From a virus, in IMG/VR virus record IMGVR_UViG_3300017987_000183, positions 1-39,372 of that record: 39,372 nucleotides of DNA; one strand, written 5' to 3'. The first letter of the stretch is position 1, and each line of letters starts with the position of its first letter. The position numbers and the translations under genes are program-made. The notes beneath the pieces are model-generated. The model did no database searches. It had not been told where the DNA came from and saw nothing but the letters and a program-made list of their open reading frames with translations. Positions 1-39,372 of this stretch are shown piece by piece.

Positions 1-1209
1 CTCGTTCAGAATCCTGCGGACTGAACCCGGCTTGCCGCCTAGATCGTCCACGAGACTTGGAGGCGCGGTCGGGGCACCGGGAGCCGGTATGCCACGCGGA
101 ACCGGCGCTCTTACGGCCGTGCGCTCCGCAGCCCGGCGCACTCCCTTGCGCGTCTTGGGTGCCTTCCCGAAGTACGGTAACGCAACGCACCGGCAGTTCG
201 GGTGGAGCGGGATCATACCTTCGATCTCGTCCAGCGTGAATACCTTACCTTCCAGACTCTCGCAGTCCGGACAGACACGCTCGTCCTGCGCCGTACGCCA
301 CTCAGCCTGAACCGTTACGCCTTCCACACCGGCTTCGCGATACGTGTTGACCATCGCTACGTGGTGCGCGCGTATTACCTCGGTGCGCGCTAACGTGCGC
401 GCATACGTGCGAGAGACGTCGATACGCTTGGTCAGTTCACGAGCAATGCGATTCGGGTTCCACCCGTTCGCAAAGCCTTCCGTAAGTGTGCGACCTACTT
501 CCGTGTGCATCCGGGACGTTACGCCCTTCAGGTCGTTCCATGCACGTCCGTACAGGAGAGCTACGCGCTCAGCGTGGATAGGTCGCGTAAAGGCTGCGTC
601 TACGGCACGTTGGTCGAAGGGGATCTTGTTCTTGGCCGTGGCTTGTCTGTTGTGCTCTTTGCCGGCGCGAACGATTCCCTTCCGGTAGCTGGTCTGAACA
701 TACTTGTCCGTCCAGCGACCCGAGCCGAACGCGGGTCCCGTGAGTATCTCTCCGTCGATCTCCTTCTGGAACCAGTCAAGGAAGCCATCTACCTTCTTGT
801 CCACCGTCCTGAACGCGTAGGCTTTGTAGCCGGGCGACTGCAGACCGACGAGCGTACCTGACGTATCCTTCAAGTCCAGAACGTCGTCCTTCACAACCGC
901 CCTTACCACCGACGAGCGCAGGACGCTGTAGCGCCGATTGACTTCGGCTACAAAAGCGTTCCGCAAGGAAAGGGTGCGCGTGGGATCGGACCGGCGCACC
1001 CGTTCCAGCGTCGTGACGGCAGCGGCTAGGTCAGCGTCTACGGCGGCAGCGAAGCTGTGCCTATGCACAGAAAAGATCCGGTCCACGTCATCGGTAGTCG
1101 GCACGGAGAGATGAGTCCACGCCGCGTTCCTAGTACGTTGGCTGTTCGTCCCGGAATGTGAGTTCCCCGAGACGTGGACCGGGAATTTGAGTATACGCTT
1201 CAGATTCAT
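1..1209 (-). CDS. MuF-type phage head morphogenesis protein (partial, runs off left edge)
   Basis: This open frame starts with ATG at 1209, overlaps the portal stop as ATGA, and stays open for 403 codons to the window edge, so the carboxyl end is missing. Near residues 265-330 it has the signature of the Mu gpF/SPP1 gp7 minor head family: an RTEVIRAHH helix, then a W-x-T-x2-DERVCPDC segment, a GKVF turn and the HPNCRC motif. The Cys/His pattern suggests a small metal-binding or structural knot. In phages such proteins sit inside the capsid near the portal and act in head assembly or are ejected with the DNA. Its place directly downstream of the portal fits that role. The region after HPNCRC is basic and Pro-rich and may carry a further domain outside the window. 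Confidence 0.9.
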   Translation of the reverse strand, partial: MNLKRILKFPVHVSGNSHSGTNSQRTRNAAWTHLSVPTTDDVDRIFSVHRHSFAAAVDADLAAAVTTLERVRRSDPTRTLSLRNAFVAEVNRRYSVLRSSVVRAVVKDDVLDLKDTSGTLVGLQSPGYKAYAFRTVDKKVDGFLDWFQKEIDGEILTGPAFGSGRWTDKYVQTSYRKGIVRAGKEHNRQATAKNKIPFDQRAVDAAFTRPIHAERVALLYGRAWNDLKGVTSRMHTEVGRTLTEGFANGWNPNRIARELTKRIDVSRTYARTLARTEVIRAHHVAMVNTYREAGVEGVTVQAEWRTAQDERVCPDCESLEGKVFTLDEIEGMIPLHPNCRCVALPYFGKAPKTRKGVRRAAERTAVRAPVPRGIPAPGAPTAPPSLVDDLGGKPGSVRRILNE

Positions 1210-2678
1210 GCAGTGACGGCAGCAGTAGCCGGGACGGGCTCCTCCTCACCCTCGTCCTCGTCTACCTCTTCCTCCTCTTCCAGCAGCGCCGCGTCTTCCT
1301 GTGCCCGGCGCTCCTCTTCTTGGATGAGCTTCATGCTCTCCTGTGTAATCTTGGTAGCTTCTTCGTCGTCCATGTTCAACATACGCGTCAGGTAGTAGTA
1401 CACCGGGAACAGCATCTGTGCGTCCGCACTGTCCGCGTACTTGACTAGGCTCTCCGTGTTGATCTTTCCTACGTTGGCTTTGTCCTCTTCACTGAGTTCG
1501 TCGATGTCAGGCCACTGTACCTGATACTTCTCCACTTGCGGCAGAACACCAACTTCCATGAGCCGGTCAATCAAACCGTAGATCAGCACCGGTCCGCAGA
1601 AGGAGTTACGGCGCTCATCCACTCGCTCGTTCCACGTACGCTCATCCATCTGTGAAGCAAGCTGACCGCGTTCACTTCCAATGAGTATGCGGAGCGGTAT
1701 ACCAGTAGCTGCGGCGATAAGCCACATCTGCACTTCCAAGTGAAACTTCGGGTTGGCCAACTGGTGCTGGAGTACGTTGGTCTTGACTCCCTGCAAGCGA
1801 AGTACACGCGTCAGCTTGTGGATGAAGTTTTCAATCTCATCCTCCATCGCTGCTTTGTTCTGTAGCTTCGCACCGGCTTCCGTCTCGAAGGAGTAGGCTG
1901 GAAAGCCTCCACGCCACATGCCCTCGGCAGAGCCACCTACCATCTTCTCCACGTCCATGAGCCGGTTGAAGATTGCCTCCAGTCGCGGCGTACCGTACAC
2001 GTCGCTCTCGAGTGTCTCCTCCGCGATGTGGACTACGCGACTGTGGTGTACGTCAACGCTTGTGCTGTCAGAGGAAGCGTCGCCACCTACGTTCACTTTG
2101 ATCGCGTAGATCTCCGGCAAGCCAAAACGCTCGTCGTTCTTGTCGCGGTTCCACGTCTTCACCTTGGCATTGTCTTCACTGTATGGCTTCAGGTACAGGA
2201 GCTCACTGGCGCTCTCCACCGGGCGATCGAAGCCTGCTGCGTTGTCGTCGAAGCCGAGTAACAGCACACCGTAGCGGCCGATGCCGGCTACGCGGTCAGC
2301 TCGCTTCAGGTAGTGTTTGATACGCAGCGTGCGACTGTCCCAGAGAGCATTCCACGCTTCCTCGAACGCGGTCGTGTCCTTGTCCTCGTTTTCAAGGACA
2401 TCCGGGTCCGCTCTCCAGCAGGCATCGGGACCTGCGTTGACAATGCGCTTGGCTATGTCCTGTCGCTGGTAACGTACTTCGTAGTCGCTGTACTGCAACG
2501 TAGTCGGGTAGCCACAGGCTCCGTACACGTTGCGGTCGCCGTCGAAGTGCCGTCCTAGAGACGCGGCTAGCTTGGCTCGTGTCACCAATGCGCTGCTGAG
2601 CACATCGACCTGTTGGTTCACAGTCAGCAGGTCGCTGCGCAACCGGCGCTCGTACTTGCTTGAATGCTTTGTCCTCAT
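1206..2678 (-). CDS. Portal protein (DUF1073-like family)
   Basis: The portal forms the dodecameric ring at the packaging vertex through which DNA enters and leaves the capsid. The frame is open upstream to 2753, but the ATG at 2678 is preferred: GGAG lies 8-9 nt before it and it overlaps the upstream stop as ATGA. The 490-residue length suits a portal. Recognisable parts are DIAKRIVNAGPDACWR near residue 75, a VAGIGRYGVLLLGFDD strand, VVHIAEETL followed by YGTPRLEAIFNRLMDVEK (typical wing-to-stem helices), and GIPLRILIGSERGQLAS near residue 335, a hallmark of DUF1073-type portals. The tail after residue 460 is strongly acidic (EEEEEVDEDEGEEE). The protein begins MRTKHSS, an N-terminal pattern also seen in several unrelated proteins of this phage. 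Confidence 0.9.
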   Translation of the reverse strand: MRTKHSSKYERRLRSDLLTVNQQVDVLSSALVTRAKLAASLGRHFDGDRNVYGACGYPTTLQYSDYEVRYQRQDIAKRIVNAGPDACWRADPDVLENEDKDTTAFEEAWNALWDSRTLRIKHYLKRADRVAGIGRYGVLLLGFDDNAAGFDRPVESASELLYLKPYSEDNAKVKTWNRDKNDERFGLPEIYAIKVNVGGDASSDSTSVDVHHSRVVHIAEETLESDVYGTPRLEAIFNRLMDVEKMVGGSAEGMWRGGFPAYSFETEAGAKLQNKAAMEDEIENFIHKLTRVLRLQGVKTNVLQHQLANPKFHLEVQMWLIAAATGIPLRILIGSERGQLASQMDERTWNERVDERRNSFCGPVLIYGLIDRLMEVGVLPQVEKYQVQWPDIDELSEEDKANVGKINTESLVKYADSADAQMLFPVYYYLTRMLNMDDEEATKITQESMKLIQEEERRAQEDAALLEEEEEVDEDEGEEEPVPATAAVTA

Positions 2679-3034
2679 GTAGTAGTCTCCTTCGGGAAGA
2701 GTCTCTGACGGAGGAAGTACAGCAGCGCAGCAGCGCCGGCACCACCACCCCATCCACCGTATGTTTTCATTGCCTCCAGTAATGCGTCGTCCACTCCCTT
2801 TGCAGCGAGTGACCTGAAATCCTCTCGTACGTCAGCGCTGGTCAGCCGACTGTCCACGACTGCAGTGACTGCGGACTGGAATGCCGTGGTCTGCATTTGC
2901 TCCTGACACGTTCGCTCGGCGATGTCGCCGATCTTCTTACGCTGTCCACGCTTCAGCAGAGCGCATCCAGAGCACAGCCAGACTAGCATTGCCAGCAGCG
3001 TTATCACACAGACAATATGTTCGCGTAACGTCAT
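2675..3034 (-). CDS. Small membrane-anchored protein of the head operon
   Basis: This 119-residue protein has an N-terminal hydrophobic segment (about residues 8-28). It ends in LCSGC, which resembles a lipobox weakly because the usual Leu at -3 is missing, so it could be a lipoprotein or a simple signal anchor. The middle is charged and probably helical. A second short hydrophobic stretch (GGGAGAAALLYFLRQRLF) lies near the carboxyl end. It is translationally coupled to the portal gene through ATGA. Membrane proteins of this size are often holins or spanin components, but no holin or spanin motif is clear and no endolysin is present nearby, so no function is assigned. Confidence 0.65.
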   Translation of the reverse strand: MTLREHIVCVITLLAMLVWLCSGCALLKRGQRKKIGDIAERTCQEQMQTTAFQSAVTAVVDSRLTSADVREDFRSLAAKGVDDALLEAMKTYGGWGGGAGAAALLYFLRQRLFPKETTT

Positions 3035-3038
3035 GTCT

Positions 3039-3296
3039 TCAGTTCATACTGATAGTCTTGTGGACGTGGACGTGCTTGTCCTTCATGATTCGGTTTGGAC
3101 TTTCCTTACTCACTTCATACGCGTAAAACTTCCGCGCAGTAGTCACGTCCAGGTACGCTCCGCAGATGAGGCACTTGGACTCGGAGTTGATCATACTTGA
3201 AAGACATCCACACTGTTCACAGCCATAGAGTACGTGACTCAGCATGGCGTGGAGCAGCGGCGCTGGTGAAATGAGTAAGCCTTCCAATACGTTCAT
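3039..3296 (-). CDS. Small zinc-ribbon-like protein
   Basis: The ATG at 3296 lies 2 nt after the stop of the upstream gene and is preferred over an in-frame start at 3368, which would lie inside that gene. The 85-residue product has two CxxC knuckles (CEQC near residue 26 and CLIC near residue 42) that would bind one zinc ion, followed by a basic, His-rich tail (KDKHVHVHK). Phage packaging operons often carry tiny zinc-ribbon proteins of unknown role. DNA, RNA or protein binding are all possible. Confidence 0.65.
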   Translation of the reverse strand: MNVLEGLLISPAPLLHAMLSHVLYGCEQCGCLSSMINSESKCLICGAYLDVTTARKFYAYEVSKESPNRIMKDKHVHVHKTISMN

Positions 3297-3298
3297 GG

Positions 3299-3673
3299 CT
3301 ATGCCTCCGGGTCCGTAGCGTAGTACGTGACGTTTACTTCCACTAGGCTGTCCGTGCTGAGCTCCCACCGTACGTGCACGATGGTTGCAGTAGCCGGGTC
3401 ACGGTTGCCTGTCCATCTGCAGGCAAGAGCACTCATGTCCTTCAGGAACTGCGCATCCTTGGATACATCCAGTTCACACTGCTCTACTTCCATCTCGTCG
3501 TAGTCCGGGTACTTCATCAACACGACCAGTGTCCTCATGTTACAGGACACCGTCAGTGAGGTAAGGAACCTGAACGCCATCATGTTACGCATCGGCAGCT
3601 TACTTCGCACCAGCGTTTCCAGTTCTTTGAGTAGCCGACATGCGGATGTATTACCTACTCCTGTGAACGTCAT
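3299..3673 (-). CDS. Hypothetical protein of the packaging operon
   Basis: The ATG at 3673 overlaps the preceding stop (ATGA) and has GAGGAG about 11 nt upstream. A longer frame opening at 3721 lies within the previous gene and is not needed. The 124-residue product alternates short hydrophobic strands with charged turns (for example TIVHVRWELSTDSLVEVNVTYYA), which suggests a mostly beta fold. I recognise no family. It sits between terminase and portal with four other small genes. Confidence 0.6.
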   Translation of the reverse strand: MTFTGVGNTSACRLLKELETLVRSKLPMRNMMAFRFLTSLTVSCNMRTLVVLMKYPDYDEMEVEQCELDVSKDAQFLKDMSALACRWTGNRDPATATIVHVRWELSTDSLVEVNVTYYATDPEA

Positions 3674-3966
3674 GTTCGTGCTCTCCTCTTTGAAGTAGCG
3701 CGTTTGCCCCGGCTGAACCACTCGTCTGTGAACTCTACTTGCAGCATCCTACCGTCAGCCAGACCGATGCGCCCTCCCCTACCTTGGTTGCAGCTAGCCG
3801 TCTCCACGACCAAACCTTCCCTAGTGATTGCGTCTACGATATCTTCCAGACACTTGTCCACTCCTCTACGGTCACTGTAGTGGTGATCGTTGCCTACATG
3901 GTGGTGTATGCGTATCGGTACCTGTTCACCGCAGGGACAAGGTTTTGTTGTAGGACCGCAGTTCAT
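3670..3966 (-). CDS. Small Cys/His-rich phage protein
   Basis: This 98-residue protein has an N-terminal CPCG followed by a His-rich loop (RIHHHVGNDHHYSD), then a helix (CLEDIVDAITREGLVVETASC) and a strand-turn-strand ending GGRIGLADGRMLQV. Small phage proteins with a Cys-containing helix followed by a [GR]-I-x-L-x-DGR strand are common; I know them only as conserved hypotheticals. The Cys and His residues could bind a metal. It is coupled by ATGA overlaps to both neighbours. Confidence 0.65.
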   Translation of the reverse strand: MNCGPTTKPCPCGEQVPIRIHHHVGNDHHYSDRRGVDKCLEDIVDAITREGLVVETASCNQGRGGRIGLADGRMLQVEFTDEWFSRGKRATSKRRART

Positions 3967-4196
3967 ACTACTGATTCATGTATCAAGTGTTGGTTCCCTC
4001 TTTGCTCAACTGATACTTCCACGTTACTGTATCCCGCACGCAGCAGGCAACCACGAGCTAGTCCAAGTAGCACACCGGCTAGTCGGGTCAGGTACTTGAA
4101 TCGCCGGGTTCCTGTTACCGTAAGAGTCACGGTAAGGGTCTTGTCCTTCAGGAGATTCGGCATCTGCAATGTAGCTCTTTGGTTCTGTGCTGCCAT
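3963..4196 (-). CDS. Small basic hypothetical protein
   Basis: The ATG at 4196 follows GAGGAAG with 8-nt spacing and lies 2 nt after the large-terminase stop. The 77-residue product is basic, with a beta-prone TLTVTLTVTGTRRFKYL stretch and an amphipathic AGVLLGLARGCLLRAG segment that is too short and interrupted to call a membrane helix. No family was recognised. It heads the run of small genes between terminase and portal. Confidence 0.6.
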   Translation of the reverse strand: MAAQNQRATLQMPNLLKDKTLTVTLTVTGTRRFKYLTRLAGVLLGLARGCLLRAGYSNVEVSVEQRGNQHLIHESVV

Positions 4197-4198
4197 GA

Positions 4199-5809
4199 TT
4201 AATACTTCCTCGTTCGTCCGTGCGTTCTAGTTACCAGACTGCGTTCGCCCCATACTCCAGCGATGAGCTCTGTAGCCGGGTTCAGTTGCTTGAAGGCTCC
4301 ACTGGATGCGTCGGTCATGTCCTTGAACTTGGAGTTGGGGAAGAGGCGTAGTTCGTCCTTGTACTTCTGCGACCAGGAGTCGCTCCAGATGAGAGTGACG
4401 TTGTAGCCTTCCACTTGCGCTGCGTATGGCTGAGCACGTACTTCCTTGTCTCCGGAGGGGATGTCTACGTAGGCATTGTAGCCACGTAGTTCGGCTACCG
4501 TGGTGAGCGCACTTTCCTTGCCTCCTGAGCCGGGTTCCTGTTCTACGTAGATCTCGAGAGCGTCGAGTCCGTACTGTAGTGCGTCCTGTCTGGCAGTGGA
4601 GCGGATTACGTCGTTGCGTTCGCGGTAGCTCCAGCGTCCCTGTATCACGTCGTCTACTACAAAGGAGTCGTCGTTCATGAGAAGCATACGGACTCCTGCG
4701 CTGAAGGGACTGCCTTTGTTCTCGGAAGCAGCTTTGTCCCAGTAGCGAACTACTCGCTTGACTCGGGACTTGTCGATTGCGGCCGCGACTTTGAATCGCT
4801 CTACTTTGAACATGCCTCCTTCTTTGGGGCTGGGGCGCTGCTGGAGTTGACCCGCTGCTCCGTAGGTGCCGAGTGCTGACTCCAGCATACGGAGTTCCAG
4901 ATCGCCGAACCGGTCAGGGTACAGTGGCTCGTTGGTGGTAGTACGTGGGTCAATGAGTCCAAGGCTCGTGATGATTCGGTTCTCTCCTTCGTAGCGAGCA
5001 GGTAAGCAAAGATGCTCGTATACTTCGCCGTCTCCGTTTCCGTTCGCCATCTTCTCCAGCACATGACCGGACAGGTCGTTTTGGTGAGAACGTTGCTGGA
5101 TGATGATCTTGCGGCCAGTCTTGGGGTCGTTCAAACGAGAGGACATTACCTCGTCCCACCACTCGTTCACGCCTACGCGCTCAGCGTCGCTTTCAACTTT
5201 CATTACATTGTTCGGGTCGTCGGCTATCAGGCAGTCACCTCCCTCTCCAGTGTTGGAGCCACCTACGGAAGTCGCGAGACGATAGCCTCCCTGTATGTTG
5301 TCGAACCGCGTCTTGGTGTTCTGATCGCCGGTTAGCACGAAGTCGGGTTGGTACTTGGCAAGCAGCGCCTGATACACCGGGGATTGGATCAAGCGCCGGC
5401 ACTTCACACTGTCGCGCGTGGAGAGCGACTGCGCGTAGGAGGAGAAGAGCCAGCGGAAGTACGGGTCTCGGAGCCACACCCACGTTACGAAGAATACGGC
5501 TACGGCCAAGGATTTCATGTGGCGTGGAGGCATGTTGATCAACAGATTGCGGATCGCTCCGTGATACACGGCTTCCAGATGCTGGCAGATGTAGTCGATA
5601 TGCCAGCCATCCACGTATGTATCAGCTTCAACGGTCGGCCAAAGAAGACGGATGAACCAGTGGAGGTCGCGGTATGCTAGCTCCATTTCCACGTCGTCCA
5701 AGAGCGGCAGCAAATCCCCTTCCTGCCATCCTTCGGGTAAGACGTGGTGCTTGGTCCTCCGTGCCTTCAACGGCTTTCGCGAGCGTGTTGCGCAAGCGCT
5801 CAAGTTCAC
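4199..5809 (-). CDS. Terminase large subunit (ATPase-nuclease)
   Basis: TerL docks on the portal, pumps DNA into the prohead with ATP, and cuts the concatemer. The ATPase shows a PPRHMKS Walker A variant near residue 93, a GGDCLIADDP Walker B near residue 190 and the coupling motif IIIQQRSHQNDLSG near residue 230. The nuclease half begins at RYWDKAAS near residue 345, supplying the first metal-binding Asp. Length (536 residues) is normal. The GTG start at 5809 is supported by AGGAG 5-6 nt upstream, but it puts about 60 codons inside the small-terminase frame. An internal ATG at 5686 (MELAYRDLHW) is nearer where conservation would be expected but lacks a good ribosome site. The doubly used part includes ARRTKHH, echoing the RTKH motif of other proteins here. 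Confidence 0.93.
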   Translation of the reverse strand: MNLSACATRSRKPLKARRTKHHVLPEGWQEGDLLPLLDDVEMELAYRDLHWFIRLLWPTVEADTYVDGWHIDYICQHLEAVYHGAIRNLLINMPPRHMKSLAVAVFFVTWVWLRDPYFRWLFSSYAQSLSTRDSVKCRRLIQSPVYQALLAKYQPDFVLTGDQNTKTRFDNIQGGYRLATSVGGSNTGEGGDCLIADDPNNVMKVESDAERVGVNEWWDEVMSSRLNDPKTGRKIIIQQRSHQNDLSGHVLEKMANGNGDGEVYEHLCLPARYEGENRIITSLGLIDPRTTTNEPLYPDRFGDLELRMLESALGTYGAAGQLQQRPSPKEGGMFKVERFKVAAAIDKSRVKRVVRYWDKAASENKGSPFSAGVRMLLMNDDSFVVDDVIQGRWSYRERNDVIRSTARQDALQYGLDALEIYVEQEPGSGGKESALTTVAELRGYNAYVDIPSGDKEVRAQPYAAQVEGYNVTLIWSDSWSQKYKDELRLFPNSKFKDMTDASSGAFKQLNPATELIAGVWGERSLVTRTHGRTRKY

Positions 5810-6392
5810 GGACTCCTAGCTTGGACAGGTCAACTTCGTGGTTGTGGTTGTGCTGGAATTCAACCTTGCCTTTGAACATCTGTTCGACCACCTTACGCTG
5901 GTCTTTCCAGCGATCAGGCCGACGGTTCTGTAGCCAGTAGATACAAGCTGTAATGTCAGCTTGTGCATGCTTCAGGGTAACGGAGATTCGTTGAGCCGGT
6001 TGTCGTACCTTGTTTTTACCGCGTCCTTGCTTCAGCACGATGTTCTCCACCCGGCGCTCTTCATAGTCGTACCCCATTGCCCGACGGAGTAACGCGCTTT
6101 CCACGCGGAGACTGTCGAAGTGATCCTTGCCGTCGCGTACAGCGACGTTGAATTCCTCGTGTACTTTCATCCATCCTTCGATGGTGTCGTTGGAAACGCC
6201 GAAGTAGCGAGCGAGGTCAGGCGTCCGGTAACCGTAGTCCATGCAAAGTTCCTCCGCGATTTCCGGGTAGCCGGTGTGATAGGAGGAACAGGTTTTGCCA
6301 ACATGGTCGCCGACTTCTCTCTTGGATAGGGGGACAGGTCGCCTCGCTTGGACATCGGCTTGTGCGCCGTTGCTATGCTTCGTGCGAGGCAT
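5628..6392 (-). CDS. Terminase small subunit
   Basis: TerS recognises the packaging site and regulates TerL. The diagnostic part is PEIAEELCMDYGYRTPDLARYFGVSNDTIEGW, a helix-turn-helix in which the motor-recruiting phage family pairs a P-x-x-A-x2-LC helix with a GVS-x3-I-x2-W recognition helix. It is followed by RVESALLRRAMGYDYEE and ACIYWLQNRRPDRWKDQ, also typical. The frame is open to 6533, but the ATG at 6392 is preferred because it gives the MPRTKH start shared with other proteins; its ribosome site is weak. The last 60 codons overlap the large-terminase gene by 182 nt and code for an Arg/Pro-rich tail, unusually long for this gene pair. Confidence 0.88.
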   Translation of the reverse strand: MPRTKHSNGAQADVQARRPVPLSKREVGDHVGKTCSSYHTGYPEIAEELCMDYGYRTPDLARYFGVSNDTIEGWMKVHEEFNVAVRDGKDHFDSLRVESALLRRAMGYDYEERRVENIVLKQGRGKNKVRQPAQRISVTLKHAQADITACIYWLQNRRPDRWKDQRKVVEQMFKGKVEFQHNHNHEVDLSKLGVRELERLRNTLAKAVEGTEDQAPRLTRRMAGRGFAAALGRRGNGASIPRPPLVHPSSLADR

Positions 6393-6561
6393 CGTGTATC
6401 CGGTGAGCAGCGTCCAGCCGGGTACTTCAACGGACACCCGGCAGGCTTCGCCCACCGACGCAATTCTACGTCGGGCGAGACGGCGCGCACACGCGTGAAA
6501 TCGCGCGTAGGCTGTCGACCTGTCCCAAAACATCCGTTTTTGTACGAGAAAAGTGCCTGAA

Positions 6562-6581
6562 AACTTTTTTCCAAAAAAGTT
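6562..6581. repeat. 9-bp perfect inverted repeat upstream of the rightward promoter
   Basis: AACTTTTTT and AAAAAAGTT flank a CC centre and lie 10 bp upstream of the -35 hexamer. The arms are pure A/T tracts, so the site could be an UP element for RNA polymerase, a bent operator, or a bidirectional hairpin. It lies between the divergent head and early operons, where a switch site would be expected. Confidence 0.55.
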
Positions 6582-6591
6582 CCAATTTCGC

Positions 6592-6620
6592 TTTACAAGT
6601 TTTCCTTGTAGGCGTATAAT
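6592..6620 (+). promoter_or_regulatory. Strong sigma70-type promoter of the rightward operon
   Basis: TTTACA (6592-6597) and TATAAT (6615-6620) are separated by exactly 17 bp and preceded by the A/T-rich inverted repeat. The -10 is a perfect consensus and the -35 has one mismatch. Transcription would start near 6627 and enter the long leader before the first gene at 7418. It is the only near-consensus promoter I see in the window and probably drives early expression with host RNA polymerase. Confidence 0.8.
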
Positions 6621-6626
6621 ACCCGT

Positions 6627-7400
6627 ACAATGAGGGACAGGCTGACAAACAAAACCGGGTTCAAAAACGCGGTGAGTTTTGCCCGTCCCTCTTTCGTTGG
6701 CTGTTCTTTACCATACTCGAACACGGCACGCAGGATAAGTCGGCCGGACACCGCTCATGGCGTAAAGCGTCGCGGGAGCACCGGCGCAACACGGTCGTAA
6801 GTAGAGAGGCGCGCACCCGGCGTGATTACGACGCCGAGGAATAGACCGCCGGTTGTTTGACCGGTGTGGGCGCGACTGTGAGTTCCAAGACGGAACGCTC
6901 CTCAGTTCACCTCCGTGGATGAGCCACACGAGCATCGACAGGTTGGAAGTCTGACCGCTTCCTTCAGTGTGGTGACAGAAGCCATCCGGTTAGAGGTCGA
7001 GCAAACACGCGGACGGGTAAGTCGAAGTTGAAACTGACACTGACCCTACTGCCGGCAAATCCCTCACAAGGCTCAAGCGTCGGGGATTCGAGTGCAGCCA
7101 TTTCTGTGTACAGCCAAGCAACACATCGCACGACATCCGCGTGGATCGGCTCCAACAGCCGACTCCTACCATGCAAGACCGGAGTTACTTTTCACGGACG
7201 ACGACAGTGTCGGTAACGCGGTGAATCAAACTGGGCGTTGGAACGGTGACCCTGAAGACGGGCGACATGTTCGCTGGTCTTCCGATTGAAACGGGCACAC
7301 GAGAATCCGTCCGACTTTCACTTCCACAAGTTCGTTACCTCATAGTGCGTGCGTGCGCGTGAATCGCGCGAACGCTCACGTGCGCGAACGTTGAAACGCG
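6627..7400 (+). ncRNA. Long non-coding leader, candidate large structured RNA
   Basis: About 790 nt follow the promoter without a convincing gene: the short frames here lack ribosome sites and family features. The transcript begins with a hairpin (GAGGGAC at 6632-6638 with GTCCCTC at 6685-6691). Further perfect stems are CGGCG/CGCCG (6818-6836), CCGGT/ACCGG (6849-6864), GGAAG/CTTCC (6945-6962), AATCCC/GGGATT (7058-7088) and TCGGCT/AGCCGA (7146-7162). A two-step stem pairs GAAGAC with GTCTTC and GCGA with TCGC (7254-7282). Large ornate phage RNAs such as GOLLD and ROOL have this size, but I cannot match it to either. In GC-rich DNA some stems arise by chance, so this could also be a plain long 5' UTR. 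Confidence 0.45.
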
Positions 7401-7417
7401 CGAAGGAGCACAGTACA

Positions 7418-7687
7418 ATGACACTCGCAGAACTCAAGGAAATGATTGAAGATCTGGAGATACAGCACGGCGAAGACGTTCTGGACCTGGAAGTCTACGG
7501 GGAGTACGACTACGGGGACCACTGTCACACACGAGCGCTGGCGGAATTCCGTAGCGTGATACTCACGGTACCGGAGAAGTCTGGCTACAGCCGCAGCGGG
7601 GTTGCCCTGGCGCGGGAAGCGGAAGACAACCAGGCCGAGGGCCCAGGTGAAGACGTCGTGGTTGCCCTGACAAACGAATACGTGTAA
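7418..7687 (+). CDS. Acidic hypothetical protein, first gene of the early operon
   Basis: The ATG at 7418 is chosen over an upstream GTG-type start because AAGGAGCACAGT, the start-associated motif of this phage, lies just before it. The 89-residue acidic product opens with a helix (LAELKEMIEDLEIQHGED). The YGEYDYGDHCHTRALAEFRSVILTV part resembles many small phage proteins with a strand-rich core of the form LEV-x-DYGD. No function is known to me. The stop codon is immediately followed by the hammerhead element at 7688, so self-cleavage would free this message from the rest of the operon. Confidence 0.7.
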   Translation: MTLAELKEMIEDLEIQHGEDVLDLEVYGEYDYGDHCHTRALAEFRSVILTVPEKSGYSRSGVALAREAEDNQAEGPGEDVVVALTNEYV

Positions 7688-7753
7688 GCGCCGAAACCGG
7701 GCTACGTGCCCGGTAGTCACAGGTTGGCTACCTGTGGCCTGACGAGGTAAGCC
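7688..7753 (+). ncRNA. Type II hammerhead ribozyme (copy A, intact core)
   Basis: All parts appear in the order of a hammerhead opened at stem II. These are the stem II 3' strand GCGCC (7688-7692), GAAA (7693-7696), and stem III A-CCGGGC (7696-7702) with GCCCGG-U (7708-7714) around loop TACGT. A7715 is the cleavage nucleotide (GUA), with the cut expected after it. Stem I pairs GTCACAGGT (7716-7724) with ACCTGTGGC (7730-7738), followed by the core CTGACGA (7739-7745). The stem II 5' strand GGTAAGC (7746-7752) pairs as G-C, G-C, U-G, AA bulge, G-C, C-G. A15.1-U16.1 and C15.2-G16.2 are canonical. It starts one base after a stop codon and ends just before the next ribosome site, so it would cut between cistrons. 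Confidence 0.85.
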
Positions 7754-7758
7754 AAAAG

Positions 7759-7771
7759 AAAGGAGCACAGT
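7759..7771 (+). promoter_or_regulatory. Start-associated motif AAAGGAGCACAGT
   Basis: This 13-nt site holds the Shine-Dalgarno core plus a conserved CACAGT that cannot pair with 16S rRNA. The same string, with at most one or two changes, precedes starts at 7403, 8224, 9524, 10912, 11726, 11994 and 16590. Looser forms lie at 10353, 13509, 14877 and 21382. It resembles in principle the start-associated sequences of cluster K mycobacteriophages. Confidence 0.75.
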
Positions 7772-7774
7772 AAG

Positions 7775-8209
7775 ATGAAGGTAGTAAAGCGACGGCTGAT
7801 GCACAATACAGGTAGTGAAGGACCACGTCACGACCCATACGCGTTCGAAGAGTTCACGCTCTTGGAACAGGAGGAAGGGCGAGAGCCGAGGAGGGTGACA
7901 ATCCATCTTGGTCTCGCGGAGTGGGTGAAGCTGAACGGTCGCGTCGAAGCGGATATCACAGGCTACGGTCTGAACGGAACTGGTTCGGTGGAAGACAAGT
8001 TTGAGGAACTGACCGGGCTCACCTTCCGTGGTGCTGTGAGGCTGTATCACCGCGCCAACAGGCTCGAGAAGATATGCCCGAAGTGTGGCGCCGGTATCGG
8101 GAAGGCACGGTGGTGTGACGGTTACCCGGGCGAAAGTTTTTTGGTGTGCCGTCCGAGCGAGTGCGGTTACATGTACACGAGTTCGTTCAACGAGTCGGCG
8201 ATCATCTGA
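7775..8209 (+). CDS. Hypothetical protein with C-terminal zinc ribbon
   Basis: This 144-residue protein starts with ATG behind the start-associated motif and directly downstream of the hammerhead element. The first 100 residues are mixed and unrecognised. The end holds CPKCGAGIGKARWCDG and FLVCRPSECGY, consistent with a four-Cys zinc ribbon of the CxxC...CxxxxC type. Early phage proteins with such ribbons often bind host transcription or replication proteins or nucleic acids, but nothing here says which. Confidence 0.75.
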   Translation: MKVVKRRLMHNTGSEGPRHDPYAFEEFTLLEQEEGREPRRVTIHLGLAEWVKLNGRVEADITGYGLNGTGSVEDKFEELTGLTFRGAVRLYHRANRLEKICPKCGAGIGKARWCDGYPGESFLVCRPSECGYMYTSSFNESAII

Positions 8210-8235
8210 AGTGATACAGACAGAAAGGAGCACAG

Positions 8236-8355
8236 GTGAAAGCAGCGGCGACGGCGAACGGGCGCTTGTATCTCTGGCGCTTGGTGTCGCACAATGACTG
8301 GAAGGTTGTGCTGGACGCGGCGTACAGGGAGCTGACAACGAGGAGGACGAAGTGA
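8236..8355 (+). CDS. Very small hypothetical protein (39 aa)
   Basis: The GTG at 8236 directly follows AAAGGAGCACAG; the frame runs 39 codons to a TGA that overlaps the next ATG as TGATG. The product (VKAAATANGRLYLWRLV...) is basic and aromatic in the middle. The start motif and coupled stop make it a likely real gene despite its size. No function is recognised. Confidence 0.6.
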   Translation: MKAAATANGRLYLWRLVSHNDWKVVLDAAYRELTTRRTK

Positions 8356-8534
8356 TGGACGCAATACTCAAGCAGATCGCAGAAGAGCACGGCTTGCGGA
8401 AGGACGAACTTACGCGGGTGGTGCGCTACTACACCGGGACACAGACGTGCCAGGACTACGACAACCTGAGCGAAGTTGAACAGGCTACTGTGAACGCGAC
8501 GGATAAGGCAATCCGCAAACAGGAGACAGAGTGA
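8355..8534 (+). CDS. Small acidic hypothetical protein (59 aa)
   Basis: The ATG at 8355 overlaps the previous stop and follows AGGAGGACGAAG, a good ribosome site. The product (MDAILKQIAEEHGLRKDEL...) is predicted all-helical, with a HGLRKDELTRVVRYY segment that could form a small helix-turn-helix, though the match is weak. It ends in TGATG coupling with the next gene. Confidence 0.6.
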   Translation: MDAILKQIAEEHGLRKDELTRVVRYYTGTQTCQDYDNLSEVEQATVNATDKAIRKQETE

Positions 8535-8794
8535 TGGCAAGGTATTTCACAATCACGATCGACGAGGCGGGATTCAAGCGGCTGTCGAACATGGTTCGCA
8601 GTTACCACAAGTCGGCAGTCCACATCGTGGAGCATGGGCCCGGCTGCGGTGGCGATGTTTCGACGGACGAGGAAAACGAGGAGCGTGTGAAGATCGCGAC
8701 GGCGATGAAGGAAGCGATCGAAGACGCGGCTGAGATCACGGAGAAGCAGTGGAACGAGCTCAACGACGACGCGCTGGCGCGGAGGTATGAATAA
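8534..8794 (+). CDS. Small hypothetical protein (86 aa)
   Basis: The ATG at 8534 overlaps the previous TGA and has AGGAG upstream. The protein starts with a strand (ARYFTITIDEAGFKRL) and continues as charged helices (EENEERVKIATAMKEAIEDAAEI). There is no recognised family. The stop TAA shares one base with the next ATG. Confidence 0.6.
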   Translation: MARYFTITIDEAGFKRLSNMVRSYHKSAVHIVEHGPGCGGDVSTDEENEERVKIATAMKEAIEDAAEITEKQWNELNDDALARRYE

Positions 8795-9093
8795 TGACGA
8801 TTCAACAGGCAGCGAAAGACATGGAGGACAGGATGACGGCGGAACTGGAATCCCGAGTCCACACTGGTGATCCGCTTCCCAAGCCGAAGAAAGCGCGACC
8901 GACGCGGAACAGTCGCAAGGCTCGGCTCGTCGTGGAGAACACCAATCGCGGTGACGGTTCCACGATCGAACTCGCGTCGTTCAACTTGAAGGGCGACGCA
9001 AACCTTGCGGCTCAGGCGATGGCGAACTACACGAAGCGCACTCACGGTGTGCTGCACAAGGGTTCGCTGACGTGGTGGACACCGCAAGCGTAA
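8794..9093 (+). CDS. Small hypothetical protein (99 aa)
   Basis: The gene starts at 8794 in a TAATG overlap, with GGAGG about 9 nt upstream. The N-terminal helix is followed by a basic Pro/Lys linker (PLPKPKKARPTRNSRKAR) and a strand-helix-strand part (IELASFNLKGDANLAAQAMANY...GVLHKGSLTWW). The basic linker hints at nucleic-acid contact. No family is recognised. Confidence 0.6.
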   Translation: MTIQQAAKDMEDRMTAELESRVHTGDPLPKPKKARPTRNSRKARLVVENTNRGDGSTIELASFNLKGDANLAAQAMANYTKRTHGVLHKGSLTWWTPQA

Positions 9094-9106
9094 TGCCGAA
9101 TATCTG

Positions 9107-9538
9107 ATGCAGACGTTCCTGCCTTACGCGGACTATAACAAAAGCGCTGCCGTTCTCGACCGCGCACGACTAGGTAAGCAGCGGGTGGAAGTGCTCCAAT
9201 TGGTGCGCGTCCTAGCTGGCGTGACTACCGGTTGGAGTAACCACCCGGCTGCGCTCATGTGGTCTGGACATGAGGCAGCGCTTATCCAATACGGTTTGTG
9301 CGTGTGTTGCGAGTGGCGGGTGCGTGGCTATACGGACAACGTAACTGAAAGGTTGGAGTTCTGGCGGATGGAGTACACTGGCAGAGCGGTCAAGCCAGTG
9401 TGGTTTGGTGGTAGACGGTTCCACGTTGCGCACAGGTCAAACCTGCTGCGAAAGAACCCGGCTCACTACCGCAAGTATTGGCCGCGTTTGAGAGACGACC
9501 TGCCATACGTTTGGCCGGTCAGGAAAGGAGCACAGTAG
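9107..9538 (+). CDS. Pyrimidine-dimer-glycosylase-like protein (Pyr_excise / MSMEG_6728 type)
   Basis: The opening MQTFLPYADYNKSAAVLDRARLGKQR, followed by GWSNHPAALMWSGHEAALIQYGL and ending HRSNLLRKNPAHYRKYWP...DDLPYVWPV, is the pattern of MSMEG_6728-type proteins. These are related to T4 endonuclease V, the Pyr_excise family that removes UV dimers. The LGKQR-V-E helix and the RSNLLRK motif are the most typical parts. The 143-residue length is normal. No strong ribosome site precedes the ATG. The family is usually free-standing, and in a phage it would protect or repair DNA, though glycosylase activity of this branch is inferred, not known to me. Confidence 0.8.
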   Translation: MQTFLPYADYNKSAAVLDRARLGKQRVEVLQLVRVLAGVTTGWSNHPAALMWSGHEAALIQYGLCVCCEWRVRGYTDNVTERLEFWRMEYTGRAVKPVWFGGRRFHVAHRSNLLRKNPAHYRKYWPRLRDDLPYVWPVRKGAQ

Positions 9539-9539
9539 A

Positions 9540-10280
9540 ATGAGTGACACGAGAGACAACTGGGTAACCGTGGACAACGTAAAGGTCGGGGACAAAGTAG
9601 TTATACGGACTACGGGTAGTACCGGTGAAGATATCGCCGTTACGCACGTGACCAAAGTGACGAAGACGCAGGTGGTAGTGCGTCGTCCGGGTCAGCAGGA
9701 TGCCACCATCCGCTACAAGACACCGAGGTATGGGGACGCTATGGACGTGGTCGGAGAGCGGTCGTCGCGGTTCGCTCGCAGAGCCGGACCGTATGAGTAC
9801 ACGACACTGCGGCTGGCTGATAAGGGCGAGAGCCTGAAGAAGACAGCAGAGACCATAGGGAAGCGTGAAGCTGAGCGCAAGGCAGAGCGAGACGCGGAGC
9901 GCAAGGCAAAGGAAGAGGAACAGGAAAAGGCAGCGGCTGAGCGTCGCAAGAAGATGGAAGCGTTCTACGAGTATCAGGGCAAGGAGTTGCTTGAGAGCGC
10001 ACCGGAAGTTGACACGTTCATCGGCAAAGTCAAGGTACTCACGTTCCACAGTCCACGTTCCAATGAAAGTGTGACCATGTTCGTGAAGATCTGGAAGGAG
10101 AAAGACGAGTGGGACTTTGAGGCTCACAAGAACGGGACGGAACCGCGCAAGTTGACGCACGTGCTCGCGTGTGGCTTCAGAGCGTACGAGAGTTCGGGTG
10201 GGTGCCGAGCCTCTTCCACTAGCTGGAGTGAGAGTAAGCACAAGGACATCGTCGAAGCCGTCTACAACATCGTTCACTAG
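9540..10280 (+). CDS. Hypothetical protein with SH3-like N-terminus and charged coiled coil
   Basis: ATG at 9540 follows AAAGGAGCACAGT. Residues 8-50 look like a small beta barrel (WVTVDNVKVGDKVVIRTT then TKVTKTQVVVRRPG), of the kind seen in KOW/SH3-like nucleic-acid or protein binders. Residues 95-140 are a long charged helix of repeated ER/KAER units, a likely coiled coil or single alpha helix. The C-terminal 100 residues are mixed. The stop is followed within 2 nt by the second hammerhead element. Confidence 0.7.
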   Translation: MSDTRDNWVTVDNVKVGDKVVIRTTGSTGEDIAVTHVTKVTKTQVVVRRPGQQDATIRYKTPRYGDAMDVVGERSSRFARRAGPYEYTTLRLADKGESLKKTAETIGKREAERKAERDAERKAKEEEQEKAAAERRKKMEAFYEYQGKELLESAPEVDTFIGKVKVLTFHSPRSNESVTMFVKIWKEKDEWDFEAHKNGTEPRKLTHVLACGFRAYESSGGCRASSTSWSESKHKDIVEAVYNIVH

Positions 10281-10282
10281 AA

Positions 10283-10342
10283 GCCGAAACCGGGCTGCGT
10301 GCCCGGTCGGCGTGGTATGGCAGACCACGTCCCGAAGAAGGC
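10283..10342 (+). ncRNA. Type II hammerhead-like element (copy B, altered core)
   Basis: The layout matches the 7688 element: GCC (10283-10285), GAAA, stem III A-CCGGGC (10289-10295) with GCCCGG-U (10301-10307), and C10308 as a canonical GUC cleavage site. Stem I pairs GGCGTGGT (10309-10316) with ACCACGTC (10324-10331), and GGC (10340-10342) pairs with GCC. Stem I differs in sequence from copy A but pairs fully, and both copies have a G-U pair at the second position. The core reads CCGAAGA plus an extra A instead of CUGANGA, so U4 is C and one base is inserted; activity may be low or lost. It lies between a stop codon and the next ribosome site, as copy A does. Confidence 0.65.
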
Positions 10343-10367
10343 AGGCCAAAGTAAAGGAGGACAGGCC

Positions 10368-10700
10368 ATGACTAAGGAAGAAGCAGGGCGCAAGGCTAGG
10401 GAGATCATCAACGCGGTGGAGACTGCGTGTGGCGAAGTAGCGATGGAGGCAGTGGAGGGCACGAACTTCGGCGAGTTCGACATCCCCGACTGTGGTGACC
10501 CTTCCGGCGCACTCGCCGACAACCTGTACAACGACACCGGGTTCCTGGAGGACATGATCGGTGACCGCGTCTATGATGCGGCGAACTCCAGCGAGGAACG
10601 CGGTCAGGTACTGGATGCACTGGAAGAGCGTGGGCACAGTGGAATACAGGTCGCTTGCCAGAACATACGCGGTCGGCACCCGGAATGGAAGGCAGAGTAA
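10368..10700 (+). CDS. Acidic hypothetical protein (110 aa)
   Basis: The ATG at 10368 follows AAAGGAGGACAGGCC; an earlier in-frame start at 10299 would fall inside the hammerhead-like element and is rejected. The protein is acidic, begins with helices (KEEAGRKAREIINAVETACGEVAMEAVEG) and has a GDPSGALADNLYNDTGFLEDMIGDRVYDAA middle. No family is recognised. Confidence 0.65.
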   Translation: MTKEEAGRKAREIINAVETACGEVAMEAVEGTNFGEFDIPDCGDPSGALADNLYNDTGFLEDMIGDRVYDAANSSEERGQVLDALEERGHSGIQVACQNIRGRHPEWKAE

Positions 10701-10701
10701 C

Positions 10702-10911
10702 ATGATCCCCAAAAGCACAGCGTACAAGTTGGTTATCATGAAATCCCTGCCCGGCACTAAGGTTAATGCCGGCAAGAGCGAGTGGGAGATCATTGGTGAG
10801 GGCAACAAAGCTGACATGAGAAGGAGGGCAAAGTCTATCAGGAGGGACGGGTACAACGCACAGGTGATGGTCTCCCACCGGCTGAAGGTAGGGGATGTCA
10901 TCCAGATGTAG
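10702..10911 (+). CDS. Small basic hypothetical protein (69 aa)
   Basis: The ATG at 10702 lies 1 nt after the preceding stop with GGAAGG upstream. The product (MIPKSTAYKLVIMKSLPG...) is basic with alternating strands and one Arg-rich helix (KADMRRRAKSIRRDGYNAQVMVSHRL). A small single-domain nucleic-acid binder is possible. No family is recognised. Confidence 0.55.
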   Translation: MIPKSTAYKLVIMKSLPGTKVNAGKSEWEIIGEGNKADMRRRAKSIRRDGYNAQVMVSHRLKVGDVIQM

Positions 10912-10928
10912 GAAGGAGCACAGCACAA

Positions 10929-11723
10929 GTGACAAAGCCATCCGAGAGAATAATCAGCCGCATCCGTAAGTTACTAGCGTTAGCCTCGTCTCCTAATGAG
11001 CACGAGGCTGCGCTGGCCGCGTCACGGGCACAGGAGTTCTTGGACAAGTACAACCTGGATATGGCTACGGTCAAGGACTTCGGTGATCCCGACGAACAGA
11101 AGAAAGCCAAGAAGATCAAAAAGCAGGAGGAGGGGGAGTCTCCTCTTGTCAAGAAGAGCATAAGGCAACACGACATCTCGCTGTGGTGTGGTCTTGCTCG
11201 TGTCTTCGATTGCGTTGGCTTCATCCACACCGACAAGAAGTTCATCGGATACACTACACGCGGCAGACCCAAGTACGCAAAGACTCAGTCGCTGTTGGCT
11301 GTTGGTCATGCACTGGATGTGGAAGTGCTGACCTACACCTACACGTACTTGCGAAAGGCGATGTTCGATATCTTCTGGGAGGACGTGAAGAATCAGAAGG
11401 ATCACTGGAAGTCGTTGAACTCGGCAAGCCGATACAACTACCGCTGGAACTTCTTTCTTGGCTGTGCTCACCGGCTGGTTGAGCGCGTAGAGGAACAGCG
11501 TTCACTGCGTCTGGCCGATGATAATAAGTGCACCGCGTTGGTGGTACAGCGGAAGGAGGCAGTGACCCAGTGGGTAAAGGAGAACATGCGGCTGAAGTAT
11601 GGCCCAAGCCATATGCCGAAAGGCAATTACAATGCGGCAGTCCGTGGAAGAGCAGCCGGCAATCGCATTGCGTTGCGCGATGGATTGAAGGGAAGCTCGA
11701 AGAAGGTGAAGCAAATTCGGTGA
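10929..11723 (+). CDS. DUF2786-domain phage protein
   Basis: The GTG at 10929 is preceded by GAAGGAGCACAGC. Residues 6-45 (ERIISRIRKLLALASSPNEHEAALAASRAQEFLDKYNLD) are a clear DUF2786 domain, a short helical unit common in phages and actinobacteria. Its function is unsettled; links to nucleic-acid processing have been suggested. A charged linker (residues 52-75) leads to an aromatic-rich helical part resembling the DUF7168-type extension usually found after DUF2786. The tail is basic (GSSKKVKQIR). Length (264 residues) is typical. Confidence 0.8.
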   Translation: MTKPSERIISRIRKLLALASSPNEHEAALAASRAQEFLDKYNLDMATVKDFGDPDEQKKAKKIKKQEEGESPLVKKSIRQHDISLWCGLARVFDCVGFIHTDKKFIGYTTRGRPKYAKTQSLLAVGHALDVEVLTYTYTYLRKAMFDIFWEDVKNQKDHWKSLNSASRYNYRWNFFLGCAHRLVERVEEQRSLRLADDNKCTALVVQRKEAVTQWVKENMRLKYGPSHMPKGNYNAAVRGRAAGNRIALRDGLKGSSKKVKQIR

Positions 11724-11739
11724 AGAAAGGAGCACAGTG

Positions 11740-12015
11740 ATGGACGCAGTTTACAAAGCCAAAGCCAAGCTGATACTCGGAGCGATTACCGACGTCATAC
11801 TGGAGACGGTCAACGAAGCCGACCCGATGATAGGTGCGCCGTGCGGTCACATCTACGCGGCGCTCGCGTCATTCGGAATTCGTCTGGACCAGTATCAGGC
11901 GATAGAGTCGGCACTCATCAAGACGGGACAGGTGGTCAAGCGGAACCACTGTCTGTTCCCGGCCAAGCGTCGGTCAGTTCGCACGAAGCACGCAAAGGAG
12001 CACAGCGATGCCTAG
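11740..12015 (+). CDS. Small hypothetical protein (91 aa)
   Basis: GTG 11737 and ATG 11740 are both possible; ATG is chosen because AAAGGAGCACAGT ends one base before it. The protein is helical (YKAKAKLILGAITDVILETV) with a GHIYAALASFGIRLDQYQAIESALIKTGQVVKRNHCLFP part that could be a small winged-helix-like domain. The last codons overlap the start-associated motif and the start of the next gene. Confidence 0.65.
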   Translation: MDAVYKAKAKLILGAITDVILETVNEADPMIGAPCGHIYAALASFGIRLDQYQAIESALIKTGQVVKRNHCLFPAKRRSVRTKHAKEHSDA

Positions 12016-12685
12016 GACAAAGCACAAGACAGCGAAGAAGACGGCGAAGCGCACAGTGCACAAGAAGTCGGTACGGAAGACGCACAATGCGCACATACCA
12101 GACGATGGCGGTTCCATGCCTGATTATCGGGTTGGCTCCGTACTGGGAAAGCCGGGTTGCTCCCGGGAAGTGGTTATCGCTAACATCATGCCCACCTACC
12201 TGTGGCCGGAGCAGAATGTTACGGTCGCTGCAATGGACACCGGGCGGACGGCGAAAACGACGCTGAAGGAACTGTGGTTCCTGGGCTACACGGTTGTCAG
12301 GGAGATGGACAAGGATTCCGTGAGTGGGCTGCTGGACGGCAAGAAAGTGGGACTCAGGAAGAAGGTACGACCGGGTGAGGACAAGGTAAAGCCGGGTTGG
12401 TGCCGGGACGGTAAGCGGGTATCCATCAACAATGCCGAGATACTGGAGGGCGAGAATCCAAACCTTCGCGGCGTAAAGGTCGCGATGAAGCGCAACAAAG
12501 TGGTGGGACTGAAGGCAGTGTGTCCGGAGTGCGGCCGCGTCTGCGACGTGTTCTGGCGCAAGAACCGGCAGGGTTACTTCCTTCAACAACACAAGCGAAA
12601 GGAGAACGGTAAAGCGGAGCGGAAGGTGAAGCGAACCAAGAGTGTGAGGAAGTCGAAGAGGACGAAGTCCAGGAGGACACGGTGA
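12008..12685 (+). CDS. Basic protein with zinc knuckle, MPRTKH start
   Basis: This 225-residue protein has Lys/Arg-rich ends (residues 1-30 and 195-225) around a central domain. The core has strand-rich segments (WPEQNVTVAAMDTGRTAKTTLKELWFLGYTVVREM) and a short CPECGRVC knuckle near residue 173 that could bind zinc. It starts MPRTKHKTA. The basic tails suggest binding to DNA or RNA, or packaging inside a particle. ATG 12008 has AAAGGAGCACAGC immediately upstream and overlaps the previous gene by 8 nt. Confidence 0.7.
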   Translation: MPRTKHKTAKKTAKRTVHKKSVRKTHNAHIPDDGGSMPDYRVGSVLGKPGCSREVVIANIMPTYLWPEQNVTVAAMDTGRTAKTTLKELWFLGYTVVREMDKDSVSGLLDGKKVGLRKKVRPGEDKVKPGWCRDGKRVSINNAEILEGENPNLRGVKVAMKRNKVVGLKAVCPECGRVCDVFWRKNRQGYFLQQHKRKENGKAERKVKRTKSVRKSKRTKSRRTR

Positions 12686-13062
12686 TGACTACGACAGTTA
12701 CATACTACATGGTGCAGTCACTGATAGGGATGGCGCTGGTTGCGGTGTCACTCATAGGGATGATGTTCCTGTGGGCGATTACTCAACCGGGTCAGCGTGA
12801 CGAAGACGAGGATGAGTTGTATCTGGAGCCACTCGGCGTGGACGTGGACGATATGCCGGTGGACGTGGACTACGAGCGGGAAGCGGAGTCCAAGGAACTG
12901 GCGATCCAAGCGTGGCTGGATGTGAATGCTCAGGGTATGGAAGCACACACCATCGTGTTGAAGCTGTCCAACGCATTCGGTGTCTCGTTTGCCGAAGCAG
13001 CCTACTACACGCGGCAGTGGCTCACGTACGAAGTCGTAACTCGGCTGGAAAGGTTGGTGTAA
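12685..13062 (+). CDS. Single-pass membrane protein
   Basis: The start is ATG 12685 (or the adjacent GTG 12682), coupled to the previous stop. Residues 8-34 (YMVQSLIGMALVAVSLIGMMFLWAI) form one transmembrane helix. It is followed by a very acidic linker (DEDEDELYLEPLGVDVDDMPVDVD) and a helical C-terminal part (KELAIQAWLDVNAQGMEAHTIVL...). The last part may resemble a small UBA-like helical bundle. It could be an early membrane-acting protein; nothing more can be said. Confidence 0.65.
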   Translation: MTTTVTYYMVQSLIGMALVAVSLIGMMFLWAITQPGQRDEDEDELYLEPLGVDVDDMPVDVDYEREAESKELAIQAWLDVNAQGMEAHTIVLKLSNAFGVSFAEAAYYTRQWLTYEVVTRLERLV

Positions 13063-13066
13063 CACC

Positions 13067-13519
13067 ATGTTGATATCACGATGGACAAGGACGTTCAGGC
13101 TTTCCAAGGTTACAAAGTGTGACATACCGGATGCACACTCTCTTCACAGGGAGGACACAGAGCCGGGTGCCCACTTGGAGTTCGACGATGGGCACGGAGA
13201 CAAGACGTGCGTAGTGGTGGACGTGGACTGCGCTACTCGCTTGCGTGACCAGTTGTCGCAGCAGTTCCCGAACGGCACACGTAGCCACGTCGGGCACACT
13301 ACGTATCACCTCAGTCAGGAAAACGCGCGACGGGCGCGATCGCTACTCACTGAGTTGGATATCTCGACAGACAATGGTCATCTGTTGATTGACCTGCTGG
13401 ATCTCGTTGAGTTTGGTGGTCCGTCCGACCAGACAAGTCCACAGGCTGTACTGGACAGGTTGGTTCAGGTGAAGGGTGAAATCAGAAGAGTGCGTGGATA
13501 CCACGCGGAAAGGAGCTGA
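13067..13519 (+). CDS. Hypothetical protein (150 aa)
   Basis: ATG 13067 follows the previous stop by 4 nt, and the ribosome site is weak. The product has a strand-rich first half (HLEFDDGHGDKTCVVVDVDCATRLRDQL) and two amphipathic helices later (SQENARRARSLLTELD, SPQAVLDRLVQVKGEIRRVRG). No family is recognised. Confidence 0.55.
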   Translation: MLISRWTRTFRLSKVTKCDIPDAHSLHREDTEPGAHLEFDDGHGDKTCVVVDVDCATRLRDQLSQQFPNGTRSHVGHTTYHLSQENARRARSLLTELDISTDNGHLLIDLLDLVEFGGPSDQTSPQAVLDRLVQVKGEIRRVRGYHAERS

Positions 13520-13523
13520 AGCA

Positions 13524-13829
13524 ATGTTCGGTAACTTTGCAAAGACAGTTATGCGGTGGCTGAAGCGGGACAAGGCACGGCGGGTGGAGCCGAAGCAGCG
13601 CAAGAACGTGGAACACGACCACCAAGGTGAAGTGGAGCGTGGGCCCAAGCATCAGAATCGTTACACCAACGGTTCGATACGCGGAGCAAAGGGCAGGATG
13701 CGGTCGGAACGCATGCGCCGGGGAACGCCGGGTGCCTATGACTGGTACGACCCGAACCCGGCGCTGCGTCCTCACAGCATGAGGGCACGTGCTGCAGCGA
13801 ACCGGGCGAAGGGTAAGGTGGCCGCGTGA
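13524..13829 (+). CDS. Very basic small protein (101 aa)
   Basis: ATG 13524 follows AAAGGAGCTGAAGCA and is preferred over an upstream in-frame start inside the previous gene. Nearly one third of residues are Lys, Arg or His (FAKTVMRWLKRDKARRVEPKQ, then GRMRSERMRRGTPGAYDWYDP). It is probably disordered and nucleic-acid binding. It overlaps the next gene by 4 nt. Confidence 0.6.
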   Translation: MFGNFAKTVMRWLKRDKARRVEPKQRKNVEHDHQGEVERGPKHQNRYTNGSIRGAKGRMRSERMRRGTPGAYDWYDPNPALRPHSMRARAAANRAKGKVAA

Positions 13830-14176
13830 ACGAGAAGATCACGACGCTGTCCAAGGCAGTACAGGTGATAGAAGCACTGGTACGGGACGCAAAGCCTAGC
13901 GTCCCCTTCCAGTTCAAGCAGGTGAAGGAGGGGCAGTACAATGCCCCTCTTTGCCTCCCGGAGCAGGAACCGTTCGGCTCCGTTGAAGTGAAGAACACAA
14001 CACTGTGCAACATGCAGACGCTGCGTGCTGAGTTCCACGGACTGATGTCCAATGGCAAGCCGCAGCGGTTCTACTATCCGGACTTCACAGTAGCGGCTCA
14101 TCAAATTACAAACATGGTACTGTCCGTGTTACTCGCGGCACAGCTAGGATTCACAAGGAAAGCGAAGGAGGTATAG
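13826..14176 (+). CDS. Hypothetical protein (116 aa)
   Basis: It starts with GTG in a GTGA overlap. An N-terminal helix (NEKITTLSKAVQVIEALVRD) is followed by a beta-rich part (EPFGSVEVKNTTLCNMQTLRAEF) and an amphipathic C-terminal helix (AHQITNMVLSVLLAAQLGF). I recognise no family. It precedes the ribbon-helix-helix and sigma-like genes. Confidence 0.55.
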   Translation: MNEKITTLSKAVQVIEALVRDAKPSVPFQFKQVKEGQYNAPLCLPEQEPFGSVEVKNTTLCNMQTLRAEFHGLMSNGKPQRFYYPDFTVAAHQITNMVLSVLLAAQLGFTRKAKEV

Positions 14177-14180
14177 TTAC

Positions 14181-14348
14181 ATGCCGGACAAGGAAGTAAC
14201 GTGGTCAATCAAGCGATTCCCGAAGAGCGTCAAGGATATGTTCGTCGGGATGTGCAAGATGAAGGGTAAACGCACGGCTGAAGTGCTGGAGTACATCACA
14301 CTTCGGTGGGTGCAGGAACAGAAGGCAAAGGACAAGACTCATGGCTAG
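14181..14348 (+). CDS. Small ribbon-helix-helix-like DNA-binding protein (55 aa)
   Basis: ATG 14181 has AAGGAGG 10 nt upstream and the stop overlaps the start of the sigma-like gene by 8 nt. The sequence VTWSIKRFPKSVKDMFVGMCKMKGKRTAEVLEYI has the layout of an Arc/CopG-type ribbon-helix-helix. It comprises a short strand with alternating polar residues, the FPKSV turn, a first helix, a KGKRT turn and a second helix. Such proteins bind operators as dimers. Co-translation with a sigma-like protein suggests a shared role in timing transcription. The assignment rests on pattern only. Confidence 0.6.
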   Translation: MPDKEVTWSIKRFPKSVKDMFVGMCKMKGKRTAEVLEYITLRWVQEQKAKDKTHG

Positions 14349-14877
14349 AACGCAATGGACGGAGGGGCAGCAACTGAGCAAGAGCCGGGCAGTGATGGAG
14401 GATAGGGTTCAGTCTGTGCATCGACGGTCGGGATATCCGGTCGACGAGTTACGTTCCGTTGCGAATGAGACGTTCATGGCAGCGACACGACAATGGGACG
14501 GCTCAGCCGGTGGAGCCGCGTTCACTACTTACTTGTATCGCGCTTTGTCGCGACGCTTGTGGTATCACGTGAACCGGTTCCCACTAGCTGACGCGGAGGA
14601 ACCTGACCTGAGTGTGTTTCCAAGCCAACGGCATGAGTGGAATCCGAACTGGACTGTCCACTTCCAGTCGTGGGTTCTGTCCCTGTCAAGTGAGGCAAGG
14701 TTCGTACTCTCGTTGATACTGTCCGCACCTACAGAAGCGTTCGGCGTCATGGCGCGGTCTCCTCGTGCTGTGCGCGGTGCGCTGAGCCGGTTCCTGCGAC
14801 TGGAGCGAGGCTGGACGAAGCGCCGCATTACAGCAGTGTACAGTGAAATACGAAGTTCAATACGCGAGGAATTGTGA
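14341..14877 (+). CDS. Sigma-factor-like protein (putative region 2)
   Basis: Residues 33-80 (PVDELRSVANETFMAATRQWDGSAGGAAFTTYLYRALSRRLWYHVNRF) follow the layout of sigma70 region 2.1-2.2. There is a D-L helix, a helix of the type E-x3-A-x2-RWD, a G-x-F-TTYLY turn and an Arg-rich helix that would contact core RNA polymerase. The part after residue 115 is helical (SSEARFVLSLILSA, then RAVRGALSRFLRLERGWTKRRI) and may act as a degenerate region 4 with a helix-turn-helix. The length (178 residues) fits small phage or ECF-like sigma factors. It would be a natural candidate for turning on the divergent head operon, but no matching promoter is identified. Confidence 0.6.
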   Translation: MARTQWTEGQQLSKSRAVMEDRVQSVHRRSGYPVDELRSVANETFMAATRQWDGSAGGAAFTTYLYRALSRRLWYHVNRFPLADAEEPDLSVFPSQRHEWNPNWTVHFQSWVLSLSSEARFVLSLILSAPTEAFGVMARSPRAVRGALSRFLRLERGWTKRRITAVYSEIRSSIREEL

Positions 14878-14888
14878 GGAGGCACACA

Positions 14889-16580
14889 GTGGCTGAAGAG
14901 AAAGTGTTAGTGATACTGGTACGGATACGCGGTCGCCCGATGATCCGGCTACGGTTTGATCCACGGTGCGGCCGCGTTCGCTTCGCTGTCAAGAGACTGT
15001 ACGGCGCTTACCAGCGAGACGTGAATGGTACGCGGGTGTGGCACGCAGCGTTCTGTGAAGCGAACGTGAACACCATCGATGCGTGGCCCTTCCAGAAGCG
15101 CACAGGACGCGTCTACAAGTGTAAGGCGCGGCGGTTCCTAGGCCAAGGGAATGCGACTCCGCCACGGATACGTGAGCGTCCGGCAATTGTCCCTACAAAA
15201 CGGGTGACCGGGTTGCGATTGCGACTGAGGCGCTACCAGCGTGTCGGCGTAGCTTTTCTGAAGGCAACCGGCGGTCGCTGTCTGCTAGCTGATGACATGG
15301 GGCTCGGGAAGACGCCACAGGTTCTGGCATGGATTCAACTGACCAAGCCGACGGAGCCTGTGGTGGTGGTGTGTCCGGCTACGGTCAAGATCCATTGGTC
15401 GCGGGAAGTGGTCAAGTGGACAACCGGCTACAGACCGCACGTAATCAACGGTGTGGTTCCGCCGAAGGAGTTCGCTCTGCAGGACTGGAGCCATACCGTG
15501 TTGATTATCAACTACGACATACTCTCGTCGTGGTGGAAAACGCTGCGGAAGGTGGCGCCGGGTGCTGTGGTGTTTGACGAGTGTCACAAGCTGAAGAATC
15601 GCGGTATCAAGCGTAGCAAGGCAGCGTATCACCTTGCCAAGAAGGTGCAGTCCGTGATCGGTCTGTCCGGTACGCCAGTGCCGAACCGTCCGTATGAGTT
15701 CTGGAACGTGATGCGTTTGATAGACCCGGCGCTCTTTCCAAACTTCAACGCGTACGCGCGACGTTTCTGTGACGCAAGGCACAACGGATTCAAGTGGGAC
15801 TACAGTGGAGCAAGCCACACGGAGGAGCTGAACACCATACTGACAAAGACGCTCATGCTTCGCCGCACGAAGACGGAAGTACTCACTGAACTACCAGACA
15901 AGGAAAGGATCGTGGAGGCTGTTCCGCTCGAGAAACTGGCGAAGCGTGAGTACATGCACGCGGAGCGCGACTTCAGCGACTGGTTAGAGCGGAGCGGCTC
16001 CGGCACGAAGAGCAATGCGCTGACCCGGCTGAATACGTTGAAGCAACTCGCGGTGAAGGCAAAGCTACTAGCGTGTCTCGAGTGGATCGCGGACCTGCTG
16101 GAGACCGCCGGCAAGGTGGTGGTGTTCTGCCATCACAGAACCACAGTGAAGGCAGTGGAAGCTACCTTTCGTAGCCGGTGTGTATCAGTGTACGGTGGTG
16201 TCTCACAGAAGAAACGGCAGGAGGCGATAGACAAGTTCCAAACTGACAAGCGTACAAGCGTGTTTGTCGGGACGCTCGCTGCGGTGGAGGGGATTGACCT
16301 GACCGCTGCGTCGGTAGTGGTAATGCTGGAACTGTGGTGGACACCATCCGACCACGAGCAAGCCGAAGACCGCGTGTATCGGATGAACCAAAAAGCTGAC
16401 GCTGTTCAGGTCTACTACCTGATTGCCGCGGAGACGGTGGAAGAAGACGTGATGGGAATGCTGGACGACAAGCGCGACGTGGTATCACAAGTAGTGGACG
16501 GTAAGGCAGCGGCGGAGGAAGCCATGCTGACCACGCTGCTGAAGCGTTACCGGATGCGGACCGGCGCGCAGACCGTATAA
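14889..16580 (+). CDS. SNF2-family DNA helicase/translocase
   Basis: The GTG at 14889 is 7 nt after AGGAGG; a GTG at 14874 lies before that site and is less likely. Superfamily 2 motifs are all visible. They are the Q-like RRYQRVGVAFL, motif I LLADDMGLGKTPQ, motif II VVFDECHKLKN (DECH), motif III GLSGTPVPNRPYEFW, motif IV VVVFCHHRTTV, motif V GTLAAVEGIDLTAA and motif VI HEQAEDRVYRMNQ. The first 85 residues form an extra domain with an RLRFDPRCGRVRFAVK start, reminiscent of the small domain before SMARCAL1-like helicases. Such phage enzymes remodel forks or strip proteins from DNA during replication. The length (563 residues) is typical. Confidence 0.93.
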   Translation: MAEEKVLVILVRIRGRPMIRLRFDPRCGRVRFAVKRLYGAYQRDVNGTRVWHAAFCEANVNTIDAWPFQKRTGRVYKCKARRFLGQGNATPPRIRERPAIVPTKRVTGLRLRLRRYQRVGVAFLKATGGRCLLADDMGLGKTPQVLAWIQLTKPTEPVVVVCPATVKIHWSREVVKWTTGYRPHVINGVVPPKEFALQDWSHTVLIINYDILSSWWKTLRKVAPGAVVFDECHKLKNRGIKRSKAAYHLAKKVQSVIGLSGTPVPNRPYEFWNVMRLIDPALFPNFNAYARRFCDARHNGFKWDYSGASHTEELNTILTKTLMLRRTKTEVLTELPDKERIVEAVPLEKLAKREYMHAERDFSDWLERSGSGTKSNALTRLNTLKQLAVKAKLLACLEWIADLLETAGKVVVFCHHRTTVKAVEATFRSRCVSVYGGVSQKKRQEAIDKFQTDKRTSVFVGTLAAVEGIDLTAASVVVMLELWWTPSDHEQAEDRVYRMNQKADAVQVYYLIAAETVEEDVMGMLDDKRDVVSQVVDGKAAAEEAMLTTLLKRYRMRTGAQTV

Positions 16581-16602
16581 CGTGGTTGGAAAGGAGCACA
16601 GT

Positions 16603-17250
16603 ATGAGACGGAAGGGTAAAGCAATACGGACACGGTTCCCTCAGGTGCCGTTCCGGGTTCCGCTGGACAGGTCACAGTTGACGGAGATACTCATTGACCT
16701 GTTGAACATCTACCCGCTCCACGAAGAATGCTTGGATGCAATGCCCTACATCATGCAGCGGCAGGGCTGGGCCGACGAGGAAGCGACGGTCATACGTGGT
16801 GAAGCAGCCAGACGTTCAAACTGGAGGAACGTGAACTACATACGGGAGCGGGTGGAGAGCCTCGGCGTGGAAGCACACAAGATGGGTGGTGCCCGGCTGC
16901 GGTTACCCGCCGGCAAGGTGAAGATACCGAAGAAGAAACAGCGAGGTGACCCGCGCACACGTGGCAAGAGGCGACGGACGTGCTTCCTGTGTGAACAGAA
17001 GTACTACCCAAAGCAGATGCTGTACTCGGAGATATGGGGAGTGTTCGTGTGTATTTGGTGTACACGACTTGAAACGCAACGCAAACGAAAGTGGAGGGAA
17101 GAGCGTGACAGAAAAGAAGCACGGAGAAAGCAACGGCAGCAACGGCGGAAGTGGAGAGAGGCAAAGCAACGACAACGCAAACGCAAAGAATCTGCTGAAC
17201 AGTCGCAAGCTGATGGAATACATGGACATGATGCGGGAGGCAGTAACTAA
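16603..17250 (+). CDS. Basic protein with four-Cys zinc finger
   Basis: ATG 16603 immediately follows AAAGGAGCACAGT; an upstream GTG at 16582 is rejected. The first 110 residues include LHEECLDAMPYIMQRQGWADEEATVI and NVNYIRERVESLGV, a winged-helix-like layout. CFLC near residue 127 and CIWC near residue 150 make a zinc finger resembling HNH-associated or recombination-endonuclease-VII knuckles, but no HNH catalytic pair is evident. After residue 155 the chain is almost only K, R, E and Q. That tail overlaps the next gene by 146 nt in another frame, so its extreme composition may be a by-product of dual coding. Confidence 0.7.
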   Translation: MRRKGKAIRTRFPQVPFRVPLDRSQLTEILIDLLNIYPLHEECLDAMPYIMQRQGWADEEATVIRGEAARRSNWRNVNYIRERVESLGVEAHKMGGARLRLPAGKVKIPKKKQRGDPRTRGKRRRTCFLCEQKYYPKQMLYSEIWGVFVCIWCTRLETQRKRKWREERDRKEARRKQRQQRRKWREAKQRQRKRKESAEQSQADGIHGHDAGGSN

Positions 17251-17518
17251 AGCGGATGGTTCGGAAGTGTTGGTTACCACCACACTGATCGGGAGCATAG
17301 CTGCAGATCCTCTGCACGTTGCAGTCATGTTTGCAAACAACCCGAACACGCTGAAGATGTTCCTTTGCCTTGCGCTTGTTGGTGTACGCGAAGCTGTCGG
17401 GTACAATCGGTTCGAGCAGATGGTGCGTGATCCTAATAAGCTGGTGGATCATTACACGCAACTGTGCAACAAGATAGAGAGAGACGTCATGGAAGGAGGT
17501 GACACTTGGCAGCAATGA
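17105..17518 (+). CDS. Hypothetical protein overlapping its upstream neighbour
   Basis: GTG 17105 has GGAGGGAAGAGC before it, so I prefer it to an upstream ATG at 16946 that lacks a site and lies inside the previous gene. The first 35 residues are Ser/Asn/Gly-rich and probably disordered. The rest is helical (SRKLMEYMDMMREAVTKADG, LHVAVMFANNPNTLKMFLCLALVGVREAV) and looks like a folded domain. The first 146 nt are shared with the zinc-finger gene in a different frame. An internal start near 17213 (MEYMDMM) is an alternative that would shrink the overlap. Confidence 0.6.
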   Translation: MTEKKHGESNGSNGGSGERQSNDNANAKNLLNSRKLMEYMDMMREAVTKADGSEVLVTTTLIGSIAADPLHVAVMFANNPNTLKMFLCLALVGVREAVGYNRFEQMVRDPNKLVDHYTQLCNKIERDVMEGGDTWQQ

Positions 17519-17748
17519 AAGCGTGGACATACGATACATTCCCCAAGAACAGAACGGTCTACATCCGGCGGAAGTCACATGGTGGACCGGGTGGGGCAGC
17601 AGCGTTGGTGCTTGCGTTCTGTAGCGCAGGCGTGATGGTGATGGCGTCGGACAGGAAGACAGGCAAGGGAACAGCTACGTGGATCACGTGGACGGAACTG
17701 TTCCTGTCCTGTGAACAGCACAACGGAAAACCGTGTGCGGGAAAGTGA
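17506..17748 (+). CDS. Small hypothetical protein with TTG start
   Basis: TTG 17506 stands 6 nt after GGAGG (in AAGGAGGTGACAC), the ideal spacing, while ATG 17515 is 15 nt away; TTG is chosen. The 80-residue product has a basic start and a hydrophobic GGAAALVLAFCSAGVMVMAS segment that may be a short membrane helix or buried core. It then has WITWTELFLSCEQHNG, recalling small phage recombination-associated proteins. Its function is unknown. The stop overlaps the primase start as TGATG. Confidence 0.6.
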   Translation: MAAMKAWTYDTFPKNRTVYIRRKSHGGPGGAAALVLAFCSAGVMVMASDRKTGKGTATWITWTELFLSCEQHNGKPCAGK

Positions 17749-18665
17749 TGAGTATGAAGTCCTTTGACCTGAGACGTTTCTGTGAAGACCACAACATCCC
17801 GTACTACACGACGGGATTCAAGCAGTGCAGCCACGGATGGGTTCAACTGGATTGTCCCTTTCCAAGCTGTACTGGCGGGGAAGGACCTCACCTTGGATGG
17901 CACGAGGAGAGTGGGGTCTTCAACTGCTGGCGCTGCGGTCGGCACAATGCGGTGGAAACAGTCGCGGCGCTGGGTGGTTTGACATTCGCTGAGGCGCGGG
18001 ACGTGCTGAAGGAGTATGGCTGGATCCGCAGTGCTCCTGTGGCGCGTCGCCAGTCTGAACGGGTAACACCGGCCGAGTGTAAGCTTCCAGCCGGCACAGG
18101 TCCGCTCAAGAGGCTGCACCGGCGCTACCTGAAACGACGCGGGTTCCACCCCATGCGAGTAGCTCAACAATGGGGACTGCTGGCCACAGGCTCCACCGGC
18201 TCGTACAAGTACAGGATAGTGGCGCCTATCTTCTACGGAGACCAACTCGTGTCCTTCCAAGCGCGAGACGTGACCGGGCGCAGTCAGCTACGCTACAAGG
18301 CTTGCCGTAAGGAAGATGAAGTGCGCCCACACAAGCACTGTCTCTACGGCAGCTGGCTTGTACCGGGCGACACGGTAATCATCGTGGAAGGTATCACTGA
18401 CGCGTGGAGGCTAGGTCCGGGTGCCGTCGCTACGTTCGGGTTGTCTTACACTACCGAACAGGTGGCGGAACTGGTCAAGTATCAACGACGCTACATACTG
18501 TTTGACATGGAACCGGCTGCACAGGTACAGGCTAGAAAGCTAAGCCGCATGCTCGGCCAGTTCGACGGAGTTACGGAGATCGTGGTGCTGGAAAGCGTCA
18601 AAGACCCAGCGGAGTTGACGGACAAGCAGGCGCAGACGGTTCGTCGCATGCTACTGGGACTGTGA
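17748..18665 (+). CDS. DnaG-type DNA primase (zinc domain plus TOPRIM)
   Basis: It makes RNA primers for lagging-strand synthesis. The zinc domain is clear: CSHG near residue 26, DCPFPSC near 35, then GVFNCWRCGRHNAVE, a CHC2-type ribbon, followed by the usual ALGGLTFAEARDVL helix. The TOPRIM core shows VIIVEGITDAWRLG near residue 210 (catalytic Glu) and RYILFDMEPAAQ near residue 250. The second acidic motif is D-x-E rather than the usual D-x-D, a conservative change. A middle GFHPMRVAQQWGLLATG...RIVAPIFYGDQLVSFQARDVTG matches the primase palm. The helicase domain is separate, as in DnaG. Length is about 305 residues; ATG 17748 overlaps the previous stop. Confidence 0.9.
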   Translation: MSMKSFDLRRFCEDHNIPYYTTGFKQCSHGWVQLDCPFPSCTGGEGPHLGWHEESGVFNCWRCGRHNAVETVAALGGLTFAEARDVLKEYGWIRSAPVARRQSERVTPAECKLPAGTGPLKRLHRRYLKRRGFHPMRVAQQWGLLATGSTGSYKYRIVAPIFYGDQLVSFQARDVTGRSQLRYKACRKEDEVRPHKHCLYGSWLVPGDTVIIVEGITDAWRLGPGAVATFGLSYTTEQVAELVKYQRRYILFDMEPAAQVQARKLSRMLGQFDGVTEIVVLESVKDPAELTDKQAQTVRRMLLGL

Positions 18666-18758
18666 ACAATTCACGCTGTACTTCTGTGCGTGGAAGAGTG
18701 GGAAATCTGTGCTCGCCCACTCCAAGCGCACGGAAGGCAGCGTTTTGCGGAGGTAAGT

Positions 18759-19700
18759 ATGGCAGTAAAAGAACTCGTGAAGCTACGCCTAATGGTCAGC
18801 GACAAGACCGGCAAAGTGTATCTGGAAAACGAGGACGGTCGTCGTTTGCTCATTCTCACTTCTCCTCAGGCGAGCGCATTATGCGAGGGCATACGGGCGC
18901 ATGCATTATGCGCGAGCGGCCCTGCGCGCACACCGGCTCCCTTCGGTCGCCGGGTGAAGGCGACGGCGCGTACACGCGCACGTGCCGGCGCACGCGAGAG
19001 CATCGATGAAAAGATCATGTCATTCCCCACTACATGGTTAGAACTAGTGAATTGGTTCTACCAAGAACAGATGGCTCGTTGGCCACAATACGTGAAGTCA
19101 CCCACAAAAGAGACCATCCGCTCTTCACTACGCTCCATAGACAGACTGATACGTATCGACGGATTCGGCTTCAAGAAAGACATACAGCCAACCATACGTT
19201 GGGTAGTGGACGACGACTTCTGGTCTCGGAATTGCCTGTCCCTCACTCAGCTGCGGAAGAAGTCGCGGAACGGACTGACCAAGTTTGCGAACATGAACCT
19301 GCGCCGTGGTGAGTCTGGTGGGGACGTCGAAGAAGTCAAGTGTCGTGCGCCCAAAACATACGACGTGCTGTCCAAGGTATACAAGGAAATCAGCGGAGCA
19401 AAAGTGTCACGTACTGAGCGCGTGAAGCTGTCGCGTATCGCGGAGGACTGGTCACACTACTGGAAGAGCCTACCGGGAGACAAGCAAGCGTCGTCTCCAC
19501 GGAAAGGTGGGGTCAAGTACTTCCATCGAACTCCCATGTCGCTTGTGCGCGCGTTCGCGGATTACTTACGTGACAGGTTCGGTGACTACACGGATCTTTC
19601 CATGGGTGCGTTGGCCGTCACCAGCAAGGTAGGGAGACGTTTCATTGTGAAGGAGGAACGGAGATTGCAAGTGTCGTTCAAAACTGGGAGGAGGCTGTAG
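18759..19700 (+). CDS. Phage replication initiator / replisome organiser-like protein
   Basis: The ATG at 18759 follows GGAGGTAAGT; an earlier in-frame start lacks a site. After a first folded piece (residues 1-35) comes an Ala/Arg-rich linker (residues 40-75). A domain follows with FPTTWLELVNWFYQEQ and IRWVVDDDFWSRNCLSLTQLRKKSRNGLTKF. The last motif, D-D-F-W-x2-N-x-LS-x2-x-LR-KS-x2-G-x2-KF, is a familiar signature in phage replication proteins that melt origins or load helicase. The gene sits between primase and DnaB-like helicase. The linker-coding DNA is full of palindromes and repeats, as in lambda O, where the origin lies inside the initiator gene. Confidence 0.75.
   Translation: MAVKELVKLRLMVSDKTGKVYLENEDGRRLLILTSPQASALCEGIRAHALCASGPARTPAPFGRRVKATARTRARAGARESIDEKIMSFPTTWLELVNWFYQEQMARWPQYVKSPTKETIRSSLRSIDRLIRIDGFGFKKDIQPTIRWVVDDDFWSRNCLSLTQLRKKSRNGLTKFANMNLRRGESGGDVEEVKCRAPKTYDVLSKVYKEISGAKVSRTERVKLSRIAEDWSHYWKSLPGDKQASSPRKGGVKYFHRTPMSLVRAFADYLRDRFGDYTDLSMGALAVTSKVGRRFIVKEERRLQVSFKTGRRL
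18874..18995. other. Candidate replication origin (palindromes and repeats inside initiator gene)
   Basis: GCATTATGCG occurs at 18876-18885 and again at 18903-18912. Around the second copy GCGCAT (18897-18902) and ATGCGC (18908-18913) form a perfect 6-bp inverted repeat. The next 80 bp are dense in short palindromes (GCGCGC, GCACGTGC, GCCGGC). The encoded protein part is a low-complexity Ala/Arg linker, which suggests that the DNA sequence, not the protein, is conserved. Iteron-bearing origins inside initiator genes are known from lambdoid phages. Confidence 0.5.
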
Positions 19701-21287
19701 TTGAAGATAAAGCGGGAACGGGTGGATGCATCCATCGAACGGCGTATCCTTATCGGGATGATCACTAATACACAGTTCCTCGGGCGTATGGTGCCTCTGT
19801 TGAAGGAACTGTCTTTACTGGAGTTACCTTACGGGCGAACTGTCGCGCGTTGGTGCCTGTCACACTACAAGCGCTACAAGAAGGCACCGGGTCGCCACGT
19901 GCAGGACTTGTACAACGCGGCTATACGGCGCGGTATGCGTGAAGAAGAGGAGGAGCTCCTCGGTGAGTTTGTTGCGTCCCTGTCCAAGGAATACGCGCAA
20001 GGTGAGCTACTGAACGTGGACTACCTCACAGATGAAGCCAAGGAGTTTGTCAACGGTCGCGCAATCGCTATACTGATGGAAGACGTCGGCGCGGAACTCA
20101 CTCACGGCAACACACGAGCAGCTGAAGCGCGGTTGTCCCTACACAAGAAGCTGGGTCCTCCGGACGTAGCCGGTGTGAATCCACTGCTGGACAAGGACGT
20201 AGTTATCGACGCTCTGGACAATGTAGAAGAGGATGATCTCATCAGCTTCCCGGGTGCGTTCGGTAAGCTATTGGAATCTCAGCTTGGAAGGGAGTCACTC
20301 ATTGGAATACAGGCTCCGGAAAAGCGCGGGAAGACCATGCTCCTCATAGAATTCACAATCCGTGCACTTGCCGCGAGGCGCAACACCGTTTACCTATCCG
20401 TTGGTGACATGTCCCAGAAGCAAGTTACGCGCCGGTTCCACGCTCGAGTGAGTGGCAAGCACTGGCTGAGGAAGTACTGTGCTGACCTGCTCGTGCCGGT
20501 ACTCGACTGCTGCTACAACCAAAAGAATACGTGTGAATTGAGTTGCCGTACATGTACAAAGGGACTGGACATCCACGTACCGGAAGACGACGACGAGAAC
20601 GAGGAGAAGGACACGGACGAACAGTTTACACCGGAAGAACTCTTCGACAGTGCTCCACGCGGCTACACTCCTTGCTCCGTCTGTGCGGCGCGTGGACGGG
20701 ACACGTTTGCCGGCGCGGTGTTCTACCGACTCCGTAAGCAGGTGGATCCTCTCACGTGGAGGGAAGGGTTGCGTAACGCGCGCAAGTTCCTGACGCGGTT
20801 CCGCGGACGTGACTTCAAACTCGAGTGCTACCCGAACGCGTCTGTGAACGTGAAGGACATCCGAGACCAGTTGGATATCTGGGAGGACGTGGAAGGTTTT
20901 GTGCCGGACGTAATTGTCCTTGACTACGCAGACAATCTTGGTCCGGAGGACAAGCGTAAGGAGTTCCGCCATCAACAGAACGAAACGTGGCAGATGCTAC
21001 GTGCTCTGTCGATGGACAAGCACTGTTTGGTGGTAACCGCGTCTCAGGCCTCTATCGCGGCGCACAAGGCAGTCTCCCAGACAATGGAACACTTCAGCGA
21101 GGACAAGCGAAAGTATGCGCACACCACAGGTACGCTTGCCCTGAATCAGACTGGAGAGGAGAAGAAGCAAGGATTGTTGAGAGTAGGATGGTTGGTGTTG
21201 CGCGAGGGTCTGTATCACACTGACGAGGAGGTGACAATACTTCAGTGTCATCAGATTGGACGACCGTTGATAGCCTCGTATCACTGA
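19701..21287 (+). CDS. DnaB-type replicative helicase with Cys-rich insertion
   Basis: The TTG at 19701 has GGAGG with 6-nt spacing. Residues 1-180 form a helical N-terminal domain. The RecA core follows: Walker A IQAPEKRGKT near residue 207, TVYLSVGDMSQKQVTRRF (H1a-like), Walker B DVIVLDYADNLGPE near residue 405, and CLVVTASQASIAA (H3). Between Walker A and B there are two Cys clusters (CADLLVPVLDCC...CELSCRTC and CSVCAARG) with an acidic loop between them. This makes a probable zinc-binding insertion of about 75 residues, which I do not know from standard DnaB or T4 gp41. It unwinds the fork and would work with the primase two genes upstream. Confidence 0.85.
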   Translation: MKIKRERVDASIERRILIGMITNTQFLGRMVPLLKELSLLELPYGRTVARWCLSHYKRYKKAPGRHVQDLYNAAIRRGMREEEEELLGEFVASLSKEYAQGELLNVDYLTDEAKEFVNGRAIAILMEDVGAELTHGNTRAAEARLSLHKKLGPPDVAGVNPLLDKDVVIDALDNVEEDDLISFPGAFGKLLESQLGRESLIGIQAPEKRGKTMLLIEFTIRALAARRNTVYLSVGDMSQKQVTRRFHARVSGKHWLRKYCADLLVPVLDCCYNQKNTCELSCRTCTKGLDIHVPEDDDENEEKDTDEQFTPEELFDSAPRGYTPCSVCAARGRDTFAGAVFYRLRKQVDPLTWREGLRNARKFLTRFRGRDFKLECYPNASVNVKDIRDQLDIWEDVEGFVPDVIVLDYADNLGPEDKRKEFRHQQNETWQMLRALSMDKHCLVVTASQASIAAHKAVSQTMEHFSEDKRKYAHTTGTLALNQTGEEKKQGLLRVGWLVLREGLYHTDEEVTILQCHQIGRPLIASYH

Positions 21288-21397
21288 CCCGGCTGAAGGT
21301 TCGCATGATTCAGTGAGCCGCAAATCGTGTGAGCCAGTATAACGTAAGTGACGGCTCGTGGTGTAGGCCATAACATCAACAGAAAGGAGCATGTATC
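21288..21397 (+). promoter_or_regulatory. 110-nt leader before the histone-like gene
   Basis: This gap carries two GTGAGCC repeats 10 nt apart and a GAGCC/GGCTC stem (near 21330-21356). A TATAAC box lies near 21339 without a well-spaced -35. It ends in AAAGGAGCATG before the start codon. It could hold a phage-specific promoter or an mRNA structure, since this gene is likely to be highly expressed. The evidence is weak. Confidence 0.3.
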
Positions 21398-22282
21398 ATG
21401 GCAACACTGAAAGCAGTAAAGGCAGCGGCGAAGGAACTCAATAAGGCTATGGGTCTGGAGCCTCCCATCGAAGGAGGCAAGACAGCCAAGTCTTGGTTGG
21501 AGGCCATCCGCGAAAACATCGAAGGGCAGCTGGAGGAAGGCGACGAGTTCAAGGACTCAACGGTTGCCATCCTTGAGGAAGCCGGTGTCGATGTCTCTCC
21601 GCTGAAGGGTGAGGAGGAGAGCGAAGCGGAGGACGAGGAAGAAGAGACCGCTGAAGACGACGAGGAAGACGAGGAAGCGGAGGACAAGGAAGACGACGAG
21701 GAAGAAGACGAGGAAGAAGACGAGGAAGAAGACGAAGACGAGGAAGGCGACGAAGACGAGGAAGGCGACGAGGACGAGGAGTCTGAGTTCAACGTCGGCG
21801 ACGAGGTATCCTTCACTCACGACGAGGACGGGGATCTTGTCGGAACGGTAACGGCGGTCAGCGACGACGAGTTGACTGTCAACGCGGAGTACGACGGGGA
21901 AGAGTACGAGTACCCGGTTGACCCGCAGGAGGCTGAGAAAGTGGCGGCAAAGAAGAAGAGCACAGCGAAAGCAAAGAAGACGACGACGAAGAAAGCGACG
22001 AAGGACACCGGCACCAAGAAGACCACGAAGAAAGCGACAGCGAAGGCAAGCGTGGAGAAGAGCCGGTACGGCCACCGCGAGGGTTCGGTGGGCGCCATAC
22101 TCGACGACCTGTTCGCCGAGGGTACGACGGCAGCAGCTGCTGTGAAAGCACTGAAGAAAGCCAAGAAGTGCACGGACTCGGCCGCGAACGGCCACTTCCG
22201 CGCTCACAAGAAACGTCTGGACCGGTTGGTGGGGATCACCGAGAAGGGCGACACGTTCAAAGCCAAGAAGAAATCGCTCTAA
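21398..22282 (+). CDS. Charge-segregated histone-like DNA-binding protein
   Basis: The protein has four parts. A helical start (residues 1-70) is followed by an almost purely Asp/Glu stretch (74-131). A small beta domain comes next (FNVGDEVSFTHDEDGDLVGTV...SDDELTVNAEYDG), of the KOW/Tudor type. A Lys/Thr/Ala tail resembling histone H1 (residues 185-220) leads to a final winged-helix-like segment (GSVGAILDDLFAEGTTAAAAVKALKKA). The H1-like tail suggests DNA coating; the acidic stretch may mask it or mimic DNA. It follows the helicase gene, is preceded by a longer gap and a good ribosome site, and is closed by a terminator, so it is probably made in quantity. Confidence 0.7.
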   Translation: MATLKAVKAAAKELNKAMGLEPPIEGGKTAKSWLEAIRENIEGQLEEGDEFKDSTVAILEEAGVDVSPLKGEEESEAEDEEEETAEDDEEDEEAEDKEDDEEEDEEEDEEEDEDEEGDEDEEGDEDEESEFNVGDEVSFTHDEDGDLVGTVTAVSDDELTVNAEYDGEEYEYPVDPQEAEKVAAKKKSTAKAKKTTTKKATKDTGTKKTTKKATAKASVEKSRYGHREGSVGAILDDLFAEGTTAAAAVKALKKAKKCTDSAANGHFRAHKKRLDRLVGITEKGDTFKAKKKSL

Positions 22283-22325
22283 TCCACGCAGTAACATGCT
22301 TGGACTAGGCTAGCAAATATCACGG

Positions 22326-22361
22326 AAGCCGGACTTGCTACACTATGCAGGTCCGGCTTTT
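22326..22361 (+). terminator. Rho-independent terminator
   Basis: AAGCCGGAC (22326-22334) pairs perfectly with GTCCGGCTT (22351-22359) around a 16-nt loop and is followed by a short T run. It closes the histone-like gene. The next gene starts 20 nt later, so read-through or a promoter near here must serve the downstream block. The T run is short (4 Ts), so termination may be partial. Confidence 0.7.
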
Positions 22362-22381
22362 CGTGCGTATTGGAGGGGACA

Positions 22382-23098
22382 GTGAAGACTGAACATGGAA
22401 ACGCAATCGCGAGTATGCTCCAGCGTGTTTTCCTTGGTGGAAAGATCGAAGAGTGCCTGTTGGTCTTTGACGACGGCACAGCACACGTTGAAGCGATCGA
22501 CCTGAGTAACACGGTATACCTCATGTGCGCGGTCGAAGTGCCGGACGCAAAGAAAGCCACACTTGGCATCGGCGACCTTGGTCTGCTGTGCAAGTATCTT
22601 GGTGACGCGGAGGGACCGGTGTCACTGGAGCCTAGCGAGTCACGCCTCACAGTCAAGCGCAGAGGACGTGGGATGATACGCTGTCAGCTACTGGAACCAA
22701 AGGAAGTACCGACCGCGTTGGAAAAACCGGGTGTCGCTGCCGAGAAGCTGTCGAAGGGCATACAGACTACGCTCACGCTGAAGGAGAGCAAGGTAGCTGA
22801 TCTACTGTATCACATCAATCTCGTTCGCAGTAAGAGCGTGTTCCTCGGCGTAGCCGGTGGAACCGTGATGGCGCAGAGCAGCCCCAAAGACGCACAGCAG
22901 TTCAAGCTGACACTTGGCAAAGTAGAAGCTGACGATATGCGCACGGAAGTGTATGGAGAGTTCCTGACCGCCGTGCTGCAGGTGCTGACGTTCGGGGAGA
23001 AGGACGAGGCACCGGAACTCGGTCTGAGTGACGGCGGTCCCGTAGTGATAAGTCAGGGTGGACAGTTCCTTTGGGCGCTGACACCGGTGGCCAGCTGA
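22382..23098 (+). CDS. Probable sliding clamp (T4 gp45-like)
   Basis: GTG 22382 follows GGAGGGGACA; a TTG at 22370 overlaps the ribosome site and is rejected. The 238-residue length and alternating strand pattern match the two-domain phage clamp. Strands such as ECLLVFDDGTAHVEAIDLSNTVYLMCAVEV lead to a helix ATLGIGDLGLLCKYLG, then a second similar half (LKESKVADLLYHINLVRSKSVFLGVAGGTVMA). The end (VVISQGGQFLWALTPVAS) resembles a clamp C-terminal strand. There is no diagnostic short motif. The strongest support is that this phage carries a clamp loader (30891) and polymerase, which need a cognate clamp, and no other gene fits. Confidence 0.6.
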   Translation: MKTEHGNAIASMLQRVFLGGKIEECLLVFDDGTAHVEAIDLSNTVYLMCAVEVPDAKKATLGIGDLGLLCKYLGDAEGPVSLEPSESRLTVKRRGRGMIRCQLLEPKEVPTALEKPGVAAEKLSKGIQTTLTLKESKVADLLYHINLVRSKSVFLGVAGGTVMAQSSPKDAQQFKLTLGKVEADDMRTEVYGEFLTAVLQVLTFGEKDEAPELGLSDGGPVVISQGGQFLWALTPVAS

Positions 23099-23529
23099 TG
23101 GGAATCAGTTCATTCACTGGTGGCCGACGTTCACGCGTAGAGCGGTTCGGCAAGGCAGCGAAGGGTAAGACCACCCAACGCGAGTTACGCGAACTGGAGG
23201 AACACCTACTGGAACCAGAGCCAATTCCGCGTTACACTGGTGAGCAACCACCTGTACAGGGAGTTGCGGCGCGAAGCGTGAAGCTGGTGTTCCCTACTGA
23301 ACAAGCGACGGAACTGTTCCGCAAGTACTTCTCAGTGACACAGTACGTGGAGCAGTGCTGCTATCGCTTGGACATGCTAACTCTGTTCCTGGAAGCACTT
23401 GAAGAAGGGATGATCGTGTATGAGGACGAAGCGCAAATGTTCACTTTCGCTAAGCGAAGATATCGTAAGGGAAAGTCGCGCGTGGGTGGAAGGAAACGCC
23501 GGGTGTCAGTGCGGACCCGGCACAGGTAA
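23098..23529 (+). CDS. Hypothetical partner of the radical-SAM enzyme
   Basis: ATG 23098 overlaps the clamp stop as TGATG. The 143-residue product has a basic N-terminus and a RELRELEEHLLEPEPIPRY linker. Its folded part, SVKLVFPTEQATELFRKYFSVTQYVEQCCYRLDMLTLFLEALEEG, has a strand then two helices, and the tail is very basic (KRRYRKGKSRVGGRKRRVSVRTRHR). The tail overlaps the radical-SAM gene by 110 nt in another frame, so the two are translated together. It could be an accessory or substrate-binding subunit; that is inference from position only. Confidence 0.6.
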   Translation: MGISSFTGGRRSRVERFGKAAKGKTTQRELRELEEHLLEPEPIPRYTGEQPPVQGVAARSVKLVFPTEQATELFRKYFSVTQYVEQCCYRLDMLTLFLEALEEGMIVYEDEAQMFTFAKRRYRKGKSRVGGRKRRVSVRTRHR

Positions 23530-24868
23530 GTACCTGTCCCCGCGGATCAGTTCGGAGATACCGGACTGTTCCATGCCGCTGACGTTCGACCAGTACAACT
23601 ACTGTAGCCTTGGATGTCTGTACTGCTTCGCGTACTTCTTCAAGTCGAACAATCCCGCCATCCGGGAGATCACGTTGAAGTCCGTGAACGTGGACAAGAT
23701 GATTGCTAACATGCAGGGACGCGGGACGAAGGGCGGTCTCGGCCGCGTGATGTACCGTCTCTTCTATGAGAACAAGTTCCTGCTGCACTGGGGTGGGTTG
23801 GCTGACCCGTTCTGCCAGTTTGAAGCAGCGAACCGCGATGGTCTCAAGTTGATAGACGCGCTGGGGGAGATGGACTATCCGTGTCTGTTCAGCTTCAAGG
23901 GAGGAACGGTATTCAAGAAGCAGTACCTCCGCACGTTCGAGCGATACGCGGATCAACAGAACTTCGCGTTCCAAGTGTCTATTATCACCGGCGACGACGA
24001 GAAAGCAAAGCTGGTGGAGATCGGTGTGCCGTCACCTTCCAAGCGCATTGAAGCCATCCGACGGCTGAGCGCGATGGGGTACTGGACAATCCTGCGACTG
24101 CGACCATACATCATCGGCATCAGCGAACACGGCATCGAAAGTTTACTGGAGCGTTCGCTTGAAGCCGGCATACGTGCGGTCTCCATGGAGTTCTTCGCTA
24201 TGGACATGCGGTGTAACACTGGTATGCGGGAACGGTACGAGTGGATTGCGAAGCTGGTCGGCGTTGACGACCTGCAGTCCTACTTCAAACGGCTCAGTCC
24301 AAGCGAACGTGGCGGTTACATGAGACTGAACAGGTTGGTGAAGGAACAACACGTCAGGACAGTGTACGAGTTCTGTGTCGAGAACGATCTGGTATTTGCC
24401 TGCAGCGACCCTGACTTCAAGGAACTGAACATGAGCGGTTCCTGTTGCGGTATGCCGGACGACTTCCCTAACAACCGGGGAGTCGAGAACTGGACGCGGC
24501 ATCAGCTTACGTTTCACCTGAAGGAGTGCCGGCGCAAGTATCACGAGACGGGTGAACCCCAGTACCTGACGTTCAACGAGGTATACCCGGACGACGTCCC
24601 ATACCTGAACGAGGGAACACGCGCATACATGAACTTGGCTGTAGGTCTGTCCAGTCGCTGCGAAGCTGACCGGGCGAACCTTACGTTCCGCTTGCTACTA
24701 CAGGAACAGTGGAACAACCTACGCAGTCCAGCGAATCCACGGAACTACTTCCATGGAAAGCTGTTACCGGTCGGATTGGACAACGACGGCAACTTGCGGT
24801 TCAGGTACGCACCATCCGAGTACGAGGAGCGCTGGTTGGATGAAGGTATTATACTTAGTGGTAGGTGA
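23420..24868 (+). CDS. Radical-SAM enzyme (SPL/photolyase-like branch)
   Basis: The cluster motif CSLGCLYC (Cx3Cx2C) near residue 62 binds a 4Fe-4S cluster for SAM cleavage. The lead-in SSEIPDCSMPLTFDQYNYC and the following LLHWGGLADPFCQFE are typical of a phage/bacterial branch related to spore-photoproduct-lyase-like proteins. FQVSIITGDDEKAKLVEIGVPSPSKRIEAI matches the SAM barrel. Length is 482 residues if ATG 23420 is used. GTG 23486 is an alternative start with a GGGAAAG site, and would drop a Lys-rich lead not needed for the fold. The substrate is unknown. Its neighbours (two glycosyltransferases, another radical-SAM enzyme, a UDG) point to nucleotide or DNA modification or repair. Confidence 0.85.
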   Translation: MRTKRKCSLSLSEDIVRESRAWVEGNAGCQCGPGTGKYLSPRISSEIPDCSMPLTFDQYNYCSLGCLYCFAYFFKSNNPAIREITLKSVNVDKMIANMQGRGTKGGLGRVMYRLFYENKFLLHWGGLADPFCQFEAANRDGLKLIDALGEMDYPCLFSFKGGTVFKKQYLRTFERYADQQNFAFQVSIITGDDEKAKLVEIGVPSPSKRIEAIRRLSAMGYWTILRLRPYIIGISEHGIESLLERSLEAGIRAVSMEFFAMDMRCNTGMRERYEWIAKLVGVDDLQSYFKRLSPSERGGYMRLNRLVKEQHVRTVYEFCVENDLVFACSDPDFKELNMSGSCCGMPDDFPNNRGVENWTRHQLTFHLKECRRKYHETGEPQYLTFNEVYPDDVPYLNEGTRAYMNLAVGLSSRCEADRANLTFRLLLQEQWNNLRSPANPRNYFHGKLLPVGLDNDGNLRFRYAPSEYEERWLDEGIILSGR

Positions 24869-24995
24869 CATCGTCTGGTTGGGATGGCACAACTGGCGGG
24901 TGTCTATATGGAAACGTGACCCGGTGCGTGACGCGGCCGCACCATACAAGTGGGTGCTGCGGGTCGGTCCGCTCTGGGTAAGGAGGAAGCTGTGA
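24840..24995 (+). CDS. Small hydrophobic/basic protein (51 aa)
   Basis: ATG 24840 lies inside the end of the radical-SAM gene and the frame ends in an overlap with the glycosyltransferase start (GTGA). The product (MKVLYLVVGDIVWLGWHNW...) is Trp-rich and begins with a hydrophobic stretch. No clear ribosome site is seen, but the exact bridging of two genes supports translation. The function is unknown. Confidence 0.45.
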   Translation: MKVLYLVVGDIVWLGWHNWRVSIWKRDPVRDAAAPYKWVLRVGPLWVRRKL

Positions 24996-26020
24996 AGGTA
25001 GGACTGTTGAGTTTACGGTGGTGTCAGTACGGAGGCTGGCCTACGTACAAGCGCCACATGCTACATGCACTGGAGGCAACGAAGGGCATCGACGTTCACT
25101 CGCTGAGCGTGGATAAGCCTGCCGGCGCGAGTAAGTGGGTTGACGTGCTGGAAAGCGCGGATCAGCTCGACGAGTACGACGTCGTTCACTTGGACAATGC
25201 CGTATGTGAAAAGACACCGGATCCCATACTGGAAACGTTGCGGTCACTGTCGCGGGAGCACAGGTTGGTGGTGACAATCCACGACCCTACGGAGATTCGC
25301 AAGAAGAAGACCCGGCGCTGGCTGTCTCTTATTTCGCGCACGGCTCTGTTCGTGTTCATCCGGGACAGTGTTGCCCGGGCAGACTGTTCGCAGTTCCTCC
25401 AGCATCGACAGGTGGTGCTGCATCCGTACAAGCGCGAGAGTGACGGGATACTGTCCGGTAAACGTGTGGTGGCAACCAGCCGGGTGGACTTCGACAAGAA
25501 CACCAAGCTGATACTGGACGCGGACTGTGGAGTGGAGATACACACCGGCTATGTCAATCACATTTACGACTACGAAGAACTGGGCGGGATTCGCAAGATG
25601 GATTGTTACAAGGGCAGCTTCAAGACACCAGCCGATGTCTATCCCGGTGCGTGTGCGCTTGTGGACATGTCCACGATTCACATGGACGGAGGCGGCACGC
25701 AGTACACGTTCCTTGAAGCAATGGACTACGGTCTCACGCTCATCTGCAACGCGGGATGGGCGACAGGTTCCAAGGATGAACTGAAGCCGGGGGATCATTA
25801 CATCGCGGTCTCCACAGCCAAGGAACTGCGGCAGGCTGTGCGCCGGGCACGTAAGGACTGGGAAGACACGGACAACGGACCTCGGTACGAGAGTATCCTG
25901 CATGCCCACTCACACCGTCGCATCGGGAAAACGTATAAGTCCCTGTTCCAGTCCTGGCAGGACGGCTCAGCATCCGTTCAGGACGCCTCAGGAAACACTG
26001 GTATCAACCGTTGGCTGTGA
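24992..26020 (+). CDS. GT-B-fold glycosyltransferase (GT4-like)
   Basis: GTG 24992 follows AAGGAGGAAGCT. The product (342 residues) starts VKVGLLSLRWCQYGGWPTYKRHML, the first Rossmann strand and glycine turn of GT4-type enzymes. It has DEYDVVHLDN near residue 70, RLVVTIHDPTE near 95, and in the second half EAMDYGLTLICNAGW near 240, the donor-binding E-A-M-x-x-G motif. An IRKKKTRR-type basic patch follows the first domain. Phage glycosyltransferases of this fold modify either hypermodified bases in DNA or cell-surface sugars. The setting beside radical-SAM and DNA-replication genes favours DNA, but this is inference. Confidence 0.8.
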   Translation: MKVGLLSLRWCQYGGWPTYKRHMLHALEATKGIDVHSLSVDKPAGASKWVDVLESADQLDEYDVVHLDNAVCEKTPDPILETLRSLSREHRLVVTIHDPTEIRKKKTRRWLSLISRTALFVFIRDSVARADCSQFLQHRQVVLHPYKRESDGILSGKRVVATSRVDFDKNTKLILDADCGVEIHTGYVNHIYDYEELGGIRKMDCYKGSFKTPADVYPGACALVDMSTIHMDGGGTQYTFLEAMDYGLTLICNAGWATGSKDELKPGDHYIAVSTAKELRQAVRRARKDWEDTDNGPRYESILHAHSHRRIGKTYKSLFQSWQDGSASVQDASGNTGINRWL

Positions 26021-26028
26021 GGTGAACA

Positions 26029-27036
26029 ATGCCATTACCGAACAACATCCAAGTGGAACTTGTACAGGGATGCAACCGGTGCTGTGACTTCTGTGGAATT
26101 CACTCGCTGGGAAAGCAGGCGCGGAAGCCGAAGTTGATGCCGCTGGAACTAGTAACTGAGTTGGCTGTAGGGCTGGGGAAGTGGAAGGGATTTGACCGGA
26201 AGCGGGTGGAGTTCGCTATGCACGGAGAGCCTACGCTGTTCCACAATCTTGCGATGCCGATTATTGCGTTCCGGGCAAACTTACCGCAGGCCCAACTCCA
26301 ACTGACCAGTAACGGTATTGTGCCGCGTAAGTGTGGCGCCGGGTATGTAGCGCAACTGTTCGCGGATGGGCTGAACATACTGATCCTGGACATGTACTCA
26401 CACCAGGAAGAGACGGTGGAACTGGCGAAAGAAGCCAAGGCAATCGACAACACAATACAGGTCTATGACTACTACCGGCACAGCTTCAATCCCTATCACT
26501 ACCACAACCAGCACGTGCGCGTGATTGTGCTGATGCGGAACCTTGGAGCGGAGTCCGGTAAACGCGCTGCGCGCAAGATACTGAACCACGCAGGCAACGC
26601 GAACGCCAAAGTACTGAAGCACAAGTATGGTGTGGAGCCACTGCGTGCACCACTTCAGAAGAAGTGTTCGCGCCCCTTCCGCGAGATCGTCGTGCACCAC
26701 GACGGAACGATCCCGGTATGCTGTCTGGACTGGAGACACGAGTGCATCATGGGGTCATTCCCGACCAGCGGCTCACTCGAAGAGATCTGGAACGGTGAAC
26801 TTTTCGGCGCAGCGCGTAAGCTACTGTCTTCAGGTAACCGGTCATTCGTGCCTTGCTATCGCTGTGACTACAACGGAGGGTTCCGTCTTGGTCTGTTACC
26901 AGAACCATGGCCGCGCACCAAGAACGCGCTCAAGAAACTGGAGGAAGTATGGATCACCCACAATCGTGGTAGCGGTGACCCGTTCCACGCAGGGGAATAC
27001 TACAAGCGACGGAAAGGAATACGGGACTTCGTATGA
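26029..27036 (+). CDS. Radical-SAM enzyme with SPASM domain
   Basis: Near residue 15, GCNRCCDFCGIH supplies the Cx3Cx2C cluster motif. VEFAMHGEPTLFHN and LQLTSNGIV are the usual GGEP-like and strand 4 motifs of the SAM barrel. The C-terminal half has the SPASM layout: CSRPFREIVVHHDGTIPVCCLDW near residue 215, GSLEEIWNG near 250 and FVPCYRCDYNGG near 275, which would bind further Fe-S clusters. SPASM enzymes often modify peptides, but also sugars and small molecules. The protein ends RRKGIRDFV, nearly the same as the next protein's RHKGIREFV. ATGA overlap couples the two. Confidence 0.88.
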   Translation: MPLPNNIQVELVQGCNRCCDFCGIHSLGKQARKPKLMPLELVTELAVGLGKWKGFDRKRVEFAMHGEPTLFHNLAMPIIAFRANLPQAQLQLTSNGIVPRKCGAGYVAQLFADGLNILILDMYSHQEETVELAKEAKAIDNTIQVYDYYRHSFNPYHYHNQHVRVIVLMRNLGAESGKRAARKILNHAGNANAKVLKHKYGVEPLRAPLQKKCSRPFREIVVHHDGTIPVCCLDWRHECIMGSFPTSGSLEEIWNGELFGAARKLLSSGNRSFVPCYRCDYNGGFRLGLLPEPWPRTKNALKKLEEVWITHNRGSGDPFHAGEYYKRRKGIRDFV

Positions 27037-27884
27037 ATGCAAACACCATACAGATATTCATCAACTCGTCGCGCCGGGCAGACCGCGTGGTAACTCTTGA
27101 ACAGTTACCGCGCAACTGGCGACGCTCTACGGCAGTTGTCGTTCCACGTAACGAGGCACGCGACTACTACGCGACGTGCAAGGGATGGGATGTCGTTGCT
27201 ATGCCAGCGGACGTGCCACCGTATGTATCTTCACAGCGACACTGGGTGATGCAGACGGCGCGGGTGCCCTTCGTGTTCATCATGGATGATGACTTGGTGT
27301 TCAAGACACGCGGTGCAGACGGTAAGCTGAGGAACTCCACGCACGAAGACATGTCACGTATGCTATCGCTGGTTGCGCGGTTTACACGCAAGAAGAACGT
27401 CGGAGCTATCGGCATTAGCCACACGTTCGTCAACGGATTGAGCAAGGACAAGGACGTGCTGTCACCCGGCGCGATAGGCTCATGCTTTGTGCTCAATCGT
27501 GAAGCCTACGTACGCGAGGGTTGCGTAATGAGCGACTTCGAACCTTGGCTGCTGCATCAGCATTACATTAACATCCAACTACTCTCCAAGGGATACGATA
27601 CCTACGTGTTGATGGCTCACGCATTTGATCAGACCATCAACGTAACCGGTGGTGTCTCGCGTTACAGGACACCGGCGCTGCTGGAGAAGGTATGCCAGTA
27701 TCTGGCTGACAAGTATCCGGACTACGTCACCGTCACGGAGAAGACCAACAATCCAAGCGCATGGCCGGGATTCCCGGTAGCGGAGGACGGTAAGGTTCAC
27801 GTAGCAAACATCAAAGTCGCGTGGAAGAAGCTAGCGGAACACGGTAAACGGCAACGTCATAAGGGTATACGGGAGTTCGTATGA
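27033..27884 (+). CDS. TET-associated-type glycosyltransferase (GT-A fold)
   Basis: This 283-residue protein begins with a GT-A strand (TIQIFINSSRRADRV). It goes on with AVVVPRNEARDYYA and reaches FVFIMDDDLVFKTRG near residue 85, the DDD metal/UDP-sugar site. The later GSCFVLNREAY and DFEPWLLHQHYINIQLLSKGY recall the acceptor side. This layout fits the TAGT family known from phages with TET/JBP-type base oxidation, where it adds sugars to hydroxymethylpyrimidines. No TET gene is in this window. It ends KRQRHKGIREFV, a tag shared with the radical-SAM protein just upstream. It is coupled by ATGA to both neighbours. Confidence 0.7.
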   Translation: MNANTIQIFINSSRRADRVVTLEQLPRNWRRSTAVVVPRNEARDYYATCKGWDVVAMPADVPPYVSSQRHWVMQTARVPFVFIMDDDLVFKTRGADGKLRNSTHEDMSRMLSLVARFTRKKNVGAIGISHTFVNGLSKDKDVLSPGAIGSCFVLNREAYVREGCVMSDFEPWLLHQHYINIQLLSKGYDTYVLMAHAFDQTINVTGGVSRYRTPALLEKVCQYLADKYPDYVTVTEKTNNPSAWPGFPVAEDGKVHVANIKVAWKKLAEHGKRQRHKGIREFV

Positions 27885-29116
27885 CCAACACGCAGTTCTT
27901 CTTTTGGCCGGAAAAGAACACCACGGCATCGCCACGGCATCGCAACACCAACCGGCGCAAGAAGCTATGCCGGGTAGACTGCAAGCTGTTCCGTACATGC
28001 GAGTCACCAAACATGAAACCATCCGGCGAAGGCAAGCGCAAGGTGCTGGTGATTGCGGAGGCTCCCGGTCGCGTGGAGGACGAGCGTGGTGTTCAACTTG
28101 TAGGCAAGAGCGGCAGGCTTGTCCGTAGGGAGATGCGTTCGATTGGGTTTGACTTGGATCGCGACTGCATCAAACTGAACGCGATAAACTGTCGTCCGCC
28201 AGACAACCGCAAGCCAACGCGGGTGGAACTGGAGGCTTGCCGGCCACATACGTGGAAGGTAATCAATGAATTCCAGCCGCACGTCATCCTACTGTTTGGT
28301 GGGATCGCCGTGGATTGCTTCCTGGGTCACAGATGGAAGCGTAATCTGCGAGGTATCAGCCGCTGGCGTGGATGGCATATCCCGGACAGGGAAGTCAACG
28401 CATGGGTATGTCCGCTATTTCACCCGGCTTACATCATTCGCAGTAGCAGTCCACCGGGTGCCGCCACGATATTCAGCCATGACTTGGAGCGTGCTCTCAA
28501 GTTGGTGGACAAACCACTGCCGACATGGGAGGACGAGCGTGAATGCGTGAGGATTATCCGTGACGAAGACCGGGTTGTCCGCTTCCTAACGTGGCTCGTG
28601 GACAAGAGACGGCCGAAGGTTATCGCGTTTGACTATGAGACAACCGGGCTGAAGCCGCACAGGGATGGGCACAGGATCGTGAGTGCGTCTGTAGCATACT
28701 CGAAAACGAAAGCCGTAGCCTTTCCTATGACCCACGCTGTCGAGAGTGCCTTCGTCCGCCTGCTTCGCGACAGGCATATCAAGAAGATTGCACAGAACCT
28801 GAAGTTTGAGGAAGCGTGGAGCCGGGTCTGTCTCGGGACGAGAGTACGTGGATGGGTATGGGATTCAATGGTAGCTTCTCATGTACTGGACAACCGGTCT
28901 GGTATCACAGGACTCAAGTTTCAAGCCTACGTTCAGTTCGGTATACTGGACTACTCCAGCCATATCGAGCCATACTTGGAAAGCCGAGGACCGGGTGGTG
29001 CGAACGCTTTCAATCGCATAGACAAAGTGGATATGGATGAGTTACTTCTCTACAATGGCATGGACTCGTTGCTTGAGTATCGACTTGCTATGAAACAGCG
29101 AAAGGTTCTTCAATGA
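27881..29116 (+). CDS. Uracil-DNA glycosylase fused to 3'-5' exonuclease
   Basis: Two domains lie in one chain. Residues 25-205 are a family 4/5-type UDG. It has cluster-type cysteines (KKLCRVDCKLFRTC and EACRP), the active-site motif VIAEAPGRVEDERG, NAINCRPPDNRKPT, and FHPAYIIR. Residues 240-405 are a DnaQ-like proofreading exonuclease with FDYETTGL (Exo I), KKIAQNLKFEEAW (Exo II) and YNGMDSLLEYRL (Exo III). The polymerase domain that normally follows such an exonuclease is on the next gene (ATGA overlap). A replisome-linked UDG would remove misplaced or deaminated bases at the fork, or could police a modified genome. The 411-residue length fits two complete domains. Confidence 0.88.
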   Translation: MTNTQFFFWPEKNTTASPRHRNTNRRKKLCRVDCKLFRTCESPNMKPSGEGKRKVLVIAEAPGRVEDERGVQLVGKSGRLVRREMRSIGFDLDRDCIKLNAINCRPPDNRKPTRVELEACRPHTWKVINEFQPHVILLFGGIAVDCFLGHRWKRNLRGISRWRGWHIPDREVNAWVCPLFHPAYIIRSSSPPGAATIFSHDLERALKLVDKPLPTWEDERECVRIIRDEDRVVRFLTWLVDKRRPKVIAFDYETTGLKPHRDGHRIVSASVAYSKTKAVAFPMTHAVESAFVRLLRDRHIKKIAQNLKFEEAWSRVCLGTRVRGWVWDSMVASHVLDNRSGITGLKFQAYVQFGILDYSSHIEPYLESRGPGGANAFNRIDKVDMDELLLYNGMDSLLEYRLAMKQRKVLQ

Positions 29117-30492
29117 TCAAAGCTACACGTAAGGACGCGTACAAGCTGCTGCACGACGGAGTAGTCACGCTAGCTGAAGTAGAAGCTACTGGTATCACAG
29201 TAGACGTGGACTTCGCCGAGCAACAGGTAGATGAGCTCAGCAACGCCATTACCGTGATGGAAGAACGTCTTGACCGTTGCTCGGAAGTCAAGCTGTGGCG
29301 CCGTCTCTATGGTGCACAGAAGTTCAAGTTAGCTAGTGACACGCAGCTGCGCCGGGTGCTGTTCACCGAACTGAAGCACGACTATGAACGAGAGACGGAG
29401 AGCGGATTGCCGAAGGTGGATGACGCGGCATTGTCTGCAATAGGCACGACGTTCACCAAGCGTTACTCGAAGTGGAAAAAACTTGTGAGTACGCGCACAC
29501 GACTGCAAGGCATATTGACAGAGACGATCAACGGTGTCATGCATCCCTTCTTCCAGTTACATACGGCGCGCACCTACCGTTCCAGTAGCGAGGATTACAA
29601 TTTCCAGAACATGGATCGCCGCAACTTGGAGAAAGCTGAACTCGTCCGGCGCTGCTTCATACCGCGTGTTCACAAGCGTAGTCGCAAGCGTGGACGTCTC
29701 GGTGAACTGGATTACTCCCGCTTGGAAGTGATGGTCTCCTGCTGCTACCACCACGACCCAGCGTTGATAGCTGATGTCACTGACCCGAAGCGTGACATGC
29801 ACAGAGACATGGCGGAAGAGTGTTACCTACTGAAGCGTGGACAGGTGAACAAACCAATACGTGACTGCTCCAAGAACAGTTTCGTGTTCCCGGAGTTCTA
29901 CGGAGACTACTTCCGCGACTGTGCAAAGAATCTGTGGAACGACATCACTAAGCGCGACTTGGTGACAACAGACGGTGTGCCGCTGATGGAACACTTACGG
30001 GACGAGGGTATCAAGACCTACAAGAAGTTTGAGAAGCACATCGAAGCTGTGGAGCACGACTTCTGGCACAAGCGTTACACGGTGTACAACAAATGGCGTG
30101 AGGACTTGTACAAGTTCTATCTGCGACACGGTTACGTGGATATGCTAACCGGCTTCCGTTGCTATGAACCTATGAAGCGCAACGAAGCGTGGAATCGGCC
30201 GATCCAAGGTAGCGCATTTCACTGTCTACTGTGGTCGTTGATTCAACTGAACCGCTGGCTGAAACGCGAGAAGATGGAGTCATGCATCATAGGACAGATA
30301 TACGACTCCATTGTCAACGACTACCAGCCGGATGAAGTAGGACTCGTGTTACAGCAGGCACAGCAAATCATGTGCGTGGATATACGCGAAGCGTGGAAGT
30401 GGATTATCGTGCCGCTGGAAGTGGAAGCTGAACTCGCGCCGGTTGGTGGTAGCTGGTTTGACATGGAGAAAGTGAGGATAGCCGATGCCTAG
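29113..30492 (+). CDS. Family A DNA polymerase, polymerase domain only
   Basis: Motif A is GELDYSRLEVMVSC near residue 200. Motif B is CSKNSFVFPEFYGDY near residue 255, a phage variant of K-x3-F-G-x2-YG. Motif C is GQIYDSIVND near residue 395, where the usual HDE is YDS. HTARTYRSSSEDYNFQNM is the conserved T-x-R-x-SS-x-x-N-xQN strand before motif A. There is no exonuclease in this chain; it lies on the preceding gene, so the enzyme is split into UDG-exonuclease and polymerase halves that must assemble. The 459-residue length is right for palm, fingers and thumb. Confidence 0.9.
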   Translation: MIKATRKDAYKLLHDGVVTLAEVEATGITVDVDFAEQQVDELSNAITVMEERLDRCSEVKLWRRLYGAQKFKLASDTQLRRVLFTELKHDYERETESGLPKVDDAALSAIGTTFTKRYSKWKKLVSTRTRLQGILTETINGVMHPFFQLHTARTYRSSSEDYNFQNMDRRNLEKAELVRRCFIPRVHKRSRKRGRLGELDYSRLEVMVSCCYHHDPALIADVTDPKRDMHRDMAEECYLLKRGQVNKPIRDCSKNSFVFPEFYGDYFRDCAKNLWNDITKRDLVTTDGVPLMEHLRDEGIKTYKKFEKHIEAVEHDFWHKRYTVYNKWREDLYKFYLRHGYVDMLTGFRCYEPMKRNEAWNRPIQGSAFHCLLWSLIQLNRWLKREKMESCIIGQIYDSIVNDYQPDEVGLVLQQAQQIMCVDIREAWKWIIVPLEVEAELAPVGGSWFDMEKVRIADA

Positions 30493-30733
30493 AACAATAC
30501 ATGCAAAGACGCACAGAGGGTACGGTCCACGCGGGTGCACGGACGAGACGCTGTTCCCGTTCGGTAAACACGAAGGTAAACCGTTGAAGGATGTACCCGA
30601 CGACTACTTGGAATGGCTGTACAACCAAAAGTGGTCGAAGGAGTGGCTCGGAGTTTACAACTACATTGTGCGCATGCACAAGAAAGGAGCACTCCCCTTC
30701 AAAGACACGATCCTGAGGAAGGAGGACTTGTGA
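30485..30733 (+). CDS. DUF3820 small protein
   Basis: This 82-residue protein contains LFPFGKHEGKPLKDVPDDYLEWL, the hallmark of the DUF3820 family, small proteins that are frequent beside phage DNA polymerase and recombination genes. It begins MPRTIHAKTH, close to the MPRTKH pattern. The ATG overlaps the polymerase end by 8 nt. No activity is known to me; a role as a polymerase or nuclease accessory is inference. Confidence 0.75.
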   Translation: MPRTIHAKTHRGYGPRGCTDETLFPFGKHEGKPLKDVPDDYLEWLYNQKWSKEWLGVYNYIVRMHKKGALPFKDTILRKEDL

Positions 30734-30930
30734 TCACGGAAGAAGAGGAGAAGTACATCGAGAACCTGCGCCGGTCAAACGCAGTAGCGGAGTACATTGA
30801 CTACTTGATGGTTGGTCGTCCGTGGAGCAACATTGTCTCGAAGGGAGAGTTACTACATAGTGAAGAACGACAACGAAGGAGGAAAGCCAGATGGCATCGC
30901 TTGCTGAACGCTATCGCCCGAGGACGCTGA
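30730..30930 (+). CDS. Small hypothetical protein (66 aa)
   Basis: GTG 30730 lies in a GTGA overlap with AAGGAGG upstream. The product (VITEEEEKYIENLRRSNAVAEY...) is helical with an Arg-rich end (RQRRRKARWHRLL). The last 40 nt overlap the clamp-loader gene in another frame. No family is recognised. Confidence 0.5.
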   Translation: MITEEEEKYIENLRRSNAVAEYIDYLMVGRPWSNIVSKGELLHSEERQRRRKARWHRLLNAIARGR

Positions 30931-31829
30931 AGCAGTTCGCGCCGGTTGCAGAAGCTGACGTGGTAGAAGCTGTTCGTCGCGTGTTGAAGCGACACCGGGA
31001 CAAGATACCCAAAGCATTCTTGCTGACGGGACAGTCCGGGTGCGGTAAGACCACACTGGCTTACATCATCGCAAAATGGCTCAAGTGTCATGGACGCGAC
31101 TTTCACGAGTGTAACGCTTCCGACTACCGTGGAATCGACGCTGCACGGGAGATACAAGAACGAGCAAGGTTGGTTCCTCTCGAGAGTGCGTGCCACGTTT
31201 GGTTACTGGACGAGTGTCATGGCCTGACTCCACAGGCTCAGGAGCTATTGCTCAAGACAGTGGAGGACGGTCCGGAGTACGCGTACTTCGTGTTTGCTAC
31301 CACGGAACCAGAGAAGCTGAAGCCAACACTCAAACGTCGCTGTACAACGTTTGAGTTGAAGCCGCGCACGGAGGAGGGTATCCTACATCTACTGGAAAGC
31401 GTGTGCAAGCGTGAACACGCAACTGTGGTGGAGCAAGCACTACAGCAGATCGCCGACGACGCGATGGGTTCACCCGGCATAGCATTGTCAATCTTGGAAG
31501 CTGTCATTGACGCGGAACCGAAGCACCAGCTGGCGATCGCCAAGCGCACAGCGGAAGAGAAGTCCAAGGTGATTGAATTGTGCCGTGCGCTGATGGGCGG
31601 TAAGAACTGGAAGACGATCTCCGGTATACTACGCTCACTTGAGGACAGGGACGCAGAATCCGTGCGACGCAACGTACTCGGTTACTGCAACGTGATACTG
31701 TTGAAAACGACAGGAGACAAAGCCAAGGCAGCGTACGTGGTAATGGATTGTTTCAGTGAGCCGGTGTTCAATACCGGGAAGGCTGGCTTGTCCTTGGCTG
31801 CTTACGCGGCTACGGTCGGTATTGGCTGA
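30891..31829 (+). CDS. Clamp loader ATPase (RFC-small / gp44-like)
   Basis: It loads the sliding clamp onto primer ends. The start SLAERYRPRTLKQFA matches the RFC box at the N-terminus. Walker A is LLTGQSGCGKTT near residue 45, Walker B VWLLDECHGL near 105, sensor 1 VFATTEPEKL near 140, with the KRRC arginine finger shortly after (the usual SRC is RRC) and GSPGIALSIL as sensor 2. The length (312 residues) matches RFC small subunit or gp44. No second loader subunit (gp62-like) is recognised; a short coiled-coil neighbour might play that part. ATG 30891 has AAGGAGG 9 nt upstream. Confidence 0.9.
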   Translation: MASLAERYRPRTLKQFAPVAEADVVEAVRRVLKRHRDKIPKAFLLTGQSGCGKTTLAYIIAKWLKCHGRDFHECNASDYRGIDAAREIQERARLVPLESACHVWLLDECHGLTPQAQELLLKTVEDGPEYAYFVFATTEPEKLKPTLKRRCTTFELKPRTEEGILHLLESVCKREHATVVEQALQQIADDAMGSPGIALSILEAVIDAEPKHQLAIAKRTAEEKSKVIELCRALMGGKNWKTISGILRSLEDRDAESVRRNVLGYCNVILLKTTGDKAKAAYVVMDCFSEPVFNTGKAGLSLAAYAATVGIG

Positions 31830-31879
31830 GTGCCGGCATGTCCCGTCAGGTATAACATGAATAGGAAGGAGTACATTGT

Positions 31880-32389
31880 ATGAAGGACACACCAGTTACA
31901 GCGATTGACCCTGATGCTCTGGATGTGGAGTGGCTGGAACACGCGAACACCACACTGGAGGCATGTGAAGCCTTGGCTGATGCGCGGTACGAACGTGATA
32001 TGGTCAAGGTGACGTTGGATGAGTTCCGCGCTGACATGGACGAACAGCTGCGCTCCAGGATGGAGAAGCCAACGGATACGGCCGTGCGCCGGGCACGTGA
32101 GCGTGACCCTATACATCGCAAGTGGGTGCACGCGCTAGTGAAAGCGGAACGCAGAGTTGGCCGCATGGAAGCATTCGTGAAAGCATTGGACAGACGGTGC
32201 ACCGCACTGGAGAACCTGTCTCGCTTGCATGGGACACAGTACTTCGCTGGGCCATCGGCGCCACGTGACCTCGGCGCTGAACATAAAGGCATGGGTGAGG
32301 TCATGCGAAACAGAGTAAGGGAGAAGATACGACGTGAGATACAGGTAAAGAAGCCGGTCGGTAAGCAACGCTCACGGCGGACGAGGTGA
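31880..32389 (+). CDS. Coiled-coil hypothetical protein
   Basis: ATG 31880 follows AGGAAGGAG. The 169-residue product is nearly all helix, with heptad-like stretches (NTTLEACEALADARYERDMVKVTLDEFRADMDEQL and AERRVGRMEAFVKALDRRCTALENLSRL) and the element MEKPTDTAVRRARERDP. The end is basic. Similar helical proteins are common beside phage replication genes with no assigned role. A clamp-loader partner or recombination mediator is conceivable but unsupported. Confidence 0.6.
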   Translation: MKDTPVTAIDPDALDVEWLEHANTTLEACEALADARYERDMVKVTLDEFRADMDEQLRSRMEKPTDTAVRRARERDPIHRKWVHALVKAERRVGRMEAFVKALDRRCTALENLSRLHGTQYFAGPSAPRDLGAEHKGMGEVMRNRVREKIRREIQVKKPVGKQRSRRTR

Positions 32390-32393
32390 GCCA

Positions 32394-32546
32394 ATGAACA
32401 AAGTAACAGTAGTGGTAATCGTCCTAGTTACACTGTTCCTGCTTGCGCCGGTGTGGTTCTACCTGATAGCAAAGGTAGTTGCTGCCGGCGCAGCGCGTGG
32501 ATGGTGGCTGGGACAGAGGAAGGAGAAGAGCGATGTTCAAGATTGA
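32394..32546 (+). CDS. Small membrane protein (50 aa)
   Basis: ATG 32394 lies shortly after the previous stop. The sequence MNKVTVVVIVLVTLFLLAPVWFYLIAKVV is one strong transmembrane helix with a short basic cytosolic tail (RGWWLGQRKEKSDVQD). The end overlaps the next gene by 14 nt. It could be a small early membrane protein; no family is recognised. Confidence 0.6.
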   Translation: MNKVTVVVIVLVTLFLLAPVWFYLIAKVVAAGAARGWWLGQRKEKSDVQD

Positions 32547-32799
32547 CATGCTCAGCAAAGTTGAAGACAGCGTGACGGGATTCAAAGGCACAGTCACTGG
32601 CAGGACGGAGTACGTAACCGGGTGCCGCCAGTACTTGGTACAATCAAAGATGAAGAAAGGAGAGAACAAGTACCCGGATGCACGTTGGATTGACGAGGAC
32701 CGGCTCGTCGTGAAGGGTAAGCCGGAAGTAGTGGAGACCACAACGAAGAAGGGTAAACCGAAGGGCGGTCCGCAGCAGTTTGCGGCACCCGTAAAGTAA
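32533..32799 (+). CDS. Small SH3-like phage protein
   Basis: ATG 32533 has AGGAAGGAG about 8 nt upstream. The core VEDSVTGFKGTVTGRTEYVTGCRQYLVQ is a familiar phage pattern: a V-x-G-F-x-G small beta barrel with a GRTEY-x-TGC loop. It is followed by DARWIDEDRLVV and a Lys/Gly/Pro tail. Such proteins are common next to phage SSB or recombination genes; their role is unknown. Confidence 0.7.
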   Translation: MFKIDMLSKVEDSVTGFKGTVTGRTEYVTGCRQYLVQSKMKKGENKYPDARWIDEDRLVVKGKPEVVETTTKKGKPKGGPQQFAAPVK

Positions 32800-32811
32800 G
32801 GAGGAGTTAGT

Positions 32812-34119
<1,308 letters not shown>

Positions 34120-34143
34120 ACTCACCTCACAGTAAGTAGGAGC

Positions 34144-34176
34144 TAGCGCCGGGTGACCATGTGTTGCCCGGCGCTA
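34144..34176 (+). terminator. Strong stem-loop after the SSB gene
   Basis: TAGCGCCGGG (34144-34153) pairs perfectly with CCCGGCGCTA (34167-34176) around a 13-nt loop. No T run follows (CTTCACTC), so it may be a partial terminator, an mRNA-protecting or RNase-processing hairpin, or an operator. It sits between SSB and the RecA-like gene. Confidence 0.5.
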
Positions 34177-34195
34177 CTTCACTCAGGAGAATTCT

Positions 34196-35278
34196 ATGCC
34201 ACGGACAAAGCACAAGGGACAGCCTGACGTCTTACAGAGCAGTGCACTTCCCGTAGCCACCGGTAAGTTGGTTCCCACCGGCTCCACGCTTTTCAACCTT
34301 GCTTGCTCGGATAATCCGTTTGGTGCCTTCGCTCTCGGCACAATCAACAATGTAATCGGTGACAGTAGCAGCGGTAAGACAATACTGGCACTGTCTGTAT
34401 TTGCAGAGATGTCCCGTATCAAACGGTTCCACGACTATCGCTGCATCTACGACGACGCGGAGCAGGCCAACCAGTTCGATGTAAGGTATCTGTTTGGTGA
34501 ACGCTGTGCCCACCGCATTGAACCACCGAGCGTTGACAAGGACGGCTACTCGTCTCACAGCGACACGATGCAGGACTTCCACTACCACGTACTGGATGCC
34601 GTTGAGCAGGGTGACCCATTCGTCTACATCCTAGACAGTCTGGATGCACTGGACGACACTGCTGACCAAGAGAAAGTGGAAGTCCAACGCAAGGCACACA
34701 AGAAAGGTGAGGACAGTTCCGGCACGTACGGCATGTCCAAAGCCAAGAACGCGTCGTGGATTCTCCGCAACCTGAAAGCCAAGATCAAGAAGACGTCTAG
34801 TATGCTTGTGGTTATCAGTCAAACACGCACGAACATCAGTCCGGGTAGCTTTGTTCCCAAGACACGCTCCGGCGGCAAGGCACTCAAGTTCTACTCCACG
34901 CATGAGCTATGGACTGCCGTACGTGGACAGATATCTCGTCAGGTTCACGGGAAGAGCCGACAGGTCGGCGTGGAAGTGCGCGTCAAGTGGACGAAGAACA
35001 AGCTGATTGGAAAGACACGCACAGTGGACTTCCCCGTCTACTACGACTACGGTATCGACGACATTGGCTCATGCGTAGACTGGCTGGTAAGGGAGGGTGT
35101 ATGGATCAAGCGAAAGCAGACCGTGATTGCGCGAGGACTCGGGATCAAAGGGACGAAGGACAAACTGATTCGACTCGTGGAAGAACGCGGACTGGAGCGC
35201 GAGCTACAGAAAGTGACCGGTCGCGCTTGGCTCAAGATTGAAGAGCAGTGCAAACTGCACAGGAAAAGGAGATACTGA
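34196..35278 (+). CDS. RecA/UvsX-like recombinase
   Basis: Walker A is NNVIGDSSSGKTILAL near residue 55. The second part has DPFVYILDSLDAL (Walker B) near residue 140, VVISQTRTNI near 200 and RSGGKALKFYSTHELWT, matching the UvsX/RecA core with the L1-L2 region between them. The 360-residue length fits phage recombinases. It forms filaments on SSB-coated single strands for repair and replication restart. ATG 34196 (AGGAG upstream) gives MPRTKHKGQ. The chain ends with a Lys/Arg-rich helical piece (KDKLIRLVEERGLERELQKV) resembling a SAP- or Rho-N-type DNA-binding motif. Confidence 0.87.
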   Translation: MPRTKHKGQPDVLQSSALPVATGKLVPTGSTLFNLACSDNPFGAFALGTINNVIGDSSSGKTILALSVFAEMSRIKRFHDYRCIYDDAEQANQFDVRYLFGERCAHRIEPPSVDKDGYSSHSDTMQDFHYHVLDAVEQGDPFVYILDSLDALDDTADQEKVEVQRKAHKKGEDSSGTYGMSKAKNASWILRNLKAKIKKTSSMLVVISQTRTNISPGSFVPKTRSGGKALKFYSTHELWTAVRGQISRQVHGKSRQVGVEVRVKWTKNKLIGKTRTVDFPVYYDYGIDDIGSCVDWLVREGVWIKRKQTVIARGLGIKGTKDKLIRLVEERGLERELQKVTGRAWLKIEEQCKLHRKRRY

Positions 35279-35279
35279 A

Positions 35280-35648
35280 GTGAGAACGACACTGAACCCG
35301 GACGTGTTCCAAGTCATGTACACGCAGGAGCGCGGTGAGCGACCACTCACGGAGTTGGTGCCCCTCGGGCGTACCCTTTACTTTGTGAAGGAACCAGACG
35401 GCGCATGGGTACCCTACGGCTTCGATAATGAACCGCTGCCCGACGCTCGCCGTTTCATCGTGACAGTGACACCAATACTGGAAGAGAAGAAGAAGGTGCG
35501 TTTGGGTAGATGTATAGTATGCCTCGGCTCATTCCCTTTACACAAACTATACGTGGTCAACTCCACGGGAGGTGCACTTGCGTATGAGTGTAAGCAGTGT
35601 CACCGGTACATGCCCGCACTTGGAGTTCCAGTAGACATTGAACCATGA
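35280..35648 (+). CDS. Small protein with zinc knuckles
   Basis: GTG 35280 follows AAAAGGAGATACTGAA; an in-frame start at 35238 lies inside the recombinase gene. The 122-residue product has a strand-rich start, then CIVCLGSFPLHKLYVVNSTGG and YECKQCHRY, two CxxC knuckles 28 residues apart that could bind zinc. It is coupled to the exonuclease gene by ATGA. The function is unknown. Confidence 0.65.
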   Translation: MRTTLNPDVFQVMYTQERGERPLTELVPLGRTLYFVKEPDGAWVPYGFDNEPLPDARRFIVTVTPILEEKKKVRLGRCIVCLGSFPLHKLYVVNSTGGALAYECKQCHRYMPALGVPVDIEP

Positions 35649-36577
35649 ACCTGTCTCCTACCATAGTGCTGGATTGTAACTACCTCGGCTATCAGGCAAT
35701 GTACACGATGCGCGACCTGAAGTTCGGGGATACACCTACGGGAGTGACGTACGGATTCCTCGCCCGGCTACTGTCGCTGGCGTGGATGTTCCGAACCAAC
35801 GACATCGTGTTCTGCTGGGACAGTAAGCACAGCATCCGCCGCAAGAAGCACGATTTCTACAAGCGACACCGGCGCACACGTGAGCTCACCAAAGCGGAGC
35901 GGATTGCTATGCAGCAGACGTACAAGCAGTTCAACACACTGCGTAGGGAGATACTGCCAGCCATTGGCTTCCGGAACGTATTCGTTCAACGCGGGTGTGA
36001 AGCTGACGACCTAATGGCTAAGCTAGTGGACAGCTGCCTTGGAGACTACATACTGGTATCATCCGACGAAGACCTGTACCAACTACTGCGTCCCTACGTG
36101 CGAATCTACAATCCGTCAGCCAAGCGCATGATCACAACACGGTCATTCAGGAAGAAGTATCACATCCGGCCGGAGCAGTGGCCGCTGGTCAAAGCAATCG
36201 CCGGTTGCAAGAGTGACGAAGTGCCCGGTGTCAACGGTGTCGGTGAAGTGTTTGCCTGTCGGTACATACGCGGACGCTTGGAACCCAAGTCCAAGGTAGT
36301 GCAGAAGCTGAGGACACGTGAGAGTGAGGACATCATTGAGCGCAACCTGTGGCTTGTGACGCTGCCGCTGCCGGCCACAAAGGCACTGGAACTGCAACGT
36401 AACGAATTTGACATGGACGGTCTTGTCTCTGTATGCACTGAGCTAGGAATGGCTTCTTTCCTAGACGAAGAGCGCATGGAGCAGTGGGACGGTATGTTCC
36501 ACGACAAGTTCAGTCCCGTAGGCATAGAAGTAAAACAACCAAGGAGGAAGCGATGGAAACGGTCACAACCTACATAG
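35645..36577 (+). CDS. 5'-3' exonuclease (FEN/T5 exonuclease family)
   Basis: It removes primers and flaps, the activity normally found at the N-terminus of bacterial Pol I. The start IVLDCNYLGYQAMY carries the first Asp. DIVFCWDSKHSIRRKKH follows near residue 60, then QRGCEADDLMAKLVD near 120 with EADD, and DYILVSSDEDLYQLL near 135 with the SSDxDL motif. KAIAGCKSDEVPGVNGVGEVFA near 185 is the helix-3-turn metal/DNA motif. The length (310 residues) is normal. The last 25 nt overlap the resolvase gene. Confidence 0.9.
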   Translation: MNLSPTIVLDCNYLGYQAMYTMRDLKFGDTPTGVTYGFLARLLSLAWMFRTNDIVFCWDSKHSIRRKKHDFYKRHRRTRELTKAERIAMQQTYKQFNTLRREILPAIGFRNVFVQRGCEADDLMAKLVDSCLGDYILVSSDEDLYQLLRPYVRIYNPSAKRMITTRSFRKKYHIRPEQWPLVKAIAGCKSDEVPGVNGVGEVFACRYIRGRLEPKSKVVQKLRTRESEDIIERNLWLVTLPLPATKALELQRNEFDMDGLVSVCTELGMASFLDEERMEQWDGMFHDKFSPVGIEVKQPRRKRWKRSQPT

Positions 36578-37053
36578 GCATTGACAATGGTGTAAGTGGC
36601 AGCATTGCCATACTGCCGTCGAACGGGAGGACTGTCTTTGCACCCATGCCTACAAAGCGAGAGCAGAATTATACCAAGCGCAAGGACAACATCACACGTA
36701 TCGACCACGAGGAGTTCTACTCACTGATAAGTGAATGCAATCCTACGCGCACGCGTGTATTCGTGGAGCGACCGATGGTGAATCCCGGCCGATTCAAAGC
36801 AACCCGGTCAGCTCTGCGCGCATTGGAAGCTGTGCTGGTAGTGCTGGAGGAAGTGGGTCTGTCTGTTCAGTACATGGACTCCCGGCAATGGCAGTCCGCT
36901 CTACTGCCGAAGGGATGTAAGGGTGCTGAGCTGAAGCGAAAGAGCCGGGACATCGGCTGTCGTCTGTTTCCGCACTTCCGTAAGCTGATACAGAAGCACA
37001 AGGACGCGGACAGTCTGTTGATCGCAGAGTACGCAAGGAGGAACGCACTGTGA
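36553..37053 (+). CDS. RuvC-like Holliday-junction resolvase
   Basis: ATG 36553 follows AAGGAGGAAGCG; the upstream in-frame start is rejected because it has no ribosome site. The RNase H fold is shown by TTYIGIDNGVSGSIAIL (first Asp), RVFVERPMVNPG (Glu) and the C-terminal KHKDADSLLIAEYARR (two Asp). A middle TRSALRALEAVLVVLEEVGL helix followed by VQYMDSRQWQSALLPKG is typical for phage RuvC-like proteins. It cuts four-way junctions and branched DNA before packaging. The length (166 residues) is normal. Confidence 0.87.
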   Translation: METVTTYIGIDNGVSGSIAILPSNGRTVFAPMPTKREQNYTKRKDNITRIDHEEFYSLISECNPTRTRVFVERPMVNPGRFKATRSALRALEAVLVVLEEVGLSVQYMDSRQWQSALLPKGCKGAELKRKSRDIGCRLFPHFRKLIQKHKDADSLLIAEYARRNAL

Positions 37054-37469
37054 GTGTTAGACAGAGACTACCAGCTACAAGGCATAGCCTGACGCACAAG
37101 GCAAGGATCATAGTGGACCCGGACAATCGCAGTGAGGATGTACGCTTGTACATCACTGCTGGATGGGATGCACAGAACATACTACGGGAGTTCTTCCTGG
37201 AAGGTGAACTGGACATCGTCCGTGCATACGACGACTGGGCAATCTCATGCAGCATATTATTGCAGTCGCTGTGGACTTCAGATGACTTAGTCCTCAAGTT
37301 CATCGGAACTAACCGTCCTCCTCACGGTAAGTGCGTTGTAGATGAACATCAGGGAGACACACGCATACGCAGCTGCCTGAGTATACCGGACTACACTGTC
37401 CGCTGGCTTGGCTTGCGCTTCGGTAGCAATTCATTGAAGGAACGGCTGGTGTTGGAAAGGAGACTGTGA
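37050..37469 (+). CDS. TSCPD-domain-like protein
   Basis: It starts with GTG at 37050 in a GTGA overlap. The sequence RQRLPATRHSLTHKARI, then DVRLYITAGWDAQNILREFFLEGELDIVRAYDDWAISCSILLQ, resembles the TSCPD unit found at the end of some ribonucleotide reductases and as free phage proteins. These have a strand with T-x-G, an E-F-F strand, and a final helix D-x-A-x-S-x-LLQ. The hallmark Cys-Pro-Asp is not present. Free TSCPD proteins have no proven role. Confidence 0.65.
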   Translation: MSVRQRLPATRHSLTHKARIIVDPDNRSEDVRLYITAGWDAQNILREFFLEGELDIVRAYDDWAISCSILLQSLWTSDDLVLKFIGTNRPPHGKCVVDEHQGDTRIRSCLSIPDYTVRWLGLRFGSNSLKERLVLERRL

Positions 37470-37473
37470 ACCA

Positions 37474-37590
37474 ATGAATGGACTGCTTGTCTTGTTGGTG
37501 GTGCTGGTAACTTACTTCGGCATAGTAATCCTCATACGGATGAAGCACATCGTGGATTGCCTCATCGCAATATACAGGAAGCTGCAGTGA
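37474..37590 (+). CDS. Tiny membrane protein (38 aa)
   Basis: ATG 37474 lies 5 nt after the previous stop with AAAGGAG upstream. MNGLLVLLVVLVTYFGIVILI is a single transmembrane helix; the rest is a short basic tail. The stop overlaps the GTG of the Rad50-like gene. The function is unknown. Confidence 0.55.
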   Translation: MNGLLVLLVVLVTYFGIVILIRMKHIVDCLIAIYRKLQ

Positions 37591-38510
37591 GCCTGAACCA
37601 ACTACGTATACAGAACATCCAGTCTCACAAGGACACCACGCTGGAGCTCTCTCCGGGAGTGAACGCTATCCTTGGCGTAACGGACAGCGGAAAGTCCGGT
37701 ATCCTACGTGGTGTGCGCTGGTGGCTGTTCAACACTGGAACGGGTCTGCACTCTCACTGGGGAGGGGAACACCGGGTCACCGGTGAGTTTGACGACGGAA
37801 CCCGCGTGGCGCGCTTGCAGTTCAAAGGTAAGAACGGCTACCGGCTCAGACTTAGCGATGAGGAACTCGAGTTCAAGAAGGTGCGCAGCGACGTGCCGGC
37901 TGAAATACAGAAGGCACTCAGCATCGGCACTATCAACTGGCAGAATCAACACGACCCCACCTTCCTGTTCTCGGAGAGTCCTCCGGCCGTCGCGAGACGG
38001 CTGAATCGTTTGGCGAATCTGGAAGTCATCGACAAAGCCTATCGGTTCTTCAACTCAGCGAAGACACGTGCCTCCCGCGAGTTGGCCGTAGAAGAGTCTC
38101 GGCTGAAAGAACTGCAAGCGGAGGAAGCCGGTTACACGTATCTCGGTGAAGCCGAAGCGTTGCTTGACACTGCGGAACGCGCAGCGCGTAAGCTGGGCAA
38201 GGCTAACCGCAAACTCGCGTCGTTGGATAAGTGCGTGTCTGTGCTGAGGGAGTGGACACGTGTACGCGCAAAGAAAGACACGCTGGAAGAGGCACACGAA
38301 AAGCTGCAGGAGTTGGAAGCAGCGCAACAGGTTTTGAAGTATGTATCTGCGGAGCAGCGCCGGGTTCTACTGGTCGGCCAGACTCTGGCTACTCAGCTGC
38401 GGACGTTGAAGAACGCTCGTGCACAAACTGAGCGGCACGAAACAGAGTACTCCCGATTGGTTCCCGAGCGCTGCCCGCTTTGTGAACAACCGTGGCCAAA
38501 GGAGAAGTAG
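37587..38510 (+). CDS. Short Rad50/SbcC-like ATPase ending at the zinc hook
   Basis: GTG 37587 follows AGGAAG and a TGA overlap. LNQLRIQNIQSHKDTTLELSPGVNAIL leads into Walker A (GVTDSGKSGILRG), then QHDPTFLFSESPPAVARRLNRL, the Q-loop region. A coiled coil follows (about residues 170-290), then CPLCEQPW, the zinc hook. The chain ends six residues later. A full SbcC/Rad50 would return along a second coiled coil to the signature motif, Walker B and D-loop, which are absent here. It may act as a half-molecule, be completed by an unseen gene, or be truncated. The Mre11-like partner begins at 39298. Confidence 0.8.
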   Translation: MSLNQLRIQNIQSHKDTTLELSPGVNAILGVTDSGKSGILRGVRWWLFNTGTGLHSHWGGEHRVTGEFDDGTRVARLQFKGKNGYRLRLSDEELEFKKVRSDVPAEIQKALSIGTINWQNQHDPTFLFSESPPAVARRLNRLANLEVIDKAYRFFNSAKTRASRELAVEESRLKELQAEEAGYTYLGEAEALLDTAERAARKLGKANRKLASLDKCVSVLREWTRVRAKKDTLEEAHEKLQELEAAQQVLKYVSAEQRRVLLVGQTLATQLRTLKNARAQTERHETEYSRLVPERCPLCEQPWPKEK

Positions 38511-38512
38511 AA

Positions 38513-38704
38513 GTGAAGACACCGGAAGAGAAGAAGGCAGCAAGACGCGTGGAAGTGCGGATGATCATAGCGTTCCTAGTGTTCGGCGTGGCGTCCGCTT
38601 GGTTTGGTCTCTCCACTGAGAGAGACAGATACGTGTGGATTGGTATACTGCTGATCCTGACGTTTCTTGGTGGAGTAGGTGACTTGGTGAAACGTGAACC
38701 CTAG
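38513..38704 (+). CDS. Two-helix membrane protein (63 aa)
   Basis: GTG 38513 has AAAGGAG about 8 nt upstream; an earlier GTG at 38492 overlaps this site. The hydrophobic segments are MIIAFLVFGVASAWFGL and YVWIGILLILTFLGGVGDL, with short charged ends. A holin-like or accessory membrane role is possible but no lysis gene is nearby. Confidence 0.6.
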   Translation: MKTPEEKKAARRVEVRMIIAFLVFGVASAWFGLSTERDRYVWIGILLILTFLGGVGDLVKREP

Positions 38705-38742
38705 CTCCGAGCAAAGCGAGGTAGTTGTGAAACGATTTTGTT
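38705..38742 (+). repeat. Repeat copy 1 (CTCCGAGC...GTTGTGAAACG)
   Basis: This segment recurs at 39016-39052 with about 33 of 37 bases identical. It includes a GAGG ribosome-site-like core and GTG-AAA-CGA-TTT. Here an extra T leads to a stop after five codons (VKRFC), so only a minute peptide could be made. It precedes the gene at 38764. Confidence 0.65.
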
Positions 38743-38763
38743 GAATGCTGATTGGAGGACAAC

Positions 38764-38991
38764 GTGAGACATCTGAAAATGACACTGAAAGTTGAACTGA
38801 TGGCGGGGACGGATATACGGGACGCCTGCTGCGACATCTGCGAGATGGCGAACCGCGTGGGTTGCCTAGTGGAGGCGGATTGCAACGGCGTGAAGCTATG
38901 GGCGTATGAGGGCGACAACCCGCTGAAGCTAATGGACGCCTATCACGCGGAACTGAAGACAACGCATAGGGTGAAGATCGCAAAATGCTGA
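38764..38991 (+). CDS. Small hypothetical protein (75 aa)
   Basis: GTG 38764 is 5 nt after GGAGG (TTGGAGGACAAC), so it is preferred to the TTG at 38752. The product has a strand (LKMTLKVELMAG), a Cys-containing helix (DIRDACCDICEMANRVGCLVEADCNG) and a GVKLWAYEG strand. The two CxxC-like pairs and a strand-helix-strand order suggest a small domain, possibly metal binding. It resembles small phage proteins of unknown role. Confidence 0.65.
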   Translation: MRHLKMTLKVELMAGTDIRDACCDICEMANRVGCLVEADCNGVKLWAYEGDNPLKLMDAYHAELKTTHRVKIAKC

Positions 38992-39015
38992 GTACACCCA
39001 ACGCCGAAGTTCGCA

Positions 39016-39052
39016 CTCCGAGCGAAGAGAGGTAGTTGTGAAACGATTTGTT
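39016..39052 (+). repeat. Repeat copy 2
   Basis: This is the second copy of the 38705 element. Here GTG-AAA-CGA-TTT-GTT stays open and enters the 39038 frame. It overlaps the left arm of the 39050-39238 inverted repeat. Confidence 0.65.
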
Positions 39053-39301
39053 CGACATCCCGAACGTCTAGGCGAAGGCCGTGCGCAGGACTTGAACGGC
39101 CACTTGACGCAGATGGGCGAAGTGACTGCCCGACGGGGATTGAGGTCCGCGCTTCCGCTTGCGGTCGAACGCAAAGTATTGTGCATACAGCCGAGCGGCG
39201 GCACATCCGGCGCTGCCGTCCTCCTTGGGATGTCGAACGCACAGATCAGCGGCAGTAATCCGTCCGCTGAATCTGAATGTTCGACAGGAGGTGAGCGATG
39301 A
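39038..39301 (+). CDS. Doubtful hypothetical frame before the Mre11-like gene
   Basis: GTG 39038 has GAGAGG upstream inside the repeat, and the stop overlaps the next ATG as ATGA, both typical of this operon. But the product (VKRFVRHPERLGEGRAQ...) shows no clear hydrophobic core or family, and the same DNA folds into a long-range stem with inner hairpins. I cannot decide between a gene and a structured RNA. Confidence 0.35.
   Translation: MKRFVRHPERLGEGRAQDLNGHLTQMGEVTARRGLRSALPLAVERKVLCIQPSGGTSGAAVLLGMSNAQISGSNPSAESECSTGGER
39050..39238 (+). ncRNA. Inverted-repeat-bounded segment, candidate structured RNA
   Basis: GTTCGACATCCC (39050-39061) is the exact reverse complement of GGGATGTCGAAC (39227-39238). 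Between them lie GGCCGT/ACGGCC, CACTT/AAGTG and GGCGGC/GCTGCC hairpins, giving a plausible multibranch fold. The alternative is a coding gene (39038) or two protein-binding half-sites. Confidence 0.4.
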
Positions 39302-39372
39302 AGCCTGACCTGATACTTACTGCTGACTGGCATCTGCGAGACGACGTTCCGCGTTGCCGCACGGACGACTTC
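39298..39372 (+). CDS. Mre11/SbcD-like nuclease (partial, runs off right edge)
   Basis: ATG 39298 follows AGGAGGTGAGCG. The 25 visible residues, starting MKPDLILTADWHLRDD, match the first metal-binding motif of calcineurin-like phosphoesterases (D-x-H) in the SbcD/gp47 form. Its partner would be the short Rad50-like protein at 37587. The rest is outside the window. Confidence 0.8.
   Translation, partial: MKPDLILTADWHLRDDVPRCRTDDF

Follow-up and report, generated by a model that had tools for sequence, protein, structure and literature searches.

What does a self-cleaving RNA do in the short gap between two genes of a phage operon? Type II hammerhead ribozymes are known from bacteria and phages, and their function is unsettled (Perreault 2011, PMC3088659; De la Pena 2017, PMC6155905), as an initial annotation of the DNA studied here had also stated when it placed one such ribozyme between two early viral genes. 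We analyzed the whole 39,372-base virus record, which comes from an uncultured phage and is referred to here as the window, and all coordinates are window positions. Portal and terminase genes run leftward within 1 to 6.5 kb. From ∼7.4 kb, a long block of early and replication genes runs rightward (helicases, primase, polymerase, clamp loader, SSB, and recombinase). The terminase is closest to that of a Roseobacter phage, at about 41% identity. The early-operon elements that frame the ribozymes are the following:

6592 to 6620 (+): promoter-like TTTACA-17-TATAAT (11/12), 5′ of the early operon, a consensus match only
7418 to 7687 (+): first early gene, 89 aa, 5′ of copy 1, without a family match
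7685 to 7687 (+): TAA stop codon of that gene, with G12 of copy 1 lying 5 nt later
7759 to 7767 (+): Shine-Dalgarno (SD)-like AAAGGAGCA of the gene after copy 1, with AAAGGAG at 7759 to 7765
7775 to 8209 (+): gene 3′ of copy 1 (ATG at 7775), 144 aa, without a family match
9540 to 10280 (+): gene 5′ of copy 2, 246 aa, TAG stop at 10278 to 10280, weak PHROG matches of unknown function
10368 to 10700 (+): gene 3′ of copy 2, 110 aa, preceded by an SD-like TAAAGGAGG at 10352 to 10360

Many rightward genes have a stereotyped ribosome binding site (RBS) motif, (A)AGGAGCACAG, in front of them whether or not a ribozyme is present (positions 7405, 7762, 8227, 9527, 10915, 11729, 11997, and 16593). Between the two ribozymes, the early block encodes a pyrimidine dimer DNA glycosylase domain (PF03013; 9107 to 9538, + strand). 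Farther downstream, at 27881 to 30492 (+), the DNA polymerase is apparently split into two adjacent open reading frames (ORFs) that match consecutive parts of the phrog_17 profile (477 to 826 and 834 to 1235). Contigs nearly identical to the window end at position 6890 (L003) and restart at 11305 (L066); the ribozyme-bearing early region, 6891 to 11304, is absent from them, perhaps because it is variable and disrupts assembly. Protein searches with the neighboring genes found no relatives spanning the ribozyme region, an exact DNA pattern search with stem III returned 0 matches, and INPHARED held no related phage DNA for 6 to 13 kb of the window.

At the site reported by the initial annotation (7688 to 7753), a base-by-base check recovered the type II architecture that it had described, in which stem II is open and loops cap stems I and III. 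The GAAA, CUGACGA, and GUA elements are all present and fit the GAAA, CUGANGA, and NUH core of the RF02276 class. Stem lengths of nine pairs (stem I) and seven pairs (stem III) hold in register, and GUA at 7713 to 7715 places the cut after 7715, a position assigned from sequence. The motif likewise lies between a stop codon (7685 to 7687) and the next RBS (7759 to 7765, ATG 7775); its span, on the other hand, was drawn too short at the 3′ end, where the omitted pseudoknot strand reaches 7755. The parts of this first ribozyme (copy 1) are as follows:

7690 to 7755 (+): type II hammerhead ribozyme copy 1, pseudoknot included, from the RF02276 match, base-by-base register, and shuffles
7690 to 7692 (+): stem II strand GCC, pairing with GGU at 7746 to 7748 (3 bp, including a G-U pair)
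7693 to 7696 (+): core GAAA (G12, A13, A14, and A15.1)
7696 to 7714 (+): stem III hairpin, 7 bp, ACCGGGC (7696 to 7702) with GCCCGGU (7708 to 7714), loop UACGU
7713 to 7715 (+): GUA cleavage triplet, with A7715 as the last base before the predicted cut
7716 to 7738 (+): stem I hairpin, 9 bp, GUCACAGGU (7716 to 7724) with ACCUGUGGC (7730 to 7738), including one U-G pair, loop UGGCU
7724 to 7729 (+): pseudoknot strand 1, UUGGCU, pairing with 7750 to 7755
7739 to 7745 (+): core CUGACGA (C3 to A9)
7750 to 7755 (+): pseudoknot strand 2, AGCCAA

A search with the Rfam type II covariance model had been proposed as a check on copy 1. With cmscan, RF02276 (Hammerhead_II) matched at 7689 to 7757, although the score of 34.3 bits (E = 0.0022 over all Rfam families; 5.2e-7 in a single-family search) falls below the curated cut-off of 37 bits. 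The type I model, RF00163 (Hammerhead_1), gave no match in the window. Copy 1 has GUA in place of the usual GUC, and its tail linker has one base more than is typical. When the window was scanned with a structural descriptor that asked for 5 or more in stems I and III, 2 or more in stem II, and no more than 1 core mismatch, copy 1 was the sole site, and 4287 dinucleotide shuffles produced 32 weak matches, none with both stems at 7 or more. In its predicted minimum free energy (MFE) fold, stem II and some of the core are lost to a small competing hairpin, at an energy equal to that of the ribozyme fold (−29.9 versus −29.8 kcal/mol, computed without the pseudoknot).

The initial annotation was right about copy 1 but missed a second, higher-scoring ribozyme at 10283 to 10348. 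This copy 2 matches RF02276 with 42.2 bits (E = 1.9e-5; Rfam span, 10282 to 10350), above both the 37-bit cut-off and copy 1. Its stems I and III are again closed by loops and its stem II is open; GAAA and GUC fit the class core, whereas CCGAAGA (U4C) and an extra A deviate from it. All parts lie on the + strand:

10283 to 10348 (+): type II hammerhead copy 2, from RF02276 and base-by-base parsing
10283 to 10285 and 10340 to 10342 (+): stem II, 3 bp
10286 to 10289 (+): GAAA
10289 to 10295 and 10301 to 10307 (+): stem III, 7 bp
10308 (+): C, last base of the cleavage triplet GUC, predicted cut after it
10309 to 10316 and 10324 to 10331 (+): stem I, 8 bp
10318 to 10321 and 10345 to 10348 (+): pseudoknot UGGC with GCCA, 4 bp
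10332 to 10338 (+): core CCGAAGA (U4C)
10339 (+): extra A before stem II

Relative to copy 1, stem III of copy 2 is nearly identical, and 4 of the 8 stem I pairs are changed on both sides with pairing kept.

The pairing of loop I required a revision. According to the initial annotation, stem II carries an AA bulge that could make a loop contact, a structure that uses G7751 and C7752; these same bases also take part in the 6-bp pseudoknot that joins loop I to the 3′ tail. The AA-bulge form of stem II was rejected, as comparative evidence favors the loop-I/tail pseudoknot, and the "AA bulge" appears, from sequence comparison, better read as the junction of a 3-bp stem II and the 6-bp pseudoknot. 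Among 292 nonredundant relatives, loop and tail form a mean of 4.98 bp, versus 4.23 bp with permuted tails (standard deviation, 0.05; kinship among the relatives is ignored in this comparison). The paired strands vary in sequence (UUGGCU/AGCCAA, UCGCCU/AGGCGA, UAGCC/GGCUA, and UGGCC/GGCCA). In copy 1, the first pseudoknot pair, U7724-A7755, competes with stem I pair U7724-A7730. Both copies carry a loop-I/tail pseudoknot, which is typical of the class, if not universal. For one type II ribozyme, mutation and compensation established that this pseudoknot is required for fast cleavage, and a rate of >1.2 per min at 0.5 mM Mg2+ has been published for a type II ribozyme with such a pseudoknot (Perreault 2011, PMC3088659).

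In other respects, both window copies resemble the published RF02276 ribozymes, which share the open stem II, closed stems I and III, the same core, a very short stem II, the loop-I/tail pseudoknot, and occurrence in clusters flanking genes, in that case in prophages (PMC3088659). They differ from these in the GUA triplet and just-subthreshold score of copy 1 and in the U4C change and extra base before stem II of copy 2. The two departures of copy 2 raised the possibility of a decayed ribozyme, which we no longer prefer because the extra base and U4C occur together in intact viral ribozymes. Unrelated phages carry this combination as well, in ribozymes whose stems are intact. When viral sequences were scanned with U or C allowed at position 4, at least 116 sound, unique ribozymes with an extra base were found, with C4 in 8 of 116 among the matches listed, and bacterial genome contigs gave 7 more C4 matches whose stems all have 4 bp or more (at least 1 duplicates a viral match, and one, L545, is weak); these frequencies are shaped by the seeding of the scan and are not population rates. 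Two of the viral contigs, L365 and L420, have ribozymes that match copy 2 in the stem I/loop sequence GUGGUAUGGCAGACCAC, a CCGANGA core (U4C), and one extra base followed by GGCAGGCC; they differ from it in stem III and in the extra base, which is U rather than A, and they are different contigs. More broadly, the set L365 to L480 forms a large viral type II subgroup with one extra nucleotide, mostly U, between core residue A9 and stem II. The hammerhead of phage Bcep176 offers a further parallel, as it is natural, lies between phage genes, and carries a single core substitution (PMC3088659; PMC7151607), although the change there is A6C, with Mn2+ preferred over Mg2+ (PMC7151607), and in copy 2 it is at U4. 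In an infectious viroid ribozyme, U4C lowers cleavage in vitro, and infection is still supported. Judged by these sequences, copy 2 is probably a tolerated variant and not debris, and it may well cleave more slowly or in a way that depends on ions or pH.

Both ribozymes occupy the same slot. They lie on the same strand, flank a block of early genes, and presumably share one transcript. In each, 5 nt separate G12 from a stop codon (TAA, last base 7687, for copy 1; TAG, last base 10280, for copy 2), and the purine-rich SD of the following gene comes 3 to 4 nt after the ribozyme ends. The same placement prevails among relatives: 165 of 285 (58%) have the stop of an upstream ORF (at least 40 codons) 0 to 10 nt before G12. 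The corresponding figures are 3.6% for random positions on these contigs and 14 of 284 for the opposite strand. The usual distance from stop to G12 is 3 to 6 nt, and start codons mostly follow the pseudoknot by 13 to 30 nt.

In the sequences surveyed, the arrangement is common rather than rare. Many viral contigs carry several type II hammerheads, up to 14, and five of them (G123 [L224], G129 [L225], G106 [L138], G094 [L126], and G119 [L227]) have 8 to 14 each. Among cultured phages, Streptomyces phage Sentinel (MT701597; L364, 38000 to 50272) has about 10 copies. It is one of six Arquatrovirinae (Streptomyces) phages, with phiScoe1, Caelum, Issmi, Daudau, and Salutena (L567 to L571), whose early regions contain 51 above-threshold RF02276 matches, 5 to 11 per stretch. 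These phages share with the window the ribozyme class, the intergenic slot, and the presence of several copies per genome, but they are unrelated to it and carry 5 to 11 copies per stretch, versus 2. In the feature tables of the Streptomyces phage records examined, no ribozyme is annotated at the type II matches, and a literature search for Arquatrovirinae and ribozymes, with most subscription papers outside its reach, returned no paper. Among terminase relatives of the window, 1 of 50 contigs gave an RF02276 match (L068, 27.5 bits), which was treated as spurious, as GAAA is not at the right place.

Taken together, we consider it likely that both motifs are genuine type II hammerheads that cleave the early transcript into separate, end-protected mRNAs. 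Natural tandem clusters of the class cleave in vitro, and an Agrobacterium cluster also does so in E. coli (PMC3088659). In the proposed mechanism, the loop-I/tail pseudoknot would lock stems I and II next to each other, the arrangement seen in characterized type II ribozymes. Cleavage would be cotranscriptional, after 7715 in copy 1 and after 10308 in copy 2, and would yield an mRNA for the first gene, a segment of ∼2.6 kb (7716 to 10308), and the remainder; that copy 1 would cut the operon message, as first proposed, is soundly inferred. Each upstream mRNA would finish with the stem III hairpin, followed by a single base that bears a 2′,3′-cyclic phosphate. Each downstream mRNA would start with a 5′-OH base that is already part of a stem I base pair. 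Both new ends would be capped by hairpins because only in the type II topology are stems I and III both closed. A 5′-OH end should avoid 5′-monophosphate-dependent RNase E decay. The likely use would be to place neighboring genes on separate mRNAs with protected ends and independent stability, cut just before the next RBS.

The main rivals to this reading accept the ribozymes and dispute their use. The motifs could be hammerheads by descent that persist as neutral or decaying passengers of phage modules, cleaving without benefit, a reading we find unlikely. The changed core residue of copy 2, the subthreshold score of copy 1, and the restriction of ribozymes to two of the early intergenic gaps in the window are consistent with it, as are flanking genes that are not constant across the class (Perreault 2011, PMC3088659). 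Yet stem I and pseudoknot sequences change while pairing stays, placement is highly regular, and U4C with an extra base in unrelated phages with intact stems is unlike random decay. Slightly less probable again is a conditional switch, in which cleavage is gated by a metal ion, pH, or the ribosome terminating 5 nt upstream, so that mRNA cutting is tied to translation or ion state. Judging from the distances, a stop-to-G12 interval of 3 to 6 nt would put the core and the 5′ strand of stem III within the footprint of a terminating ribosome; the Mn2+ preference of the A6C phage variant (PMC7151607) and the core change in copy 2 also point this way. Compact phage genomes alone, however, predict short spacings, and no ligand domain is visible.

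Readings that deny cleavage fare worse. Passive hairpins serving mRNA stability or spacing are very improbable: stems I and III are indeed the most stable elements of the MFE folds, but such a role has no need of GAAA, CUGANGA, NUH, or a pseudoknot, features that copy 1 has in full and copy 2 nearly in full. That the motifs resemble hammerheads by chance, or are an intrinsic terminator, is scarcely credible. Each copy does contain two G+C-rich hairpins, but none of the shuffles was as good, and a single 39-kb record holds two copies in the same gene slot. The terminator in particular was rejected, as neither ribozyme site has a U-tract and no + strand terminator was called in 6500 to 12100.

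Beyond the window, a wider use of these ribozymes across phages can be put forward only tentatively, and we would not expect it to hold in full: type II hammerheads may punctuate phage early operons in general ("ribozyme punctuation") as a stop-to-RBS cassette with hairpin-capped products, in which U4C with an extra base would be a recurrent, selected variant with an altered rate or ion/pH response and not decay.

The class has been known since 2011 (Perreault 2011), and the role of hammerheads in phage operons has been open for as long; what is new here is two more members, which form a clear pair. Because the slot is regular, cultured phages carry multiple copies, and the core variant recurs, the question of function is now testable. 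With a near-fixed position after the stop codon and cultured phages that hold about ten copies, processing, mRNA stability, and fitness would be directly measurable, and the recurrent U4C variant turns tolerance of the hammerhead core into a testable claim.
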